DNA of 64,000 nucleotides, from contig NZ_FNGS01000005.1 of assembly GCF_900103285.1 (NCBI RefSeq), positions 1 through 64,000 on the forward strand, written 5' to 3'. Origin of the DNA: Siphonobacter aquaeclarae. Lineage in GTDB: Bacteria > Bacteroidota > Bacteroidia > Cytophagales > Spirosomataceae. Both the position numbers and the translations under genes were made by a program. Within the stretch, counting starts at the first letter, position 1. Every line of letters begins with the position of its first letter. Under the pieces are notes generated by a model. It searched no databases, was not told the origin of the DNA, and saw only the letters and a program-made list of their open reading frames with translations. Shown one piece after another: positions 1 through 64,000 of the stretch.

Positions 1-342
1 CCCTCGCCTGCCTGGCTGACGCTTCCGGGCAGAAACCGGGCGCCGGTGTTTGGCTTGCCCAACTTCATGCAGTCGGTGTTCAATACCGAAAAAACGGGTA
101 TTTCTTCCGGAGAGAAGGCACTGGCCTATCCCAACCCGGTTTCGGGCGGAACGCTGACGATCTTTCAGAAAGCAGCCACAGCTGAGGCCGTGAGGGTAAC
201 AGACCTGCAGGGAAAAGATATCCGGACGCGTGACATCAAGCTGCTGCCGGACCGGATTGTACTGAATACTGCATCCTGGCCGTCGGGCCAAACTTACCTG
301 GTTCAGGTAGCGGGAGTTTCTTATAAAATTGTTAAAATCTAA
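1..342 (+). CDS. C-terminal part of a T9SS-secreted protein (5' end outside window)
   Basis: The frame is open from base 1 to the TAA at 340-342, so this is the 3' end of a longer gene and no start should be assigned here. The last ~75 residues look like a type A T9SS sorting domain: a short linker, then an AYPNPVSGG turn, a LTIFQ strand, a VRVTDLQGKDI strand and a closing TYLVQVAG strand before a basic VSYKIVKI end. In this family the domain directs export across the outer membrane by the type IX system and is cleaved on arrival. The function of the missing N-terminal part cannot be judged. The following gene starts 13 bp downstream, so the two may be co-transcribed. Confidence 0.75.
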   Translation, partial: PSPAWLTLPGRNRAPVFGLPNFMQSVFNTEKTGISSGEKALAYPNPVSGGTLTIFQKAATAEAVRVTDLQGKDIRTRDIKLLPDRIVLNTASWPSGQTYLVQVAGVSYKIVKI

Positions 343-355
343 CTGTATCAACCCA

Positions 356-1882
356 ATGAAAAAGCAATTACTGCTGTTTGGCCTTTTGTTGATGGCTGTA
401 GTTTCGTCTTTTGGTCAAACGCTCACGAACGCGATATATGAAGTGGCAGATTCCAGCGACTTCAGATCGTTGGCGGCCTCTTATCCAACCGTCGTATACG
501 ATGGGTCTGTCTGGGTACGGACTGCCGGTTCCCGGAAATCGAATGGCGGGACCATACAAACCGGTCCGACGGGATATTATTATGCTCGGCAGTATTCGGG
601 TTTGATCAATGTACGTTGGTTTGGAGCGAAAGTGAATGACGGCGTGGATGACACAGCTTTGATCCAAAAGGCGATTAACACCGGTGAAAACGTATACCTG
701 CCTCGGGGTACCTACAAGACTTCCTCCAGCCTCGTCATGAAAAATAACTCGCTCGTCGGCGACGGGCCGGCAGCTACTTATTTGGATAAAATCGGAAATG
801 GGCACGCCATCTATATTCCCAATAATGCATATGGGTCGAGGGAAGCGAAGCGGTTTTCGGGCTTTTCTATTATTTCGTCTGACACCACAGCAGCGCGCGA
901 CTATTATGCATTTTATTTCGCTCCGACACCTGCAGGTTTAGCCGCCGGATACAACTCCGGAATATCGATTTCCGATGTTGAGATTTTTGGTAAAGGGCCG
1001 ATTGGAGGGGGAATCTACCTGTCTGATTGCTCTAAAATAGATGTAAGTCATGTTGGAATGACATGGGTCAACAATCCGGTTTCCCTGATCGGAAGCGTGA
1101 TTCAATCAACCTTTACCAACGTTACCTGCTATTTTGACGGAGGGGTGAAAAGTACTACGCTGCCCAATACCGGCGTATTAATGGATTATCGTACCAACTA
1201 TGCCGAAGGCAAACTGATGGGACCTGAATCAACTAAACTGATTGCCTGCTCGTTTGTACAATACGATATCGGCGTTGAATACCGGTTTGGCCTCTACGCC
1301 GTATTTGATAAACTGGACATTGACTATTACAAACAATACGGCTTCTTGTTGAAATACGAATCCTGCCGGATTCTGAATTCCTGGATGTCAACGGCGACTA
1401 CCAGCGAGAAGGCAGTGGCTATTAAACTGATCCCGAGTGGATTTACTCCGGGTGATCTGTTCATCCAGAATAACCAGATCAACGCCTATAACGTGCTTCA
1501 TTCTACCAGTAATGCGATTGAACTGGGGGATAACGGAGCAGGATTAAACCGGTTTAGTTGGGGCGGTCATATTTACGGAAACAGTTTTACCGGCCCGCAG
1601 GGAGCGTGGAATTACGGCATCCAGGCTGATCGGACGAGGGGTGTTATTATCCGGGATAATGTAATGTCTGACAGTCTTTGTACTAACAACGCGATAAACT
1701 TGATATACTGTCGTCATGCGGTAGTTTCCGGCAATATACTGCAATCGGGAACGATTAAATTACAAGCGATACTTCCTAAGAGTTTCGGCTCTATTACGGA
1801 CAATAACGCGAATATAAGCACGTCCAATATTGCTGATCCGGGCAACTGGGAGATTGCGCGAAACGTTTCGTTTTCAAACTGA
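356..1882 (+). CDS. Secreted pectate-lyase-superfamily beta-helix protein
   Basis: The 508-aa protein starts at ATG 356, which begins a clear signal peptide (MKKQLLLFGLLLMAVVSSFG, cut before Q). An upstream in-frame non-ATG start at 329 would overlap the previous gene and spoil the signal. Residues ~85-145 carry the N-terminal block of the Pectate_lyase_3 / epimerase-type right-handed beta-helix (VRWFGAKVNDGVDDTALIQK, then VYLPRGTYK). The rest is Asn/Gly-rich short strands typical of a parallel beta-helix. Such proteins bind or cleave polysaccharide, but no catalytic set can be assigned. There is no T9SS tail, unlike the upstream neighbour, so the protein may stay in the periplasm. A strong hairpin terminator follows. 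Confidence 0.7.
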   Translation: MKKQLLLFGLLLMAVVSSFGQTLTNAIYEVADSSDFRSLAASYPTVVYDGSVWVRTAGSRKSNGGTIQTGPTGYYYARQYSGLINVRWFGAKVNDGVDDTALIQKAINTGENVYLPRGTYKTSSSLVMKNNSLVGDGPAATYLDKIGNGHAIYIPNNAYGSREAKRFSGFSIISSDTTAARDYYAFYFAPTPAGLAAGYNSGISISDVEIFGKGPIGGGIYLSDCSKIDVSHVGMTWVNNPVSLIGSVIQSTFTNVTCYFDGGVKSTTLPNTGVLMDYRTNYAEGKLMGPESTKLIACSFVQYDIGVEYRFGLYAVFDKLDIDYYKQYGFLLKYESCRILNSWMSTATTSEKAVAIKLIPSGFTPGDLFIQNNQINAYNVLHSTSNAIELGDNGAGLNRFSWGGHIYGNSFTGPQGAWNYGIQADRTRGVIIRDNVMSDSLCTNNAINLIYCRHAVVSGNILQSGTIKLQAILPKSFGSITDNNANISTSNIADPGNWEIARNVSFSN

Positions 1883-1900
1883 TAGTTCCACTACCGGTGA

Positions 1901-1939
1901 AAACAGCTCCCGTCCGAAAAGGGGGGAGCTGTTTCTTTT
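1901..1939 (+). terminator. Rho-independent terminator after the beta-helix gene
   Basis: An 11-bp perfect stem (AAACAGCTCCC at 1901-1911 with GGGAGCTGTTT at 1924-1934) is followed by CTTTTT. It lies 18 bp after the stop codon of the beta-helix gene, so the next gene is transcribed separately. Confidence 0.8.
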
Positions 1940-2036
1940 TGGTCACCCGGCAAAATCGATCTTTCTCCTAATTGGCGTTTCCAATAAGTAATGTAGATTC
2001 GTTCGACAACCGCCCGGGCTATCGGCATCATCCGCT

Positions 2037-2738
2037 ATGAACCTCACCCAATCCCTCCGCAACGAAGGCTATGACTACATCGACAGCCTCGTCCGCAACC
2101 ACAAGCTCGGACAGCTCTGGCTGCGGAAAAATTTCAATGAACCGGAACTGTATTTTGAACGGGTGACGGATGCTTTTTCCAGCGATGTCGCATTGGAAGA
2201 GATCCTCAATCCGGCTCTCAACGTCGATTTCAACCAGCAAAACACCTTCAAATTCAACATCGGTATGACGGTGCTGGAAGAAACCCTGACCTCCATCGGC
2301 ATGTCGCAACTGGGTTTGTCGACCAAACTGTCGACCGGAAAGTCGGTCTCCATTAAGTTCGACCACACGCTGTCGAAAGAATATGCGCTCGGTAACATGG
2401 AGCATTTCTTTCAGGAAGCGGATTTCGTCCGGCCCAGCCCCTCGCTGCTTCGGAACGCCAATAAGAACTTCATTCTATTTGTTTCGGGATTGATCGAGGC
2501 GGAAAACCTCATCGCCGAGATCAATACCGACAAGGAAATCAGCGCAGAGGTCGTTGCTGAACTGACCGAAGCGGCAAAAGGTACCGCTTCCTTCGACCTG
2601 ACGAAAAAGACAACCCTGAAGATGACCTCCGATCCGGGACAGCGGTTTCCGGTCGCGGTCAAAGCGCACCGGTTATTTTACGACAAGGGTGTCTTCGGGC
2701 AGATGAAACTGATTTCGAACGTGTTGGAAACGTTCTGA
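2037..2738 (+). CDS. Candidate bacterial gasdermin-like pore-forming protein
   Basis: The protein has 233 aa, no signal peptide and no hydrophobic membrane segment. Its residue pattern follows that of bacterial gasdermins: an L-x3-GY start (residues 7-12), a short strand with LWLRK (27-31), then FKFNIGMTVLEETLTSIG (71-88), a KSVSIKFDH strand (102-110), a helix ending FFQEAD (124-129), a long hydrophobic strand NFILFVSGLIEAENL (144-158) and PVAVKAHRLFYDKG (205-218). In that family the protein is cytosolic and autoinhibited until a protease removes a short C-terminal peptide; it then forms very large membrane pores. Two features are odd: there is no cysteine at all, whereas characterised members are palmitoylated on an N-terminal Cys, and only ~15 residues follow RLFYDKG. 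No protease gene is adjacent. The family call rests on remembered pattern, not a search. The alternative is an unrelated cytosolic protein. Confidence 0.55.
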   Translation: MNLTQSLRNEGYDYIDSLVRNHKLGQLWLRKNFNEPELYFERVTDAFSSDVALEEILNPALNVDFNQQNTFKFNIGMTVLEETLTSIGMSQLGLSTKLSTGKSVSIKFDHTLSKEYALGNMEHFFQEADFVRPSPSLLRNANKNFILFVSGLIEAENLIAEINTDKEISAEVVAELTEAAKGTASFDLTKKTTLKMTSDPGQRFPVAVKAHRLFYDKGVFGQMKLISNVLETF

Positions 2739-2808
2739 CCGGAGGCCGAGAACAGCACGGCGTTGACCGAGCAGGAAAAGGACAAAACCGCCGGGTTATC
2801 CGGTACAC

Positions 2809-2859
2809 AAAAAAGGGAAGCATGTACCGGCGTATGCCCGCGACATGCTTCCCTTTTTT
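2809..2859. terminator. Strong bidirectional hairpin terminator
   Basis: The arms at 2809-2825 and 2843-2859 are 17 bp and perfectly complementary. They start with six A and end with six T, so the structure works in both directions. It lies 70 bp after the gasdermin-like gene. Confidence 0.85.
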
Positions 2860-3525
2860 CTTCCCGAAAACGATCTTTCCGGCTAAATCCACCAGGTGAT
2901 CCGGCTATTTATGACAGCGAAAGCGGGTACTCACTACTAAAGAATACGTCATTATTTTCCTACAAAACACGTATTCGCTACTAATATCTCAACAGGAATT
3001 TCTATTTTTGACCTACTAATATTCAGAAACGCTTGCCAGATGTGCCATAATCTGAAGGAAGCCGATCTGTTAAGTATCCGCTACATAAGCTTCTCTTTCG
3101 TCAATCATCTGTCTGCAGCGTTGATTGATTCTTTTCCCGCCAGTTAAAATCCCGCCGGAGTACTCAGTAAAAATAGAATTCGATCTTTCAACTGTAACTC
3201 TTTGCGATTACTACTATGAGTCACCCATTACTCCCTGTGTCTGAAACAGCCTGTATGTCGGCGGATATTCAAAAGCATTCTTCTACGACCGAAATCAACT
3301 ACTAATCAGGCGAATAGCTTGTTCTGATCGGGTGTATTCTTCAGGAGATCTCCGTGTCTTGTCACGACGGCCTCCAGTGAATCTGCCATTTTCTCATATG
3401 CCTAAGCGAACGGGTACGTTACCGCAGGTTCTCCGCCTGGCGTAGCGACATCAGGAGTCATTTCCGGGGGGTTCGCCAGCAGACAGGACAAGCATTCCGC
3501 ATGACCTAAACTTTATCGTATCCCT
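2860..3525. other. Long gene-free, AT-richer intergenic stretch
   Basis: No frame here is convincing: the open frames are short and cover no recognisable domain. The stretch is AT-richer than its surroundings and contains the CTACTAA repeats described separately. It separates the isolated gasdermin-like gene from a T9SS cargo gene and could hold a promoter or a decayed gene. No protease remnant could be recognised. Confidence 0.5.
2934..3306. repeat. CTACTAA(T) repeats with a GAATACGT inverted repeat
   Basis: CTACTAA occurs at 2934-2940, 2978-2984, 3013-3019 and 3299-3305; the last three continue with T. The first two flank an 8-bp inverted repeat, GAATACGT (2942-2949) and ACGTATTC (2969-2976). 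The symmetrical layout of direct repeat, inverted repeat and direct repeat could be a regulator-binding site or the edge of a decayed element. Confidence 0.4.
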
Positions 3526-4629
3526 ATGAAAATTATCTACTCCTTTATTCTGTTGCTTCTGTTTCAAATTAGCTATGCCCAAACAGAGGCGGATTTTTGT
3601 GTCATTTCGCCGAATACCCTGCCCGGGACAACGGGATTCGGCGGTACCGGCGGCGGCGGATATGCCATGACTTCCCCGATTAATGCGTACGATGCAGACA
3701 CTTCGACATTCGGCTATATCCATATCGCTCCGACACCCCCATTCTTTCCGCCGAAACCGGCCTACTCGATCAGTATGGGGGTCATCTTTGGATCTACATT
3801 GCCGGCGGGATCGTTTATCCGTTTCAGAGTCGGAACATCTGACCTTTCGCCGACTTTCACGTACAGCATTACAACAGATGCAGAAACGATCATACCAACG
3901 CAACCGGTGAGCAATCTGCCGGGCGTCGCGCCTGCTTACATCGGAGACGCGTCTCCGTCTGATCCGCTTGGTTTCCAGCTGACCCAGGCAGCAACCCGGG
4001 TGACCTTCACCCTGAATGTACCTGCTAATTATTTCTACAACGGATCGAGGATGCTTCGGGTATATTCCATCGAAGCCACCGGCATTTGCAGCCCTCCGCT
4101 GCCCGTTTCGCTGACTGGTTTTCAGGCTGTAAAAAGGGGATCTTCCGCCGAACTGGCATGGGCTACTGCAAGCGAAAAGAATAACCTCGGATTTGAGATT
4201 CTCAAGAGCAGGGACCTGGCATCCTGGGAGAAGATCGGCTATGTTTCTTCTTCCGTAACCAACAGCAATAGCCGGCAGGAATACGGATTTACGGACGCGG
4301 CGCTTGCCGCCGGCACGACTTACTACCGCCTGAAACAAGTGGATGTTGATGGGAAATATACGCTGAGTCCGATCCGCTCCCTCGATACGGAAGGTGATCT
4401 GAGCGCGCTGCTCCGCTTTACTAATCCGGTCGGCAACAGCATTGCATTCGAATCAGAACCTGCCGGCGTCGCAGACCTGGCTATTGTGCAAACAGACGGA
4501 CGTGTTGTCATCGCGGGTATTCCTGCATTAAAATCCATTCCCGTCAGCCAGCTTGGCCGGGGCGTCTATATTCTCCGGGTACGGATGCAGAATGGAGCGG
4601 TGGTTGCGAGACGTTTCGTCAAAGAATAA
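3526..4629 (+). CDS. Secreted T9SS type A cargo protein
   Basis: The protein has 367 aa with an N-terminal signal peptide (MKIIYSFILLLLFQISYA, cut before Q). Residues ~20-185 form a Gly/Thr/Ser/Pro-rich beta domain of unknown role. From ~190 the module typical of Bacteroidota cargo proteins begins: LPVSLTGFQAVKRGSSAEL, then WATASEKNNLGFEILKS, a YRLKQVDVDG strand and a terminal sorting domain ending in LGRGVYILRVRM. It is therefore expected to be exported by the type IX system and anchored at or released from the surface. No enzyme motif is visible. It ends at a hairpin terminator and faces the NIPSNAP gene convergently. Confidence 0.7.
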   Translation: MKIIYSFILLLLFQISYAQTEADFCVISPNTLPGTTGFGGTGGGGYAMTSPINAYDADTSTFGYIHIAPTPPFFPPKPAYSISMGVIFGSTLPAGSFIRFRVGTSDLSPTFTYSITTDAETIIPTQPVSNLPGVAPAYIGDASPSDPLGFQLTQAATRVTFTLNVPANYFYNGSRMLRVYSIEATGICSPPLPVSLTGFQAVKRGSSAELAWATASEKNNLGFEILKSRDLASWEKIGYVSSSVTNSNSRQEYGFTDAALAAGTTYYRLKQVDVDGKYTLSPIRSLDTEGDLSALLRFTNPVGNSIAFESEPAGVADLAIVQTDGRVVIAGIPALKSIPVSQLGRGVYILRVRMQNGAVVARRFVKE

Positions 4630-4679
4630 CGAACAACCGGCTGGTTCTTCAGGGAATTTATTGTTGAAAGGATAGTGTT

Positions 4680-4710
4680 AAAAAGCGGACATATTGTGCC
4701 CGCTTTTTTT
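4680..4710 (+). terminator. Rho-independent terminator after the T9SS cargo gene
   Basis: The 9-bp arms AAAAAGCGG (4680-4688) and CCGCTTTTT (4700-4708) are followed by more T. The hairpin lies about 50 bp past the stop codon. Confidence 0.75.
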
Positions 4711-4782
4711 ATGGACAGGAGTACCCGGAAGATGTCCAGGGCATAAAGGTCGCTGAAGCGGAATAGGAATGTTGGAAGGGGA

Positions 4783-4819
4783 TCTGTGCATTCTGCGTTT
4801 TTCTCACAGAATGCACAGA
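4783..4819. repeat. 13-bp perfect inverted repeat between convergent genes
   Basis: TCTGTGCATTCTG (4783-4795) pairs with CAGAATGCACAGA (4807-4819) across an 11-nt T-rich loop. It sits 18 bp beyond the stop of the minus-strand NIPSNAP gene. It resembles the CTGTG-based hairpin at 23563-23627 and may act as a terminator or RNA-stabilising hairpin. Confidence 0.6.
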
Positions 4820-4836
4820 AAAGTACTCGAACTTTT

Positions 4837-5619
4837 TCAGAGGTCGGAGTACGCTGCCGGATACAAAAAGTAAGACGTATTCTTCGACACATTATGCTGG
4901 TATTCCGGCATCGTTTTGATTCGCCCCCATTCCGCATCTGCACTGAACGCTTTCCAGTGCGCATCGCGGGAAGCTTTATCGGCAAACGTCGTCAGGTACA
5001 TGAGGTTGGGCATGCTCCGGCCCGCGACTACCTCGCCGTAAAATACAGGATTGAAACCCAGCCGGTCGAAAACGGCTTCTTCTCCGGCTTTGTCGAACAT
5101 ATCCACTTTATTATGGAAGAGTTTTTCGGTGAAGCTTTCATAGCTCCGCAGTTCGTAGACGCGTTCGCTTTTCGGTGAGGTGAGGTCGGGTTTACGCAGT
5201 ACAGGACGGCCTGCAAATGCCTGTAAAACAATGGTTTCGAGGCGTACATACGGCGGATTGGTATAAGGTGCGTCGAGGTAGTCCTTTCCGTCAGCCTGGT
5301 ACCGGGTGTCTTTTCCGAGCTTCGCCGGAAGGGATAGCAGCGCGTCCAGCGAAGACAGCGGCGTGAGGACGTAGACGAGTTTGCCGGCAGCCGTATCCGT
5401 CGGAACGGGCTTGAATACGCCGACTGCCGCGATACCCTGCCGGTGCGCGGCAGGGAGATACGCATCGCGGAGGTAGGTATCCAGCCGGTTTTCCTGCTCT
5501 TTACCCTGGATACGGTAAATTTTCAGTTCGTAAAACTCCCTTTTGGGGGGCTTTGCCAGCGCACAAAAGGAACAAAACAGGCCAATGGCCAGTGTCAGAA
5601 GGGATTTAGAGGTCAGCAT
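4837..5619 (-). CDS. Secreted NIPSNAP-family protein, two NIPSNAP-like domains
   Basis: The protein has 260 aa from ATG 5619. An upstream TTG six codons earlier is ignored because the ATG begins the signal peptide (MLTSKSLLTLAIGLFCSFCA). Two ferredoxin-like NIPSNAP repeats are visible: one from REFYELKIYRI (~30-130) and one from ERVYELRSYE (~150-255). NIPSNAP proteins are small alpha-beta barrel dimers; in Bacteroidota they are often periplasmic and of unsettled function. The gene has no operon partner. Its 3' end faces the T9SS cargo gene, with hairpins between them. Confidence 0.75.
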   Translation of the reverse strand: MLTSKSLLTLAIGLFCSFCALAKPPKREFYELKIYRIQGKEQENRLDTYLRDAYLPAAHRQGIAAVGVFKPVPTDTAAGKLVYVLTPLSSLDALLSLPAKLGKDTRYQADGKDYLDAPYTNPPYVRLETIVLQAFAGRPVLRKPDLTSPKSERVYELRSYESFTEKLFHNKVDMFDKAGEEAVFDRLGFNPVFYGEVVAGRSMPNLMYLTTFADKASRDAHWKAFSADAEWGRIKTMPEYQHNVSKNTSYFLYPAAYSDL

Positions 5620-5680
5620 AGTGCAGTTGATGTTCAAAGAAAAGAAGGTTTTTTACGGAACGACCCTGACATGCAGGTAT

Positions 5681-5712
5681 AAAAATAAGGGGCGGCGCGA
5701 AGCGCCGCCCCT
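5681..5712 (-). terminator. Rho-independent terminator for the Cthe_2159-like lipoprotein gene
   Basis: Perfect 10-bp arms GGGGCGGCGC (5690-5699) and GCGCCGCCCC (5703-5712) enclose a 3-nt loop. On the minus strand they are followed by TTATTTTTA. This lies 31 bp beyond the stop codon at 5744. Confidence 0.8.
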
Positions 5713-5743
5713 CCCGGATTGGTTGGAAACAGGCAGGGTATGA

Positions 5744-7261
5744 CTAAGGACCCTGTGTGCCGCCGACTTTCGTCACGACACTGCTTTGGGTAAACGTAGA
5801 TGCTTGTGAACCAGGGACATATGTGCCGCTTGTAAAGAGGCCGTTTACCGACGTTCCGCCCGTTACACTGCCGCCGGTATATACTTTATAGGAGGTGCCC
5901 GTCTTTAGTTTCGGACTGGAGAAAAGCATGGTAGTGTAGGTACGGGGAACTTCAAAGGTCAGGGCTTCGGCGCCGTCGGTCGACTGGATATGCACCAGCT
6001 GGTTAGCCGAAGCACCGCCAAGTATGGCAACAGCCTGCGTCGTTACGCTCGCCGTTGGCATACTTGTCGCCCCGCCGATACCCACCGCGATACCGCCGGT
6101 GATTTTAAAGGTATTTCTGTCGCAGTCGAACCCTTCTTCCGGTGAACCTGCGCCGACGGATACAATCCGGCCGCCGGTGATGGTCATCGGCCCGTTGGAA
6201 TCAATGCCGTCGTTGTTGGAGCTATAGGCATAAATTGTACCGCCGTTGAGGTAGATAAACGATCCGGCGTTGAGCGCATCGTCATATGTTTTGATGGTGA
6301 GCGTTCCGTTATTGACGGTCAGAATGCTCTTGCTTTCGATGCCTTCTCCGGCCGTCGAATTGACGTTGATGACGCCTCCGTTGATGGTGACATAGGGATC
6401 GATCGTCGTATCGGTATCCCAGCTCGCCGTAATTCCTTTGTCGGCTACGTTGAGCGTAAATGTCCCGTCGTTGATGACGATATATCCTTCCTCAGCCTGG
6501 ATACCGTCGCCGGAAGCGGCGATCGTTACCGTACCGCCGTCCGCGATGAACGCTTCATTCGTATGAATACCATCTGAAACGGCGCCCGAAACGGTAATCA
6601 CTCCGCTGATAATCCGGACATAGTCATCCGAACAGAGGGCGTGTTTGTAGTTACCTTTCAGAGCCAGACTACCCGTTCCGCTGAAAATCAGCTGTCCTTC
6701 GCTGAAGAAAGTGGCTTTTTGATCTTCTGTGCTGGTTGCGTAGGAGGCGCCGTCGGTCAGGGAATTGGTGGTGCCGTCGGCGAGTACAACGAATGCCCGT
6801 TTGCTAGACTGAACATTAATCGCCGGTCCGTCCGCATTGGTCAGGTTTACGCCGTTGAGGGTGAGTTTGAACTTTTTGTCGCTGTAGAGTTTGAACGACC
6901 CGTTGGCTGACGTTCCGGAAAGGACATACGCCACTCCGGCGACTGTTGTAGTCACGACGACGTCACCGTTGGTTTCCGTGACGGTGACGCCGTTGCCGGC
7001 GAGCGGATTGTCGACCGTGATACTACTACTACCATAGGTGATCGTGACGGTCGAAGTAAAGGTGGAATTAGCGAGGAGGTCTTCGTCGTCGGCCGCAGTG
7101 CCGGTGTTTCCTTCCGGAGCGGAGGAAGCCGTCGAGACGCTGTCAATGGAAATGCCGCTTCCGGTGTCGGTGCCCGACGGGTCGTCATCGTTTTTGGAGC
7201 AGGCCAGCAGGCCTAATGCGAGAAAGGCCCCGGCCAGGAAGCTTCGGTGGAATGTGTTCAT
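5744..7261 (-). CDS. Lipoprotein with Cthe_2159-type carbohydrate-binding beta-helix domain
   Basis: The protein has 505 aa. The N-terminus has a lipoprotein signal with lipobox LLAC (Cys21) followed by SKNDDD, the charged tether common in Bacteroidota lipoproteins. From ~70 it reads as a right-handed beta-helix of the Cthe_2159 (PF14262) type: an N-terminal VLSGT strand, FKLTLNGVNLTNADGPAI, then successive turns with GDGIQAEEGYIVINDGTF, GEGIESKS and DGIDSNG. The Clostridium thermocellum founder binds acidic polysaccharide. The likely role is surface binding of a glycan, but the ligand is unknown. The gene stands alone, with its own terminator and a repeat-filled region upstream. Confidence 0.75.
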   Translation of the reverse strand: MNTFHRSFLAGAFLALGLLACSKNDDDPSGTDTGSGISIDSVSTASSAPEGNTGTAADDEDLLANSTFTSTVTITYGSSSITVDNPLAGNGVTVTETNGDVVVTTTVAGVAYVLSGTSANGSFKLYSDKKFKLTLNGVNLTNADGPAINVQSSKRAFVVLADGTTNSLTDGASYATSTEDQKATFFSEGQLIFSGTGSLALKGNYKHALCSDDYVRIISGVITVSGAVSDGIHTNEAFIADGGTVTIAASGDGIQAEEGYIVINDGTFTLNVADKGITASWDTDTTIDPYVTINGGVINVNSTAGEGIESKSILTVNNGTLTIKTYDDALNAGSFIYLNGGTIYAYSSNNDGIDSNGPMTITGGRIVSVGAGSPEEGFDCDRNTFKITGGIAVGIGGATSMPTASVTTQAVAILGGASANQLVHIQSTDGAEALTFEVPRTYTTMLFSSPKLKTGTSYKVYTGGSVTGGTSVNGLFTSGTYVPGSQASTFTQSSVVTKVGGTQGP

Positions 7262-7413
7262 ACTCTCGGTGTTGCGTGTTTAGAGACGGCCGCCGTGGGA
7301 GAGGCGTCGTCCCTATTCCATACGCCCCGCCGGCGGGTCATGTTGCGGAGGTATGGCTTTCGTCTATGTACGGGGTAGTTTGCGGGATGGGGAGGAGGGA
7401 TTTGGAGATGGGA

Positions 7414-7441
7414 GCATGGGGCAAAGGGCATAGAGCAGTAG
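7414..7441 (+). repeat. GC-rich heptamer tract (GCANNGG class)
   Basis: Four consecutive 7-nt units, GCATGGG, GCAAAGG, GCATAGA and GCAGTAG, sit upstream of the lipoprotein gene in the 362-bp gap before the next gene. The same units recur at 41334-41400 and 56616-56699, where they form inverted pairs. Here only one orientation is present. Confidence 0.6.
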
Positions 7442-7462
7442 CAAAGGCGAATACCTCCCCTT

Positions 7463-7550
7463 GGTGGTTGAGCCCCGTCGAAACCACCGGCAGCCGTCCT
7501 TTTCATTCCAAACATGCTCTCCACGCCAGTTTCGACGTAGCTCAACCACC
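7463..7550. repeat. REP-like inverted repeat
   Basis: The 22-nt arms at 7463-7484 and 7529-7550 match in inverted orientation at 20 of 22 positions. The core is GGTGGTTGAG...GTCGAAAC. Both arms are followed by an ACCACCGGCAGCC-like tail. The motif resembles extragenic palindromes of the GTTTCGAC...CTCAACCACC type that are widespread in other bacterial groups, notably Actinobacteria, as far as I recall. No RAYT transposase gene is in the window. Confidence 0.6.
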
Positions 7551-7623
7551 GGCAGCCACGTCTCATGGGATTTGCGTCTCCTAAAAACTTAGTTATATTG
7601 CCCCCTCACTTCACCTCCAATCC

Positions 7624-8793
7624 ATGCCCCGCATACTGACCCTCGCACTATTCAGCTTGCTCGCCCGCAATACCCATGCTCAGCTCCCTCGAAACTATTA
7701 TGAACGCTTCCCCGACCAGATCCGGAAAGACATCCGGTGAATAGGACTCGAAATGGCGGCGACGGAATATTCCTTCATCGGTGCCTACCGCGAAAGCCTG
7801 TCGACCTTCGAAAAGAGAGAAGACAAAGAAGAACAGATAATTTCCGTCGATAGCCTCGCCATGATCCGGACGCTTCGAACGGATCCGGCAAAAGTCTCTA
7901 TTCTGGAAAAGGCTGATTACCATCAAATTATCCTGATTAACGAAGCACACCACCAGCCGGCCCACCGCCTGTTTGTCGCCTCGCTGCTTCCTGAATTATA
8001 CCGGAAAGGCTTTCGGTACCTGTCGCTGGAAGCGCTGCCGGGCGGCGTTCGCGTCGATAAAATGCGTCCTCTTGCTACTAATAGTGGAATATATACCAAC
8101 GAGCCCGCTTTCGCCAAACTCGTCGACGAGGCACTCCGACTGGGTTTTGAAGTAATCGGACATGAGGCCGACTGGGAAGACCTCCAAAAATCCCGCGACG
8201 CCCGCGAAGCCGGACAGGCAAACTACCTCAGGAAGATACTGGACAGGGATCCGTCGGCCCGTATTCTCGCGTATTGCGGCTACGATCATATTCTGGAAGG
8301 GACGTCCGACCAGAGGCGTATGGCTGCCTACGTTCAGCCGTACACAGGCATCGATCCGCTGACCATCAACCAATCAGAGTTGTCGGAAACAGATACGAGC
8401 CCCCATCCGATGCTGCAGGAAATCAGCGTGGTGGTTCCCTCTGTCTTCCTGACGGATTCCGGCGAGCCGCTCGGATTTATCCGGCCGAATGGCCATCGGG
8501 TGGATATGGTCCTGATTCATCCGCATACGACCGACGAATCGGGTCGGCCAATCTGGCTTTGGAGTGATCCCCGTGACCGCAAATGGCTCATTCCGTCCGT
8601 TGCGCTGACGTATCCTGTCATGGTATCCGCATACCGGAAAGATGTTTCTGTCAAAACGGGTGTTCCGCTCGACCGTATGGTACTTTCCTCGAAAACCGAT
8701 CAGAAAGCGCTGGCATTACCTGCCGGGAAATATCGGATTCTCTTCCGAAGCCGGAAGGGAGCGAGGTTGGTGAAGGAGATTGTAGTACAGTAG
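7624..8793 (+). pseudogene. Secreted Tiki/ChaN-like protein interrupted by an in-frame TGA
   Basis: A 38-codon leader from ATG 7624 encodes a signal peptide (MPRILTLALFSLLARNTHA, cut before Q) and then LPRNYYERFPDQIRKDIR. It is stopped by TGA at 7738-7740. The same frame continues past the stop into a 346-aa ORF whose first ATG is at 7753. That ORF has IILINEAHHQPAHRLF (near residue 55), LSLEAL, VIGHEAD and AYCGYDHILEG. This pattern of Glu/His motifs fits the Tiki/ChaN/erythromycin-esterase-like superfamily. Without the leader the product would stay in the cytoplasm, so the gene is probably inactive unless the stop is read through or is a sequencing error. The family call is moderate. The in-frame stop is read directly. 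Confidence 0.6.
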
Positions 8794-8890
8794 CAGGCAT
8801 TGGAGAAAATTTCAGAGAGTAAAGGTGTGTACCTAGCCCGCTGAACTACCGATCAGGATTTCTATCTTCCCCCTCTCAAATTTCCCCTCT

Positions 8891-9637
8891 ATGCCCAACA
8901 TTCTCCTCATCACCGGCTCCTCCGAAGGTATCGGCGCGGAGGCCGCCCGGCTCGCCGCGTTGCGCGGGTATACGGTTTGTGTGAATTACCGAAGCAACCA
9001 GGCAGGCGCAGAGACCGTCGTCGCTGATATACAAAAGGCTGGCGGTCAGGCATATGTCTTTCAAGCCGATGTGGCAGACGAGGCTCAGGTATTTCGGCTC
9101 TTCCGGCAGATCGACGAGGAGGTTGGCCCACTTTCGGCTCTGGTCAACAACGCTGGTATCATCGAATCCCAGAGCCGCCTGGTGGATATGAGCGCGGAGC
9201 GGCTCACGAACATGTTCGCGGTCAATACCATCGGAGCTTTTTTGTGTGCGAGAGAAGCCGTGAAGCGGATGTCTACCGCGCGGGGAGGGGCCGGCGGTGC
9301 GATTGTCAACGTCTCATCGATGGCAGCCAAACACGGCTCGCCGTTCGAGTACATCGACTACGCCGCCACCAAAGCGGCGTTGGATACCATGACGCTGGGG
9401 TTATCAAAGGAAGTTGGCCCGGAAGGTATCCGGGTTAATGCCGTGCGGCCCGGTATTATCCTCACGGATATTCATGCGAAGGCGGGGGAGCCCGGCAGAC
9501 CGGAGCGCGTCCGTGATACCATTCCGCTCAAGCGTCCCGGCACGGCACCGGAAGTAGCGAATGCCATTCTCTGGTTGTTGTCGGACGAAGCCTCGTTTGT
9601 CAACGGCGCCCTGCTCGACGTCACCGGCGGGCGCTAG
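8891..9637 (+). CDS. SDR-family NAD(P)-dependent oxidoreductase
   Basis: The 248-aa length is classical for this family. The cofactor-binding motif TGSSEGIG is at 8-15, NNAG at 86-89, the catalytic Ser at ~143 and Tyr157/Lys161 in YAATK. The C-terminal half has the usual VNAVRPG and a closing NGALLDVTGG. It resembles 3-oxoacyl-ACP reductase / glucose-1-dehydrogenase-like SDRs. The substrate cannot be read from sequence; NADPH preference is possible from the VNYRSN after the second strand. It is cytosolic. DoxX follows after 42 bp, possibly in the same transcript. Confidence 0.85.
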   Translation: MPNILLITGSSEGIGAEAARLAALRGYTVCVNYRSNQAGAETVVADIQKAGGQAYVFQADVADEAQVFRLFRQIDEEVGPLSALVNNAGIIESQSRLVDMSAERLTNMFAVNTIGAFLCAREAVKRMSTARGGAGGAIVNVSSMAAKHGSPFEYIDYAATKAALDTMTLGLSKEVGPEGIRVNAVRPGIILTDIHAKAGEPGRPERVRDTIPLKRPGTAPEVANAILWLLSDEASFVNGALLDVTGGR

Positions 9638-9679
9638 GCCTTTCTTCAGAATACCGTATCTTGCCGGAAATCAAAAGCC

Positions 9680-10063
9680 ATGAAATACCTCTCCCTTCAG
9701 CGATCGGTCGTTCTGCTGCGCATCAGTGTAGCGTTGGTATTCTTCCTGCATGCCGCTGTCCGCGTCGTTCACAATACTGTGCCGGAATTCACGCAGTTTA
9801 TGGCCGGAAAACACTGGCCATTTCCCAATGTAACGGTCTGGGTACTATCCGGTTACGAGTTGATTGGCAGTGTATTGCTTGCGTTGGGCTATTGCGTGAA
9901 GTGGCTGTCGGCCGGGTTTATCCTGATTCTCGTCGTTGGAATCATCCTCATCCACCTGTCCCTCGGCTGGTTTGTCGGGGAGCACGGTACGGGCGGGGTG
10001 GAGTATAGTTTTATTTTGATCGTGGCGTTGGTGGTGGTAATGGCGGGGGATCGTGAACGATGA
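9680..10063 (+). CDS. DoxX-like small membrane protein
   Basis: The 127-aa inner-membrane protein has four predicted helices (~10-28, ~55-72, ~75-95, ~105-122). The DoxX-type order is visible: SVVLLRISVALVFFLHA, a WPFPNV loop and SGYELIGSVLLALGY. DoxX relatives are found in oxidative-stress or quinone-linked membrane complexes, but the role of this one is unknown. It may be co-transcribed with the SDR upstream. Its stop codon (TGA 10061-10063) directly abuts the stop codon of the convergent quinone oxidoreductase gene, with no spacer. Confidence 0.75.
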   Translation: MKYLSLQRSVVLLRISVALVFFLHAAVRVVHNTVPEFTQFMAGKHWPFPNVTVWVLSGYELIGSVLLALGYCVKWLSAGFILILVVGIILIHLSLGWFVGEHGTGGVEYSFILIVALVVVMAGDRER

Positions 10064-11023
10064 CTACTTTATCGTGAGAATAATCTTCCCGATATGCCCG
10101 CCCGACTCCATCAGCCGGTGCGCTTCTGCAGCGTCTTCCAGCCGAAAAGTACGGTAGATGTGCGCGCGGAGACGCCCCTGAGACACGAGCGGCCATACCT
10201 GTTCTTCCACCTCGGCTGTGAGCGCCGCTTTGAAATCATCGTCTCTCGGAGAGAGCATACTCCCCGTCAGTACCAGGCGTTTCCGCATGATTTCCATGAT
10301 GTTGATGGTCGATTTGATACCGCCCAATCCCGCCAGCCAGCAAATCCGCCCGTCCGGATTCAGCATCCGGAGGTGTTTGGCGGTATAGTCTCCGCCGATG
10401 TAGTCGAGGATAGCGTCTACGGGCGGCAGTACTTCCTCAAAATCTTCCGTCTTATAGTTCACACAACGCTCCGCACCCCAGGCCTCCGCGAAGCGGCATT
10501 TCTCGTCTGAACCGGCAGTCGCAAACGCGCGTACACCCCGCTCCCGGGCGAGCTGCAGGGCCGTCAGCCCGATGCCGCTTGTCCCGCCCTGGATCAGCAG
10601 GGTTTCCCCGCGCCTGACGTGCATGCGCTGAAAGACGTTACTCCAGACCGTCAGTACCGTTTCCGGCAGGCCGGCCGCTTCTTCCAGCGAGACATTCTCC
10701 GGTACCGGCAGGCAATGCCGGCCATCGGCGGCGGCATATTCGGCATATCCGCCACGGGGGAGGAGGGCGCATGCCCGGTCGCCTTTTTTCCAGCGGGTGG
10801 AATCGCCCGGATCTTCAATGGTACCGGCCACTTCCAGACCAAGTATTTCGACACCTGTAGCCGACGGCCCATATTGCCCCGCCCGCATCATCACATCGGC
10901 GCGGTTGACTCCTGCCGCGTGAACACGGATCAGTACCTGTCCCGGTTTGAGGGAAGGTACCGGCCGCTCCGCGATCCGGAGTACTTCCGGACCGCCTGAA
11001 GTAGTGACCAAACTGATTTTCAT
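10064..11023 (-). CDS. NAD(P)H-quinone oxidoreductase (zinc-independent MDR/PIG3-like)
   Basis: The 319-aa protein has an N-terminal GroES-like fold (EVLRIAERPVPSLKPGQVLI, VNRADVMMRAGQYG) and a Rossmann domain with QGGTSGIG near residue 146. The structural zinc cysteines and catalytic zinc ligands of alcohol dehydrogenases are absent, as in quinone oxidoreductases of the PIG3/QOR branch. The expected activity is NADPH-dependent reduction of quinones or enones in the cytosol. It is the last gene of a three-gene minus-strand run, starting 2 bp after the DinB gene stops, so translational coupling is likely. A detoxification role fits its neighbours. Confidence 0.8.
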   Translation of the reverse strand: MKISLVTTSGGPEVLRIAERPVPSLKPGQVLIRVHAAGVNRADVMMRAGQYGPSATGVEILGLEVAGTIEDPGDSTRWKKGDRACALLPRGGYAEYAAADGRHCLPVPENVSLEEAAGLPETVLTVWSNVFQRMHVRRGETLLIQGGTSGIGLTALQLARERGVRAFATAGSDEKCRFAEAWGAERCVNYKTEDFEEVLPPVDAILDYIGGDYTAKHLRMLNPDGRICWLAGLGGIKSTINIMEIMRKRLVLTGSMLSPRDDDFKAALTAEVEEQVWPLVSQGRLRAHIYRTFRLEDAAEAHRLMESGGHIGKIILTIK

Positions 11024-11025
11024 CG

Positions 11026-11532
11026 TCAGGATCGGGTTAGCACGCGCACCGTTACGAGCAGTTGCCCGAGGTGGCGCATGGTATGTTCGGCCGCATGTAC
11101 GTAGAGACCGTTGGAAGTAGAGGGAATTTTCGCCCGCCCCACGTACCGCAACCGCGTCAGCCCGGAGGCTTCTTCACCGCGCAACTGGGTCAGGCAGGCT
11201 TCTTTTTGGGTATGAAAAGCCTGAACAAGAGACGATACCGTGAGCGAGTCAGCGGGTTTGCCTTCCGCCGCAAGTGCCTCCAGTTGCGGCTCCGAGAGCA
11301 TTTCGCCGCGGGCATAGGTAAAGAGCCGGTCGAGTACGCCCCGCAGGTGCTGCAGGTGGAAACCCGGCGAGGCCAGGCCCGCCGGACGCTCCCACAGTTT
11401 GGATTGGGGAAAGTCGGCCAGAAGGGCATCCAGCTCTTCACCGGCCTGCAGCAGAGCATGTGCAACGGGCTGCAAAAGGGCGGGCATATCGGGCAGAGGA
11501 CCGCGCAACCATACTTCTCGGGGATCTGACAT
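11026..11532 (-). CDS. DinB-family (four-helix) protein
   Basis: The 168-aa protein fits the DinB/YfiT four-helix bundle: HLQHLRGVLDRLF (~58-70) and the C-terminal HAAEHTMRHLGQLL (~146-159) supply the His residues that bind a metal in this family. The activity is unknown; many relatives are thiol-transferase-like or stress induced. It is the middle gene of the operon, 24 bp after the YdeI-like gene and 2 bp before the oxidoreductase. Confidence 0.75.
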   Translation of the reverse strand: MSDPREVWLRGPLPDMPALLQPVAHALLQAGEELDALLADFPQSKLWERPAGLASPGFHLQHLRGVLDRLFTYARGEMLSEPQLEALAAEGKPADSLTVSSLVQAFHTQKEACLTQLRGEEASGLTRLRYVGRAKIPSTSNGLYVHAAEHTMRHLGQLLVTVRVLTRS

Positions 11533-11556
11533 GTTGTTTTGGTTGAAAAGGGTGGG

Positions 11557-12048
11557 TTACTTTGCGCCGAGTCCGGCAAACGATTCCCTGCCTTCGGGCA
11601 GTCGCTTGAGGTTATCGATTAGGCGAAGCGCGCGGTCGATCCGCAACTGGCTGTTTTTTACTTCTACGACGGTCCGGATGATGAAGCGCTGCTTTCCGCC
11701 TACGAGCCTGTCAAAGCGGCGCTGCCCTTCCGGGTCCAGGGAGAGTACTTCGCGCAGCTCTTCGGGGACTTCCAGGCCATACTCGCTGTTGTCTGGTGTC
11801 AGGGACAGCCGTACTTCGTCGCCCGCCCGGACCTTCAGCTGCGTCATCCGGGTTTTGTTGAGGGTGATGTATCCGTCGCCTTCGCCCAGAGCTGTCAGTC
11901 CGCAGGGCCAGGTCAGACGGTCGTTGACCGTACATTGCAGGCGGGTATTCCAGCCGCCGACGGCTTCGACGATCGCCGCCGGGATCCGAAAATAATGTCC
12001 GCCCAGGTGTTCGAGAGATTCGACAGTCGTAATAAAATCAGTAGCCAT
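11557..12048 (-). CDS. DUF1905 / YdeI-OmpD-associated family protein
   Basis: The 163-aa protein starts at ATG 12048 (MATDFITTVESL). A longer frame would overlap the divergent gene's start and is not needed. Residues ~1-90 match DUF1905 (small beta barrel with ALGEGDGYITLNKTRMTQL). The C-terminal ~60 residues are the YdeI/OmpD-associated helix pair: PEELREVLSLDPEGQRRFDR and the family-typical RIDRALRLIDNLKR. The molecular role is unknown; YdeI has been linked to antimicrobial and stress tolerance. It is first in the operon with DinB and quinone oxidoreductase. A second YdeI-type gene lies at 58634. Confidence 0.75.
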   Translation of the reverse strand: MATDFITTVESLEHLGGHYFRIPAAIVEAVGGWNTRLQCTVNDRLTWPCGLTALGEGDGYITLNKTRMTQLKVRAGDEVRLSLTPDNSEYGLEVPEELREVLSLDPEGQRRFDRLVGGKQRFIIRTVVEVKNSQLRIDRALRLIDNLKRLPEGRESFAGLGAK

Positions 12049-12065
12049 AGCTAAACAGACATCGG

Positions 12066-13103
12066 ATGAAGAAGCTCCTCGTTTTGTTTCTCGTTGCGGC
12101 AAAGGTAACGGCCCAGCAGCAAATCCTCGAAGAAGTAGCGCGCTTTGGACGCTACCAGCCGGTAGGACTCGCTATTTCGCACGAAGGGCGCACCTTCGTT
12201 TCTTTTCCGCACTGGACGTCCGACTACCGGTACGGGCTCATCGAACTGCTGCCCGACGGGACGCAACAGCCCTATCCCAACGAAGAATGGAGCCGCGCAG
12301 GCGATCCGAAAACGCATTTTGTGGGCCTTCAAGCCTTGTATATCGACGCGTCCAATACCCTCTGGGCTCTGGATACCGGCGTCGGAGGCGTGAAGCTCCT
12401 GCGTATCAATATCCGGACGAATACCGTTGAGCGGGTTTACGCCTTCGAAGATATTCCGGCGTCGGAAATAGGCCTGAACGATGTCAATGTAGATGCAGCC
12501 CGGAATGTCGCATTTTTCTCCGATCCACGGCGTGCTGCATTGGTAGTACTCGATCTTAAAACCGGGAAAAGCCGGACAGTGCTGAAAGGACATCCGTCCA
12601 CAACTGCGAATCCTGCTTATGTACTGAAAATTGACGGCCGGGAAGTACGGGAAACCAACGGCAAACCCTTCAGCAGTAATGCCAACGGCATTGCTCTGAC
12701 AAAGGAGTATTTTTACTTCCGGCCCATTACCCAAACCCGCCTGTTTCGCGTGCCGGTTGAAGTACTGGTGAAAGGTACGGATGCGGAAATTGCCGCCGCC
12801 GTTGAAGTAGTAGGAGAGGTAGGTATCTCGCACGGCATGTTTGCCGACGCCGACGGGAATATTTACATGGGTGATTCGGAAAAAAAGACCCTGTACCGAT
12901 GGGTTGCGTCGGCCGGTCAAACGGAAGTACTCGTTCAGGATGAGCGGATATTATGGCCGGATAGCTTTGCCATCAGTCCTGACGGATACCTCTATGTAAC
13001 CGCCGCCCAGTTGCAGCGTGCCCCGCGGTATAATGGCGGCGAAGACCGCACCGATTATCCCTTCCGTCTCTACCGCGTGAAACTTCCCCTGAACAAAAAA
13101 TAA
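12066..13103 (+). CDS. Secreted yellow/major-royal-jelly-type beta-propeller protein
   Basis: The 345-aa protein has a signal peptide (MKKLLVLFLVAAKVTA, cut before Q). It follows the MRJP/yellow propeller: an early GRTFVSFPHW, a VGLQALYIDASNTLWALDTG block, FFSDPRRAALVVLDLKTGK, SSNANGIALTKEYFYFRPIT and ILWPDSFAISPDGYLYVTA. The family is related to SMP-30/gluconolactonase propellers; bacterial members are secreted and largely uncharacterised. The start lies only 17 bp from the divergent YdeI-like start, so the two genes share one very short promoter region. A perfect terminator overlaps the stop codon. Confidence 0.75.
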   Translation: MKKLLVLFLVAAKVTAQQQILEEVARFGRYQPVGLAISHEGRTFVSFPHWTSDYRYGLIELLPDGTQQPYPNEEWSRAGDPKTHFVGLQALYIDASNTLWALDTGVGGVKLLRINIRTNTVERVYAFEDIPASEIGLNDVNVDAARNVAFFSDPRRAALVVLDLKTGKSRTVLKGHPSTTANPAYVLKIDGREVRETNGKPFSSNANGIALTKEYFYFRPITQTRLFRVPVEVLVKGTDAEIAAAVEVVGEVGISHGMFADADGNIYMGDSEKKTLYRWVASAGQTEVLVQDERILWPDSFAISPDGYLYVTAAQLQRAPRYNGGEDRTDYPFRLYRVKLPLNKK

Positions 13104-13130
13104 AACCCCGGAAGAAACCTCCGGGGTTTT
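13102..13130. terminator. Rho-independent terminator after the yellow/MRJP gene
   Basis: The 11-bp perfect arms AAAACCCCGGA (13102-13112) and TCCGGGGTTTT (13120-13130) start within the TAA stop codon itself. Runs of A and T on both sides let it serve the minus-strand gene ending at 13215 as well. Confidence 0.85.
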
Positions 13131-13214
13131 ACGCGACTAGTTGTTTAGGATTACTTAAAGATGTGGTTATGTCTTTAAGTTCTAGCAGTAAAATTAGCTG
13201 ATTTTCCTGATATT

Positions 13215-13403
13215 TTATCCAGAGTTTTTTCCTCCAAAAAGCTTCGAAGCCAGCCAGATAACCACGGCAATCGCCAGAACCACAAGCAGAATGCCGCTCC
13301 ACATTCCGGCTTTGAAAATGCCTTCGACTACTTCGCAGCCCGAGAGGGTGCCTGCCAGCAAAACGAGCAGCGGCAGGATATAAACGGATGAGGTATTTTT
13401 CAT
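13215..13403 (-). CDS. Small lipoprotein with one membrane helix
   Basis: The 62-aa protein has a lipoprotein signal (LLAGTLSGC, Cys23) followed by EVVEGIFKAGMWSG and one hydrophobic helix (~38-54), ending in a basic FGGKNSG. I recall near-identical short lipoproteins in many Bacteroidota; some databases label them phosphatidate cytidylyltransferase, which this length cannot support. It is probably a lipid-anchored plus transmembrane peptide of the inner membrane. It lies downstream of the T9SS cargo gene on the same strand. Confidence 0.65.
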   Translation of the reverse strand: MKNTSSVYILPLLVLLAGTLSGCEVVEGIFKAGMWSGILLVVLAIAVVIWLASKLFGGKNSG

Positions 13404-13460
13404 CGGATTGAAAGAAGATGGATGTCCCTTTCATTCCAAAAAAAGCTGTACCAATCCTTC

Positions 13461-15023
13461 TTACCGCACCATCACTTTCCGCGCATAGGTACCGGTGGTA
13501 TCGCGTACGGTCAGGACATAAAGCCCTGCCGTCAGGGGTGTTTTCGGCACAACGCGAATGACAGTTGCGTCCGAATCCGAACCGGTTTCAACCGGAATAA
13601 TGGTTCCCTGCAGCGACATCAGGCTCAGCTGGCTCGCGGCTTTGTCCTGTACCCGAACCGAAAATCCGCTGCCGTTGCCCGGGTTGGGGAAGACGGAAAA
13701 CAAGCGGTTTTCGGGCGAATCCACGATCACGGAAACCGTCTTTTGCGGAGTGGCCGTACCGTCTGTATCCACCTGAATCAACCGGTAATAATTGACGCCG
13801 TATCCGGGCTTCTGATCGGTATAGGAATAGTCGTGACGTTCCGACGTCGTTCCTGCTGCTTTTACCGTTGCCAGCGTCTCAAACGAGCGGGCATCCCTGC
13901 TGCGCTGGACGAGGAAGTGGGAGCTATTGCGCTCGCCTGCTGTTTGCCATTGCAGTACTGCCGTTTGTTCGGCCGTTGCCTGGCCTTTGAAGTAGGTCAG
14001 TTCTACCGGAAGGGGCAGCCTGGAAGGGCAGCCCGGCACGTCGGAAAGGAAGGGTTGATAGTGGTTTTCGGCGCTCGACTGGCTGTAGGAATTTCCGACA
14101 ATCTGCCCGTCGATATTCGAATTAATGGTTTTGTAAATATCGGCGAAAGGAGCAAAGACCGTTCCGCGGATATTCTGATCGCGGCTCTTGATATTGACCG
14201 TCGTTGCCGCCGAGAAATTATAGAGTACATACTGGGCGTCGCTGTTTTGCATGCCGTTGATGACGAACGGATCCCAGTTGAAGGTGCCGACGGAATTGAC
14301 GTTGATGACCAGCGGCGTGCTCAGGCTTGGCGCAGGGCCGTCCATCGTAATCGAAACGATTTTATTGAGCTCTGATCCGGAGATAGCCAGGATATTGGGT
14401 TTGCCGGCTGTGAGGGTAATCTTGACCTGGCCGTTGTCGGGAACAAAGGAAATCGGCTGGCCGTTGGCGTTTTTTAACTGGACGTTGTTTTCGCAGTTTG
14501 CAATATTCAGCGCGGTCGCTTTCATCGTGGCGAAGGCCTCTTCGAAGTCGATCTTTTCCTCGTCGGCGAGTAATACAGGATCGGTTGCGGGCTGCTGAAA
14601 ACCAACGAAGATTTTCGGATTGCTGTCGGGACTCGAACCCTGCTGGTGAACCTTCGTTGAACCGCCTGCAATGGTAAGCGTACTGCCGGTGAGGTTGCCT
14701 ATTTTAAGGTACCGGTTGTTGAGTACTTTCGTTTCATTACCGCTCTGGTAATTGACTTTCCCGCCGATATACAGGCCAACCAGATTGCCTTTCAGCGATT
14801 TATACGTCCCGACATTGTGGACATTGATCTGGTAGTTGCCGACGAGATTCATGTCGCCGCCCATAGCAACAGGACCTTCTGTTTCATTGCTGGAAAGCGA
14901 CGCGCTTCCTTTGACAAATACATTGAACCCCTTTGCGTCGTTGAGGGGATTTTGGGCGATTGACGAATGGGAAGTCAGAAGGCCAATAATGCTGACAGTT
15001 GAAAGAATAGTGAACCTGTTCAT
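13461..15023 (-). CDS. Choice-of-anchor A protein with T9SS sorting domain
   Basis: The protein has 520 aa with a signal peptide ending SHSSIAQ. Residues ~25-335 match the choice-of-anchor A beta-helix module: NPLNDAKGFNVFVKGSAS, GPVAMGGDMNLVGNY, GLYIGGKVNY, TFNWDPFVING and a IRGTVFAPFADI...DGQIVGNSY block. This module is known from surface proteins of many phyla that pair it with different anchors. Here the anchor is a T9SS type A tail: LPLPVELTYFKGQ, WQTAGERNSSHFLVQRS, YYRLIQVDTDG, then FSVFPNPGNGSGFSVRV and a basic end. It is likely a surface adhesin or ice/mucin-like coat protein. The ligand is unknown. Confidence 0.8.
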   Translation of the reverse strand: MNRFTILSTVSIIGLLTSHSSIAQNPLNDAKGFNVFVKGSASLSSNETEGPVAMGGDMNLVGNYQINVHNVGTYKSLKGNLVGLYIGGKVNYQSGNETKVLNNRYLKIGNLTGSTLTIAGGSTKVHQQGSSPDSNPKIFVGFQQPATDPVLLADEEKIDFEEAFATMKATALNIANCENNVQLKNANGQPISFVPDNGQVKITLTAGKPNILAISGSELNKIVSITMDGPAPSLSTPLVINVNSVGTFNWDPFVINGMQNSDAQYVLYNFSAATTVNIKSRDQNIRGTVFAPFADIYKTINSNIDGQIVGNSYSQSSAENHYQPFLSDVPGCPSRLPLPVELTYFKGQATAEQTAVLQWQTAGERNSSHFLVQRSRDARSFETLATVKAAGTTSERHDYSYTDQKPGYGVNYYRLIQVDTDGTATPQKTVSVIVDSPENRLFSVFPNPGNGSGFSVRVQDKAASQLSLMSLQGTIIPVETGSDSDATVIRVVPKTPLTAGLYVLTVRDTTGTYARKVMVR

Positions 15024-15720
15024 GGTTAAAGTTGGGGTTTTCGAATTCCAATAATTCTCCTGTTGCTGTCCGATTAACAGACAGCATTTAACAAGTAGGA
15101 AAAGGGTCGTTTTAAGCTCCCAACGATAGAATTATCGGCGGTTGTCGGAAACTTGCCAACAAACGAACATCAAAATACCAAACCGTGTTTCCGCGTAAAA
15201 ACAGCGGAAACAATGCATCGGACGAAGCGGCGCTTCGCCGTCAAAGGCGGTGTGTGAAGACGAGAGGCGGATACCAGATCACAACCCGAAGAAGGGGAAG
15301 GGCTGTGTTAACTCACAGAAAGAAGGCGGAAAACTTTCCCGAGTTATCTGAGTTACGCAGCCCAAAGGCGGCAATTTCTCATCCAAATTAACCCGATCCG
15401 TTGGCGGAACGGAAATGTACTTGTTTATATGTTTCAGAATACCGGCGCAAAGGTACAAAAGAATTTTGTTTCGCAATTGTTTTCGTGGCTTTTTTAGCGG
15501 CTTTTGATTATATTTTATCCTGATAATCAATCCGGGAGGCTCAAATTTGCGTTTTGTTAAGGCCGGAATGCTTTGCCGAAACAGGGGAAATAATCGGCTA
15601 TTTTTCCCGGGATTATCCGGCCGATAACCGACTATTTCTATACGTCAGACAATACCTTTCACGTACGGATATAAAATCCGTTTACAGCGCCGGTTAAACT
15701 ACTCAGCCGGTTGACAAAAC
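15024..15720. other. Gene-free region upstream of the choice-of-anchor A gene
   Basis: No convincing reading frame is present. The half nearest 15024 should hold the promoter of the minus-strand cargo gene. The stretch also holds two inverted repeats, a hairpin at 15186-15212 (TGTTTCCGC / GCGGAAACA) and an imperfect pair at 15300-15318 / 15348-15363 built on GGGCTG...AACTCA. Beyond 15400 it is AT-rich. Confidence 0.55.
15186..15363. repeat. Two intergenic inverted repeats
   Basis: The first is a perfect 9-bp hairpin (15186-15194 with 15204-15212). The second pairs GGGCTGTGTTAACTCACAG (15300-15318) with CTGAGTTACGCAGCCC (15348-15363), with a few mismatches and bulges. Neither has a T-run that would make it an ordinary terminator. 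Confidence 0.5.
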
Positions 15721-17484
15721 TTACCGGAGTAAAACAGCATCCAGCTCTTTTGCAATCCGGCTGTATCCTTTACCGTTGGGATGCAACCCGTCGGTAAACA
15801 GCGACTCATCAATCGTCTGATCGCTCTTCAATAACGACTTTCCGGGATCGGAAAATGCGGCTCCTGCTCCGGATGTCATGATTTTCAATTGCTCGTTCAA
15901 ACCTTTCAGGCGAACTTCCTGTCCGCGTCGGGGGAGGATTCCCAGGACCAGAACCGAAGCGCCCGGCTGGCGTTTCCGGATGGCCCCGATGAGGAATTTC
16001 AATCCGTCGGTAATCTCCGCGTCGGTATTGAACTGGAGGTTGTTCGTTCCGATAAGGAGGACGACCTGTTTGGCGTCGAAACCGTCCAGCTCATCGTGAT
16101 AAACCCGCCAGAGTACGTTTTCGATCCGGTCCCAGCCAAAGCCGAAATTCATCGCTCCGCGCGGCTCCAGCACGCTCATCCAGGCATCTTTCCCGCGTTC
16201 GATCGGCGCCTGCGGAACACCGCTCCAGTAATGTGTAATCGAATTGCCCATAAATACCAGCTTCGGCTTCCGGGTCTTTGTCAGGCTTAGTACTTCGCGG
16301 TGGCGCAGTTGCCAGTCGTATATCGCGGCGTCTCTGTTCTGGGTAACCGGCCGGGTGGTCGCAATGGTTCCTTCCGGCTCGTTCAAAATCCCGCGCAGGG
16401 CTTTGATATAGCCTTCTGCATAGCGCATCATTCCCAGGTCGGAGGGGTGGGTACCGTCGACCATCGTTTCCACATCCTGCCCGAACTGCGCCTGCGGAAT
16501 CAGGCTCAGGCCGGTAATTCCTTCGCTTTTCAGTTGTTCGAATACTTCCCGAATCCAGCGGTTTACGTCTTCGAAGTATTTTTTCCGCGTCAGATTGGTT
16601 CCCGCTTCGGTGTATCCGGCGTGTTCGGCGAGTACAATCGGCGTTGTCGGATGTTTTGCACGCAGGGCCCGTACGCCCTCCAGGTACCGCTTGCGGATCT
16701 CTTCCTCCGGAATATTGACAGTAGCAATGAGATTCGGCAGGCAATCGATTAGGAATACCTTCGCGTCGAGTTCGGCTACCAGGTCGACGGTTTCTTTTTC
16801 CATCCGCCCGTTCCCGGAAAAGCCAAGGTTGATAACGGGTCGGTCGAGCTGCCGGCCGATAATCGCCGGCCAGGCCATACCCGGTCGTGAAGCGCAGGCT
16901 CCCTGGGCGATGGAAGTACCGTAAACGACAATGGGTTTTTCCAGCCGGGCAGGCAGCGGCGAGAATACCGCGCCTTCCGGAACGCCTATTTCCAGCCACT
17001 TGACTGAATTATAAAGCGGCAGATACAGCCGGTACTCGCGCCCTTTGGGGTGATAGGGATCACTGGGAATCAGCCCGGCAAACGTATACGAAACGGTATC
17101 CTTAAACGCATACTTTCCCGAGCACCAGAGTAATCCGCCGTCGCTGTTGACGGCATAGAGATCCACTCCGCTAACGCCCGTAGCGGGCATGTGCGGCATG
17201 GCATGCGCGCCGCCTACTGCATAACGGACGACGATCTGATCGGCGTTGGACCGAAACCGGATCATCATCCCGGCTGAGTTCCGAGACAGGTTCCAGACCG
17301 GAGGGCGGACCGCTTTTTCAGCCCGCGCCGGAAAACGGTCATATAATGAGGCAGCCTCTTCCGGCCAGCCTTTGCCTTCCAGAACGTTGACGAGACTTCT
17401 GGCGGGATTCCACCAGGTAAGCGTTTGAGCAGAGGCCGTCAGGCCCGAAAAGATCAGCAGGAGCGAAAGGAGGCGAAATTTCAT
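15721..17484 (-). CDS. Secreted protein with two SGNH/GDSL hydrolase domains
   Basis: The protein has 587 aa with signal peptide MKFRLLSLLLIFSGLTASA. It carries an N-terminal beta-sandwich (~25-180) of the type that precedes SGNH esterases, then a first SGNH domain (~190-375: VVYGTSIAQGACAS block I with Ser, GFSGNG, and DGTHPSDLG with the Asp/His pair). A second SGNH domain follows (~405-587: KLVFMGNSITHYW, GFGWDR, LLIGTNN and DGLHPNGKG). Both domains keep all four blocks, so both look active. Such enzymes deacetylate or de-esterify glycans in the periplasm or outside. Two intact catalytic units in one chain is less common. It sits upstream of a DUF1080 gene on the same strand. Confidence 0.85.
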   Translation of the reverse strand: MKFRLLSLLLIFSGLTASAQTLTWWNPARSLVNVLEGKGWPEEAASLYDRFPARAEKAVRPPVWNLSRNSAGMMIRFRSNADQIVVRYAVGGAHAMPHMPATGVSGVDLYAVNSDGGLLWCSGKYAFKDTVSYTFAGLIPSDPYHPKGREYRLYLPLYNSVKWLEIGVPEGAVFSPLPARLEKPIVVYGTSIAQGACASRPGMAWPAIIGRQLDRPVINLGFSGNGRMEKETVDLVAELDAKVFLIDCLPNLIATVNIPEEEIRKRYLEGVRALRAKHPTTPIVLAEHAGYTEAGTNLTRKKYFEDVNRWIREVFEQLKSEGITGLSLIPQAQFGQDVETMVDGTHPSDLGMMRYAEGYIKALRGILNEPEGTIATTRPVTQNRDAAIYDWQLRHREVLSLTKTRKPKLVFMGNSITHYWSGVPQAPIERGKDAWMSVLEPRGAMNFGFGWDRIENVLWRVYHDELDGFDAKQVVLLIGTNNLQFNTDAEITDGLKFLIGAIRKRQPGASVLVLGILPRRGQEVRLKGLNEQLKIMTSGAGAAFSDPGKSLLKSDQTIDESLFTDGLHPNGKGYSRIAKELDAVLLR

Positions 17485-17565
17485 AAAAACAGAATACCTG
17501 ACCAGTTAATACGAAAAAACGTACCGATATGACTATCGGTACGTAGAAAAGTTAAGACGGAAATA

Positions 17566-18405
17566 TTAGTTGAGTTTCCGCTGGCTCAGCTCTTTCAGTA
17601 CTTTATCGAGCTTCTTGCGGTTGCCGACGTATTTGCTGAGGTCAAACAACTGAACTTTCCGGAATTCGACGGGGTGACTTTCGCTTTGCAGGGCAATCCA
17701 GCCTTCCTTCAACAATTGCCCGTCTTTTTTCACAGCCTTGTCGTAATTGCTGACGCTGCCTCCGCCGATCTGCGGTTTTTCGTAGGTCAGGACAGTATCT
17801 CCCTCCACAATATGGTGGACGATCGAATCGCCGAGTACCAGCGCTTCCGCCCGTACCCACTGGTCGCCGTGGTAGGTTTTTGATTTGGAATCGATGCAGT
17901 GCGGAGTGAAGAGCTTGCCGTTCATGACGACGTTGGTCCCGGGCGTACACAGGTTGGCCGTGGTACGGTCGTGCTTGCCGTCGCCACCGAGTAACTGCAT
18001 TTCCAGCGAAATCGGGAAGTCCTGTTTCAGGCCCATCGTCGTCGGGTCCTGCGAATGCAGCATGGCGCCGCTGTTGCGGATGGCCCAGCCCGGCCCGCCC
18101 GCTACCTGATCGCCTACAAAGCGGTATTCTACGACGAGCAGGTAAGCAGAAAATTTCTTGTTGTAAAAAATGTGACCGTATTGCTCGTCAAACTTTTGAT
18201 ACTTATCGTAACGAACGATCATCTTCCCATCTTCCACCCGAAACGTCTCGTTGTAGTTTTCGTGGAGCGGGTGGTTGGTAATCTTGATGGACCAGTCCTT
18301 CAGGTCTTTGCCGTTAAACAGGTTGATCCAGCCTTTGGGCGCTTTTTGAGCGAAAGTGGAGCCGGCCAGAAACAGGCACGACAGCAGGAGAAGCGGGCGA
18401 CGCAT
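17566..18405 (-). CDS. Secreted DUF1080 (3-keto-disaccharide hydrolase-type) protein
   Basis: The protein has 279 aa from ATG 18405 (MRRPLLLLSCLFLAGSTFAQ, signal peptide). The longer frame begins with TTG and only adds residues before the signal. The DUF1080 jelly roll is marked by WINLFNGKDLKDWSIKI near 30, VEYRFVGDQVAGGPGWAIRN, and a C-terminal GWIALQSESHPVEFRKVQLF. DUF1080 enzymes have been linked to 3-keto-glycoside hydrolysis; others are only predicted binding proteins. It probably works with the adjacent tandem SGNH enzyme in sugar scavenging. A paralogue lies at 22085-22693. Confidence 0.8.
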   Translation of the reverse strand: MRRPLLLLSCLFLAGSTFAQKAPKGWINLFNGKDLKDWSIKITNHPLHENYNETFRVEDGKMIVRYDKYQKFDEQYGHIFYNKKFSAYLLVVEYRFVGDQVAGGPGWAIRNSGAMLHSQDPTTMGLKQDFPISLEMQLLGGDGKHDRTTANLCTPGTNVVMNGKLFTPHCIDSKSKTYHGDQWVRAEALVLGDSIVHHIVEGDTVLTYEKPQIGGGSVSNYDKAVKKDGQLLKEGWIALQSESHPVEFRKVQLFDLSKYVGNRKKLDKVLKELSQRKLN

Positions 18406-18608
18406 TCGGTTCAGAGTTATGTATGATTTCAAAAGTAATTAGGATAACGCACCGGTCGCGATACTGTCCGTTCTGAAATTTTTTTTCAGCCCGTTCCAAC
18501 CTTTTGTTTTTCATCGGGGTCCAGCCAGTACCAGGAGAGCCATGAAATGCCTTCCGGGTTGTTTAGGAGAGAACAGGGCTATATTCACCCACGTTTTTTA
18601 GGAGAAAC

Positions 18609-18646
18609 AAAAACGGCCACCCGATTTTCCGGGCGGCCGTTTTATT
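18609..18646 (-). terminator. Terminator of the tricorn-like protease gene
   Basis: The hairpin arms AAAACGGCC (18610-18618) and GGCCGTTTT (18635-18643) have an additional inner CCCG/CGGG pairing. It starts at the stop codon of the minus-strand gene and is followed by TTTTTGTTT on that strand. Confidence 0.75.
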
Positions 18647-21600
18647 ATTTCAGCTGCTTGAGGATTTCCTCAATGGCTTTGTCGAGCTGCGGCTCCTTGC
18701 CGTCGAGACGGTCCGTAAAGGTCTGCTTCACCGTGATATCCGGCTGAACCCCTTCGCGTTCGAGGTTTTTACCGTCCAGCGTGTAGCATCCCCAGGAAGG
18801 CAGGCGGTAGAACGAACCGTCCACCAGTCCTTTCCCGGACGTAAAGATGATCCAGCGGTAGGTTTCGGTCCCGATGATCTGCCCGAGTTTGAGCGCCTTG
18901 AAACCGGCAGAGGTCATTTCCGCGTCGCTGAGCGATTGTTCATTGATCAGCAGGACGATGGGCTTTCCGGCAGGGCTGAAGTTCGGCTGCGGCGACAGCT
19001 TCCCTTCCCGGTACTTCCACTGGAGGTACGGCCGCTGGCTGAGGAAGTTCAGTACCAGGTCATGGACGTTTCCGCCGGTATTGTAGCGCAGGTCGAGAAT
19101 AAGCGCGTCTTTCTGATTCCAGTCCCGTGTCATGTCTACCACAAACTTGTTGTATTCGTACAAGCCCATGTTTTTCATGTGTACGTACGCGATGCGGTTC
19201 TTGCTCTTCGTGTCTACATACTGCTGATTCTGATCAATCCAGGTATCATACAGTTGTTCAACGAGCATATAGGATGCCTGCGGGTGCAGCTTGACGGTCG
19301 TTTGTTTTCCGGCACGATCAAAGGTCAGCTCCATTTCCTGGTCGAGCGACGGCTGCTGGAAGTAGAAGTCCCGGTTGATTTTCGGATCTACTGCCTGCCC
19401 GTTTACCTTAACCAGTACATCGCCGGCTTTGACGTCCTTGCCGTCTTTGTCGAGCGGGCCGTTTTTCACGACAGACAGTACTTTATACGGCTGATTCTCG
19501 TCAAACAGCAGACCCGGGTTCAGGCTGCGCGTGTTATAGAAGCCGTTTTCTTCCGGACCATAGGTGCCGAAGCCGGTGTGGGAAGAATTGAGCTCGCCGA
19601 GCATGTCGTTGAGCAGTACCCGGAAGTCGCTGCGGTTGTTGGCACGGGTGACAAACGGCTCGTACTTCGCACGTACCGCTTTCCAGTCGGTTCCGTGAAA
19701 GGTTTCGTTGTAGAAGTTTTCCTCGACGTTGGCCCAGGTCTCGTCAAACATCTGGCGGAATTCTTCCTCGAAGCTCTTCCGGAAGGTATGCTTCAGGTCA
19801 ATCTTCTCGACCTTGTTCGCGTCGAGGTTGAGCTTGTGGATATTTCCGCCGACGATCATATAGTACTTGCCGTCGACTTCCGCAAAATCAGACGCAAACT
19901 CAGAACCCTCAATTTTCTCGGTTTTGGACGGAACGAACGGTTCCAGCGTCGTCTTCCACCAGGAGTACTTCCCCTGATCATGATTCGACTGGAAAAGAAC
20001 GAAGGTCTTGGGGTCTTTCTGAACGACAATCGGCTCACCCGCGGAACCGAAGTTCGGGCTGATTTGCTCCAGGCGGTCCATCAAACCGTCGAAATCAATG
20101 ACAATAGGCTTCTTGTCTTCTTTCTTTTCCTCCTTTTTATCGTCGGCTTTCTTCTCTTCGGGCTTTTTCTCGTCCGCTTTTTTGGTGTCAGCCTTTTTCG
20201 GATCTGCTTTCTTCGCCGAATCAGCCTTGGTTTCCTTCTTCTCTTCCTTCTTGAACAGCTCATCGAATTTGTCGGAGCGGAAGGGCTGCTCGATCTTGCT
20301 CAGCGGCATGCGGTAGATCCGCGCGTCCTGCGAGCCGAAGGGGTAGGAGGGCTTCATCCGGTTGCTGGCGAAGTAGATGTACTTGCCATCGGGCGACCAG
20401 TACGGCGAATCTTCCGTTACCCCGGTATTGGTCAGGTTGTGCGTCTTGCCGGATTCGAGGTGGTGGATGAAAATATCCTGCTCAAAATTCCGGTGCGACG
20501 TAAACAGCACATACTCGTCGTTCGGTGAAAACTTCGGCTCCGAGTTCTGAAACGCCCAGATTTCTTCCTTCACCAGGGTTTTGGAGACAAACGTCTTCAG
20601 GTCCATGACGCGTACCTCGTCCCGGCCGCTGAGGTAGACGGCCTTCGTCCGGGACTTGTTGAAGGCGATGTTCCGGTTGCTGCGGGCGTCGGTAGTCAGG
20701 GCTTTTTCGCTGCCCGAGCCGTCTGCCGGAATGCTGTAATAATTCTGATAGCCTTTCGCTGTTTGCTGGAAGACAATCGTGCGGTTGTCAGGCAGCCATT
20801 TTACTTCCAGTACCCGGCCTTCGGGACTGGTAGTGAGCTGGCGGACGTACTTTCCTTCGATATCTGAGACAAAGAGCTTCCCGCGGGAGGAGAAAACCAG
20901 CTTCTTGGAATCCGGAGAAACGTCAAAGAAATTGATATTTCCCTGCGCCAGGAAGTCCTGGGTTTTCGGGAGTGTAAAGTTGCGGGAAATCAGGACGGGT
21001 ACTTTCTCCGACTTTTTTGTTGCAACGTCATACGTCCAGAGCTGATAGTCTTTTTCGAAAACGATCTTCTGGCCGTTGGCGCTGACCTGCGGGCGTTTGA
21101 CCGACTCCTTGAACTGCGTCAGGGCCGTTTTCTTTCCGTTGGCGAGGGTATAGAGGTTGTATTCGCCGTTGCCTTCGTCTGAAACAAAATACAGGTTACC
21201 GGACTTGTCGAGCGTCGCCCACATATCCTTGCCGTTGTAGTCGGTGTACTTTTTGTACGCCTTCGTTTTCAGGTTATAGGATTGGATATCCGGGTTGAAT
21301 TCACCCTTGTACCCCTTCCGTTGCGCCTGATTGTCGCTTTCCCAGGTATCGTTGAAGAAAAGCTCGCCGGTAGTCGGGTGCTCAGCCGTATTGTGAACCC
21401 GGTTGAAGAAATGCCCGAATACCCGCTTCGGCGTCCCGCCGGTAACGGGCAGGGTATAGACCGTTCCGTGGTTCTGGGCGCCGGATTCGATGTACAGCGT
21501 TTTAGAGTCCCAGCTCCAGCCTTCGACGAGGTCATAGCTGTCGTGGAAGGTCAGCTGGCGGATTTCACCGCCTTCGGCCGGCATGACATACACGTCGGAG

Positions 21601-21854
21601 TTGCCGTACTGCGAACCGGAGAACGCGATCCATTTGCCGTCGGGTGAAAAGCGGGCCCGGCTTTCGGTGCCTTGCATGGCGGTAATCCGCGAGCTCTGCC
21701 CGCTGGCCAGGTCGGTCTTCCAGAGATCATTCTCATAGGTAAAGACGACTGTTTTGGCGTCGGGACTGATGGTTGGAAAAGAGGCAAAGTACGCCTCCTG
21801 CGCAGAAGCCTGACCGGCAGTCGCCAGAAAGGCCAAAAGGAGAAATGGGCGCAT
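18645..21854 (-). CDS. Periplasmic tricorn-like S41 protease with PD40 propellers
   Basis: The protein has 1069 aa from ATG 21854 (MRPFLLLAFLATAGQASAQ signal peptide). A GTG ten codons earlier is rejected. Residues ~25-520 carry WD40/PD40 repeats (SPDGKWIAFSGS, SPDSKKLVFSSRG, SPDGKYIYFASN), as in the tricorn propellers. A Lys/Glu/Asp/Ala-rich linker covers ~535-582. Residues ~700-770 hold the tricorn core domain, ~780-870 a PDZ domain (KAGDVLVKVNGQAV), and the rest is the S41 peptidase with NEQSLSDAEM: the likely nucleophile is Ser976 next to Asp977. It is expected to trim or degrade peptides outside the cytoplasm. It is a single-gene unit between two DUF1080 genes. Confidence 0.85.
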   Translation of the reverse strand: MRPFLLLAFLATAGQASAQEAYFASFPTISPDAKTVVFTYENDLWKTDLASGQSSRITAMQGTESRARFSPDGKWIAFSGSQYGNSDVYVMPAEGGEIRQLTFHDSYDLVEGWSWDSKTLYIESGAQNHGTVYTLPVTGGTPKRVFGHFFNRVHNTAEHPTTGELFFNDTWESDNQAQRKGYKGEFNPDIQSYNLKTKAYKKYTDYNGKDMWATLDKSGNLYFVSDEGNGEYNLYTLANGKKTALTQFKESVKRPQVSANGQKIVFEKDYQLWTYDVATKKSEKVPVLISRNFTLPKTQDFLAQGNINFFDVSPDSKKLVFSSRGKLFVSDIEGKYVRQLTTSPEGRVLEVKWLPDNRTIVFQQTAKGYQNYYSIPADGSGSEKALTTDARSNRNIAFNKSRTKAVYLSGRDEVRVMDLKTFVSKTLVKEEIWAFQNSEPKFSPNDEYVLFTSHRNFEQDIFIHHLESGKTHNLTNTGVTEDSPYWSPDGKYIYFASNRMKPSYPFGSQDARIYRMPLSKIEQPFRSDKFDELFKKEEKKETKADSAKKADPKKADTKKADEKKPEEKKADDKKEEKKEDKKPIVIDFDGLMDRLEQISPNFGSAGEPIVVQKDPKTFVLFQSNHDQGKYSWWKTTLEPFVPSKTEKIEGSEFASDFAEVDGKYYMIVGGNIHKLNLDANKVEKIDLKHTFRKSFEEEFRQMFDETWANVEENFYNETFHGTDWKAVRAKYEPFVTRANNRSDFRVLLNDMLGELNSSHTGFGTYGPEENGFYNTRSLNPGLLFDENQPYKVLSVVKNGPLDKDGKDVKAGDVLVKVNGQAVDPKINRDFYFQQPSLDQEMELTFDRAGKQTTVKLHPQASYMLVEQLYDTWIDQNQQYVDTKSKNRIAYVHMKNMGLYEYNKFVVDMTRDWNQKDALILDLRYNTGGNVHDLVLNFLSQRPYLQWKYREGKLSPQPNFSPAGKPIVLLINEQSLSDAEMTSAGFKALKLGQIIGTETYRWIIFTSGKGLVDGSFYRLPSWGCYTLDGKNLEREGVQPDITVKQTFTDRLDGKEPQLDKAIEEILKQLK

Positions 21855-22035
21855 AGCAGGGGGAAAAATGAAGTGTTTTGTCACAAGATACTAAAGACCG
21901 CCGCTGAGACAAGCTGAAAAAGGGCAAAGCGGCGCGTATCCGGGATAAACCACCCGGATTGGGTTAGTATCGATGACGGATGAAACCGCTTATCTGGGGT
22001 AACGGCTGAGTAGCATTTTTAGGAAGGGGGCCAAC

Positions 22036-22062
22036 AAAAAAGGCTGCCGGAGCAGCCTTTTC
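22036..22062 (-). terminator. Terminator of the second DUF1080 gene
   Basis: Perfect 10-bp arms AAAAGGCTGC (22038-22047) and GCAGCCTTTT (22052-22061) have a 4-nt loop. On the minus strand a TTTTTT run follows. It is about 20 bp past the stop codon. Confidence 0.8.
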
Positions 22063-22084
22063 GTCACCAGCCGGTGAAAGATTC

Positions 22085-22693
22085 TTACAATGTCCGTACC
22101 TTCAGATTCTTCCAGCGAACCTTGATGCCACCGCCACTGTGGATTTGCAGGGCGATACTGCCCGCGCGGGAGCCGAAGGCGTCGTCCGTCATCGTGACCA
22201 TTTCCTGCCCGTTGAGCCAGGAAGTAACGGTGTTTCCCTGTACACGGATTTTCATGGTATTCCATTCGCCCATTTTGAGCGCCTTGTCTTTCTCTGCCTC
22301 GGGCTTGATCAGCCACCCGCGGCCGTAGGATTCATAGATTCCGCCGGTGGATTTGCCGGGAGGTGCGACTTCCACCTGCCAGCCGGATACCTTCGTGCCT
22401 TCGATGGAGGAGTGGAAAAAGACGCCACTATTGCCATCTGCTTCCTGTTTGAAGGATACTTCTACTTCAAAATCCTTGTACTGCTCGTCGGTACCCAGGT
22501 AGCCGTACTCCTTGTCCGGACCGCTTTCGCAGATCAGTTCCCCCTTTTCGACATACCATTTTTCCGTACCGTAAACTTTCCAGCCCGAAAGGTCTTTTCC
22601 GTTGAAGATGGATTTCCATTTGGACGGAGGACCGGCAAGTACAGGCTGAAGGGCGACGAGCAATACGAAGAGGATTCGTGTCAGTTGTTTCAT
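22085..22693 (-). CDS. Secreted DUF1080 (3-keto-disaccharide hydrolase-type) protein, short form
   Basis: The protein has 202 aa from ATG 22693. The frame runs open much further upstream but there it lies antisense to the NUDIX gene, so the signal-peptide start (MKQLTRILFVLLVALQPVLA) is chosen. The DUF1080 fold is complete: WKSIFNGKDLSGWKVYG, DFEVEVSFKQEADGNSGVFF, a GWQVEVAPPGKSTGGIYE loop and a closing GGIKVRWKNLKVRTL. This is the compact, common form of the family. The gene is divergent from the NUDIX-type regulator 132 bp away, a layout that suggests regulation by it. Confidence 0.85.
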   Translation of the reverse strand: MKQLTRILFVLLVALQPVLAGPPSKWKSIFNGKDLSGWKVYGTEKWYVEKGELICESGPDKEYGYLGTDEQYKDFEVEVSFKQEADGNSGVFFHSSIEGTKVSGWQVEVAPPGKSTGGIYESYGRGWLIKPEAEKDKALKMGEWNTMKIRVQGNTVTSWLNGQEMVTMTDDAFGSRAGSIALQIHSGGGIKVRWKNLKVRTL

Positions 22694-22801
22694 GTGTGCA
22701 TGGTTTAGACCGGCAAAGTAAAGCGCCGGCAGCCGGGAGTCAAGCTGGGGCGAACCGGAAAAGTTCGAAAGACGCTCGGCTTTCCGCCCGGGATGTCCCA
22801 T

Positions 22802-22816
22802 ATTCGATGCTCGAAT
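22802..22816. promoter_or_regulatory. Palindrome ATTCGA-TGC-TCGAAT in the divergent promoter region
   Basis: A perfect 6-bp inverted repeat with a 3-nt spacer ends 9 bp before the NUDIX regulator start and lies in the 132-bp gap shared with the DUF1080 gene. It is a candidate operator for the NUDIX-type regulator. This is inferred from symmetry and position only. Confidence 0.35.
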
Positions 22817-22825
22817 CGATTCTGC

Positions 22826-23557
22826 ATGGAGAATAACGAGGAAATTAAACAGTTCATGAATTCGGGGCATTTGCTCCTGCCGAATATTTCCATCGACTGC
22901 GTCATCTTCGGTTTTCACGACCACCAGTTGAAGGTATTGTCCGTCCGCTTCAAGAAAACAGAATTCAATGCCCTTCCGGGCGGATTTGTTTACCTGGAAG
23001 AAGGAGTGGAGCAGGCAGCCCGCCGGATTCTGGAAGAACGTACCGGCCTGAAGGAAATCTACCTCGAGCAGTTTTATGTTTTCGGACAGGCAGACCGGAA
23101 GAATACGGATTCCCACCGCCGGTTTTTGGAAGAAAATGGTATAGAAGCAGACGACAACCACTGGCTCCTCCAGCGGTTTATCTCCATCGGGTACTATGCC
23201 CTGGTCGATTTTTCGAAAGTGACCCTCCGGGTCGACTCCCTGTCGGAATGGTGCCAGTGGTTCGAGATTTCGGACCTTCCTCCGCTGATCATGGACCACG
23301 CCGAAATTGTGCAGAAAGCACTGAAGACCCTGCGTCTCCGCCTGGATTACTCGCTGTCGGCGTTTACCCTGCTTCCCGAAACCTTTACCATGTCGGAACT
23401 GCAGACCCTGTACGAAACCATTCAGAACCGGAAACTGCTCCGGACAAACTTCCAGCGAAAGATACTGTCGATGGATATCCTCGAACGCATCGACAAAAAA
23501 TGGACGGGCGGCGCACACAAAGCACCCTACCTCTACCGCCTCCGCTCCGACGTCTGA
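22826..23557 (+). CDS. NUDIX-domain transcriptional regulator (NrtR/AraR-like)
   Basis: The protein has 243 aa from ATG 22826 (MENNEEIKQF); an earlier in-frame start at 22793 lies in the shared promoter region. Residues ~20-150 are a NUDIX fold with a degenerate Nudix box: G-FVYLE-E-GVEQAAR-R is kept, but it continues I-L-E-E-R-T-G-L, so the second Glu (now Ile) and one acidic ligand (now Arg) of the canonical box are replaced. Residues ~160-243 form a winged helix (TMSELQTLYETIQNRKLLRTN, then KILSMDILERI). This is the build of NrtR-type regulators; the Bacteroides AraR repressor of arabinose use is of this class. It is likely a sugar- or nucleotide-ligand-sensing repressor without hydrolase activity, perhaps of the divergent DUF1080 gene. 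Confidence 0.8.
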   Translation: MENNEEIKQFMNSGHLLLPNISIDCVIFGFHDHQLKVLSVRFKKTEFNALPGGFVYLEEGVEQAARRILEERTGLKEIYLEQFYVFGQADRKNTDSHRRFLEENGIEADDNHWLLQRFISIGYYALVDFSKVTLRVDSLSEWCQWFEISDLPPLIMDHAEIVQKALKTLRLRLDYSLSAFTLLPETFTMSELQTLYETIQNRKLLRTNFQRKILSMDILERIDKKWTGGAHKAPYLYRLRSDV

Positions 23558-23562
23558 AAATG

Positions 23563-23627
23563 TCTGTGAAGTCTGTGTTGTCTGTGAGCTGAGTTTAATT
23601 TCTCACAGACAACACAGACTTCACAGA
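23563..23627. repeat. 26-bp perfect inverted repeat made of 9-nt CTGTG units
   Basis: The arms 23563-23588 and 23602-23627 are perfectly complementary with a 13-nt loop. The left arm reads as near-tandem 9-nt units (TGTCTGTGA, AGTCTGTGT, TGTCTGTGA). It begins 6 bp after the NUDIX gene's stop and lies between convergent genes, before the pyc terminator. Confidence 0.75.
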
Positions 23628-23640
23628 AAAGGCAAATACA

Positions 23641-23676
23641 AAAAGAGGCTGTCCCACCGGGACAGCCTCCGCTTTT
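23641..23676 (-). terminator. Terminator of the pyruvate carboxylase gene
   Basis: The arms AGGCTGTCCC (23646-23655) and GGGACAGCCT (23659-23668) are flanked by A and T runs (AAAAAG ... GCTTTTT). It lies just beyond the stop codon at 23678 on the minus strand. Confidence 0.8.
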
Positions 23677-23677
23677 T

Positions 23678-26600
23678 CTATTCAACGGAAACGATCCAGT
23701 CATCCTGTTCGACTACCGTACCTTCCTTCAACGCTACCGCCGTTACTTTTCCGGCTGCCGGAGCGGCGACGATACTTTCCATTTTCATCGCTTCGATGAC
23801 AAACAGCGGCTGGTTTTTCTTCACCTCCTCGCCTTCCTTGACGATGATTTTTACCAGACGGCCCTGCAGCGGCGCACCGATTTGTCCGGCTTTCGATACC
23901 TTCTCGTTCATCGGCTTGGTGGCCTGGAATCCGGTATCTTTTACCGTAATCCGGCGGGCCTGACCATTGAGGTCGAACGTCACGGTACGGTGGCCGGTTT
24001 CATCCGGTTCCGACACATACTGCAGGCGTATCATGATCGTCTTGCCTTCTTCGATAGTGACGAGAACTTCTTCGTCCTGCTTCAGTCCGTAGAAGAATGC
24101 CGGCGTCGGCAGCTTCGATACGTCTCCGTAGCGATCCGACGCCACATAAAACTCTTCGTATACCTTCGGATACATCTTGTAGCTGAGGTAATCGAGGAAG
24201 GCGCCGTCATTACCAAGGTAGAATTCGGCGTTCGGGAATTTCTGCTTGAAGGCAGCGAAATCCTGTTCGACGTCGAGCGGAGCCAGGTTATCGTTCGGGC
24301 GACCGCTGATCGGCTGATCGTCTTTCAAGACCAGTTTCTGAAGCTTTTCGGGGAAACCGCCGACGGGCTGACCCAGCTCTCCCTTGAAGAAGCCTTTCAC
24401 CGATTCCGGAAACGAAATGGCATCGCCGCGGAGGAATATTTCGTCGGTCGACAGGCTATTGGCCGTCATGAAGATCGCCATGTCGCCTACTACTTTCGAC
24501 GAAGGCGTTACCTTCACAATATCCCCGAACAACTGGTTGGCCGCGATGTAGTTTTTCTTCAGCGTTTCGAACTGATCGCCTACGCCGAGGGCAATCGCCT
24601 GCTGGCGCAGGTTGGAGAACTGACCTCCCGGTACTTCGTTGTCATACACCTCGGCTGATCCGGACTTCATTCCGCTTTCAAACGGATAGTAGTATTCGCG
24701 GACGTCTTCCCAGTAGGTCGAGTACTTGTTCAGCAGCTGAAGATCAATCGGATGCTCGCGCTCGTGCCCCTGCATCATCGCGACGACTGAGTTGAAGTTC
24801 GGCTGGGCCGTCAGGCCTGACATAGCAGCAATTGAGCAGTCAACGATATCTACCCCGGCTTCAATGGCCTTCAGGTACGTAGCGGGCTGAATGGACGCCG
24901 TATCATGCGTATGCAGGTGCACCGGAATACTCACCGCTTTTTTCAGCTCGCTGACGAGTATCGCTGCCTGCTGGGGCTTCAGCAAACCAGCCATATCCTT
25001 GATACACAGCATGTGCGAGCCGAGGTCTTCGAGCTGGCGCGCCATGTCGAGGTAGTACTGCAGGGAATACTTGTAATCCGGATTGTTTTTGTGCTGGAGG
25101 AAATCGCCGGTGTAGCAGATCGCTGCTTCGGCGATACCGCCGGTACGCTCGCGGACGGCCTTGATGGATACCTTCATGGATTCGATCCAGTTGAGTGAAT
25201 CGAAGATCCGGAAGACGTCTACGCCTGATTCCCAGGACTTTTCAACGAACGTCTCAATCAGGTTATCCGGATAAGCCGAATAGCCGACGGCGTTGCTGCC
25301 GCGGAAGAGCATCTGCAGCAGCATGTTGGGCATGGCCTCGCGGAACTGCTTGAGGCGCGTCCAGGGGTTTTCGTAGAGGAAGCGCATGGCTACGTCGAAC
25401 GTCGCGCCGCCCCATACTTCCATCGAAAACAACTGCGGAAACGCCTTGGCAAAGCCGGAAGCTACTTCCAGCATATCATCGGTCCGGACGCGCGTCGCGA
25501 GGAGGGACTGGTGCCCGTCCCGGAACGTCGTGTCGGTATACAGAATCGTATTGTGCTCCCGAACCCATTGGGCAAACTTCTCGGGGCCGAGGCGCGTCAG
25601 GCGGTCCTTGTTGCCGAGCGGGAACGAGCTGAAGGGATCGGTATTCGGAACGATCGGCGTGCGGAAGGACTTTTCGTTCTTCACTTTCACGTCCGGGTTG
25701 CCGTTGACGATCACTTCGCCGAGGTAGCGGAGCAGTTTGGTCGACCGGTCCTGCGGCTTCCGGAAGTTGAACAGCTCCGGAGAATTGTCGATAAACTGAA
25801 CCGTGCAGGCGCCTGACTGGAAGGCAGGGTGGGCCAGAACGTTCTGGAGGAACGGAATATTCGTCTTCACCCCGCGGATCCGGAATTCTACCAGCGCGCG
25901 TTGCAAACGCTGGATCGCGCCCTTAAACGTCCGTCCGGAAGAAGATACCTTCACCAGCATGGAATCGAAGTAGGGGGAGATTTTCATCCCCGGGTAGCTC
26001 GATCCTTCGTCGAGGCGGATTCCGAAACCGGCCGCGTTGCGGTAGGCAATGATCGTACCGAAATCGGGTTTGAAGCCGTTGGCAGGGTCTTCCGTCGTAA
26101 TCCGGCACTGAATGGCGTAGCCGCTCATTTCGATGTCTTCCTGTCCGTGGAGGTAGATGCCGTTGTCGGACAGCTTGTAGTTCATCGCGACGAGGAGCTG
26201 GCTGCGCACGAGGTCGATACCCGTGATTTCCTCGGTAATCGTATGCTCAACCTGGATACGCGGGTTGACTTCGATGAAAAAGATATTTTCGTCTTTGTCG
26301 ACCAGAAACTCCACCGTACCGGCGCAGGAGTAATCCACGGCCTTTCCGATGGCTACGGCATAGGCGTAGAGCTTTTCGCGGGTTTCCTGTTTGAGGTTAA
26401 CCGACGGCGCGATTTCGACTACCTTCTGGAAGCGTCGTTGTACCGAGCAGTCCCGCTCGAACAGGTGTACCAGATTCCCGTGCTGGTCGCCAAGAAGCTG
26501 TACTTCAATGTGTTTCGGGTTTTCGATGAATTTCTCAATGAAAACCGTATCGTCGCCGAAGGCATTGCGCGCTTCGTTACGGGCTTCGTTGTAGGAGCGC

Positions 26601-27157
26601 TCGAGGGATTCGGTATCGCGGACCACCCGCATACCGCGTCCGCCGCCGCCTGCCGCCGCCTTGAGCATCACCGGGAAACCGATGCGCTCCGCAGCTGCGA
26701 TGACCGCTTCGATGGGTTCGCCTTTGATTTTGGCGTCCTGAATAACGGGCAGCCCGGCCTTGATGGCAGTATCCTTGGCAATTACCTTGTCGCCCAGCGC
26801 TTCCATGGCTTCCGGCGAAGGACCCACGAAGATGATGCCTTCTTCCCGGCAACGGCGGGCGAGGGTGGTATTTTCACTCAGGAAACCATAGCCGGGGTGG
26901 ATCGCATCGATCTGACGGCTCTTCGCCAGGGCGATGAGGCCTTCTACGTCCAGGTAAGGTTTCAGCGGGTCGTCGTCACGTCCGATCTGGTAGGCCTCGT
27001 CAGCCTTGTACCGGTGAAGGGAGTAGCGGTCTTCGTACGTGTAGACGGCAATGGTCTGGACACCCAGTTCGGTCGCCGCCCGCATGATGCGGATGGCAAT
27101 TTCGCCCCGGTTGGCAACCAACAATCGCTTGATTTTGCGGACGTATTCAGGAGTCAT
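23678..27157 (-). CDS. pyc: Pyruvate carboxylase
   Basis: The 1159-aa single-chain enzyme has the family's usual length. It carboxylates pyruvate to oxaloacetate using ATP, bicarbonate and biotin, to refill the citric acid cycle. Domains: biotin carboxylase (~8-460; RLLVANRGEIAIRI, a Gly-rich AAGGGGRGMR ATP loop, FIEVNPRIQVEHT), carboxyltransferase (~540-815; DTTFRDGHQSLLATR, MEVWGGATFDVAMRF, HLHTHDTA metal site), PC tetramerisation domain (~830-1060) and a biotinyl domain with VIEAMKMES, where Lys1125 is the biotinylation site. It is cytosolic and monocistronic, with its own terminator. No sign of damage. Confidence 0.97.
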   Translation of the reverse strand: MTPEYVRKIKRLLVANRGEIAIRIMRAATELGVQTIAVYTYEDRYSLHRYKADEAYQIGRDDDPLKPYLDVEGLIALAKSRQIDAIHPGYGFLSENTTLARRCREEGIIFVGPSPEAMEALGDKVIAKDTAIKAGLPVIQDAKIKGEPIEAVIAAAERIGFPVMLKAAAGGGGRGMRVVRDTESLERSYNEARNEARNAFGDDTVFIEKFIENPKHIEVQLLGDQHGNLVHLFERDCSVQRRFQKVVEIAPSVNLKQETREKLYAYAVAIGKAVDYSCAGTVEFLVDKDENIFFIEVNPRIQVEHTITEEITGIDLVRSQLLVAMNYKLSDNGIYLHGQEDIEMSGYAIQCRITTEDPANGFKPDFGTIIAYRNAAGFGIRLDEGSSYPGMKISPYFDSMLVKVSSSGRTFKGAIQRLQRALVEFRIRGVKTNIPFLQNVLAHPAFQSGACTVQFIDNSPELFNFRKPQDRSTKLLRYLGEVIVNGNPDVKVKNEKSFRTPIVPNTDPFSSFPLGNKDRLTRLGPEKFAQWVREHNTILYTDTTFRDGHQSLLATRVRTDDMLEVASGFAKAFPQLFSMEVWGGATFDVAMRFLYENPWTRLKQFREAMPNMLLQMLFRGSNAVGYSAYPDNLIETFVEKSWESGVDVFRIFDSLNWIESMKVSIKAVRERTGGIAEAAICYTGDFLQHKNNPDYKYSLQYYLDMARQLEDLGSHMLCIKDMAGLLKPQQAAILVSELKKAVSIPVHLHTHDTASIQPATYLKAIEAGVDIVDCSIAAMSGLTAQPNFNSVVAMMQGHEREHPIDLQLLNKYSTYWEDVREYYYPFESGMKSGSAEVYDNEVPGGQFSNLRQQAIALGVGDQFETLKKNYIAANQLFGDIVKVTPSSKVVGDMAIFMTANSLSTDEIFLRGDAISFPESVKGFFKGELGQPVGGFPEKLQKLVLKDDQPISGRPNDNLAPLDVEQDFAAFKQKFPNAEFYLGNDGAFLDYLSYKMYPKVYEEFYVASDRYGDVSKLPTPAFFYGLKQDEEVLVTIEEGKTIMIRLQYVSEPDETGHRTVTFDLNGQARRITVKDTGFQATKPMNEKVSKAGQIGAPLQGRLVKIIVKEGEEVKKNQPLFVIEAMKMESIVAAPAAGKVTAVALKEGTVVEQDDWIVSVE

Positions 27158-27580
27158 GCAGCAAAAAGGTTAAATAGGTAATCATTGAAAAGTCGGCATC
27201 TTCACCTCGGTACCCTTATTGCCCGCTCGCAGGGACTTCAGGTATCCGCTGCTGCGGAGCGATTCAGAGGAAAAATCAGGCGGGCGCCTGACGCATGTCT
27301 GCTCCCTGAAAAGAACGCCACCGAAGGAAGCATGCCAGCGGCTACTCTTTTTCTGACAAAAATAGCCAGCTACAAAGATGCAAACTCGCCAAAAAAAATG
27401 CGGCAATTCTTACTCAAATCTTAATATAATTTGGAAAGTCTTGAAAAATTTAAAATAATACATGGTTAGATACAAAATGACCTTTTTTGGGGAATAAAAC
27501 GCTCTTCAACGCGTATTTCGGGAAAACAAAAACCCCCGGCGCCAGGCACCGGGGGTTTTTATTCAGAAACAGAATGGCTA
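27158..27580. other. Intergenic region upstream of pyc
   Basis: No gene is seen. The part near 27158 should contain the pyc promoter on the minus strand. The middle (27390-27490) is AT-rich, and the far end holds the terminator of the DUF3592 gene. Confidence 0.5.
27528..27560. terminator. Terminator of the DUF3592 gene
   Basis: Perfect 12-bp arms AAAAACCCCCGG (27528-27539) and CCGGGGGTTTTT (27549-27560). It is symmetrical and lies 20 bp past the stop of the minus-strand gene. Confidence 0.85.
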
Positions 27581-28042
27581 CTACAGGGCGAAGAGCACGC
27601 CTACTACCGTAAACACCGCTCCCAGGATGAAAAATACCTTCGGATTGGTGCCGGGGATTTTATTAACGCCGAGCGTCGCTTCTTCCGGGTTTTCGACGTT
27701 ATAGCGCACTTTCATGTGCTCACCGATTTGCACCGGAGCGTCCACGGCCGCTTCTCCCTGCGCTTCGAAATGGTGGTTGCCTACGCTGAACTGTACGCGG
27801 GGAAAGTGAAGGGGATAGTTACCCATCTTATCATCCCGGTTGTACTTCTTGAAAACGTCTACTACAACGCCGTCGGCAACAGCCGAATGTTGCAGCCACT
27901 GCGTACGGCGATTCGAATAGTAAAAACCAATGGCGAGGCACGCCAGCGCGATTCCGACAAAGGGAAACATGAATTCAGAACCCGGCTGGATGACATCGGC
28001 CGTCCGGGGTAATGACATGGAAAGAATGGACTGTATCAGCAT
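27581..28042 (-). CDS. DUF3592 two-helix membrane protein
   Basis: The 153-aa protein has an N-terminal membrane helix (~28-45, FPFVGIALACLAIGFYY) and a C-terminal one (~133-152). Between them is an exposed beta domain with VADGVVVDVFKKY, YPLHFPRVQFSVGNHHFEAQG and IGEHMKVRYNVENPEEATL. This is the DUF3592 pattern (PxVxF...G..V.V.Y.p.nP..A). Its function is unknown. The start could also be the Met nine codons in (28018). Confidence 0.7.
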   Translation of the reverse strand: MLIQSILSMSLPRTADVIQPGSEFMFPFVGIALACLAIGFYYSNRRTQWLQHSAVADGVVVDVFKKYNRDDKMGNYPLHFPRVQFSVGNHHFEAQGEAAVDAPVQIGEHMKVRYNVENPEEATLGVNKIPGTNPKVFFILGAVFTVVGVLFAL

Positions 28043-28523
28043 GACTCAGAGATCGATAGAGAACACGGAGCGTTGTCCGCGTGATTTGATGGGTCAAAAT
28101 TCTATCTAATCTCTCAGATTATCAAACAGTTAGCATTGGCCAGCTGAAGGTGTGCAAGTGCAATTTCAAGGGAAAAGCACAACGAAAAATGGCGCTTCCC
28201 GGAAAAGGAGGTTTCAATTTTTAGTCAGCTAATAATATTTTGTGGTTTTTGCTGAAAAACAGGTTTCAAAAACGCAGGTATCCCGTTTTGAAAAAATGTT
28301 AAAAATTTTTCCTGAAGGAATTGTACTATTTCATGTGAAAATACCGCGATCCGGGCCTTTGGGAGTGGGAGAGTAGGAGAATGGCGGGTACAACCAAATT
28401 CTATTTGGCAAAACCATGAGTAACACGGCATGATTCCGGGTAAAAAAATTTTTCTATCCGGAAACGAAAAAAGCGCCGAAACAGGCCTCAGGACCCGTTC
28501 CGGCGCTTTTTATGCGGTTAATC
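28043..28523. other. AT-rich intergenic region
   Basis: No supportable gene is present. The region contains runs of A and T (28190-28320) and, at its end, the terminator of the small membrane protein gene. It may carry the promoter of the DUF3592 gene near 28043. Confidence 0.45.
28468..28511. terminator. Terminator of the 55-aa membrane protein gene
   Basis: Perfect 11-bp arms AAAAAGCGCCG (28468-28478) and CGGCGCTTTTT (28501-28511) enclose a 22-nt loop. It lies 13 bp beyond the minus-strand stop codon. Confidence 0.8.
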
Positions 28524-28691
28524 TCAGTAGTGACGCGGCGAGTTGTAGGCTGCAAAAGCCGCTCCGATCAGCAGGGTACCGACGATCGAAGTGAGCAGGT
28601 CTCCGAAAATCCAGAGAATCAGGGCCAGCAACAGAAAGCCGCCCAACTGCGGAGCCTTAGAGGAAATGGTAGAATTGCTCGGAGATGACAT
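28524..28691 (-). CDS. Small (55-aa) membrane protein
   Basis: The start at 28691 (MSSPSNSTISSKAPQLG) is chosen because the longer frame begins in the upstream promoter region. A polar N-terminus is followed by a hydrophobic stretch, GFLLLALILWIFGDLL and IVGTLLIGAAFAAY, which may be one long or two short helices. The end is a polar NSPRHY. I do not recognise the family. A terminator immediately downstream supports expression as its own unit. Confidence 0.5.
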   Translation of the reverse strand: MSSPSNSTISSKAPQLGGFLLLALILWIFGDLLTSIVGTLLIGAAFAAYNSPRHY

Positions 28692-28756
28692 GCTAAGAAA
28701 ACGTTTGTGAAACGGAATAGGGCAAAAGTAGGGCTGCAAACCGGAAATGCCAAGCG

Positions 28757-29314
28757 TCAGCGCCCGTTTTCCTTTTTTCGTTCGCGAAGGCGCTTCACCA
28801 TCCGCACCGCAGTCATCAGCAGCACCGCAAAGGCGATGATACCCGCGACGCCGTAGATCCAGTCGAGCGCATTCTTGAGTACTACCAGAAAAACAATCGC
28901 GAAGAGGAGAATCGTCGCGACTTCGTTCCAGAGCCGCAACTGCGGAGAGCTATGCCGGAAACGGTTTTCACGCAATTCCAGAAGCAATTTCCGGCAGTAA
29001 AAATGGTAACCGATTACCCCGGCTACAAACAACAGCTTCAGGTGCATCCACGACTGCTGAAGCCAATAGGGAAACAGGTACAGCATCCAGGTGGCAGACA
29101 GCAGCGTCAGCCACATCGCCGGAATCATGATGGCATTGAACAGCAGCTTTTCATTCCGGCGGTATTCTGCCAGCAGAATTTCCCGCGCGGGCTCGGGTTT
29201 GTCGTTGGCTTCGGTATGATAGATGAACAGGCGGGGCAGGTAAAACAAACCGGCAAACCAGCTTACCACGAAGATGATGTGCAGCGATTTGAGGTACTCG
29301 TACGGAAAAGGCAT
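28757..29314 (-). CDS. hemJ: Protoporphyrinogen IX oxidase HemJ-type membrane protein
   Basis: The protein has 185 aa from ATG 29314 (MPFPYEYLKSLHIIFVVSWF). It has four to five membrane helices, with early conserved SLHIIFVVSWFAGLFYLPRLFIYH and central SWMHLKLLFVAGVIGYHFYC. These fit the HemJ/UPF0093 family, in which conserved His residues hold heme and the protein oxidises protoporphyrinogen IX in the inner membrane. The divergent neighbour hemN catalyses the preceding step of heme synthesis, which strengthens the call. The longer frame (to 29383) would use a non-ATG start and run toward hemN. Confidence 0.85.
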   Translation of the reverse strand: MPFPYEYLKSLHIIFVVSWFAGLFYLPRLFIYHTEANDKPEPAREILLAEYRRNEKLLFNAIMIPAMWLTLLSATWMLYLFPYWLQQSWMHLKLLFVAGVIGYHFYCRKLLLELRENRFRHSSPQLRLWNEVATILLFAIVFLVVLKNALDWIYGVAGIIAFAVLLMTAVRMVKRLRERKKENGR

Positions 29315-29382
29315 AGCTCGTTTCTTTTGCCAAAAATACGGCCAAACCGAAGATATGCCTGCCCGGCAGGTGAGAAAAGTCA

Positions 29383-29413
29383 TTGCCGGGACTGACGTCC
29401 GGGCGGAATTTTG
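29383..29413 (+). promoter_or_regulatory. Putative Bacteroidota-type promoter of hemN
   Basis: TTG (29383-29385) is followed after 20 nt by GAATTTTG (29406-29413), one mismatch from the TAnnTTTG -7 box used by the Bacteroidota major sigma factor. It ends 20 nt before the hemN ATG. Confidence 0.35.
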
Positions 29414-29433
29414 CCGGTGAAATCCAGACAGCC

Positions 29434-30750
29434 ATGGACATCGATCTCATCCGAAAATACAACGTTGCCGGTCCCCGGTACACCAGCTATCCGACGGTTC
29501 CGGCGTGGGAACCGGCCACGTATTCCCCGGAAAAGTGGCGACTAGCCGTGACGCAATGCCACGGCCCCGTCAGCCTCTACCTGCATCTGCCGTACTGCGA
29601 AAGCCTCTGTACCTTTTGCGGCTGCCACAAGCGCATCACGCGGAATCACCAGGTGGAAACGCCGTATATCGATGCCCTTTTAAACGAATGGACGATGTAC
29701 CGCAGCCTGCTCCCGGACGCCCCGGCACTGTCCGATCTGCACCTCGGAGGTGGAACGCCCAGCTTTTTTTCTCCCGAAAACCTGAACAGATTAATGGAAG
29801 GATTGCTTCGGCATACTTCCCGGTCACCCGGTTCGGAATTCAGTTTCGAAGGCCACCCGGGAAATACGACGGCGGAGCACCTCCATACCTTGTATGACCA
29901 TGGCTTCCGAAGGGTGAGTTTCGGCGTGCAGGACTATGACGAGCGCGTGCAGAAGGCCATTCACCGCATCCAGCCCTTTGAGCAGGTCCGCGCGGTGACG
30001 GAAGCAGCCCGGGCGGCAGGGTATACCTCCGTCAGCCATGACCTCGTCTTCGGGTTGCCATTTCAGCAGCGCGGCGGGGTACTCGATACCATGCGGAAGA
30101 CGATCAGCCTGCGCCCCGACCGCATCGCCTTTTATTCGTATGCCCACGTACCCTGGATCAAAGGAAACGGCCAGCGCGGCTTCCGGGACGAAGACATTCC
30201 GACCGGAGAGGCGAAACGGGAGCTGTATGAAGCCGGCCGGGAATTGCTCGAAGCAGCCGGATATCGGGAAGTAGGTATGGATCACTTCGCCCTTCCCGGC
30301 GATCCGCTGTTCCGGGCGATGGAAGAGGGGACGCTCCACCGGAATTTCATGGGGTATACGACGGCGCCGTCTCCGACGCTGATCGGGCTGGGCGCGTCGG
30401 CTATTTCGGATAGCTGGACGGCCTATTCCCAGAACGAAAAAGAAGTAGAGGCATACCTCGCCGCCGTCGGACAGGGAGAGTTACCGGTACTGAAAGGGCA
30501 TTTTTTGTCGGACGAAGACCTTCGTTTCCGCCGCCGCATACTGGACCTGATGTGCCGGTTCGGGACGGAGCTGGAGGACGAAGAATCCCTGGCGAAGTTG
30601 CGCCCGCTGGAAGAGGACGGGCTGGTAGTCTGTGACGATCGCACCGTCCGGGTGACGGACCGGGGCCGTCCCTTTGTCCGCAATGTCTGCATGGCCATCG
30701 ACCGCCGGCTTGCGGATACCGGGCAGAAGTTATATTCTGCAACAATCTGA
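29434..30750 (+). CDS. hemN: Oxygen-independent coproporphyrinogen III oxidase
   Basis: The protein has 438 aa from ATG 29434 (MDIDLIRKYNVAGPRYTSYP, the family's typical opening). The radical-SAM cluster motif is C55-x3-C59-x2-C62 followed by G-C64, the exact HemN form. HLGGGTPSF and SFGVQDYDERVQ follow. The C-terminal half (MDHFALP, HRNFMGYTT, LIGLGASAISD) is the HemN-specific substrate region, not the HemW one. It converts coproporphyrinogen III to protoporphyrinogen IX without oxygen, in the cytosol, using S-adenosylmethionine. It is divergent from hemJ, so two successive heme steps share a 119-bp promoter region. Confidence 0.93.
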   Translation: MDIDLIRKYNVAGPRYTSYPTVPAWEPATYSPEKWRLAVTQCHGPVSLYLHLPYCESLCTFCGCHKRITRNHQVETPYIDALLNEWTMYRSLLPDAPALSDLHLGGGTPSFFSPENLNRLMEGLLRHTSRSPGSEFSFEGHPGNTTAEHLHTLYDHGFRRVSFGVQDYDERVQKAIHRIQPFEQVRAVTEAARAAGYTSVSHDLVFGLPFQQRGGVLDTMRKTISLRPDRIAFYSYAHVPWIKGNGQRGFRDEDIPTGEAKRELYEAGRELLEAAGYREVGMDHFALPGDPLFRAMEEGTLHRNFMGYTTAPSPTLIGLGASAISDSWTAYSQNEKEVEAYLAAVGQGELPVLKGHFLSDEDLRFRRRILDLMCRFGTELEDEESLAKLRPLEEDGLVVCDDRTVRVTDRGRPFVRNVCMAIDRRLADTGQKLYSATI

Positions 30751-30948
30751 AGTAAGAATAGAGTATCAGGCAGATATTGATTTGAAAAACAGCAGTTAAG
30801 ACGAAGCGTTTTGAGTGCAATTTCAGCGTCGCGAACGCTGATCTTTCCGCAAGGGATTTCGTGAACGGGGCCGATCTTGCCTTTTTGTGGCTATCTTGCC
30901 GGTCGGTTTATTCAACTTGTCTCTCGTTTTGGAAGACGCCACGACTGC

Positions 30949-32118
30949 ATGGAGCCTTTTCAACTCTATACCCGATTACTGGATTCGCTTTCCCGCTTTA
31001 CGGCTCCCGGCAACTGGAAAATTAAATCAGTACTTCTGTGCCTTGGCGTGATATTCTTCTTCGCCCTGCCCAGCTACGACCGTTTTTTTAACGACAGTAC
31101 GAACGACTACCTGCATTTCTGGCTGCATTTGTCTCGGCAGGCGGCACATCCGTTTACGCTTCAGCCGGGCCTGGACCCGATCAGCCACGAAGCCAAAACG
31201 GCCTTCCGTCTGGTACCTCCGCTGACGGGCGCGCTGGTGGCCTGGTTGTCGCCCGTGGGTGGTTTGTACCTGATGTTTTTGGTGCAGCATCTCCTCGGAG
31301 TCGGCTTTTTGTATGTGTTGATTTCGCTGGTATACCGGCTGACGGGCGATCGTCTCACTGCCGTTCTGACCGCACTGGCATTCTCCCTGATATACCTGAC
31401 CCGGGCTTTTTTCTACGAACTGTACGGGTTGTTTGACGGGTACGCCTACTTTTTCCTGTTGCTGGCGATGGCTGCGCGGACGCCTGCCGGGTTTGTGGCG
31501 GCGTTGTTTCTGGCTTTCTGGACCGACGAGCGGGCGATTATCGCGTCGCCGCTGGTGCTGCTTTTTCAACTCCATACGCGGGTGTTCCCTTTTACGATAC
31601 CGACGCTGCTCGCGCAGTGGAAATGGTATGTGCCGTATGGACTTTCGGCCGCTGCGTACCTCGGGATACGGATTGCGCTGGAAAAATATGCCGGTTTGTT
31701 TGTGCCCATCGGCAGCGGTGCGGATGCCGGGCTGAAACTGCTCCTGGCCAATTTTACGTCGCTTCCGCTGGCAACGTTTCTGGTATTTGAGGGAATCAGC
31801 TTTCTTATCCTGTGGCTGCTCTTCTTTTTCGTGAAGCAGAAAGCCTGGCTGGAAGTATTGCTGACGGCGGGTATGCTTGCGGCGGTATGGGTGGTTTCGG
31901 GTTGCGTTTGGGATTTTACCCGCAGCGGCTGCTATGCCTTCCCGGTTGTGCTGACGGCACTGTATTTCATGGGAAAATACCTGCCGACGGCCCAGGTACG
32001 GGCGGTGCTGGTACTGGCGCTGCTCCTCTGCGTGGCCATTCCAACGTATAAATTTCAAGGATTTTATTACTGGCAGGTACCTGCCCCGGTGAAGCTGGTA
32101 TACGGCCTGATCCGGTAA
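30949..32118 (+). CDS. Multi-pass membrane protein, GT-C glycosyltransferase-like
   Basis: The protein has 389 aa from ATG 30949 (MEPFQLYTRLL). About nine or ten membrane helices are visible, the first at ~25-43. The first periplasmic loop has FFNDSTNDYLHFWLHLSRQ with acidic residues where GT-C enzymes keep their catalytic Asp. Later come YELYGLFDGYAYFFLLL and FWTDERAIIASPL. No family could be named. The gene is followed after 19 bp by a second membrane protein of the same general build, so the pair may act together on a lipid-linked sugar or envelope glycan. This is inference only. Confidence 0.55.
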   Translation: MEPFQLYTRLLDSLSRFTAPGNWKIKSVLLCLGVIFFFALPSYDRFFNDSTNDYLHFWLHLSRQAAHPFTLQPGLDPISHEAKTAFRLVPPLTGALVAWLSPVGGLYLMFLVQHLLGVGFLYVLISLVYRLTGDRLTAVLTALAFSLIYLTRAFFYELYGLFDGYAYFFLLLAMAARTPAGFVAALFLAFWTDERAIIASPLVLLFQLHTRVFPFTIPTLLAQWKWYVPYGLSAAAYLGIRIALEKYAGLFVPIGSGADAGLKLLLANFTSLPLATFLVFEGISFLILWLLFFFVKQKAWLEVLLTAGMLAAVWVVSGCVWDFTRSGCYAFPVVLTALYFMGKYLPTAQVRAVLVLALLLCVAIPTYKFQGFYYWQVPAPVKLVYGLIR

Positions 32119-32137
32119 TTTATTCAGGGACGATTAC

Positions 32138-33370
32138 ATGAGTGTTATTCTGATAAAACTCCTGCTGGCTCTCGGCTGCAGCGGCCTCATCGGCCTGGTG
32201 CTGATCCGCCGGCGTCAGGCCGAAGCCTGGCTGGAGACGCGCCCGGCTGCGACCGTCATCGGCGTTACCTGGTTTGTGCTGCGCCTTCTTCCTTTTGTTG
32301 GTATTTACCTGATTCTGGGGTATCAGCCGGTTTCGGATATCCAGGGATACCTGATCCGGTGGGGAAGCAGCGCGCTGGAAGGCAAGCTGATTTACCGGGA
32401 CTTTGAATGTACCTATTCGCCGCTGTACCCGTACCTGATCGCCGTTTCGCTCGGGATGTGGTATAACATGAAGGCCATAGCGCTGCTGATGGTGGTGATG
32501 GAACTGGTGGCGCTGGTACTTACTTTCCGCTTCTTCCGGAATATCCCGCATAGCCGGCGGCTCCTGCTGGCAGTCCTTTACCTGATGACGCCCGCCGGGC
32601 TGATTTTCACCGTCATAGCAGGTCAGGAAGACATCTGGCTGTGGTTGTTTGCCGTCGGCGCATGCCTGCTGTACCGGCAGACGGGGAAGACCGTTGTGCT
32701 GGCGCTGGGTATCGCGCTCGGGTTGCTGGCAACAAAGGCTGTGGATGTGCTTTACCTCCTTCCGTTCCTCTTCCTCGTACCGAAACCGTTTCAACTGACG
32801 GCCTGGCTGGCAGGGATCGGAGTCGTGTTGCTCGGCACATTGTATGGCCTGGTGGGTCTGGAGTTTATGCAGCCGATTCGGGAAGCCGAGACGCTGAGAG
32901 CGCCGAACCTGCTGTCGGTTGTGAATCCCTGGGTAATGAACAGCATCGGCCGGGGAACGGGTACCTGGAACTGGATCGGGCTGGCGGCTACGGTGGGCGG
33001 GGGTTCGTGGATTGCGTTGCGTGTCTGGGACCTGCCGTTTGAACAGGCCTTTTCGCGGATGTGGGTAGGGGTATATGGCCTGATGATGGTGGTACAGCAA
33101 AGTGCCTATAGCAATTACCTGTTTCTCTTTCTTCCGCCGCTGCTGTTTGCCATTGTCAATTGGGACAGTACGCGGGATATCGTTCTTTTTCTGCTGTTCA
33201 ATATTCTCTGTGTGGTACACCCGTCCTTCTGGTGGCGCATGGGCAATCCGGAGTACCTCACGCCGGGAGATATCTTTGCCTCAAGCCTTCGTATGCTTGA
33301 CTATACCCTCCAGCTTTCCATCGTGGTGCTGACATTTTACTGGGTAGGCCGCGCGGGCAGAAAAGCCTGA
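32138..33370 (+). CDS. Multi-pass membrane protein, GT87/GT-C-like
   Basis: The 410-aa protein has ten or more membrane helices. After helix 2, the loop VSDIQGYLIRWGSSALEGKL-IYRDFECTYSPLYPYL resembles the first loop of GT87/DUF2029-type mannosyltransferases, where an Asp acts on polyprenyl-phosphate sugars. AGQEDIWLWLFAVGACLLY follows, in the position where such enzymes have a conserved DxxW-like motif. Donor and acceptor are unknown. It is probably co-transcribed with the preceding membrane protein and is closed by the inverted repeat at 33378-33418. Confidence 0.6.
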   Translation: MSVILIKLLLALGCSGLIGLVLIRRRQAEAWLETRPAATVIGVTWFVLRLLPFVGIYLILGYQPVSDIQGYLIRWGSSALEGKLIYRDFECTYSPLYPYLIAVSLGMWYNMKAIALLMVVMELVALVLTFRFFRNIPHSRRLLLAVLYLMTPAGLIFTVIAGQEDIWLWLFAVGACLLYRQTGKTVVLALGIALGLLATKAVDVLYLLPFLFLVPKPFQLTAWLAGIGVVLLGTLYGLVGLEFMQPIREAETLRAPNLLSVVNPWVMNSIGRGTGTWNWIGLAATVGGGSWIALRVWDLPFEQAFSRMWVGVYGLMMVVQQSAYSNYLFLFLPPLLFAIVNWDSTRDIVLFLLFNILCVVHPSFWWRMGNPEYLTPGDIFASSLRMLDYTLQLSIVVLTFYWVGRAGRKA

Positions 33371-33377
33371 GAAGGAA

Positions 33378-33418
33378 TAATACGGCTGCGGTAGGCACAG
33401 CCTGCCGCAGCCGTATTA
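33378..33418. terminator. 14-bp inverted repeat between convergent genes
   Basis: The arms TAATACGGCTGCGG (33378-33391) and CCGCAGCCGTATTA (33405-33418) are perfectly complementary. No long T-run follows, so termination is plausible but not certain. The loop TAGGCACAGCCTG shares its core with the inner arms of the large repeat at 53822-53947. Confidence 0.6.
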
Positions 33419-33425
33419 CCTAATA

Positions 33426-33529
33426 CCCGCCGTGCGCAATATCCGCTACGCACTTATTGTTGACACGCAGGAACTGTTCCCTCCAGCCGTCCACCCCATG
33501 CTCCATACCCTCTGCCCCGTGCTTTACAA
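33426..33529. repeat. Composite intergenic repeat related to the 53719-54127 element
   Basis: CCCGCCGTGCG (33426-33436) and CGCTACGCACTT (33444-33455) both recur in the element at 53779 and 53811. From 33495 a GC-rich heptamer tract follows (CCCATGC, TCCATAC, CCTCTGC, CCCGTGC), the same class as at 41334 and 56616 in the opposite orientation. It lies at the 3' ends of two convergent genes. Confidence 0.5.
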
Positions 33530-35104
33530 CACCCTCGCATCAAACACCCCCGTCAACACCTTACCGTTCCGTTTCACCTGAAGCCAGAGGCGGTAGCTGC
33601 CCGGCGTCGGGAAGGCATAGGGAATTGCGAGGTGATTTTTGTGGGAATGCGCCATTCCGGGCATCAGAAGACTGTCGCGCTGCGCTTCCGGAAGGGTATG
33701 CAGCCTGGCCATGACACGGTCTATGCTGTCCCGAAAAACGTCCGGCGACGGCAGCTTCGCCGGAAAAGTCGATTTCTCGGCAATACGGCTTTCCATGATC
33801 TGCTGCGACGCGGCGGAGAAAGTACCGGTCGGGTGAAGGTGGATGTAAACGCTCCCGTCGTCCTTGAAAACCGCCGCATGGCCCGTCATACCGAGATAAG
33901 GCTGGAGAACGGCGGGCTTCCCGTCAGGCGCAGTGACCGTAAAATTCAGGGAGTAGGGCTTTCCGGCCTGCAACGGACCGGTAGCTTCCCAAACGATGGA
34001 TGAGCCATCCTGCAATGCAATTTTTACCCCCGGTTTGCCACAAACGGTAATCGCCTGATCCTTTACCAGGGTCTGGTTGCGGTTGATGGCAGATGTGACG
34101 GCATAGGTATCTTCCGGGTCTCCGGCCGAAGCATTTCCCGACGGCAGCGGCGGTATATCAAGCGTATCCGTGACGGTGTACGCAAGTCCCTGTAGACGAA
34201 GCATATCTGCATAGACCAGGTAGCGTCCCGGAGGAAGCTTCGGCAATGCCGCCTCAAAATGCAGGGAATCCCTGCGGGTCGGGTGCAGGTGCGCGAATGC
34301 GTCCATCGATCCCTGCCGGAGCAGAAACAGGTGCATCAGCTTGCCGTGATCAGGTACGAGGTAGCTGAGCGAACGTCCTTTGGCAGAGGCAGAATCTATC
34401 GTCAGTTGCAGGTAAGGAACGTTGTCCCGGATTGCTGCCTGCGTCGTCGCCTGATAGGGTTTGTAGAGATGGCGACGGTACTCATTGGCCCAGGAACCCC
34501 ACCAGTTGTGACCGATCGCGACCAGGCCGATGCACAGCGTCGCGCCGACAGCCGACCCGGCTATCCGTTTCCGGCGGGTACCCGGCGTATCGCGTTCACC
34601 GGGTTTCAGGAGGCTGTCAGAGATACTGGCGCCAAAGAGTGTTGTCATCAGACCGATCAGCAGTACGCCGAGGCCGGCCAGTACCCATCCCGTCACGTAG
34701 GGCATCGTCCGCGTCGCAGTGGATATGGCGGCAACCGGTACTATTACCGAGCCCTTGCCCTGCGGGCCGTCGATGCTGACGCTGACACTTGCCGAACCAT
34801 CTTCCATGAACCAGATCGTGCCTTCATACCGGCCGGCTTCTCCGGGTACGGGCGGGGCCGGATCGGCTTTGGGAGATCCTTCATCCCCGGCAAAAAAATA
34901 GACAGGTTTCAGGGATAGGGTATGAACGCCGGGCGCGCCAACGAGAACCGTCACTTTCGCGGTACCCGGAATCACGTCCGGAGGCTGGACAAAAACCTGG
35001 ACGGCATAGGGGCCGGCGTTGCCTTCAAACACAACACCCGGACTGCCGACATGCCCGGAAACAATCCCGGGAAAAAACAGGAGAAGAAAAACAAGGTATT
35101 TCAT
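33524..35104 (-). CDS. Membrane-anchored periplasmic protein with His-rich motifs, unknown function
   Basis: The protein has 526 aa from ATG 35104 (MKYLVFLLLFFPGIVSGHVG, signal peptide). It has an N-terminal beta-sandwich (~25-150), one or two membrane helices (~165-245) and a long periplasmic part. There, DHGKLMHLFLLRQGSMDAFA-HLHPTRRD, GMTGHAAV, HLHPTGTFS and MAHSHKNHLAIPY concentrate histidines and methionines. Motifs of this kind occur in periplasmic proteins linked to copper or cytochrome-oxidase metallation (YtkA/FixH-like sandwiches), so metal binding is plausible but unproven. It is the second gene of a two-gene unit, 14 bp after the multi-pass partner. Confidence 0.5.
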   Translation of the reverse strand: MKYLVFLLLFFPGIVSGHVGSPGVVFEGNAGPYAVQVFVQPPDVIPGTAKVTVLVGAPGVHTLSLKPVYFFAGDEGSPKADPAPPVPGEAGRYEGTIWFMEDGSASVSVSIDGPQGKGSVIVPVAAISTATRTMPYVTGWVLAGLGVLLIGLMTTLFGASISDSLLKPGERDTPGTRRKRIAGSAVGATLCIGLVAIGHNWWGSWANEYRRHLYKPYQATTQAAIRDNVPYLQLTIDSASAKGRSLSYLVPDHGKLMHLFLLRQGSMDAFAHLHPTRRDSLHFEAALPKLPPGRYLVYADMLRLQGLAYTVTDTLDIPPLPSGNASAGDPEDTYAVTSAINRNQTLVKDQAITVCGKPGVKIALQDGSSIVWEATGPLQAGKPYSLNFTVTAPDGKPAVLQPYLGMTGHAAVFKDDGSVYIHLHPTGTFSAASQQIMESRIAEKSTFPAKLPSPDVFRDSIDRVMARLHTLPEAQRDSLLMPGMAHSHKNHLAIPYAFPTPGSYRLWLQVKRNGKVLTGVFDARVL

Positions 35105-35118
35105 GGGAAAGGAGAAGG

Positions 35119-36312
35119 TTACCGAACTACTTTTTTCATCCAGTTGCCCCAGGCGAGACCGACGCGGGTCGACAGAAGCGTAATCAGGAACGCGATGCCC
35201 AGGCCGGTGGCCAGGTCTCCGGCAGCTTCCCGTGCCCAGGGATAATACTGGTAGCGATATTCCCAATTGGGATCGTTGCCGAAGTACCAGGTATAACTTC
35301 CGAAGAACTTGTTACGGGCGAGGGGAGAGGACACCAGAAATTCCCCGAAAAACCATTGTATCAATCCATAGACAAGCGCGAATACCAGCGCCATAGCGAA
35401 TGCCCGGGTCCAGTTGTTCCGGAAAATAACGCGCTGCTGCAGCCAGTCGATACAAGCGGCGGGCAGTATGAGCAGTACCGGAAACCCGAAAAACTGAAAG
35501 TGCGTGACGGGATTGAGAATAGGTCCAAGCAACGGCTCAGCCGGAAACTGCTGCAATACCCAATTGGTCAGCAGCAACACGAGCATGTATACCAGACTGA
35601 TGCGCGTCGCGCCCCAGCGATGTCCCGACGCGCGCGCCGTTGAGAAGAGGAAGAGCGGAAATACCAATCCGGAAACCTGGTAATAAATGGCGTTGTGGGA
35701 ATTGACACGGTCCACAAATTCCGACACAAACAGGTAGAGCATCGCCAGCAGGAACCCGGCCGTCAGCGTAAATAGTAGCCGGAGCCGGGCAGTCCGCTCC
35801 GGAAATACCGCGTCATCCTCCCGGTTGAGCAGGGCCATGACGAGAAACATGGCGCCGAGCTGAATAGTCATGAGTCCGAGGATCAGGACAGTATGCGGAG
35901 GCGTGAAAATCTCCACGTCGAGGCCGTAGGTACTGTGCCACCAGTCGTCAAACGGCGCCGAAGTCAGCGCGGCGATACTCCCCCAGATGCAGAATAATCC
36001 GCCGAGCGAACTGTAGAAAATCCCCCAGAAATGAACAAGGTGCGGGCGCTCCGCCTTGTGTGGGCCGAAGGAGGCCATCAGGCAGCGGTATCCGGCAAAA
36101 AGCCCGGCAAATGCCGCACCGGCGTAAATCAGGTTGTGCGGGGCGGAGAAAAGTCCGTCGCGACCGATGGTGATGTGCCAGGAAATATCCCACAAAAGCC
36201 CGACGACAATGCAAAGCGAAGACGCCACACAGGCGTACACATACAGCGGAATCCCGAGGCTGAGACTACCGGGACGGTCCCAGCTGCGGGGTACCGAAGG
36301 AGAAAGCGACAT
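35119..36312 (-). CDS. Multi-pass membrane protein with conserved His pattern, unknown function
   Basis: The protein has 397 aa from ATG 36312 (MSLSPSVPRSW). About nine to ten membrane helices are predicted. Polar residues within or next to helices are striking: LLWDISWHITIGRDGLFSAP-HNLIYAG, DDWWHSTYGLDVEIFTPPHT and NSHNAIYYQV. Repeated W-D-x2-W-H and PxH-type motifs suggest a metal or heme site at the membrane surface. I cannot name the family. The gene precedes the His-rich periplasmic protein by 14 bp, so they probably form one complex. The upstream region is divergent from PhyH. Confidence 0.5.
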   Translation of the reverse strand: MSLSPSVPRSWDRPGSLSLGIPLYVYACVASSLCIVVGLLWDISWHITIGRDGLFSAPHNLIYAGAAFAGLFAGYRCLMASFGPHKAERPHLVHFWGIFYSSLGGLFCIWGSIAALTSAPFDDWWHSTYGLDVEIFTPPHTVLILGLMTIQLGAMFLVMALLNREDDAVFPERTARLRLLFTLTAGFLLAMLYLFVSEFVDRVNSHNAIYYQVSGLVFPLFLFSTARASGHRWGATRISLVYMLVLLLTNWVLQQFPAEPLLGPILNPVTHFQFFGFPVLLILPAACIDWLQQRVIFRNNWTRAFAMALVFALVYGLIQWFFGEFLVSSPLARNKFFGSYTWYFGNDPNWEYRYQYYPWAREAAGDLATGLGIAFLITLLSTRVGLAWGNWMKKVVR

Positions 36313-36738
36313 AGTGAACAACAGGCTATAGATGTAAAGGCGGCCGGAGCCCTTCGCGGTAATACCGGAGAATACCCGGAAAAGACCCCTGCGATCGGCC
36401 TCATGAGCGAAAGACACCTGATCAGGATCATCCCCTCATCTCTTCAACAAAAAAAGTTTATTTGTTAATAAATTGAAAATCAGGGGATAATAGAAATTCT
36501 TTTACTCTACTAAAAAAATAGATTAAGTAGAGTATTGACATTGCGAAATGTTCCTGCTTGTTTTGAATCGAAATCAGCACAAGCCCCATGCGCCAGCGAT
36601 ACGAACTCGTCCTCATCAATCTTCACTTGCGCTCGTCACTCTGTTGACGGACCTGCTGCATCCACTTTTTTTCAACGTGTATCACTCCTTCGGCACCGAT
36701 CGAGACAGGGGAGATTTTGCCTAAACGAATTCGCATCC
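36313..36738. other. Divergent promoter region between the His-rich membrane pair and PhyH
   Basis: No gene is seen. An AT-rich core (36455-36535) contains an 8-bp palindrome at 36504-36533. An in-frame extension of the PhyH gene upstream of 36739 has low-complexity, Cys/Ser-rich content and is not credible protein. Confidence 0.5.
36504..36533. promoter_or_regulatory. ACTCTACT...AGTAGAGT palindrome in a divergent promoter
   Basis: Perfect 8-bp arms (36504-36511 and 36526-36533) have a 14-nt A/T-rich spacer. The site lies in the AT-rich core of the gap between two divergent units. It is a candidate operator, by position and symmetry only. Confidence 0.4.
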
Positions 36739-37608
36739 ATGAGTCAGACATTCCAGTTTCAGCAACAGCTTACCGACGAACAGCGTCGTTATTTCCACCA
36801 ACACGGTATTCTTCATTTCAAGGGATTTGTCGACCGCGACACCGTCCGCGAGTTCATCCGGGAAGTACAGCGGGTTGAGTCCTATTTTCTCAAATCCGAT
36901 ACCCGCAAGGTCAACGGTATTCCGCTGAAATTTGGCAGCGACGCCGACGGCGGCAAGATCATCCAGCGCCTGGCCTTCACCTCGCATTACAGCGATCGCC
37001 TGCGGGATTTCCTGAAAGATCCCCGCCTGCAGGCCCTGCTCGAACTCCTCGGGCCATTCGACGGCCGCATCGGCGAAAATGAAAAAGACGGCCTCGTGGT
37101 CAATCACTACGTCAACACGCCGGACAGCCAGTTCAAGCAGCTTGGCTGGCATACCGACAGCCCCCGCGACCTCTTCCTCGGCTCCCGGATTCAGCCCATG
37201 CTCAACGTGGGCCTGCACCTGGACGACTGCCCGACCGAAAACGGTGGGCTCCGGGTACTTCCCGGGACACACCGGCAGAGCCTGGCAGGCCTGTTTTTCC
37301 GCAAAAAATATTTCATCGACCATAAACCGGATAAGCGGGAAGTCGGCTTTGAAATCGAAGCCGGCGACCTCACCATTCACGACGGAAGGCTGTGGCACCG
37401 CGTACAGCAATCTCCGTTCTACGGCGCGCGGAGCCGTCGCCGGGTGATGTACATTCCGATCATCACCGGCGCCTACCAACCCAAAACGGCTGACAGTCCA
37501 ACCCCGTTCTATCACCGCCTGGGCAACCTGCAACTGCCGAAAGTGCCGGCACTCCGGCCTGTCGCGCAGCGGTGGGGCCAACTGAGCCTCAGTAAACTAT
37601 TGGGATAA
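36739..37608 (+). CDS. Phytanoyl-CoA dioxygenase (PhyH) family oxygenase
   Basis: The protein has 289 aa from ATG 36739 (MSQTFQFQQQLTDEQ). The cupin fold of Fe(II)/2-oxoglutarate PhyH enzymes is present: GILHFKGFVDRDTV, the iron ligands His138-x-Asp140 in LGWHTDSPRD, LHLDDCPTENGGLRVLPGTH, and the distal His (most likely His220 in LWHRV), with RSRRR supplying 2-oxoglutarate-binding Arg. It hydroxylates a small molecule in the cytosol; the substrate is unknown. An SDR gene follows after 71 bp, but with a hairpin terminator between them, so any link is partial. The very AT-rich promoter suggests tight regulation. Confidence 0.85.
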   Translation: MSQTFQFQQQLTDEQRRYFHQHGILHFKGFVDRDTVREFIREVQRVESYFLKSDTRKVNGIPLKFGSDADGGKIIQRLAFTSHYSDRLRDFLKDPRLQALLELLGPFDGRIGENEKDGLVVNHYVNTPDSQFKQLGWHTDSPRDLFLGSRIQPMLNVGLHLDDCPTENGGLRVLPGTHRQSLAGLFFRKKYFIDHKPDKREVGFEIEAGDLTIHDGRLWHRVQQSPFYGARSRRRVMYIPIITGAYQPKTADSPTPFYHRLGNLQLPKVPALRPVAQRWGQLSLSKLLG

Positions 37609-37612
37609 TGCA

Positions 37613-37655
37613 GCACAGCCGGGCTTCTTTCGGGAGATAGCCCGGCTGTCTTTTT
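37613..37655 (+). terminator. Terminator after the PhyH gene
   Basis: Perfect 10-bp arms ACAGCCGGGC (37615-37624) and GCCCGGCTGT (37640-37649) are followed by CTTTTT. It starts a few bases past the stop codon. Confidence 0.8.
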
Positions 37656-37679
37656 ACGCTACACCTTACCACGAACAAC

Positions 37680-38507
37680 ATGGCTTATGCCCTCGTCACC
37701 GGCGCCGCAAAGGGAATCGGGCGTTCCATCGCCCGGGAGCTTGCCGCCCGGAACTACCACCTGCTGCTCATCGATATTGCCGAAACGGAGCTGGAACGCA
37801 ACGCGCATCAGATCCGGACGCAATACGGCGTGGCGGTGCATACGCTGATTGTAGACCTGTCCCTGCCGGGCGTGGTCCGGACGATTACGGCCTGGCAGCG
37901 GGAGAAAGGCCCGGAACTGGAAGTCGTCGTCAACAACGCCGGCTTCGGTCTCAACGGACCTTTCCTCGAAATACCGATACAGGAGCAAATGGATATCCTG
38001 AATGTGAACGTCAAGGCGCTCGTGGAGCTGTCCTACGTTTTCGTGCCCGTTCTGGCCCGCCGGCCGGTCGGGTATCTGCTGAACGTTTGCAGTACCACGG
38101 CGTACCAGACCGTTCCGTATGTGACGATGTATGCCGCCTCGAAAGCCTTTGTCCGTTCGTTTACGCGCGGATTGCGCCATGAGCTGCGGCATTCCAACGT
38201 GCGGGTGACGATGCTCAGCCCCGGCAGTACCGATACCGACTTTGTGAACCGGGCCCGCATGGGAGATTCCATCAAACGGACCGCCGCCCGCGTCAATATG
38301 ACAGCAGAGGAGGTTGCCCAAACCGCTGTCAAAAGCCTTTTCAAGGGAAAAGCGGAGGTAATCCCCGGTTTTCTGAATCAGTTCGGCGCTTTTTTACCCC
38401 GGATTATTCCGATGAAATGGATTGAGCATGTTGCGGGGAGGATTTATGAACCCAGGGTGTCTGGTCAGGGACCAACGGCAGAAAAGAAGGCTCTTGCGTC
38501 GACATAA
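37680..38507 (+). CDS. SDR-family oxidoreductase (long-tailed)
   Basis: The 275-aa protein has the cofactor motif TGAAKGIG (7-14), NNAG (85-88), Ser138 and Tyr151/Lys155 (YAASK). The ~40-residue C-terminal extension with FLNQFGAFLPRIIPMKWIEH resembles membrane-associated SDRs of the DltE/YqjQ type that act on acyl or lipid substrates. The last ~20 residues are low complexity. The enzyme is expected to be NAD(P)H-dependent; its substrate is unknown. It lies downstream of the PhyH oxygenase, and a shared lipid-type pathway is possible. Confidence 0.8.
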   Translation: MAYALVTGAAKGIGRSIARELAARNYHLLLIDIAETELERNAHQIRTQYGVAVHTLIVDLSLPGVVRTITAWQREKGPELEVVVNNAGFGLNGPFLEIPIQEQMDILNVNVKALVELSYVFVPVLARRPVGYLLNVCSTTAYQTVPYVTMYAASKAFVRSFTRGLRHELRHSNVRVTMLSPGSTDTDFVNRARMGDSIKRTAARVNMTAEEVAQTAVKSLFKGKAEVIPGFLNQFGAFLPRIIPMKWIEHVAGRIYEPRVSGQGPTAEKKALAST

Positions 38508-38621
38508 TCACCTGAATCGCAGATTTTTAGGGTATTCCGGCTAAACCCGGAAAGGAAATCAGATCGGATGGTCTGATTTTTTCGTTGGAAGAAGCAGGGT
38601 GTTATCGCCGTTTGCCCCTGC

Positions 38622-38629
38622 TATCTTTG
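38622..38629 (+). promoter_or_regulatory. TATCTTTG box immediately upstream of the DUF4421 gene
   Basis: This is an exact TAnnTTTG match, but it ends only 5 nt before the ATG at 38635 and no TTG element is found at normal spacing. If used, the transcript would be nearly leaderless. Confidence 0.25.
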
Positions 38630-38634
38630 CCACG

Positions 38635-39681
38635 ATGCCGAATCGATTTGTTTTGTTGTTTTTGTCGCTGATCACCGGTGCTTCCTACGGGCAGATTACC
38701 GCTGCCGAATCCGAGCCGGAAGAATCGGAAGAACTCCCGAAAGGTCGCAAATGGGTGGATACTTCTTTTGTTTCGACCTATCCTTCGAAGCTGACGGGCC
38801 GTGTCTATATGTCTCAGAAATACAGCCGTCTTCACCTGATCACGACCAAACCGCGTCTGCCGTACCTGCCGAATACCTCCCTCAACCTGGGAGTAGGGGT
38901 GACCTACCGCTCGGTATCCCTGAACCTTGCTTACGGCTTTCCGTTCCTGAATCCGCACAACGGCAAGGGCGATACGCGGTACCTCGACCTGCAATCCCAC
39001 CTATACGGACGGAACTGGGTAACAGACGTTTACGGCCAGTTCTATAAAGGATATTACCTGAAGGAAAAAGGGATGGCCTCGGCTGATAAAGATGCCTATT
39101 ACCAGCGCCCCGACCTGTATCTGCGGATGGTAGGTACGTCGGTATACCACTTGTTCAACGGGCATCGCTTTTCCTACCGTGCCGCTTTTGTACAGAATGA
39201 ATGGCAGAAGCGAAGTTCCGGCAGCTGGCTTGCCGGAGCGGAATTATATGCCGGCACCTTCGGCGGAGACAGTACAGTCGTTCCCGGCGCCTATTCCCCC
39301 GAAAATCCGGTACGAAAAGTACAGTTCTATAAGTTCGGTCCGGGAGGCGGCTATGCATACTCGTGGGTACTGAACCGGCATTTTTTTGCGACGTTTTCGC
39401 TTACCGGAAACCTGAACCTGACATTCAGCCGGGAATTTTCGGACAACGGGCGTGATACCCGCTTCCACGTCCGGCCCAACCTCAATTACCGTGCGGTGAT
39501 CGGGTACAATAGTCCGCTGTGGAATGTCAGTCTATCGATGGTGAATTCCGACGTTGCCCTCAGCGGCGATTCCCGCAATGAATACCTCATCCGGACGGGC
39601 AATTACCGGCTGACGTTTGCCCGGCGATTTCCGCCGGGGCGCCATTTGCGGCGACTGGCAGCCCGGAAACCGCTTTCCTGA
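38635..39681 (+). CDS. DUF4421 outer-membrane-type protein
   Basis: The protein has 348 aa from ATG 38635 (MPNRFVLLFLSLITGASYG signal peptide, then an acidic EPEESEELPKG stretch). The DUF4421 signature follows: KWVDTSFVSTYPSKLTGRVY, LPYLPNTSLNLGVGVTYRSV, LAYGFPFLNP and WVTDVYGQFYKGYYL. Alternating aromatic strands and GYNSPLWNVSLSMVNSD toward the end suggest a small outer-membrane barrel. The family is Bacteroidota-restricted and uncharacterised. The gene stands alone. Confidence 0.8.
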   Translation: MPNRFVLLFLSLITGASYGQITAAESEPEESEELPKGRKWVDTSFVSTYPSKLTGRVYMSQKYSRLHLITTKPRLPYLPNTSLNLGVGVTYRSVSLNLAYGFPFLNPHNGKGDTRYLDLQSHLYGRNWVTDVYGQFYKGYYLKEKGMASADKDAYYQRPDLYLRMVGTSVYHLFNGHRFSYRAAFVQNEWQKRSSGSWLAGAELYAGTFGGDSTVVPGAYSPENPVRKVQFYKFGPGGGYAYSWVLNRHFFATFSLTGNLNLTFSREFSDNGRDTRFHVRPNLNYRAVIGYNSPLWNVSLSMVNSDVALSGDSRNEYLIRTGNYRLTFARRFPPGRHLRRLAARKPLS

Positions 39682-39686
39682 CGCGC

Positions 39687-39717
39687 TTTCAAACCTCGCC
39701 CGCCGGCGTTACCTTTG
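39687..39717 (+). promoter_or_regulatory. Putative promoter of the lactonase-GNAT unit
   Basis: TTTC (39687-39690) is followed after 19 nt by TACCTTTG (39710-39717), an exact TAnnTTTG -7 box of the Bacteroidota type. The lactonase ATG is 27 nt further downstream. Confidence 0.45.
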
Positions 39718-39744
39718 AAACCGTGATCCTCTAAACCCTTTTCG

Positions 39745-40860
39745 ATGAAATCAATCGTCCTCGGATTGCTCGCTGTCTGCGGGCTGGCGCTCACTTCGGT
39801 CGCCCAATCCAAAGAGTATTACCTGCTGGTCGGAACCTACACCGCCGCGACGAGCCAGGGTATCTACCTCTACAAATTCAATACGGCGACAGGCGATTTC
39901 GCTCCTGTAAGTATTGCGACCGGCCTCAAGAACCCGTCGTTTCAGGCCATTTCCCCAAATAAAAAGTTTGTCTACTCGGTTGGTGAAGTCGCAGGCGGCG
40001 GCGCTGTATATGCCCTCGCGTTCGACAGGAAATCCGGAAGCCTGAAATTGCTCAACTCGCAGTCGGCGGGCGGAAACGGCCCCTGCCACGTCGCCGTCGA
40101 CAAAACCGGCAAATGGGTCATTGTCGGAAACTACGGCGCCGGCAGCCTGACGATCCTGCCCGTTCAGGCCGACGGTTCACTGGGAGCGCCCCTCGAAACC
40201 ATCCAGCATACCGGAAAAGGCCCGAATGCGAAGCGCCAGGAAAAGGCCCACGTGCATTCCATCAACTTCGCGCCGAATAATAAGGACATTTATGTTCCGG
40301 ACCTGGGTATCGACGAAGTCACGCATTACCAACTGAATACCCAAACCGGAAAGCTCACCGAACAGGCTCCGGCAAAGGTGGCGCCCGGCGCCGGGCCGCG
40401 GCACTTTACCTTCCACCCGAACGGAAAGTTTGCCTATGTCATCAATGAACTGAACGGTACTGTAACCGGATTCCGGTATGGTGCCAACGGCACGCTGACG
40501 GAGTTTCAGTCCATCAGTACCCTGCCTGAATCATATAAAGGCGAGAGTATCTGCGCCGACATCCATATCTCACCCGATGGCAAATTCCTCTATGGCTCCA
40601 ACCGCGGGCACGACAGCATCGCGATTTATGCCATCGATGCAAAGACCGGCAAGCTGACGCTCGTTGATATTACTCCCTCCGGCGGGAAGCACCCCCGGAA
40701 TTTCATGATCGATCCTACCGGAGCGTTTGTCCTCGTCGCCAACCGCGATACTGACAACGTGGTGATTTTCCGCCGCGACGCCCAAACCGGTAAAATTACC
40801 CCCACCGGCAGGCATATCGAGGTTTCCATGCCCGTTTGCCTGACGACCATTCCTTTCTGA
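39745..40860 (+). CDS. Secreted lactonase-family beta-propeller (6-phosphogluconolactonase-like)
   Basis: The 371-aa protein has a signal peptide (MKSIVLGLLAVCGLALTSVAQ). It is a seven-bladed propeller of the YbhE/Lactonase family: YLLVGTYTAATSQGIYLYKF, NPSFQAISPNKKFVYSVGE, GGNGPCHVAVDKTGKWVIVGNY, HSINFAPNNKDIYVPDLG, GAGPRHFTFHPNGKFAYVIN and HPRNFMIDPTGAFVLVANRD. The cytosolic founder hydrolyses 6-phosphogluconolactone. This copy is exported, so its substrate is more likely an unphosphorylated sugar lactone. The GNAT gene starts 1 bp after its stop, indicating coupling. Confidence 0.85.
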   Translation: MKSIVLGLLAVCGLALTSVAQSKEYYLLVGTYTAATSQGIYLYKFNTATGDFAPVSIATGLKNPSFQAISPNKKFVYSVGEVAGGGAVYALAFDRKSGSLKLLNSQSAGGNGPCHVAVDKTGKWVIVGNYGAGSLTILPVQADGSLGAPLETIQHTGKGPNAKRQEKAHVHSINFAPNNKDIYVPDLGIDEVTHYQLNTQTGKLTEQAPAKVAPGAGPRHFTFHPNGKFAYVINELNGTVTGFRYGANGTLTEFQSISTLPESYKGESICADIHISPDGKFLYGSNRGHDSIAIYAIDAKTGKLTLVDITPSGGKHPRNFMIDPTGAFVLVANRDTDNVVIFRRDAQTGKITPTGRHIEVSMPVCLTTIPF

Positions 40861-40861
40861 T

Positions 40862-41332
40862 ATGCGTTTGATTGAACCCGCTGACAATGCCGCCCTCGCG
40901 GCCATTATCCGTAACTCCATTGAAGAATTCGGCGTCCCGATTGAGGGAACGGCTCATACTGATCCGACGACCGACAACCTCTACCAGCTCTTCCGGACCC
41001 CCGGATCCATTTATTGGGTAGAGGAGCAGGAGGGAATACTGCTCGGTGGCTGTGGCATCTTCCCAACGCAGGGCCTGCCGGAAGGATATGCGGAACTGGT
41101 ACGTTTTTTCCTGACTGCTGCTGCCCGCGGCAAAGGTCTGGGAAAAGCCCTCATGCAACGCAGCCTTGAATCCGCCCGGGAGATGGGATATACCCACCTG
41201 TACCTTGAAACCTTCGGCGAGATGTCTGCCGCAGTGGGGATGTATGAGAAAATGGGATTCCGGGTGATCGATGCGCCGCTGGGTAACTCTGGGCATTATA
41301 GCTGTACGATCTGGATGGTGCTGGAACTTTAA
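40862..41332 (+). CDS. GNAT-family N-acetyltransferase
   Basis: The 156-aa length is typical. Motif A for acetyl-CoA binding is RGKGLGKALM (89-98), preceded by the AELVRFFLTAAA strand and followed by LYLETFGEMSAAVGMYEKMGF, the C-terminal half of the fold. The acceptor is unknown. The gene begins 1 bp after the lactonase stop codon and ends right before a 25-bp inverted repeat. Confidence 0.85.
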   Translation: MRLIEPADNAALAAIIRNSIEEFGVPIEGTAHTDPTTDNLYQLFRTPGSIYWVEEQEGILLGGCGIFPTQGLPEGYAELVRFFLTAAARGKGLGKALMQRSLESAREMGYTHLYLETFGEMSAAVGMYEKMGFRVIDAPLGNSGHYSCTIWMVLEL

Positions 41333-41333
41333 T

Positions 41334-41400
41334 AGCAAAGGGCAGGGGGCATAGGGCATGGGGAAATACTCCCGCTGCCCTATGCCCCCTGCCCTTTGCT
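41334..41400. repeat. 25-bp perfect inverted repeat of GC-rich heptamers
   Basis: The arms 41334-41358 and 41376-41400 are perfectly complementary with a 17-nt loop. The left arm is tandem 7-nt units GCAAAGG, GCAGGGG, GCATAGG, GCATGGG; the right arm is their complement (GCCCTAT, GCCCCCT, GCCCTTT). It fills the whole gap between the stop codons of the convergent GNAT and GH5 genes, so it is placed where a bidirectional terminator would be, without T-runs. Confidence 0.85.
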
Positions 41401-41404
41401 GCTC

Positions 41405-42481
41405 TTACTTCGTCAGGTCACGGATAACCTTCACTTCCTCAGCCTTATACACTGTGCCATCGGTGCGGAAGATGTCGTGGAACCAGAGCTTAGGCTCGTC
41501 GCCGCTCGGAATCGGTTCGTCCCACGCATAGATCGTATTGGTTTTTCCCTGAACGAGCCCCCAGTTGATGGCGCCTACCTTGTACTTCTTGAAAATCGGC
41601 AGGCAGGTTTCGAACAGGCTCTTGTGCTTGCGCGCCATGTACTCGGTGCAGATGATGGGCCGGCCGAATTTCTGAAGGTCTTTGATCTGCTTTTCGAGAT
41701 CGTCCGACGGGCGGTAGTTATGGAACGTAATGATGTCCGAATTGGCAAACATGAATTCGTTCGAGAGCGGGTGATCGGTCCACCAGCCGGCCGTAATCGG
41801 CTGGCTCGGGTTGGCGGCGCGGGCCCATTCAAACGTCTTCATCAGCAGGGGCATCACGGCGTCATTGTAGCCGCTGTTGCTGGGCTCGTTAAACAAATCC
41901 CAGCCGAGGACGCGGTCGTCTTTCCCGAACGCCGTCAATACGCCTTTTGTATAGGCTTCGAGGCCGCCCCAGGTACGCGAATCGAACAGGCGCTTGGTGC
42001 CCGGCGCACGGAGCCAGCCGGAATTGTGGACGCCGGGCTTCGGCTTGGGCTGGGTTCCGGTTTTCGGGTCGTCGTTCCAGCAAGAATCAAAGAGTACGAA
42101 CAGAATCTTGATTTTGTGTTTTGCCGCGATGGTCAGAAACTGGTCAATGCGTTTTTTAAACCCTTCCGCGTCGTTTTCCCACGGCAGGTTGTGCAGGAAG
42201 ACGCGCATGGAATTCATACCGATACCCGCAGCCCAGCCGAGCTCACGGTCGATCGTCGTCGGGTCGAAGCTGTCTGCCTGCCACATTTCCAGTTCATTAA
42301 TAGCAGTACTGGGGATAAAATTGGCGCCGACAAACCACGGTTGTTTGGCGTACCAGGCATTGGCCTTTTCGGCGGACCACCGTCCGGGAAGTACCTTGAC
42401 CGCTTCACCGGTCGTTTTTTGGGCCGAAGCCTGGAGGAAAAAGAGTCCGGCTGCGGCCAGTGTCAGGAGGATACGTTTCAT
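41405..42481 (-). CDS. Secreted GH5-type glycoside hydrolase
   Basis: The protein has 358 aa with a signal peptide (MKRILLTLAAAGLFFLQASA, cut before Q). It is a TIM-barrel cellulase-family enzyme: WFVGANFIPSTAINELEMWQ, NSMRVFLHNLPWE, the acid/base Glu199 in LFNEPSN and the nucleophile Glu280 in CTEYMAR. The subfamily and substrate cannot be fixed; it is closer in feel to the cellulase/mannanase-like secreted Bacteroidota group than to classical endoglucanases. It is co-directional with and 26 bp downstream of the GH127 gene, so the two form the left arm of the utilisation locus. Confidence 0.8.
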   Translation of the reverse strand: MKRILLTLAAAGLFFLQASAQKTTGEAVKVLPGRWSAEKANAWYAKQPWFVGANFIPSTAINELEMWQADSFDPTTIDRELGWAAGIGMNSMRVFLHNLPWENDAEGFKKRIDQFLTIAAKHKIKILFVLFDSCWNDDPKTGTQPKPKPGVHNSGWLRAPGTKRLFDSRTWGGLEAYTKGVLTAFGKDDRVLGWDLFNEPSNSGYNDAVMPLLMKTFEWARAANPSQPITAGWWTDHPLSNEFMFANSDIITFHNYRPSDDLEKQIKDLQKFGRPIICTEYMARKHKSLFETCLPIFKKYKVGAINWGLVQGKTNTIYAWDEPIPSGDEPKLWFHDIFRTDGTVYKAEEVKVIRDLTK

Positions 42482-42507
42482 GCGAAAAAAATATAAGAGG
42501 TTGTGTT

Positions 42508-44493
42508 CTAAGGTACGACGGGAAAGGCTACAACCCGGAGTTTGGTACAGCCATAGGGTATAAGCGTAATCGGTTCGGACGCGGCGTCAACCTCGCCCTG
42601 GTACACTTCTTCCCGGGTAGTGACCGGTTGCCGGGCTACGCCTTCGACCAGTTTCCAGGCCGGTATTTTCCTGCCGGTCGCCCGGATTTCAACCGGGGCG
42701 TGGTCGGCATTCCAGACGAAAGGATAGGTCATTGTCCGCGTTACTACTTCCAGCGATTCCGCCGGTTTTTCGATGGTCTTTTTCGGAAGACCAAAATTCC
42801 AGTCGCTCTGCGGTTGAATTTCATAGTATTCTCCTTCCTGCGGGTGGTTCAGTTTCGTAAACTGCTCGCTGATTTTGAGCGCATAAACGAGCGGACCTCG
42901 TTCCACGGTCCGCGAATTCCTCGCCCAGTTGCTGGTCCGGACTTCCATCGGAAAATACAGTTCCAGCTTGTCGCCTGATTTCCAGGTGCGCTGGAGCCGG
43001 ACGGTCTTTCCGCCTTTTTCGGTCCGGAGTACCTGGCCGTTGAGGGAGACGGTCGCTTCCCTGCACCAATTCGGAATGCGGAATTCCAACGGGAGCGTAA
43101 CCGTTTTCGACGCCGAGATCGTGAACCGGATGCGGTCTTCAAACGGGTAAGCTGTTTCTTCTTCGATGGTCAGGTCAGTCCCGTCGGCTGCCCGGGTGCG
43201 GAGTACATTCGGTCCGTATACGAGCGCGGCGAAGCCCTTGTCGGGTGTGCCATACCACAGGTGCGACGCATACTTTGTCCAGCCCTGGTGCATGTTGGCC
43301 GTGCAGCAGGTATACCCGGCGTAGTGACCGTAGACATTGTTCATCCCCCGGTGAAAAGGCAGTGAAAAATCATAAACACCTTTTGATACCTGAACCTGGT
43401 TGGCAATACCGAAATACTGCCGGGACATGTAGTCGTCAGTCGTCTGCGCCGGCAGCGCATTGAACGTCATGCGTTCGAGCGCATTCATGTAATCGGTATC
43501 GCCGGTGATACCGACCATCTGTTCCAGGGAAAACATGGCTTCAACAATCGCGCAGAGCTCCACACCCTGAGTGGGTTCGTTGCCGTGAAGGTCTTCGTCT
43601 CCCGAAAACATACCGTGCGGCAGTCCGTGAAGGGTCATCAGGTCGCGGAAGCCGGTCTTCAGGGCCGCCAGGTCTTTCGCATCGCGGCTTTTCAGGAAGT
43701 ATACCGCGGGCGTTTTCAGACCCATCGCGACGTTGACGGCATGCCGGTCCATCCATTTTTCGCTGGTCTGGTTGGCCGCGGCCTGCATAACCCAGTTACG
43801 CTCGCCAAACATGCGGGTCCACGGCGTGGTCTGCCGGTAGAGTAATTCAGTGAGTTCGAGAAGCTTCGGATCTTTGGTCTGATCGTAAAGCCAGAGCGCG
43901 GTGAGCATGTTGTCGCCCCCGCGCGACTGCGCCCATTCCGTCCACTTAGCGAGTGGACATTCTTTGAGATTCTTGAGCTGGTAATGGAAGTAGCGTGTCA
44001 TCAGGTCGGTGACGCGCTTGTCGTTCGTCGCGGTATAGTATTGCTGAAGCACCTTCAGCATCACCATACGCGGCCACCAGTCTTCTCCGTCCTGGCAGGT
44101 TTCCATTTTTCCTTTGGTACGCTCGGCTTTGGTATACGGGCCGAAGAAGCCGTTCGGGCGCTGGGTACTCAGGCTCCAGTCGACATACCGCTTCACCTTG
44201 GCCTGGAGCGTGGCGTCATCGAGGAGGTAGGCGAGGGGCAGTGCGCCGTCGAGCCAGTAGGGCGTTTCTTCCCAGGCGTCTCCCTGGCCGCCGAGCCAGC
44301 CGTTGTCTTTCCGGACTTTGTCGTAATACTCATCCAGACGCCCGGTAGCGCCTTTCCGCATCGTCTGGAGCTGGTCGTTGAGCCAGCCCCGGGGCTTGAC
44401 GGCTCCCAGCGGCAGCTCCCGGTATTTGACGGGCGTTTGTGCGGTGGCCATGCCGGCGGCCAGCAATAAAACAGGCAGGAGGTGTTTTTTCAT
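42508..44493 (-). CDS. GH127-family beta-L-arabinofuranosidase-like enzyme (DUF1680)
   Basis: The protein has 661 aa with a signal peptide (MKKHLLPVLLLAAGMATA, cut before Q). An (alpha/alpha)6 barrel is followed by beta-sandwich domains. The zinc-thiolate site of GH127 is intact: Glu312 and Cys314 in GVELCAIVE, and Cys396-Cys397 in GYTCCTANMHQGW, where one cysteine is the nucleophile. Family enzymes release L-arabinofuranose from beta-linked arabino-oligosaccharides; GH146 is a close relative and cannot be excluded. The periplasmic location fits processing after SusCD import. It is divergent from the sigma factor 271 bp away, and first in the unit with GH5. Confidence 0.85.
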   Translation of the reverse strand: MKKHLLPVLLLAAGMATAQTPVKYRELPLGAVKPRGWLNDQLQTMRKGATGRLDEYYDKVRKDNGWLGGQGDAWEETPYWLDGALPLAYLLDDATLQAKVKRYVDWSLSTQRPNGFFGPYTKAERTKGKMETCQDGEDWWPRMVMLKVLQQYYTATNDKRVTDLMTRYFHYQLKNLKECPLAKWTEWAQSRGGDNMLTALWLYDQTKDPKLLELTELLYRQTTPWTRMFGERNWVMQAAANQTSEKWMDRHAVNVAMGLKTPAVYFLKSRDAKDLAALKTGFRDLMTLHGLPHGMFSGDEDLHGNEPTQGVELCAIVEAMFSLEQMVGITGDTDYMNALERMTFNALPAQTTDDYMSRQYFGIANQVQVSKGVYDFSLPFHRGMNNVYGHYAGYTCCTANMHQGWTKYASHLWYGTPDKGFAALVYGPNVLRTRAADGTDLTIEEETAYPFEDRIRFTISASKTVTLPLEFRIPNWCREATVSLNGQVLRTEKGGKTVRLQRTWKSGDKLELYFPMEVRTSNWARNSRTVERGPLVYALKISEQFTKLNHPQEGEYYEIQPQSDWNFGLPKKTIEKPAESLEVVTRTMTYPFVWNADHAPVEIRATGRKIPAWKLVEGVARQPVTTREEVYQGEVDAASEPITLIPYGCTKLRVVAFPVVP

Positions 44494-44764
44494 CCGAGGC
44501 TAAGCAGGATCGTCCTACAAAACTATTCGATTTTACAAGCTTTCCTCCTGACAAGTATGCTGCGCCCGACCCTGAGTCGGGCTGATTTCTTTTTTGGGTT
44601 TTTCGAAGGAATAGTTGGGTTTGGTCCGGCCCGATTCGGCTGTAACTTAAAGAGAGAGGAGTTCCGTGAAAAAAATATCAGAAAAATGAAAAACGGACTC
44701 AGGGTCGGAACGGAGATACTTGTCTGTCCACCGCTGTCGCTCAGACGACTGCGCCCCAATTGCT

Positions 44765-45415
44765 ATGCAGAGACCTATTACACGCTTTCGTTCCGGACAG
44801 GAGGCCAGGACACTGGAACTGAACCCCGGTGTTACGGCCCCCAGGGACCCCGACGAATACCTTCGCGCGCTCTTTGAAAGCGATCCCCGGCGGGGATGCG
44901 AGGAGCTCTTCCGCCGTTTTTACGGAGCGCTGTGCAGCCATGCCGTGCGCTTTGTGTACTCGCGGGAAGTAGCGGAAGACATTGTGTCGGAAGTGTTTTT
45001 TCAGTTCTGGAGCGACAAAGTGTACCTCACCGTCACGACGTCCTTCGCGGCCTATCTCTTCCGCGCGGTGCGGAACCGCTCCTATAATTACGTCCGGTGG
45101 GAGCTGGCGCGGTCGCGGCAAAGTACCGACGCTTCCCTCGGTCTGGTGGTCGATTACCAGCCGTCGCCGACGGAAATCGTGCAGTTCGACGAGCTTCACC
45201 GGAAAATTGAGCAAACGATTGAGCAACTTACCCCGCAATGCAAGCGCGTGTTCCTGATGAGCCGCTTCGAAAACAAGCGCTACCAGGAAATCGCGGATGA
45301 ACTTAACCTGAACGTCAAGACCGTCGAAACCCATATCAGCAAGGCACTGGCTACGCTGCGGGCGGCCCTCCAAGAGGAGTGGTTCTGGTGCCTGCTGCTC
45401 ATCGCCAGCCTCTGA
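44765..45415 (+). CDS. ECF-type RNA polymerase sigma factor (FecI-like)
   Basis: The protein has 216 aa from ATG 44765 (MQRPITRFRSGQ); the longer frame has a non-ATG start. Region 2 (~35-105) has CEELFRRFYGALCSHAVRFV, EVAEDIVSEVFFQFW and FRAVRNRSYNYVRW. Region 4 (~140-200) has IEQLTPQCKRVFLMSRFENK, YQEIADELNLNVKTVETHIS and KALATLR. This matches the Bacteroidota Bacteroides-expansion sigma-70 group. It is followed by a FecR anti-sigma and an STN-bearing SusC, so it should drive the locus when the transporter signals substrate. Confidence 0.9.
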   Translation: MQRPITRFRSGQEARTLELNPGVTAPRDPDEYLRALFESDPRRGCEELFRRFYGALCSHAVRFVYSREVAEDIVSEVFFQFWSDKVYLTVTTSFAAYLFRAVRNRSYNYVRWELARSRQSTDASLGLVVDYQPSPTEIVQFDELHRKIEQTIEQLTPQCKRVFLMSRFENKRYQEIADELNLNVKTVETHISKALATLRAALQEEWFWCLLLIASL

Positions 45416-45445
45416 CGGCCTTCTTCCCGAATAGCTCTCAAGACC

Positions 45446-46432
45446 ATGGTAACGAAAGAAATATTGATGGACTATCACGCAGGAAGGCTCAAGCCCCTGC
45501 AGACGCGCCTCGTTGAAGAATGGCTTCAGGAGCCGGGCAACGAAGTCGTCTTTTATGAAACGCTTTTTGAATGGGAAGCAACCCATCTGCAATACCACGC
45601 CGACACCGATGCCGCGCTGGAAAAGTACCGCCTGTTTCTCGAAAAAGGGACCGGCCAGGTAGCAGAAGAGGCATTGGCGCGGAGCCCTTCCCGGTTTTTC
45701 CGCTGGGGAATGGGACTGGCCGCCGCCGTAACGCTCGTGCTTTCGGCCTGGATTTTCAGGCATAACCTCTTCTACCGTACCTACGAAACGGGCTTCGGTC
45801 AGATGAAACGTATAGTCCTACCGGAAGGTAGTGCCGTGACGCTGAATGCGCATTCCCGGTTGCGTTTTCCGCGGTTTGATTTTGGCTCGGGCGACCGCGA
45901 AGTACGGCTTGACGGCGAGGCGCAGTTTTCCGTTGTGCATACCGCTGATCACCGCCGCTTTGTCGTCCGGACGGAACGCAACGTCGACGTGGAAGTACTC
46001 GGCACCGAATTCGTGGTTTTCAACCGGCAGCGGGCGACGCGGGTAGTACTGGTGAAGGGGAAAGTCAAACTGGCCTATCACCCGGAAACCGACAAGCCCC
46101 GCGAAATCATGATGCGGCCGGGCGATCAGTTTACGCTGGATGCAAAAGGGTATACTTCCCTGGAAACCAGGAAGAAACCGGAAGATGCGGCGGCCTGGGC
46201 CGACCACAAGTACATCTTCAATGATACCCCGCTCCGGGAAATTGCCGACCTGATCCGGGAAAACTATGGATACGAAGTCCGCATTGCCAGTCGCCGCCTC
46301 GGTGAGCGGGTGGTATCCGGCACATTCGAAGCAGCAAGCGGGGACGAGCTGCTTAATGTCCTTCAAGAACTGCTGAATATCCGCGTCGTCCGCCAGGGAA
46401 AACACGTCACCTTTTCTGAAAAGAGCAAGTAG
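45446..46432 (+). CDS. FecR-domain anti-sigma factor
   Basis: The 328-aa protein has a cytoplasmic N-terminus (~1-85) that should hold the sigma factor, one membrane helix (~87-104, RWGMGLAAAVTLVLSAWIF), and a periplasmic FecR domain (~116-215: KRIVLPEGSAVTLNAHSRLR, VRLDGEAQFSVVH, VEVLGTEFVVFNRQ). A DUF4974-type C-terminal domain follows (~255-325: FNDTPLREIADLIRENYGYEV). The last region resembles the STN fold and is expected to touch the SusC signalling domain. It is the middle of a sigma-FecR-SusC operon, 30 bp after the sigma gene. Confidence 0.92.
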   Translation: MVTKEILMDYHAGRLKPLQTRLVEEWLQEPGNEVVFYETLFEWEATHLQYHADTDAALEKYRLFLEKGTGQVAEEALARSPSRFFRWGMGLAAAVTLVLSAWIFRHNLFYRTYETGFGQMKRIVLPEGSAVTLNAHSRLRFPRFDFGSGDREVRLDGEAQFSVVHTADHRRFVVRTERNVDVEVLGTEFVVFNRQRATRVVLVKGKVKLAYHPETDKPREIMMRPGDQFTLDAKGYTSLETRKKPEDAAAWADHKYIFNDTPLREIADLIRENYGYEVRIASRRLGERVVSGTFEAASGDELLNVLQELLNIRVVRQGKHVTFSEKSK

Positions 46433-46453
46433 TTTTCATCTCCCTTACTACCT

Positions 46454-49400
46454 ATGAAACACACATTACTTCTCTGGGTCTCCGCCGGACTAGCGTTCGG
46501 CTATCAGGCGGGCCCTGCCCAAACATTTGCCCGGGCCGAACGGACGGTCCAGCATTCGGAGTATGCTCCGCTGACGCACCGGTCTCTCCGGGAGGTGCTG
46601 AAGCAGGTGAAAAGCGAGTACGGCGTACATATTCTGTTTGAGAACCGGACGGTTGATCATCTCTCCGTTCCCGCCGGCAGTATCCGGATGACGGCCCCGG
46701 TGGAGGTGGTGCTCGAAAATCTCCTTCGCCCGTTTGGCCTGACATTCAGGAAGATAAAAGACCGTTCTTACATCATTGTCGGAGAGGCGAAGAATCCCCG
46801 CACGATCGCCGGTTTGCCCCGCCCGGCATTGGTGACTCTTCCTTCCATCGCATCAGATGCGCCCGCCGGTACTCCATCGGTGACGACCATTCAGCTTAGC
46901 CCGAAAGATGTACCCATCCGCGGAACGGTGAAAGACGGTGCGACCGGTGAACCGCTCCCAGGCGCTAACCTGCAGGTGAAGGGAACGACCCGCGGCGCGA
47001 CGACCGACGGTACCGGGTCCTTCCGCATCGACGTACCCGACCGGGAGGCGGTACTGATTGTGTCTTCCGTCGGGTTTGAAACGCGGGAGATTCTCGTCGG
47101 CAGTCAGAGTATCCTGGAAATCAACCTGAAACAGATAGACAAGGCCCTCAATGAAGTAGTGGTGGTGGGGTATGGCGAACAGAAACGGGAGTCCATTACC
47201 GGTGCTATTTCCAGTATTTCCAGCAAAGACCTGGACAAGATACACGGTGGCGCGACGGTCAGTTCCGGCCTGGCAGGCAAGATTCCCGGCGTGTCGTTCC
47301 GGATGACGGATGGTCGCCCGGGCGCCAGCGCCAACATCCAGATCCGGAATATGGGTAATCCGCTGTATGTCGTCGACGGCATTCAGAAAGACGCCGGGCA
47401 GTTCAACAACATTTCACCCAATGATATTGAGAGTATTACGGTGCTGAAGGACGCATCGGCGGCAATTTACGGCGTGCGTGCGGCCAACGGCGTAATCGTT
47501 GTCAAGACCAAACGCGGACGTACCGGCAGTCAGAATACCATCAACGTGGACGCCTATACGGGCTTCCAGAACTGGACGCGCTTTCCGCGGACCACGAACG
47601 CCTATGAATGGATGCTCGGCAAGGCCGACGCAGAAATGAATCAGTATGGACGGACGGATATTACTCCTGCCGAGCTCGCCAAGTGGAAGCAGGGGACCGA
47701 ATATGGCTACCGGAGCTTCGACTGGTATGATTTCATCGTCAAGAAAAACTCGCCGCAGTACAACGTCAACCTGAGTGCCACCGGCGGCTCGGACAAAATC
47801 AACTACTACATTTCCGCCACGCATTTGTTTCAGAATTCGGTGCTCGGCCGCGAGTTTATCTTCAAGCGGACGAATATCCAGAGTAATGTTGACGCACAGA
47901 TTACCAATAGTTTGAAGGTCGGCGTGCAGATCAACGGACGCATCGAAACCCGCGACAATCCGGGAGTACCCGGCGTAGACGATTACTGGGCGCCGCGCTT
48001 CGCCCTGTTCCGGAACCGGCCTACCGAGCGCCCCTTCGCCAACGACAACCCGAATTACCTCAATGACATCGGCCACAACGATACCAACTGGGGATTGCTC
48101 AACAAGAAGAAATCGGGGTACTGGACGGAAGACTGGCGCGTACTTCAGGCCAACTTCACCGGCGAGTATACCTTCCCGGTCAAAGGGCTGACGGCCCGGG
48201 GCGTATATTCCTACTACATCGCCGACCGGCTCATGAACGGCCACGAGTATACCTACGACGCCTTCACCTACTACCCGGATACTCAGGAATATAAGCGCAC
48301 CGGAGGCAGTACCAACCCCTGGCGGGAGCGCGGCACGCGGAAGGTACTCGAAAACGTCCTGCAAGGGCAGCTGAACTACAACAATACCTTCGGCAAGCAT
48401 GGCATCGGCGCGACATTCGTGGCCGAGCGGATTTCCCGCCGCGAAATCGACGTCTGGGTACACAGCGTTCCGCAAACCAACGAACTGCCGCTGCTGCAGT
48501 TTGCCGACATGGATACCTACAACGACACTGACGTGCAAACGGCGCGGGCAGGGTATATCGGGCGGTTTAACTACAACTATGACAACAAGTATTTCCTCGA
48601 ACTGGCCGGTCGCCGGGACGCTTCCTACAAATTCGCGCCTTCCAAACGCTGGGGTTTCTTTCCCTCTGTATCCGCTGGCTGGCGGATTACGGAAGAGCCG
48701 TTTGCGCGTGAAATCCTCGGCGCGGGTACCGTCCTCACCAACCTGAAACTGCGCGGATCATACGGCGCGCTGGGCGATGACGACGTGGGTATCGGGGACT
48801 TCGACTATGTTTCGGGGTATAGCTATGGTTCGTCTACCGTTGTGATGGATGGCCAGGTGATTAAAGGCTCGCGGGATCGCGGCGTTCCGATCACGAACAT
48901 TACCTGGTTTACCTCCAAAATCCTGGATATAGGGGCAGATTTCTCGCTGCTGAATGGAAAGGTGAACGGGTCGGTCGACTACTTCAACCGCAGGCGGTCG
49001 GGCCTGCGCGGACGCAAGTACGATGTGCTGGTACCGTCCGAGCTCGGGTACTCCCTTCCCGATGAAAACGTCAACAGCGATTCTCAGATAGGAGGAGAAG
49101 GGTCGCTTTCCTACACCGGAAAAGCCCATGACGTGACCTATAGTATTGGCGGAAACCTGTCTTTTTCCAGGCGGAAGTTCCTGTCATCCTACAAACCGCG
49201 CTGGAACAATTCCCTGGACCATTACCGGAACTCCGGCGAACAGCGCTGGAACGACGTCTTCTGGGGCTACCACGTAACCGGGCAGTTTCAGTCCCAGCAG
49301 CAAATCAACGAGTATGGCGTCAATGTCGACGGTCAGGGAAATAAAACCCTCCTTCCCGGAGACCTCATCTACGAGGACACAAACAAGGACGGTGTAATCG

Positions 49401-49954
49401 ACGACCGGGATGTCCGCCCCATCGGAAACGCCGTCGGCAACAACCCGACGCTCAACTATGGCCTTAATTTCCAGCTGGCCTGGAAAGGGATCGACTTCAC
49501 AGCCGATTTCTCGGGTGGCGCGGGCTATTCCTACATGCGGAACTGGGAAATGCGCTGGGCCTACCAGAACGGTGGCGCACTGTTGCGGGATTTTTACGAC
49601 GACCGCTGGCACCGCGAAGATCCCTTCAACCTCAACAGCCCCTGGATTGCAGGAAAATACCCGGCGCTGCGCTTCAACGACGGCGGCCACAGCAACAATA
49701 ACAAGGACTCTGATTTCTGGCTGACAAACGTGCGGTACCTCCGCCTCCGTACCCTCGAAATCGGCTATTCGCTGCCGAAGGCGCTGCTGGAACGGGTGAA
49801 GGTGAAACGCGCACGGATCTACTTCAATACCTATAACCTGTTTTCGATTGACAACCTCCGGAAGGTGGGCATCGACCCGGAAATCTCCGAAGGAAACGGC
49901 CTCGCGTATCCGCAGAACAAGTTTGTCAATGTCGGTGTCAACCTGTCGCTCTAA
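46454..49954 (+). CDS. SusC/RagA-family TonB-linked outer-membrane transporter with STN domain
   Basis: The protein has 1166 aa. A signal peptide is followed by an STN signalling domain (~43-110; LREVLKQVKSEYGVHILFEN), a carboxypeptidase-regulatory-like beta domain (~153-225; PIRGTVKDGATGEPLPGANL), a TonB-box-like ALNEVVVVGYGEQKRESITG (231-250) and a plug (~245-360; VSSGLAGKIPGVSF, IQIRNMGNPLYVVDGI). The rest is a 22-strand barrel. It imports glycan oligosaccharides with SusD, powered by TonB. The STN domain links transport to the FecR/sigma pair encoded just upstream (21 bp), which is the hybrid trans-envelope signalling form of SusC. Confidence 0.95.
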   Translation: MKHTLLLWVSAGLAFGYQAGPAQTFARAERTVQHSEYAPLTHRSLREVLKQVKSEYGVHILFENRTVDHLSVPAGSIRMTAPVEVVLENLLRPFGLTFRKIKDRSYIIVGEAKNPRTIAGLPRPALVTLPSIASDAPAGTPSVTTIQLSPKDVPIRGTVKDGATGEPLPGANLQVKGTTRGATTDGTGSFRIDVPDREAVLIVSSVGFETREILVGSQSILEINLKQIDKALNEVVVVGYGEQKRESITGAISSISSKDLDKIHGGATVSSGLAGKIPGVSFRMTDGRPGASANIQIRNMGNPLYVVDGIQKDAGQFNNISPNDIESITVLKDASAAIYGVRAANGVIVVKTKRGRTGSQNTINVDAYTGFQNWTRFPRTTNAYEWMLGKADAEMNQYGRTDITPAELAKWKQGTEYGYRSFDWYDFIVKKNSPQYNVNLSATGGSDKINYYISATHLFQNSVLGREFIFKRTNIQSNVDAQITNSLKVGVQINGRIETRDNPGVPGVDDYWAPRFALFRNRPTERPFANDNPNYLNDIGHNDTNWGLLNKKKSGYWTEDWRVLQANFTGEYTFPVKGLTARGVYSYYIADRLMNGHEYTYDAFTYYPDTQEYKRTGGSTNPWRERGTRKVLENVLQGQLNYNNTFGKHGIGATFVAERISRREIDVWVHSVPQTNELPLLQFADMDTYNDTDVQTARAGYIGRFNYNYDNKYFLELAGRRDASYKFAPSKRWGFFPSVSAGWRITEEPFAREILGAGTVLTNLKLRGSYGALGDDDVGIGDFDYVSGYSYGSSTVVMDGQVIKGSRDRGVPITNITWFTSKILDIGADFSLLNGKVNGSVDYFNRRRSGLRGRKYDVLVPSELGYSLPDENVNSDSQIGGEGSLSYTGKAHDVTYSIGGNLSFSRRKFLSSYKPRWNNSLDHYRNSGEQRWNDVFWGYHVTGQFQSQQQINEYGVNVDGQGNKTLLPGDLIYEDTNKDGVIDDRDVRPIGNAVGNNPTLNYGLNFQLAWKGIDFTADFSGGAGYSYMRNWEMRWAYQNGGALLRDFYDDRWHREDPFNLNSPWIAGKYPALRFNDGGHSNNNKDSDFWLTNVRYLRLRTLEIGYSLPKALLERVKVKRARIYFNTYNLFSIDNLRKVGIDPEISEGNGLAYPQNKFVNVGVNLSL

Positions 49955-49959
49955 CCGAA

Positions 49960-51822
49960 ATGAAAAAGATATTCCTACTGGGTTCTTTCCTGCTGGTATT
50001 GGCGGGGTGCAACGATGAAAAGTTCCTCGACAAGGAGCCAACCAATATTCTGAATGACGCACAGGTATGGCAAAGCCCGACGCTCGTACTGACGGTACTG
50101 GCTGACCTGTACGACCGGTACCCCGACCTGCAATCCGTTGAGAAATGGGCCGAGTATGCCAATTTCGACGAAGCCTTCGCCTCTGCGGCCAGTGAGTACT
50201 GGCGGAGCCGTAATTCCGAGTATCCGTACGACTGGTGGAACTACTGGGATTATGGTCTTCTCCGGGAACTCAACCTCTTCATTCAGAAGTGCGAGGCTTC
50301 CAAGCTGACCGAAAAAAGCCTGTTTCTGGCGGAAGCCCGCTACCTCCGGGCATCGGTGTACTTCGAGCTGGTGAAGCGAATGGGAGGGGTACCCCTTATT
50401 CTGGAGCCGATGGAGTATAACTTCAGCGGCGACCCGACCTACCTGCAGCATGCCCGGGCGAAAGAGTCCGAGATCTATGATTTCGTGATTGCGGAGATGG
50501 AAGCAATCAAGGCGGATTTACCGGCGGCGGCCTCCACCAAATCAAGGGCGACGAAGGGCCTCGCCCTTGCTACGGAGGCCCGGGCGGCACTGTACGCGGC
50601 CTCTATCGCAAAGTATGGCGTCAATACACCGGAAGTATCCCTGCCGGGTGGAGAAATTGGTATTCCGGCAGCGCTGGCTGCCGGTTATTACCAGAAAGCG
50701 CTGAAAGCGGCGGAAGAGCTGATCGCCGGCGGCCAGTATGCGTTGTACCTGAAGAAACCGACGGATTTGCAGGACAACTTCGCCAGCCTGTTTACCGACA
50801 AATCGAATAATCCGGAAGTTATTTTCGTGAAGGATTTCAAGCTGAAAAGTGGGAAAATCCAGGGCTGGACCCTTAACAACCAGCCCCGCAGCAGCGCCGA
50901 AGAGCAGCAGGGGGGACGTATCAATCCCTCGCTCAACCTGGTGCAGTCGTTCGAAAAGCTCGACAATACCTTCGAACCTTTCGCTACGAAAGATGCCGGC
51001 GGGAACTACCTCTATTTCAACAATCCCCTTGACCTCTTTGCCAACCGCGATGCCCGTCTTGGCGGTACCGTGATTCTCCCCGGCAGCCAGTTTAAAGCCA
51101 AAACGCTTGACATCTGGGCCGGGTATATGCTGGCCGATGGCAGTATCATCACCGGCGACAATTTCGGCGCCCGGAAAGTACTTCCCGGAAAAACGACCGA
51201 TGATCAGGTAGTAGGCTTTGACGGACCGATCGACGGCCTCGAATACAGCGCCCAAACCGGTTTTTATGTCCGGAAATTCATGGACCCGGCAGTAGGTTCG
51301 GGTCAGATCGGTACCCAGAGTGATGTCTGGTGGGTGCGGTATCGGTATGCAGAAGTACTGCTGAATGCGGCTGAGGCTGCTTTTGAGCTGGGAGATAAAG
51401 CAAAAGCGGCGGGGTATCTCAACCCGGTACGCCGCCGGGCAGGTTTTCAGACGGACCTGGTGGCAGCGGATATCACGTTCGACCGCCTCGTGCATGAGCG
51501 GAAGGTAGAGTTGGCCTTTGAAGGCCATCTGTTGTGGGATATGAAACGCTGGCGGCTGGCGCATGTGGTCTGGAATGGCGCGTCGACTCCGCTGACTACG
51601 CAGCCGGGAAAAGCCACCGAAACAAGTACCCGCATGTTTGGCCTGTGGCCGTACAAGGTGTATGCGCCCGGCGCGGCGACCAATGGCAGATGGGTATTCC
51701 GGCAGATTATCCCGGCCAACGTCACCAATCCGCACCGTTTCCGCCTCGGCAATTACTACTCCCTCATCAGCGAAGAGATCCGGAACAATAACCCCAAAAT
51801 CGTCAAAAACCCGAACCAATGA
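49960..51822 (+). CDS. SusD/RagB-family glycan-binding lipoprotein
   Basis: The 620-aa protein has a lipobox ending LVLAGC (Cys17), then NDEKFLDKEPTNIL, the conserved mature SusD start. TPR-like helices carry LNLFIQKCEASKLTEKSLFL, AEARYLRASVYFELVKRMGG and GVPLILEPM. The C-terminal part has VRYRYAEVLLNAAEAAFELG, RRRAGFQTDL and HERKVELAFEGHLLWDMKRW, all family hallmarks. It caps the SusC barrel on the cell surface and captures the glycan. It begins 5 bp after SusC and overlaps the next gene by 4 bp (ATGA). Confidence 0.95.
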   Translation: MKKIFLLGSFLLVLAGCNDEKFLDKEPTNILNDAQVWQSPTLVLTVLADLYDRYPDLQSVEKWAEYANFDEAFASAASEYWRSRNSEYPYDWWNYWDYGLLRELNLFIQKCEASKLTEKSLFLAEARYLRASVYFELVKRMGGVPLILEPMEYNFSGDPTYLQHARAKESEIYDFVIAEMEAIKADLPAAASTKSRATKGLALATEARAALYAASIAKYGVNTPEVSLPGGEIGIPAALAAGYYQKALKAAEELIAGGQYALYLKKPTDLQDNFASLFTDKSNNPEVIFVKDFKLKSGKIQGWTLNNQPRSSAEEQQGGRINPSLNLVQSFEKLDNTFEPFATKDAGGNYLYFNNPLDLFANRDARLGGTVILPGSQFKAKTLDIWAGYMLADGSIITGDNFGARKVLPGKTTDDQVVGFDGPIDGLEYSAQTGFYVRKFMDPAVGSGQIGTQSDVWWVRYRYAEVLLNAAEAAFELGDKAKAAGYLNPVRRRAGFQTDLVAADITFDRLVHERKVELAFEGHLLWDMKRWRLAHVVWNGASTPLTTQPGKATETSTRMFGLWPYKVYAPGAATNGRWVFRQIIPANVTNPHRFRLGNYYSLISEEIRNNNPKIVKNPNQ

Positions 51823-52523
51823 TGAAACAGACCTATCTATCTGCCTGTTTCCTGGGGCTAGCGGCCCTGGTATCCGGCTGTAAATTCGATAATTACGCGG
51901 CTCCGTCGTCCGAATTCCGCGGTCGCATCGTCTACAAGGGAGAGCCGATCGGGGTAGAATACAACAACGTGAATTTCGAGCTATGGGAACCGGGTTGGGG
52001 GAAGAGCGGCGCCATCAACGTAGCGGTGAATCAGGACGGCAGCTTTTCGTCTGTTTTATTTGACGGAACCTATAAGCTTGTTATTCCCCCGTATCAGGGA
52101 CCGTTCAAATCCCTGAAAAATACAGAAACCCAATCGGATACCATTCCACTGGCCATGCGCGGCAGCCGTACCCTCGATCTGGAAGTGCTACCTTATTACA
52201 TGATCCGTAATGCGAAATTTTCAGGAGGAGAGGGGAAGGTAGGAGCGACGTGCGCCCTGGAAAAGATCATCACCGACGCGTCGGGTAAGGCCATCGAACG
52301 GGTATCGTTGTACGTCAGCAAGACGGCTTTTGTCGATACCCGAACGAGTGTCGCCTCGCAAACGATCGAGGGAAAAGATCTGAAGGACCCGTCGGCAGTG
52401 CAGTTGCAGGTGACAATACCGGCTCTGACGCCTTCGCAGAATTACGTCTTCGCCCGGATCGGCGTGAAAGTCGCCGGTGTGGAAGACCTGCTCTTATCGC
52501 CGATTGAGAAAATAACCTACTGA
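51819..52523 (+). CDS. DUF3823 surface lipoprotein of the SusCD operon
   Basis: The 234-aa protein has a lipobox ending ALVSGC (Cys21) followed by KFDNYAAPSSEFRGRIVYKG. Two Ig-like beta domains are expected (~30-125 with YKLVIPPYQGPF; ~126-234 with ASGKAIERVSLYVSKTAFVD). DUF3823 proteins are encoded directly after SusD in many loci and are thought to be surface glycan-binding proteins. The start codon overlaps the SusD stop (ATGA), indicating translational coupling. Confidence 0.85.
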   Translation: MMKQTYLSACFLGLAALVSGCKFDNYAAPSSEFRGRIVYKGEPIGVEYNNVNFELWEPGWGKSGAINVAVNQDGSFSSVLFDGTYKLVIPPYQGPFKSLKNTETQSDTIPLAMRGSRTLDLEVLPYYMIRNAKFSGGEGKVGATCALEKIITDASGKAIERVSLYVSKTAFVDTRTSVASQTIEGKDLKDPSAVQLQVTIPALTPSQNYVFARIGVKVAGVEDLLLSPIEKITY

Positions 52524-52674
52524 TCCAATCCATGCTGCGCCCGGCGGAGCGGCGACCGGCTGTTCCGCCGTTTTTCTTCTCATTAATCGGATACATGAAT
52601 TTGCAAGCCCGTCGTCGGAAAAAAGGAAAGCCGGCAGGGGCGCGGCGACGTCGTCCGGGAGCGTACCCGCCAGG

Positions 52675-52709
52675 TTTGCGTCGAATATAATCGGGATGGA
52701 GTAGCTTTG
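52675..52709 (+). promoter_or_regulatory. Putative internal promoter before the first GH43 gene
   Basis: TTTG (52675-52678) and TAGCTTTG (52702-52709), an exact TAnnTTTG box, are separated by 23 nt, slightly longer than the usual 19-21. The GH43 ATG is 29 nt downstream. The gene may therefore be expressed apart from the SusCD operon. Confidence 0.4.
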
Positions 52710-52738
52710 CACGGCACACTTTATCCCTCTTCACTCAC

Positions 52739-53707
52739 ATGAAAAAAGTTTTGTTGCTGTTGCTTTGTGGCGGACTGGCCGGTACTTCCCTTGCTCAGAA
52801 AAAATCAGGGAACCCTGTTTTCCCCGGTTGGTATGCCGATCCGGAGGGTGTTATCTTCCAAAAGAAATACTGGATTTTTCCGACGTACTCGGCGCCGTAT
52901 AATCAGCAGATACGGATGGATGCGTTTTCGTCGCCTGACCTGGTCAACTGGACGAAGCACGAACGCATCATTGATACCTCTGCCGTGAAATGGGCGAAAC
53001 GGGCGATGTGGGCGCCGGCTGTCGTTGAGAAAAAAGGAAAATATTACCTCTTTTTCGGGGCGAATGACATTCAGAATGACAACGAGGCGGGCGGTATCGG
53101 CGTGGCGGTAGCGGGTAAACCGGAAGGACCATACAAAGACCTTATCGGCAAGCCTCTGGTTGACAAAATCCGGAACGGCGCGCAGCCCATCGATCAGTAT
53201 GTTTTTCAGGACAAAGACGGAAAATACTACCTGATTTACGGCGGCTGGCGGCACTGCAACATCGCCCGGCTGAGCGACGACTTCACGACGCTCATCCCGT
53301 TTGAGGACGGATCGACATTCAAAGAGATTACTCCTCAGAACTACGTCGAAGGACCGATTATGTTTATCCGGAACGGAAAATATTACTTCATGTGGTCGGA
53401 AGGCGGCTGGACGGGGCCGAACTACTCCGTGGCTTATGCCGTGGCGGATTCGCCTTTTGGGCCGTTTGAACGCGTGGGCAAAATTCTCCAGCAGGATGCG
53501 AAGGTAGCAACCGGCGCCGGGCACCATTCGGTGATCCAGGTCCCGGGGAAAGATGAATGGTACATCATTTATCACCGCCGCCCGCTTGGCGAAACCGACG
53601 CGAACCACCGCGTTACCTGCATCGACCGCATGTATTTCGACGAAAATGGCAAGATCAAGCCCGTTCAGATTACGTTTGAAGGGGTGGAGGCGAGGCCGTT
53701 GAAGTGA
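52739..53707 (+). CDS. Secreted GH43-family glycosidase
   Basis: The protein has 322 aa with a signal peptide (MKKVLLLLLCGGLAGTSLAQ). The five-bladed propeller of GH43 has its three acidic residues in place: base Asp34 in GWYADPE, Asp152 in PIDQYVF (pKa modulator) and acid Glu204 in NYVEGPIMF. WAPAVVEKKGKYYLFF is the typical blade 2. Activity on alpha-L-arabinofuranosides or beta-xylosides is usual, and the subfamily cannot be set by eye. It follows DUF3823 after 215 bp, apparently with its own promoter, and is followed by the large inverted repeat element. Confidence 0.88.
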   Translation: MKKVLLLLLCGGLAGTSLAQKKSGNPVFPGWYADPEGVIFQKKYWIFPTYSAPYNQQIRMDAFSSPDLVNWTKHERIIDTSAVKWAKRAMWAPAVVEKKGKYYLFFGANDIQNDNEAGGIGVAVAGKPEGPYKDLIGKPLVDKIRNGAQPIDQYVFQDKDGKYYLIYGGWRHCNIARLSDDFTTLIPFEDGSTFKEITPQNYVEGPIMFIRNGKYYFMWSEGGWTGPNYSVAYAVADSPFGPFERVGKILQQDAKVATGAGHHSVIQVPGKDEWYIIYHRRPLGETDANHRVTCIDRMYFDENGKIKPVQITFEGVEARPLK

Positions 53708-53718
53708 GGGGCGGGGGG

Positions 53719-54127
53719 AGTTTAGAGTTTACGGTTTTCAGTTTTCTGTTTTCAGTTTGCTGTTGCCAAACCCCTTCGCCCGCCGTGCGTAGCTCCACTA
53801 CGGTAGCATGCGCTACGCACTTTTTAATCAGTAGGCTGCGCCTGCTTGTTTCGTCTCCTGATTCATTAACCTTTGACGGTCGTTATTGAGATAATAGTGC
53901 CCGGGAGGGGTGTTTGAAAACCGGCAGGCACAGCCTACCAATTAAAAGGTACGTAGCGGATGCTACGTACGGCGGGCTACCGGGTTCGGTCATAGTACAT
54001 TCGTTTCTCAGTTGAAGCTACTCAAGGCGGGCAACCTGGTTGGGTAGCAGCCCAACTGAAAACAGTAAACAGAAAACAGAAAACAGAAAACTGAAGACCG
54101 AAAACTGTAAACCGAAAACTTCTAAAC
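53719..54127. repeat. Nested inverted-repeat element bounded by AT-rich heptamer tracts
   Basis: The left end (53719-53767) is seven tandem 7-nt units such as AGTTTAC, GGTTTTC, AGTTTTC, TGTTTTC. The right end (54058-54127) is about ten units of the complementary class (GAAAACA, GTAAACA, GAAAACT, GTAAACC). Inside are two further inverted pairs: 53779-53792 with 53963-53976 (13 of 14) and 53822-53845 with 53924-53947 (about 21 of 24). The whole ~409-bp element lies in the 489-bp gap between two plus-strand PUL genes and encodes nothing recognisable. Confidence 0.8.
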
Positions 54128-54196
54128 CCCCAACATTGAGTTAAAACCCCTCTATCCCTACTATATCAGGTAAGTATCGCTTATTCCGAAGAACCT

Positions 54197-56611
54197 ATGA
54201 AAAAATGCTTCCTTCTGCTGGCTGCCGTCAGCGGGATGGCTCAGGCCCAGGATTTCCGGGCGCCGTCCTATCCGCTCGTTACTCACGACCCCTACTTCAG
54301 TATCTGGTCGGCTTCCAACGAGCTGAACCAATCCACCACCCGTCACTGGACCGGCGCCGAACAGTCGCTGCTGGGCGTGCTTTCGGTCGACGGTACCCGC
54401 TACCGCTTCCTCGGACACGAAAGCAAGAGCTACCAGGCTATCCTGCCGACGTCTGACGAGACCGACCACCAGGTTCGCTACACCGAGACCGAACCGGCCG
54501 CAGGCTGGAATACTGCTGGCTTCAGCGATGCTTCCTGGAAGTCAGGAAAGGCGCCGTTTACCGACAACGCCTCTGCCGGCGGCACCCTCTGGAAGAGTCA
54601 CGATCTCTGGACCCGACGGACGTTTGACCTGGCCAGTATACCGACTGAGCCGGTCTTCCTCAAAATCAATCACGACGATAACATCGAGGTATACCTCAAC
54701 GGGGAGAAGATTTACAGCCACATCGGTTGGTTGCACAAATTCATCTACGTACCCGTCAAATCCGGCCTGAAAGCCGGGAAGAACGTCCTGGCCATCCACA
54801 TCGCCAATACGGCAGGCGGAGCGGGGCTTGACGCCGGACTATCCATCGAAAAAGCGCCGGCGAAGGACCAGGCGCTCCAGGTGGCGACACAGAAAAGCGT
54901 CAGCATTTCTGCTACCCAAACGCGGTATGCGTTTACCTGCGGGAAAGTGGATCTGACGCTGACGTTTGCTTCTCCCTTGATTATGAGCGATTTGAAGTTG
55001 CTGTCGCGGCCGGTATCCTACGTTTCGTATGAAGTGGCGGCGAACGACGGCGGCTCGCACAATGTACAGTTCTATTTGGGGGCGTCGACCGACGTGGCCG
55101 TGAATACAGCCGCACAGGAGGTATCGGTCACGCCGGAGTCCATCGACGGTCTGACTGTCCTGAAAGCCGGTTCCGTTGCGCAGCCGATTCTGAAAAAGAA
55201 GGGAGACGACCTGCGTATTGACTGGGGTTATTTCTACGTCGCCGCGCCGAAAAAGGACAACGCTATGCAGTATACCACCGCCGCACCGGCGTTCAAGCCG
55301 GTTCGGTCGATGCTGCAGCAAGGCAAGCACCTGACCCTGAATACGCTGGTGCCGCTGGGCAAGGTAGGTTCCGAGCCGAAAAAGCAGTTCCTGATGCTCG
55401 CATACGACGATATCGAGGCGATCGATTACTTCGGCCAGCACCTGAAAGCCTGGTGGAAACTGGATGGTACCACGATTCAGCAGGCACTGACGGCTGCCGC
55501 TGCCGACTATGCGTCGGTGCTGGAAAAATGCGCCGCGACCGACCGCCAGGTACGGGAAGACGCCCTCAAGGCCGGCGGCGAAGAGTATGCCCGCCTGTGT
55601 GAGCTCGCATACCGTCAGAGCATCGCCGCGCACAAATTGGTCAAAAGTCCGCAGGGAGATATCCTGTTTCTGTCGAAAGAAAACTTCAGCAATGGCTGTA
55701 TCAATACGGTGGATGTCACCTATCCGTCGGCGCCTCAGTACCTGCTCTACAACCCGGACCTGCTCAAGGGGATGTTGAATGGCATCTTTTATTACAGTGA
55801 AAGTGGTAAATGGACGAAACCTTTTGCCGCGCACGACCTTGGTACGTATCCGCTGGCGACGGGCCAGGTATACGGAGAAGATATGCCGGTGGAAGAATCC
55901 GGTAACATGCTGATTCTGACCGCCGCCATCGTCAAGGCCGAAGGAAAGCCGGATTACGCCCGTACCCATTGGAAAACCCTGACTACCTGGGCGGAATACC
56001 TGTTGAAAGACGGTTTCGACCCGGCTAACCAGTTGTGTACGGACGATTTTGCCGGTCACCTGGCGCGCAATGCGAACCTTTCCGTCAAGGCAATCGTCGG
56101 GCTGGGCTGCTATGCGCAAATGGCTGAGCAACTCGGTCAGAAGGACGTAGCCGTTCGTTTCCGCAAGAGTACCGAAGAAATGGTGCAAAAGTGGATGCAA
56201 CTCGCAGACGACGGCGACCACTACGCCCTTACGTTTGACAGGAAGGGTTCCTGGAGCCAGAAGTACAACCTGGTGTGGGATAAGGTCCTGGGTCTGAAGC
56301 TCTTTCCGCAGTCGGTGTATGACAAGGAAATCCGCTATTACCTGACCCGCCAGCAGCCGTTTGGCCTGCCGCTCGACAGCCGGAAGACCTATACCAAGTC
56401 AGACTGGATTATCTGGACGGCAACGCTGGCCAGCCAGCCTGCTGATTTCAAGGCGCTTATATTGCCCGTGCTAAAGTATGCAAACGAAACTTCTTCGCGC
56501 GTGCCCATGAGCGACTGGTACGAAACCACCAACGGCAAGATGGTCGGTTTCCAGGCGCGCAGCGTCGTGGGCGGGTACTTTATGAAGGTGCTGGATAGTA
56601 AGACGAACTGA
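54197..56611 (+). CDS. Secreted DUF4965/glutaminase-family protein
   Basis: The 804-aa protein has a signal peptide (MKKCFLLLAAVSGMAQA, cut before Q). It starts with the DUF4964-type LVTHDPYFSIWSASNELN, then DUF5127, and ends with the DUF4965/DUF1793 helical barrel (LCELAYRQSIAAHKLVKSPQ, GCINTVDVTYPSAPQYL, AAHDLGTYPLATGQVYGEDM, YNLVWDKVLGLKLFP, WYETTNGKMVGFQARSVVGG). Family annotation comes from fungal glutaminase A, but in Bacteroidota these sit in glycan loci and the barrel resembles glycoside hydrolases. Residues ~88-210 look like an inserted galactose-binding-type sandwich (WNTAGFSDASWKSG, LKINHDDNIEVYLNGEKIY). The substrate is open. Confidence 0.82.
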   Translation: MKKCFLLLAAVSGMAQAQDFRAPSYPLVTHDPYFSIWSASNELNQSTTRHWTGAEQSLLGVLSVDGTRYRFLGHESKSYQAILPTSDETDHQVRYTETEPAAGWNTAGFSDASWKSGKAPFTDNASAGGTLWKSHDLWTRRTFDLASIPTEPVFLKINHDDNIEVYLNGEKIYSHIGWLHKFIYVPVKSGLKAGKNVLAIHIANTAGGAGLDAGLSIEKAPAKDQALQVATQKSVSISATQTRYAFTCGKVDLTLTFASPLIMSDLKLLSRPVSYVSYEVAANDGGSHNVQFYLGASTDVAVNTAAQEVSVTPESIDGLTVLKAGSVAQPILKKKGDDLRIDWGYFYVAAPKKDNAMQYTTAAPAFKPVRSMLQQGKHLTLNTLVPLGKVGSEPKKQFLMLAYDDIEAIDYFGQHLKAWWKLDGTTIQQALTAAAADYASVLEKCAATDRQVREDALKAGGEEYARLCELAYRQSIAAHKLVKSPQGDILFLSKENFSNGCINTVDVTYPSAPQYLLYNPDLLKGMLNGIFYYSESGKWTKPFAAHDLGTYPLATGQVYGEDMPVEESGNMLILTAAIVKAEGKPDYARTHWKTLTTWAEYLLKDGFDPANQLCTDDFAGHLARNANLSVKAIVGLGCYAQMAEQLGQKDVAVRFRKSTEEMVQKWMQLADDGDHYALTFDRKGSWSQKYNLVWDKVLGLKLFPQSVYDKEIRYYLTRQQPFGLPLDSRKTYTKSDWIIWTATLASQPADFKALILPVLKYANETSSRVPMSDWYETTNGKMVGFQARSVVGGYFMKVLDSKTN

Positions 56612-56615
56612 GTGT

Positions 56616-56699
56616 GCAGGGGGCAGAGGGCATGGGGCATGGAGCTAAGGGCACAGGGTCGCCTACCCCATGCCCTTTGCTCCATGCCCCCTGCCCTCG
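56616..56699. repeat. Inverted repeat of GC-rich heptamers
   Basis: Six tandem 7-nt units from 56616 (GCAGGGG, GCAGAGG, GCATGGG, GCATGGA, GCTAAGG, GCACAGG) face five complementary units from 56665 (ACCCCAT, GCCCTTT, GCTCCAT, GCCCCCT, GCCCTCG). The best-paired part is 56636-56659 with 56666-56689 (21 of 24). It fills the gap between two co-directional PUL genes. Confidence 0.75.
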
Positions 56700-56731
56700 A
56701 AATAGAAACATACACTTCTAAACCTTGAAAT

Positions 56732-57769
56732 ATGCTGTTCCGAATGTTGTCGCTACTGCTATTGAGCAGTGTCAGTTTCGCGCAGACGTTTACCAATCCG
56801 CTGCTGCCGTCGGGACCGGATCCCTGGAGTACGTATGTGGATGGCTACTACTATTACATGCATACGACCGGGAATTCCCTCAAGCTCTGGAAAACCCGGT
56901 CGCTGACGGAGCTGCCTAAAGCGGAAACCAAAGTCATCTGGACGCCGCCGGCCGGCGGTCCGCATTCCAAAGACATCTGGGCGCCGGAGATTCACCGGAT
57001 CGACGGAAAATGGTATGTATACTTCACGGCGGGTGACGGCAAATCAGGTGACAACCGTCGCCTGTGGGTCCTCGAAAATGCTTCCGCTGATCCGCTTCAG
57101 GGTTCCTGGGAAATGAAAGGGCAGTTGACCGACGCCTCCAATCAGTGGGCAATCGACGGGTCCGTTTTCGAGCACCGCGGAAAATACTACCTGATCTGGT
57201 CGGGATGGGAGAAGAAAGTTTCGACCGATGAAACACAAAATATCTACATCGCGCGATTGAAGAATCCGTGGACTGTCGAAACGGAACGTACACTGCTGTC
57301 ACGACCTGAACTACCCTGGGAACGAAACTGGAGCAATACCGCCGGATGGAAACCCAAAATTCCCGTCCTCGTCAACGAAGGACCACAGTTTCTCGCGCAT
57401 GGAAAGAAGCTCTTCATCGTCTATTCCGCCAGCGCGTGCTGGACGAACACCTATGCCCTGGGTATGTTATCGGCCAAAGACGACGCGGATCTTTTAAAAG
57501 CGTCTTCCTGGACAAAAAGCCAGGAACCCGTTTTTCAGCAATCCGCTGAGAACCAGGTATTCGGTACTGGCCACAACTCCTTTTTCAAATCTCCCGACGG
57601 AAAAGAAGACTGGATTTTGTACCACGCCAATTCCGCGTCGGATCAGGGTTGCGGAGGTACCCGCTCACCACGCGCGCAGAAGATTACCTGGAACAAAGAC
57701 GGGACGCCTTCCTTTGGCAAACCTATTCCTTCGGGCCAGGCGATACCCCTGCCTTCCGGCACACGGTAG
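56732..57769 (+). CDS. Secreted GH43-family glycosidase (arabinofuranosidase-like)
   Basis: The protein has 345 aa with signal peptide MLFRMLSLLLLSSVSFAQ. The GH43 propeller has base Asp30 in SGPDPW, Asp142 in WAIDGSVF and acid Glu216 in VNEGPQFL. HSKDIWAPEIHRIDGKWYVY and GTGHNSFFKSPDG are typical of the branch containing exo-acting alpha-L-arabinofuranosidases. Together with GH127 this supports an arabinose-containing substrate. It is the last plus-strand gene of the locus; its stop codon abuts the stop of the convergent 94-aa gene without any spacer. Confidence 0.85.
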   Translation: MLFRMLSLLLLSSVSFAQTFTNPLLPSGPDPWSTYVDGYYYYMHTTGNSLKLWKTRSLTELPKAETKVIWTPPAGGPHSKDIWAPEIHRIDGKWYVYFTAGDGKSGDNRRLWVLENASADPLQGSWEMKGQLTDASNQWAIDGSVFEHRGKYYLIWSGWEKKVSTDETQNIYIARLKNPWTVETERTLLSRPELPWERNWSNTAGWKPKIPVLVNEGPQFLAHGKKLFIVYSASACWTNTYALGMLSAKDDADLLKASSWTKSQEPVFQQSAENQVFGTGHNSFFKSPDGKEDWILYHANSASDQGCGGTRSPRAQKITWNKDGTPSFGKPIPSGQAIPLPSGTR

Positions 57770-58054
57770 TTACTGCCAGTGTGGATTCGTCACGACGAGT
57801 AGTAGTACAAATAAGCCATATAACACGCCGGGAACGGCTACAACAAGCAGCAGCAGGTTCGCCAGAACCGGCTGCTGTTTTCGTCTCAGCCAGAGACTGC
57901 CGCCGAGCACGATAGCCAATACGCTGAGGATCAGGAGCCAAAGGCCCATGTTGAAGGACGAGACGGACCCGTCGCCGATTCCCACAAAAAAGAAGTAGAT
58001 GATCACCAGGGCCACGACTGCGTCGATTCCCCAGAGAATACGAAAGAAGATCAC
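57770..58054 (-). CDS. Small three-helix membrane protein
   Basis: The 94-aa protein has three membrane helices (~3-25, ~35-54, ~62-88) separated by short loops: VGIGDGSVSSFNMGLW and LRRKQQPVLAN. I recall such proteins in Bacteroidota, sometimes labelled osmoprotectant transporter permease, but the length does not support a permease. The function is unknown. It is convergent with and directly abuts the GH43 gene. Confidence 0.6.
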   Translation of the reverse strand: MIFFRILWGIDAVVALVIIYFFFVGIGDGSVSSFNMGLWLLILSVLAIVLGGSLWLRRKQQPVLANLLLLVVAVPGVLYGLFVLLLVVTNPHWQ

Positions 58055-58142
58055 GTTGATGGGGGTTTTCCCTCAAAGAAAGCGTATACAAGGGGAAAAC
58101 GGAGTATCCGATACCGACCGATTCGTAAGCGGCGGCGAGAAC

Positions 58143-58634
58143 TTAATGATTGGCAGCCAGGAGGTTACGTTTCATGCCCCGAAGCATAGCGGGAACGACC
58201 ATCCGGTGAAACGGTGCGACGGGCAGAAAATAAAGCCGTCCCCAGAAATTATGAAAACGCACGGTGGTCGAAAGCGTGAGAAACCCGGGCTCCGTCAGCA
58301 GCGAAACGCGGAAATCGAGGTGCCTGTCGTCTTCGCCGAGAACAAGTTCCTGCTCCGTATGCGCATACACGCGAAACAAGCCCATCTGCTCTCCCGGCGT
58401 GCCGGTAAAGGGTTTGCGGTTGCCTTCCGGTACTTTCAGCCCGAGGCGCCGCACCAGCCGGTTTCGCCAGTCAAATAGCCGTTCTACCCAGGCAGGAGCG
58501 GAGGAAAAGAAGGCGCGGCCGGCTTCGAAGGGTGTGACCGGCCGGTCTGTCGGAATCCGGAAGGCATCCTGATACTGCCAGGTACTTTTGGCAAGAACGG
58601 ATGCCGGCGGCAGCGTCGCAGGTTGAACGGACAT
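58143..58634 (-). CDS. DUF2867 family protein
   Basis: The 163-aa protein has the DUF2867 pattern: QYQDAFRIPTDRPVTPFEAG, FRVYAHTEQELVLGEDDRHL, FRVSLLTEPGFLTLSTTVRF, HNFWGRLYFLPVAPFHRMVV. It is probably a START/SRPBCC-like fold. No signal peptide. The function is unknown; the domain is also found fused to SDR-type nucleoside-diphosphate-sugar epimerases. It overlaps the upstream YdeI gene by one base (TAATG), so it is third in a helicase-YdeI-DUF2867 operon. Confidence 0.75.
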   Translation of the reverse strand: MSVQPATLPPASVLAKSTWQYQDAFRIPTDRPVTPFEAGRAFFSSAPAWVERLFDWRNRLVRRLGLKVPEGNRKPFTGTPGEQMGLFRVYAHTEQELVLGEDDRHLDFRVSLLTEPGFLTLSTTVRFHNFWGRLYFLPVAPFHRMVVPAMLRGMKRNLLAANH

Positions 58635-59284
58635 TACTTTTCCGTCGGATTTTTCTTTCCGGAGAGTAGTTTCTCCAGGGTTTTTCCAATGCGTTCCTGC
58701 CGCGTTTTTTCCTGTTTGGCAGTCAGCACCCAGAGTACGTACTCCTTTTTATTGGTATAGGAAAGGCCGTTGAAAAATTCGCGCGCTTCGGTCGTCAGCG
58801 CAGCGGCGAGATCGGCAGGCAGGGAAACCTGTTTGTTGGCGACATCGATGTACCCGCCGTACTCGTTCTGGCGGATTGAGTCGTTTCCGACGCCGGAGGC
58901 TTTTACTTCGTCTATGGGTTTGATGCGGAGACCGCTCCATACCTTATCTACCGCCGCCGATGCACAGGGCGTCAGGGCATACGCTGCCAGCTCGTCCCAT
59001 TTCGCCATTTTGAGGTCGGTTTCGATTCCGGAATCCTTCTTCGGGTAGAAAATCCAGAAAAGCGTATCCTTTTTCAGCAGGGGGTGAATGTACGCAAGCG
59101 CAGCATTCAGCTCCGTACTGTTTTTCACGAAAAGAAAGATACCCTGAAATCCGTCAGGGGTACCGGTGACCCGAACGTCGGCAGGAAATGCACCGAAGAT
59201 GTGTTCCGGTGCGTCGGGGGCGTTTTCCACCCATACCGTCGTGCCGGGTTTGACGAGGAGTTTCCGGATCAGCTTGTTTTCCAT
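58634..59284 (-). CDS. YdeI/OmpD-associated family protein (DUF3052-like N-terminus)
   Basis: The 216-aa protein has an N-terminal ~110 residues (LIRKLLVKPGTTVWVENAP, TLFWIFYPKKDSGI, WSGLRIKP at the end) of the DUF3052-like type. The C-terminal ~80 residues are the YdeI helix bundle (VSLPADLAAALTTEAREFFN, YVLWVLTAKQEKTRQERIGK). This combination is common in Bacteroidota; the role is unknown but often stress related. The start directly follows the helicase stop and the end overlaps the DUF2867 start. Confidence 0.72.
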   Translation of the reverse strand: MENKLIRKLLVKPGTTVWVENAPDAPEHIFGAFPADVRVTGTPDGFQGIFLFVKNSTELNAALAYIHPLLKKDTLFWIFYPKKDSGIETDLKMAKWDELAAYALTPCASAAVDKVWSGLRIKPIDEVKASGVGNDSIRQNEYGGYIDVANKQVSLPADLAAALTTEAREFFNGLSYTNKKEYVLWVLTAKQEKTRQERIGKTLEKLLSGKKNPTEK

Positions 59285-60577
59285 CTACTTGGTCGGCGAG
59301 TTTTTCGGAGGGCCGCTTCGCTTCTTCTTGCCGTGCCACTTGGGCTTTTTCTCGTTGTTGGGACCGGGTTTGTGCGGGGCGCCCTGACCTTTCGGGCGCT
59401 GGTTGTGCCGGGATTTGCCGGAAGGCGGAGCCCAGGCAGGAGCGGGGCCAAGACCGATCTCTTCGGTGATCGACTGCTTCGGAAGATCCCGTTCGAGGAG
59501 GCGCTCAATCCGCATGACGCGGGGCTGGTCCTGCTCGTTGATAAACGTAATAGCAGTACCCTTGTTGGCTGCCCGTGCGGTACGGCCGATGCGGTGCACG
59601 TAGTCTTCCGGATCGCGGGGAACATCGAAGTTCACCACGTGGCTGAGGCTGTCGATATCGATACCGCGGGAAAGGACATCGGTCGCCACCAGAATTGGAA
59701 ACTGGTGGTTTTTGAAATCCCGGAGGATATTCTCACGCTCGGTCTGCTCCGAGTCGGAGGAGATACCGCGGGCTTGCCAGTGCATTTTCCGCAGGGCACG
59801 AACGATCGGGTTTACTTCCGATTTCCGGGACGTAAACAGTACCATGCTCGGTTTTTCCAAATCCTTCATCAGGTGGATGAGCAGCGGAATCTTCTGGTCA
59901 TCGCGGGAAAGGTAAAACTGCTGGTCAATACCCTCGGCCGGTTTCGAAACCGCGAGGTTGATTTCTTCCGGGTGATGAAGAATTTTCTTCGCCAGCTCCC
60001 GGATTTTGGGAGGCATCGTCGCCGAAAACAGCAGCGTTTGCCGTTTGTCGGGTACGTGGTGAAGGATATTCATGATATCGCCGATAAACCCCATGTCCAG
60101 CATGCGGTCGGCTTCGTCGAGTACCACAAACCGGATCTGCTCAAAACGGACATACCCCAGCTGGAGGTGAGCGATGAGGCGACCGGGCGTAGCGATGATG
60201 ATATCGGCTCCCTGGGTCAGCGCCTTGCGTTGCTGTTCCCACTCGGGTCCTTTGTTGCCGCCGTAAATGGCGATGGATGTTGCATCGAGGTAATATCCCA
60301 GGCCCTGAACCTGCTCGTCGATCTGCTGAGCCAGTTCCCGCGTCGGGACGAGGATGAGCGTGCTCGTCTGCCCCTTCGGAAATTCGGGAATGCGGTCGAG
60401 AATAGGGATGAGGTAGGCCCCGGTTTTCCCGGTACCGGTCTGGGCGCAGGCCAGCAAGTCCGTACCGGAGAGGATTTTGGGGATGGCCATCTGCTGTACC
60501 GGAGTGGCCTCGTGAAAATTCATGGATTCGATCGCGTCGAGCGTATCGTCATGAAGGGCGAATTCGTGGAAAAACAA
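59285..60577 (-). CDS. DEAD-box RNA helicase (RhlE-like)
   Basis: The 430-aa protein has all core motifs: Q-motif region EATPVQQMAIP, Walker A AQTGTGKT (45-52), PTRELAQQ, DEAD (154-157), SAT (185-187), VATDVLSRGID and HRIGRTAR (328-335). The C-terminal ~50 residues are basic and Pro/Gly-rich (KKPKWHGKKKRSGPPK), as in RhlE-type helicases that remodel ribosomal or mRNA structures, often at low temperature. It is first in a tightly packed three-gene operon with the YdeI and DUF2867 genes. Confidence 0.92.
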   Translation of the reverse strand: MFFHEFALHDDTLDAIESMNFHEATPVQQMAIPKILSGTDLLACAQTGTGKTGAYLIPILDRIPEFPKGQTSTLILVPTRELAQQIDEQVQGLGYYLDATSIAIYGGNKGPEWEQQRKALTQGADIIIATPGRLIAHLQLGYVRFEQIRFVVLDEADRMLDMGFIGDIMNILHHVPDKRQTLLFSATMPPKIRELAKKILHHPEEINLAVSKPAEGIDQQFYLSRDDQKIPLLIHLMKDLEKPSMVLFTSRKSEVNPIVRALRKMHWQARGISSDSEQTERENILRDFKNHQFPILVATDVLSRGIDIDSLSHVVNFDVPRDPEDYVHRIGRTARAANKGTAITFINEQDQPRVMRIERLLERDLPKQSITEEIGLGPAPAWAPPSGKSRHNQRPKGQGAPHKPGPNNEKKPKWHGKKKRSGPPKNSPTK

Positions 60578-60957
60578 AATTTCGGCTAGTTAGGTCGTGT
60601 ATAGCGCCGGAAAAGCAGCTTCCGGACTATTCGCTGACCCTTTTTTCCGGCCAGCAGAACCGCTTGATCTGAACAAAGGTAACGGAAAAATCGGAACGTG
60701 CCAGCGTCCCGTTAATCGGGGTTTATGTCTCTTTTCCGGGTTCAGCATGGCAAAATTTTATCATCTTTGCCGGATGAATCCCTGTTTCCGGGGTCTTTTA
60801 ACGGGGTTTCGGAAGATTTTGGCGTGCAGGCTATGATGTAAAACCGGGATTCGTACGTTTCTCCGGAAAGCCTTCCGGCGCCGGTATTGTTTTCGAAGAT
60901 CAGGATGTCCCTGTTGGGAGTTGCCTGCCTTTGTCCTGATTGATAGCCTTTTCCTCT
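60578..60957. other. Divergent intergenic region between helicase and exporter
   Basis: No gene larger than ~20 codons is seen. It should hold the promoters of the helicase (minus) and the MMPL gene (plus). A CATCTTTGCCGG box near 60768 resembles the TAnnTTTG element with one mismatch but is ~185 bp from the exporter start. Confidence 0.45.
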
Positions 60958-63243
60958 ATGTGGAGATCTTTTGCCCGCTGGATTCTCAGCCATCGGATTT
61001 TTAGTCTTGTTTTTCTCGCGGTACTCGTCGGTTTCATGGGTTTTCTCGGAACCCGCCTCCAGCTTTCCTACCAGATTGCGCGCGTTTTGCCGCTCAGCGA
61101 TTCCACGCAGATTGAGTACGAACGTTTCAAGCAGCGGTTCGGCGCCGACGGAACCTCGATGGTCATAGGTTTTCAGGACGAAAAATGGTTCAGCCTCCCG
61201 GTTTATCAGGCCTGGTATGACCTGACGACGGATATTAAATCGATGCACGGCGTACGGGAGGTATTGTCTTCCGCCCGTGTCTTTCACCTGCAAAAAACAG
61301 ACTCTTCCTGGGCGCTGAAACCGTTGATAACGGCCCGGCCTTCGTCGCAGGCGGATGTAGATACCCTGAAAAAACAGTTGTTTGACCAGCCCTTTTACGA
61401 AGGCGTTGTTTTCAATCCCGAAACCAAATCCACCCTCATGGTCATCACCTTCAATGAAAAGGTGCTGAACTCCAAAGAGCGGATTACGATCGTCGAGACG
61501 ATCCGGGCAAAGGGAAAGGCATTCTCCGAAAAAACAGGAATAGACCTCCACTATTCCGGTATGCCGGCGATACGGACAGAAGTCATGAAGAAAGTATCGC
61601 ACGAAATGACCCTGTTTCTCATCCTGGCGGCGGTGGTGACGGCCCTGATGGTATGGGTACTGTTCCGGTCCTGGCGCATCACGCTGGTATCGCTGCTGGT
61701 GGTGGGTATGGGCGTACTCGTAACGCTCGGTACGCTGGTACTTTTCGGTTATGAAATCACGATTCTGACAGGGATGCTGCCGCCGCTGCTGATGGTCATC
61801 GGCGTGCCGAACTGCGTGTTCCTTGTCAATCATTATCAGGATGAACTCCGCGAACATGGCGACAAACAACGGGCCCTGGAAAATATCATCCGGAAAGTAG
61901 GACTCTCCGCCTTGCTGGCCAACGTGACAACGGCGATTGGTTTCGGGGTATTCTATTTCACCAACAGCCGTTTGCTGATGGAATTCGGCGTCGTGGCCGC
62001 CATCTGTATTCTTGCCGTTTACGCCATTTCGATGGTGGTTGTACCCGTCCTGCTGAGCTACATGCCGGCGAAGATAGAGCAGGCGACGGAAAGCAAGTGG
62101 ATGCCGCTGCTGCTGCGTATTGACCACTGGGTGCGGAATCGCCGCCCGGCTATTTACCTGACGATTACGGCGGTGACAATTATCGCCGGCCTGGGGCTGT
62201 TTTTCGTGCAGGTACAGGGCTATGTGGTGGACGATCTTCCTAAAAACGACCCGGTGTACCGTGATCTCCGGTTCTTTGAAACCGAATTCAAGGGCGCGCT
62301 GCCGATGGAAGTGTCCATCGATACCGGTCATCCGAACGGGGTATTCGACGAAGGCGCCCGGACGCTGTACAAAATCCGCTCGCTCGAGCGCGTCATGGCG
62401 CAATACCCTGAATTTTCGAAAGGGCGCTCGGTGGTAGACGGTATCCGTCTGGCGTATCAGGCGCAGCGGGGCGGTAGTCCGCGTTTCTATGTACTTCCTC
62501 CGTTGCTGGAACTGCAAAAACTGGCCGGAAACCTCCCGGCAGGCTCGTCGGGAAGTAATTCTCTGCTGAAAGCGTACCTCGACTCCACCCGCCGGTATAC
62601 CCGCGTAAGCTACCAGATGGCAGACGTAGGGTCTCACAGGATCAAGGAAATCATGTCGACGCTCGAGCCGAAGGTAGATTCCATCTTCGCGTCTTCCGGC
62701 AGCAAGGTACACCTCACGGGTCACAGCCTGGTATTCCTCAAAAGCAACGATTACCTGCTCGGAAACCTGTATGAAAGCCTTTTGATCGCGATACTGCTGA
62801 TTGCGCTTGTCGGAATGATCCTGTTCCGGTCCATCCCCATTATTCTTCTTTCCAAATTACCCTGTTTGATTCCGCTGCTCGTCACAGCCGGTATTATGGG
62901 CTACACGGGCATACCGTTTAAGCCGTCGACCATCCTGGTATTCAGCATTGCCTTTGGTCTTTCGTCCGACGGTACGGTATACTTCCTGACGAGTTACCGC
63001 CGAAAACTATCCGAAGGGCTCGATCCGAATCAGGCGATTTCCGCGGCGATCCGTGAAACCGGCGTCAGCCTCATCCATACGGCATTGATTCTGGCGGGCG
63101 GCTTTGCCGTCTTCTCGGCCTCCAGCTTTGGCGGCACGGCTGCGCTGGGGGTATTGGTCTCTACCACGGTATTGATGGCGTGTGTAACCAACCTGCTGCT
63201 GCTGCCGGCGCTGATGCTGAGTTTGAAGCGGTACCGGGTGTAG
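60958..63243 (+). CDS. MMPL/RND-family exporter
   Basis: The protein has 761 aa from ATG 60958 (MWRSFARWILSHRIFSLVFL); the TTG six codons upstream is rejected. The two-fold RND plan is visible: TM1 (~13-33), periplasmic loop (~40-215), five helices (~220-375), a further TM near 400, a second loop (~425-595) and five helices (~605-755). GMLPPLLMVIGVPNCVFLVNHYQDE and STILVFSIAFGLSSDGTVYF carry the proton-relay-type acidic/polar residues of SSD/MMPL proteins. It is probably a lipid or hydrophobe exporter of the inner membrane (hopanoid-type MMPLs are similar). No membrane-fusion partner is adjacent. Confidence 0.85.
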   Translation: MWRSFARWILSHRIFSLVFLAVLVGFMGFLGTRLQLSYQIARVLPLSDSTQIEYERFKQRFGADGTSMVIGFQDEKWFSLPVYQAWYDLTTDIKSMHGVREVLSSARVFHLQKTDSSWALKPLITARPSSQADVDTLKKQLFDQPFYEGVVFNPETKSTLMVITFNEKVLNSKERITIVETIRAKGKAFSEKTGIDLHYSGMPAIRTEVMKKVSHEMTLFLILAAVVTALMVWVLFRSWRITLVSLLVVGMGVLVTLGTLVLFGYEITILTGMLPPLLMVIGVPNCVFLVNHYQDELREHGDKQRALENIIRKVGLSALLANVTTAIGFGVFYFTNSRLLMEFGVVAAICILAVYAISMVVVPVLLSYMPAKIEQATESKWMPLLLRIDHWVRNRRPAIYLTITAVTIIAGLGLFFVQVQGYVVDDLPKNDPVYRDLRFFETEFKGALPMEVSIDTGHPNGVFDEGARTLYKIRSLERVMAQYPEFSKGRSVVDGIRLAYQAQRGGSPRFYVLPPLLELQKLAGNLPAGSSGSNSLLKAYLDSTRRYTRVSYQMADVGSHRIKEIMSTLEPKVDSIFASSGSKVHLTGHSLVFLKSNDYLLGNLYESLLIAILLIALVGMILFRSIPIILLSKLPCLIPLLVTAGIMGYTGIPFKPSTILVFSIAFGLSSDGTVYFLTSYRRKLSEGLDPNQAISAAIRETGVSLIHTALILAGGFAVFSASSFGGTAALGVLVSTTVLMACVTNLLLLPALMLSLKRYRV

Positions 63244-63273
63244 GGGGAATCGGGTGTGGAGTCCTGGGGTTGC

Positions 63274-63550
63274 TGTTTTCGGTTTGCAGTTTTCTGTTTT
63301 CAGTTGGGTCGGGAACGGGGTTTGCAGGTCTTTGGCGTATTTGGAAACCTGCTTGTCGTTTTGGGGTCTTGGGGCGACCTGCGTCGTCCCAATAACTCAA
63401 AACCATAAACAGCTTCTTGCTTCACGCTGCGGGTGACCTACATCGCCCAAGAACCAAAACCGCAAACAGGTTTCCCCAGAGTCCCCGGCTGACGGATCTG
63501 ATTCCTCCCACAACCCCAAACTCTAAACTGAAAACGCTAAACCGAAAACC
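63274..63550. repeat. Inverted AT-rich heptamer tracts filling the exporter-regulator gap
   Basis: The left tract (63274-63308) is TGTTTTC, GGTTTGC, AGTTTTC, TGTTTTC, AGTTGGG. The right tract (63521-63550) is CTCTAAA, CTGAAAA, CGCTAAA, CCGAAAA. The same classes bound the element at 53719-54127. Between them is a GGGGCGAC...GTCGTCCC small palindrome (~63371-63390) and shorter CAAAACC/CATAAAC units. There is no gene in this 311-bp gap. Confidence 0.65.
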
Positions 63551-63554
63551 GCTT

Positions 63555-64000
63555 TCACAATTCCACCAACCCCGACCGCACCGCCTCCAACGCCATTCCC
63601 ACCCGGGATTTTACCTGCATTTTCTGGAAAACGACCTCGCGGTAGCCATCCACCGTTCTCGGGCTGACGCACAGCTTGTCGGCGATTTCGGCATAGGTCA
63701 GGTCGCTGCACGCCAGGCGCAGGAAGTTCAGTTCCCGTTCGTTGAGGGTATAGGGATGATCGTGCCGGTTGCCGGGCCGCATACTGCGCACCAGTTGTTC
63801 GCTCAGGTAGGGTGAGTAATAGAAACCTTTGTCCCGGATTTCGTTCAGTGCCTGGTGTAATTCAGAAGGGCGGCAGCCTTTCAGGACGTATCCGACAGCT
63901 CCTTCGCGGATGCTCCTCACAATCTGCTCCTCGTTTTCGTTCATGCTGAGGATCACGACCCGGGTGGCGGGGGCATGCTCCTGCAGCCAGGGCAGACAGG
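63555..64000 (-). CDS. NarL/FixJ-type response regulator (5' end outside window)
   Basis: The frame is open to the window edge, so the start is missing; 148 codons are seen. The visible part begins in the receiver domain after the phosphorylated Asp: LPWLQEHAPATRVVILSMNE, then REGAVGYVLKG with the conserved Lys. A linker leads to a LuxR-type helix-turn-helix: LNERELNFLRLACSDLTYAE, IADKLCVSPRTVDGYREVVF. It is a DNA-binding two-component output protein; its kinase is probably encoded beyond the window. Its 3' end abuts the heptamer element. Confidence 0.9.
   Translation of the reverse strand, partial: CLPWLQEHAPATRVVILSMNENEEQIVRSIREGAVGYVLKGCRPSELHQALNEIRDKGFYYSPYLSEQLVRSMRPGNRHDHPYTLNERELNFLRLACSDLTYAEIADKLCVSPRTVDGYREVVFQKMQVKSRVGMALEAVRSGLVEL

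What the first reader, a model, noticed from the sequence alone, without database searches (positions are those of the whole stretch)
2037..2738. Isolated gasdermin-like gene without cysteine or neighbouring protease
The sequence shows a 233-aa cytosolic protein whose motif order follows bacterial gasdermins (L-x3-GY start, NIGMTVLEETLTSIG, KSVSIKFDH, FFQEAD, PVAVKAHRLFYDKG). Known bacterial gasdermins are activated by a protease encoded next to them and carry a palmitoylated N-terminal cysteine. This protein has no cysteine, a short C-terminal tail, and its own terminator in a gene-free setting. If it is a gasdermin, it would be an orphan form with a different trigger and membrane targeting, perhaps like single-domain fungal RCD-1. 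The family call is by pattern memory.
Basis: partly seen in the sequence, partly recalled or inferred. Interest (0 to 1): 0.85.

Follow-up and report, generated by a model that had tools for sequence, protein, structure and literature searches.

The report
Cysteine-free, tailless, solitary bacterial gasdermin
This gene makes a bacterial relative of the gasdermin cell-death proteins that seems to lack both the built-in lock and the partner protein-cutting enzyme that known bacterial gasdermins use, and it belongs to a whole group built the same way, so some bacteria may fire gasdermins by an unknown trigger.

Summary
Window 2037-2738 (+) encodes a 233-aa protein without cysteine. It is not a lone oddity. 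I collected 41 distinct intact members, nearly all Bacteroidota plus Glaciecola: 40 of 233 aa, one of 234, none with a cysteine, all ending in Phe. They form one clade (99/100). Against cysteine-bearing relatives they lack the N-terminal Cys extension and 27-33 C-terminal residues. A caspase-like gene adjoins the gasdermin in 12 of 15 non-clade loci but lies within reach in only 2 of 28 clade loci; 10 of 28 clade genomes show no CHAT and no C14 match. So it is a distinct, one-gene, apparently cleavage-independent gasdermin subfamily, comparable to fungal RCD-1. Pore formation, trigger and any anti-phage role are inferred, not shown.

The parts
2037..2738 (+). Gasdermin-family gene, 233 aa, no cysteine
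   Evidence: NCBIfam NF051890 E 6.1e-28, PADLOC bGSDM E 1.1e-18; AlphaFold model pLDDT 80.8 with best Foldseek hit 7n51 E 1.9e-12; in a 29-row clade with 99/100 support
2715..2735 (+). Last 7 codons, residues 227-233, after the last predicted strand; all the tail there is, ending in an invariant Phe
   Evidence: Strand E219-226; Phe last in 41 of 41 members; confidence low here (final pLDDT block 61, 56)
1972..2001 (+). Putative Bacteroidota-type promoter TTG-N19-TAGATTCG (consensus recalled); weak
   Evidence: One mismatch to TTG-N19-TAnnTTTG; 12 of 200 shuffles of the upstream 150 bases did as well; only 4 of the 26 clade loci scanned, this one included, had 21 or fewer of 200. An exact TAnnTTTG stands upstream in 9 of 16 aligned loci, all 9 Flavobacterium or Flavobacteriaceae, in AT-rich sequence and without a shuffle control
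1901..1940 (+). Terminator-like hairpin of the upstream gene, separating it from the gasdermin
   Evidence: Fold of 1885-1945, -26.6 kcal/mol, z -3.58, followed by a T run; not listed by the consensus scan
2809..2860 (+). Terminator-like hairpin after the gasdermin gene; A run and T run on either side, so possibly bidirectional
   Evidence: Fold of 2795-2868, -33.2 kcal/mol, z -6.66; palindromic self-match of 2809-2859; not listed by the consensus scan
329..1882 (+). Upstream neighbour: pectate-lyase-like protein, unrelated
   Evidence: Pfam PF12708 E 4.8e-10
3526..4629 (+). Downstream neighbour: protein with a weak type IX sorting-domain match, unrelated
   Evidence: Pfam PF18962 E 0.01, below its cut-off

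Best explanation
SHOWN: the gene encodes a gasdermin-family protein reduced to the pore-forming domain, one of a conserved subfamily with fixed length (233 aa in 40 of 41, 234 in one), no cysteine, no long C-terminal tail and, as a rule, no caspase-like gene beside it. INFERRED: it is a one-gene, cleavage-independent membrane-pore effector. The 233-aa protein waits in an inactive state that needs neither palmitate nor a peptide to be cut off, most likely held by the fold itself and perhaps by the very short C-terminal segment that ends in the invariant Phe. A stress or infection signal (a ligand, a membrane change, or simply a rise in concentration) lets it oligomerise and permeabilise the cell's own inner membrane, so that the infected or damaged cell dies, as fungal RCD-1 does without proteolysis. 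The trigger, the pore and the anti-phage role are all inferred.
For: Family and fold: window; 27 of 27 aligned clade members match NCBIfam gasdermin and PADLOC bGSDM; second member, best hit 7n51 E 2.2e-13. Clade: (29 rows, 99/100). Constancy: (41 members). Missing parts: forced-global profile alignment puts M1 after the Cys of the two cysteine-bearing groups that aligned, and Phe233 at residue 240 of 267 and 246 of 279; 234 of 254 in the cysteine-free L018; profile position 206 = residue 213 of the Vitiosangium chain, so Phe233 falls near residue 240 of 266, by counting on. No caspase-like partner as a rule; whole-genome scans 98 and 99 (10 of 28 clade genomes have no CHAT and no C14 match). 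Single-gene unit: the Flavobacterium site DUF3754-Mpo1 is seen with and without the gene. Purifying selection. Cleavage-independent precedents: RCD-1 and Trichoplax gasdermin (PMC12547243, passages; PMC11760362, passages).
Against: No activity of any member has been shown. Pontibacter carries a CHAT gene two genes upstream in the same strand run, and a Bacteroidales genome a divergent TPR-CHAT gene, so a protease link may exist in some; trypsin-like and other proteases were not searched in the clade genomes. A cysteine-free protein of this size is not rare in itself: 16 of 99 neighbouring ORFs of 190-280 aa have none. Length and Cys count rest on the ATG at the conserved start: 5 of 41 have another in-frame start upstream, and two of those extensions (L059, L069) would hold a Cys. 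Strand amphipathicity in the presumed membrane hairpins was not better than shuffles. The last residues are modelled with low confidence, so the proposed latch is not seen. Neighbours are ordinary chromosomal genes, which does not speak for a defence role. One review states that bacterial inhibitory tails run 'from a dozen' residues upward, so a 7-residue tail may still be a shrunken canonical one.
Confidence: 0.45

Rival explanations
1. It is an ordinary protease-activated gasdermin whose protease is encoded elsewhere; a caspase-like or other enzyme cuts within the last residues or in a loop.
For: The window genome has 2 CHAT, 4 C14 and 1 Trypsin_2 matches, none on the window's contig C8. In Pontibacter a CHAT gene lies in the same strand run. 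18 of 28 clade genomes have a CHAT or a C14 match somewhere.
Against: 10 of 28 clade genomes have neither a CHAT nor a C14 match, among them the complete Glaciecola chromosome. There is no long tail to release. Non-clade gasdermins keep a caspase-like gene adjacent in 12 of 15 loci, the clade has one within reach in 2 of 28.
Confidence: 0.17
2. It is intrinsically active, like the cut product of canonical gasdermins, and cells survive because it is kept scarce (tight promoter, or rapid turnover through the hydrophobic C-terminus acting as a degradation signal); accumulation under stress kills.
For: It ends near residue 240 of the Vitiosangium protein, close to the 237-residue chain of the solved assembly 8sl0. 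The C-terminus is hydrophobic: residue 232 is I, F, L or V in 39 of 40 and 233 is F in 40 of 40. Terminator-like hairpins on both sides make it its own transcription unit.
Against: No regulatory or degradation evidence was found; the window promoter match is weak and most clade loci show none better than shuffles.
Confidence: 0.22
3. It keeps the gasdermin fold but no longer makes pores; it has a non-lytic, possibly membrane-binding, housekeeping role.
For: Strong conservation with no indels among the 27 aligned clade members, purifying selection and ordinary chromosomal surroundings would suit this. The amphipathicity test was inconclusive.
Against: Patchy presence, 20 of 348 genomes of one genus and 0 of 5 other genomes of the window's genus, absence at a shared site and a frame-broken copy in G142 fit a dispensable accessory gene better.
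Confidence: 0.13

Closest known systems
Canonical bacterial gasdermins (Runella, Vitiosangium, Bradyrhizobium; PDB 7n52, 7n51, 7n50)
   Same: Same family by profile and same N-domain fold
   Different: The majority carry a palmitoylated N-terminal Cys, and they have an inhibitory peptide of about 20 residues and often an adjacent activating protease (PMC9612521, passages; PMC9079055, whole text); the window clade shows none of the three as a rule
Neurospora RCD-1-1 / RCD-1-2 (PDB 8jyy, 8jyz)
   Same: Single gasdermin N-domain of 244-257 aa without inhibitory C-domain, active without proteolysis (PMC11760362, passages; PMC12547243, passages)
   Different: RCD-1 needs two incompatible partners; here one copy per genome in the 20 positive genomes, and no partner is known. 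The structural match is weaker (E 2.4e-3)
Trichoplax gasdermin (PDB 8jyv)
   Same: Cleavage-independent activation; structural match E 1.5e-4
   Different: Held inactive by disulfides, which a cysteine-free protein cannot use

Membership tests
Gasdermin family (homologous pore-forming N-domain) | Sequence profile match | tested here: met
   NF051890 E 6.1e-28, 98 bits, 2 bits under the curated cut-off of 100; PADLOC bGSDM E 1.1e-18; 27 of 27 aligned clade members match both at the limits used. No Pfam match and no phmmer match in PDB for the single sequence; the clade profile does match
Gasdermin family (homologous pore-forming N-domain) | Gasdermin N-domain fold | tested here: met
   Two models, pLDDT 81 and 83; all Foldseek hits with E up to 0.001 are gasdermin entries, 13 of 13 and 14 of 14
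Gasdermin family (homologous pore-forming N-domain) | Oligomeric membrane pore | not testable with these tools
   Only an amphipathicity test was possible; inconclusive
Canonical protease-activated bacterial gasdermin system | N-terminal (palmitoylated) cysteine | tested here: not met
   0 Cys in 41 of 41 clade members as called; no alternative start in the window gene
Canonical protease-activated bacterial gasdermin system | C-terminal inhibitory peptide of about 20 residues | tested here: not met
   Ends 27-33 residues short of the two cysteine-bearing groups that aligned (20 short of L018) in forced-global profile alignment; 7 residues after the last predicted strand. By sequence only
Canonical protease-activated bacterial gasdermin system | Adjacent activating protease | tested here: not met
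   None in the window neighbourhood or on contig C8 among CHAT, C14 and Trypsin_2 matches; clade: 2 of 28 loci with a CHAT gene near. Left flank beyond 2 kb unknown
RCD-1-type cleavage-independent gasdermin (as a mode of action, not a sequence family) | N-domain alone, no inhibitory C-domain | tested here: met
   233 aa, no long tail
RCD-1-type cleavage-independent gasdermin (as a mode of action, not a sequence family) | Activation without proteolysis, by pairing of two variants | not testable with these tools
   One copy per genome in 20 of 20 positive genomes, so a two-variant scheme within one genome is not seen

The most novel reading that the evidence does not exclude
A widespread bacterial gasdermin subfamily works as a one-gene death switch without protease, palmitate, disulfide or inhibitory tail; its resting state is set by the fold and a terminal hydrophobic-Phe latch, making it a bacterial counterpart of RCD-1 and a minimal gasdermin.
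Probability: 0.35. Interest if true: 0.87.

Novelty: new variant of a known kind. Interest (0 to 1): 0.7.

Why it matters
Bacterial gasdermins are described as protease-cut and mostly lipid-modified effectors. A conserved subfamily that lacks all three regulatory parts together would show that the bare pore domain can be kept safely as a single gene, and gives small natural proteins in which the origin of gasdermin autoinhibition, and whether cleavage is needed, can be tested directly. I saw no account of such a subfamily in the listings and passages from the held open-access library; the two primary papers on bacterial gasdermins are not held, so earlier mention there cannot be excluded.

Tried and rejected
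Papain-like partner: a protein with Q..NC and H positions and no Pfam match sits upstream in 5 Flavobacterium loci and downstream in Flammeovirga. Rejected as a partner in Flavobacterium: it stays beside DUF3754 in three loci that show no gasdermin in the stretch held (L130, L132, L136). Flammeovirga remains open.

Mobile-element or phage origin: no relative in viral contigs (clade alignment, found through short patterns), plasmids or phages; the last two used the window protein alone.

Empty site in the window's genus: not possible; only the Cthe_2159 gene (and in one genome a weak SDR match) is shared in the regions fetched from three species.

Hairpin amphipathicity: inconclusive in all seven segments. 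Promoter: weak in the window, and no better than shuffles in most clade loci. The first scan of genome contigs with the single window sequence found nothing; the six-member alignment found 27 loci.

Limits of the counts. Pfam tallies of 102 neighbour representatives (from 153 ORFs within three genes) printed only the first 25 of 87 and 25 of 76 families, so single matches could be hidden; CHAT and C14 were therefore searched in all 28 genomes, and I placed those hits against the gasdermin by contig number and coordinate. Trypsin-like, subtilisin-like and other proteases were not searched in those genomes; neighbours under 80 aa were not examined; PADLOC was not run on neighbours; several clade loci are cut short by contig ends (L057, L058, L060, L062, L065, L069, L073). 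L075 (37-aa fragment at a contig end) and the broken G142 copy are in no count of intact members. The 15 non-clade loci are all those fetched except G609, whose match is too weak to call (E 2.8e-6); two of the 15 hold damaged or shortened gasdermins (L040, L044), and L029/L031 and L033/L034 are pairs of close relatives. The set of 13 longer proteins leaves out those two damaged ones.

Full report
What is there. The ORF at 2037-2738 (+) encodes 233 aa without a cysteine, and no other in-frame start codon lies upstream. Its genome is a 6.19-Mb assembly in 19 contigs, and the window starts at base 1 of contig C8. The upstream gene (329-1882, pectate-lyase-like) is closed by a hairpin with a T run (1901-1940), and the gasdermin by a stronger one (2809-2860; z -6.7). 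The mechanical consensus scan listed neither as a terminator. A Bacteroidota-style promoter (consensus recalled) lies at 1972-2001 with one mismatch; 12 of 200 shuffles did as well, and of 26 clade loci scanned only 4, the window included, had 21 or fewer of 200. In an upstream alignment of 16 loci nine, all Flavobacterium or Flavobacteriaceae, show an exact TAnnTTTG element, without a shuffle control. So it looks like a one-gene transcription unit, with the promoter unproven.

Family. Pfam has no match. NCBIfam NF051890 (prok_gasdermin) matches residues 7-200 at E 6.1e-28, 98 bits against a curated cut-off of 100, and PADLOC bGSDM at E 1.1e-18. All 27 members of the clade alignment A2 match both models at the limits used. 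A profile of A2 finds the Vitiosangium gasdermin in PDB at E 2-3e-7 (8sl0, 7n51) and the Bradyrhizobium one only at 0.93; the single sequence finds nothing there. AlphaFold gave pLDDT 80.8 and pTM 0.71 for the window protein. Foldseek ranks 7n51 first (E 1.9e-12, TM 0.71, rmsd 3.9), then 7n50 and 7n52; all 13 hits with E up to 0.001, and the first 18 listed, are gasdermin entries, Trichoplax and RCD-1 among the 18. A Flavobacterium-type member (L054) gave pLDDT 83.2 and again 7n51 first (E 2.2e-13).

A subfamily, not an oddity. With the six-member alignment A1, 27 loci were found in named genomes: mostly Flavobacterium, also Psychroflexus, Polaribacter, Mangrovivirga, Flammeovirga, Pontibacter, Bacteroidales MAGs, and the gammaproteobacterium Glaciecola. 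The 26 full-length ones are all 233 aa with no cysteine when started at the conserved ATG. In the genus of G588, 20 of 348 genomes carry one copy each, all 233 aa, no cysteine, ending in Phe. Removing duplicates leaves 41 distinct intact members including the window: 40 of 233 aa, one of 234 (G166), 0 cysteines in total, Phe last in 41 of 41. Five of the 41 have another in-frame start codon upstream, and two of those extensions (L059, L069) would hold a Cys. Members are related, so these counts are not independent events; 16 of 99 neighbouring ORFs of 190-280 aa also lack cysteine. In a 42-row tree the 29 short rows then known form one clade with 99/100 support and a long stem; treekit warned of long branches, and the window's exact place inside is unresolved. 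Selection is purifying: dN/dS 0.04-0.14 in the 16 pairs, of 351, with dS below 1.2.

What it lacks. Thirteen longer gasdermins from the same searches have 254-281 aa; nine have a Cys at position 3-8, three have none, one has a Cys only at 192. Profile alignment in global mode, which forces the ends to be placed, put M1 at residue 6 of L002 (Cys at 4) and residue 10 of L004 (Cys at 8), and Phe233 at 240 of 267, 246 of 279, and 234 of 254 in the cysteine-free L018, where M1 met residue 1; the alignment to L008 failed and that to L020 was unreliable. By counting on, Phe233 falls near residue 240 of the 266-residue Vitiosangium protein; the solved assembly 8sl0 has a 237-residue chain. In canonical proteins the palmitoylated N-terminal Cys and the C-terminal peptide touch each other, and the peptide holds the inactive state (PMC10989679, passages); cleavage lies about 20 residues from the C-terminus, and full-length proteins were not toxic in E. 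coli (PMC9612521, passages). The clade lacks both halves of that lock. Residue 232 is I, F, L or V in 39 of the 40 members of 233 aa (Thr in the window) and 233 is always Phe; whether this is a minimal latch is inference, and the models are least sure there.

Neighbours. Of 15 non-clade loci, 12 have a CHAT or C14 gene directly adjacent on the same strand: L027-L032, L040 and L041-L045 (the L045 match is 1.8 bits under the Pfam cut-off, and the gasdermins of L040 and L044 are damaged or shortened). The other three are L033 and L034, two close relatives beside an LRR-Roc-COR gene, and L037, on a 3.3-kb contig. Of 28 clade loci, some cut short by contig ends, only Pontibacter L062 has a CHAT gene in the same strand run, with a weakly alpha/beta-hydrolase-like gene between (best E 0.035), and Bacteroidales L064 has a divergent TPR-CHAT gene whose start looks to me like a signal peptide. 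In the 28 genomes CHAT matches occur in 17 and C14 in 7. Ten have neither: those of L052, L057, L059, L060, L063, L065, L066, L069, L070 and L071. Four of the ten are MAGs, but L070 is the complete Glaciecola chromosome (titles). A caspase-like activator in trans is thus not general. Trypsin-like and other proteases remain possible. In the window's genome the 2 CHAT, 4 C14 and 1 Trypsin_2 matches all lie on other contigs.

Accessory gene at recurrent sites. In Flavobacterium the gene often stands beside a DUF3754 gene and an Mpo1-like gene (11 and 9 of 28 loci hold these). Of 26 DUF3754 loci found in 101 genomes of that genus, 3 have the gasdermin, 16 have Mpo1 within 1.5 kb and no gasdermin, 7 have neither in the stretch held. 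Elsewhere it sits near dapD-like or GMP-synthase genes. No neighbour family of 80 aa or more occurs in over 11 of the 28 loci, and the commonest are Flavobacterium backbone genes. The gene is absent from the other 5 genomes of the window's genus, and a frame-broken clade copy stands in G142. It is thus apparently gained or lost as one gene. No relative was found in viral contigs, plasmids or phages.

Mechanism. Cleavage-independent gasdermins are known in eukaryotes: RCD-1 by pairing of two variants, Trichoplax by disulfide reduction (PMC12547243, passages; PMC11760362, passages). A cysteine-free protein excludes disulfide and cysteine-palmitate control. I therefore favour a single-gene pore effector with an intrinsic resting state and an unknown trigger (0.45), over scarcity control of an always-active protein (0.22), a remote protease (0.17) and a non-lytic role (0.13). 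None is shown.

Standing. As homologue and fold it is a gasdermin. As a system it is not the canonical protease-activated kind, whose three regulatory features were tested and not met. It works, by anatomy, most like RCD-1. The aligned members already match NCBI's gasdermin model, so the name is not new; the constancy and the lack of all three regulatory parts across a clade were not described in anything I saw (searches: listings, and passages or text of six papers), with the limit that the primary papers were not held.

Noticed in passing
window 7414-7553: A roughly 140-base element with 35 further partial matches listed over the genome (72-100% identity; the search scored only part of its candidates), often in tandem groups.
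   Followed up: no
window 1-357: 96% identical copy on contig C14:968241-968599; probably the repeat at which the assembly broke.
   Followed up: no
L036 (G142), about 8910-9533: A clade gasdermin broken by frame damage, in pieces.
   Followed up: partly
L033 6443-9223 and L034 986-3760: Cys-bearing gasdermins directly beside an LRR-Roc-COR gene with no recognised protease domain: a possible further kind of partner.
   Followed up: no
L040 (G259) 9302-15624: A damaged gasdermin followed by a caspase-TIR fusion gene and a TIR-STAND-propeller gene.
   Followed up: no
L026 (G609): A weak gasdermin-profile match (E 2.8e-6) in a 311-aa frame that begins like a lipoprotein, with a Cys after a hydrophobic stretch.
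   Followed up: no
L051 5160-5798, L072 9089-9655: A protein family with papain-like Q..NC and H positions and no Pfam match.
   Followed up: partly
alignment A2 members: 3 of 27 members also touch the PADLOC KwaB model (best E 2.2e-6) and one the VPA1262 family (E 0.0003).
   Followed up: no
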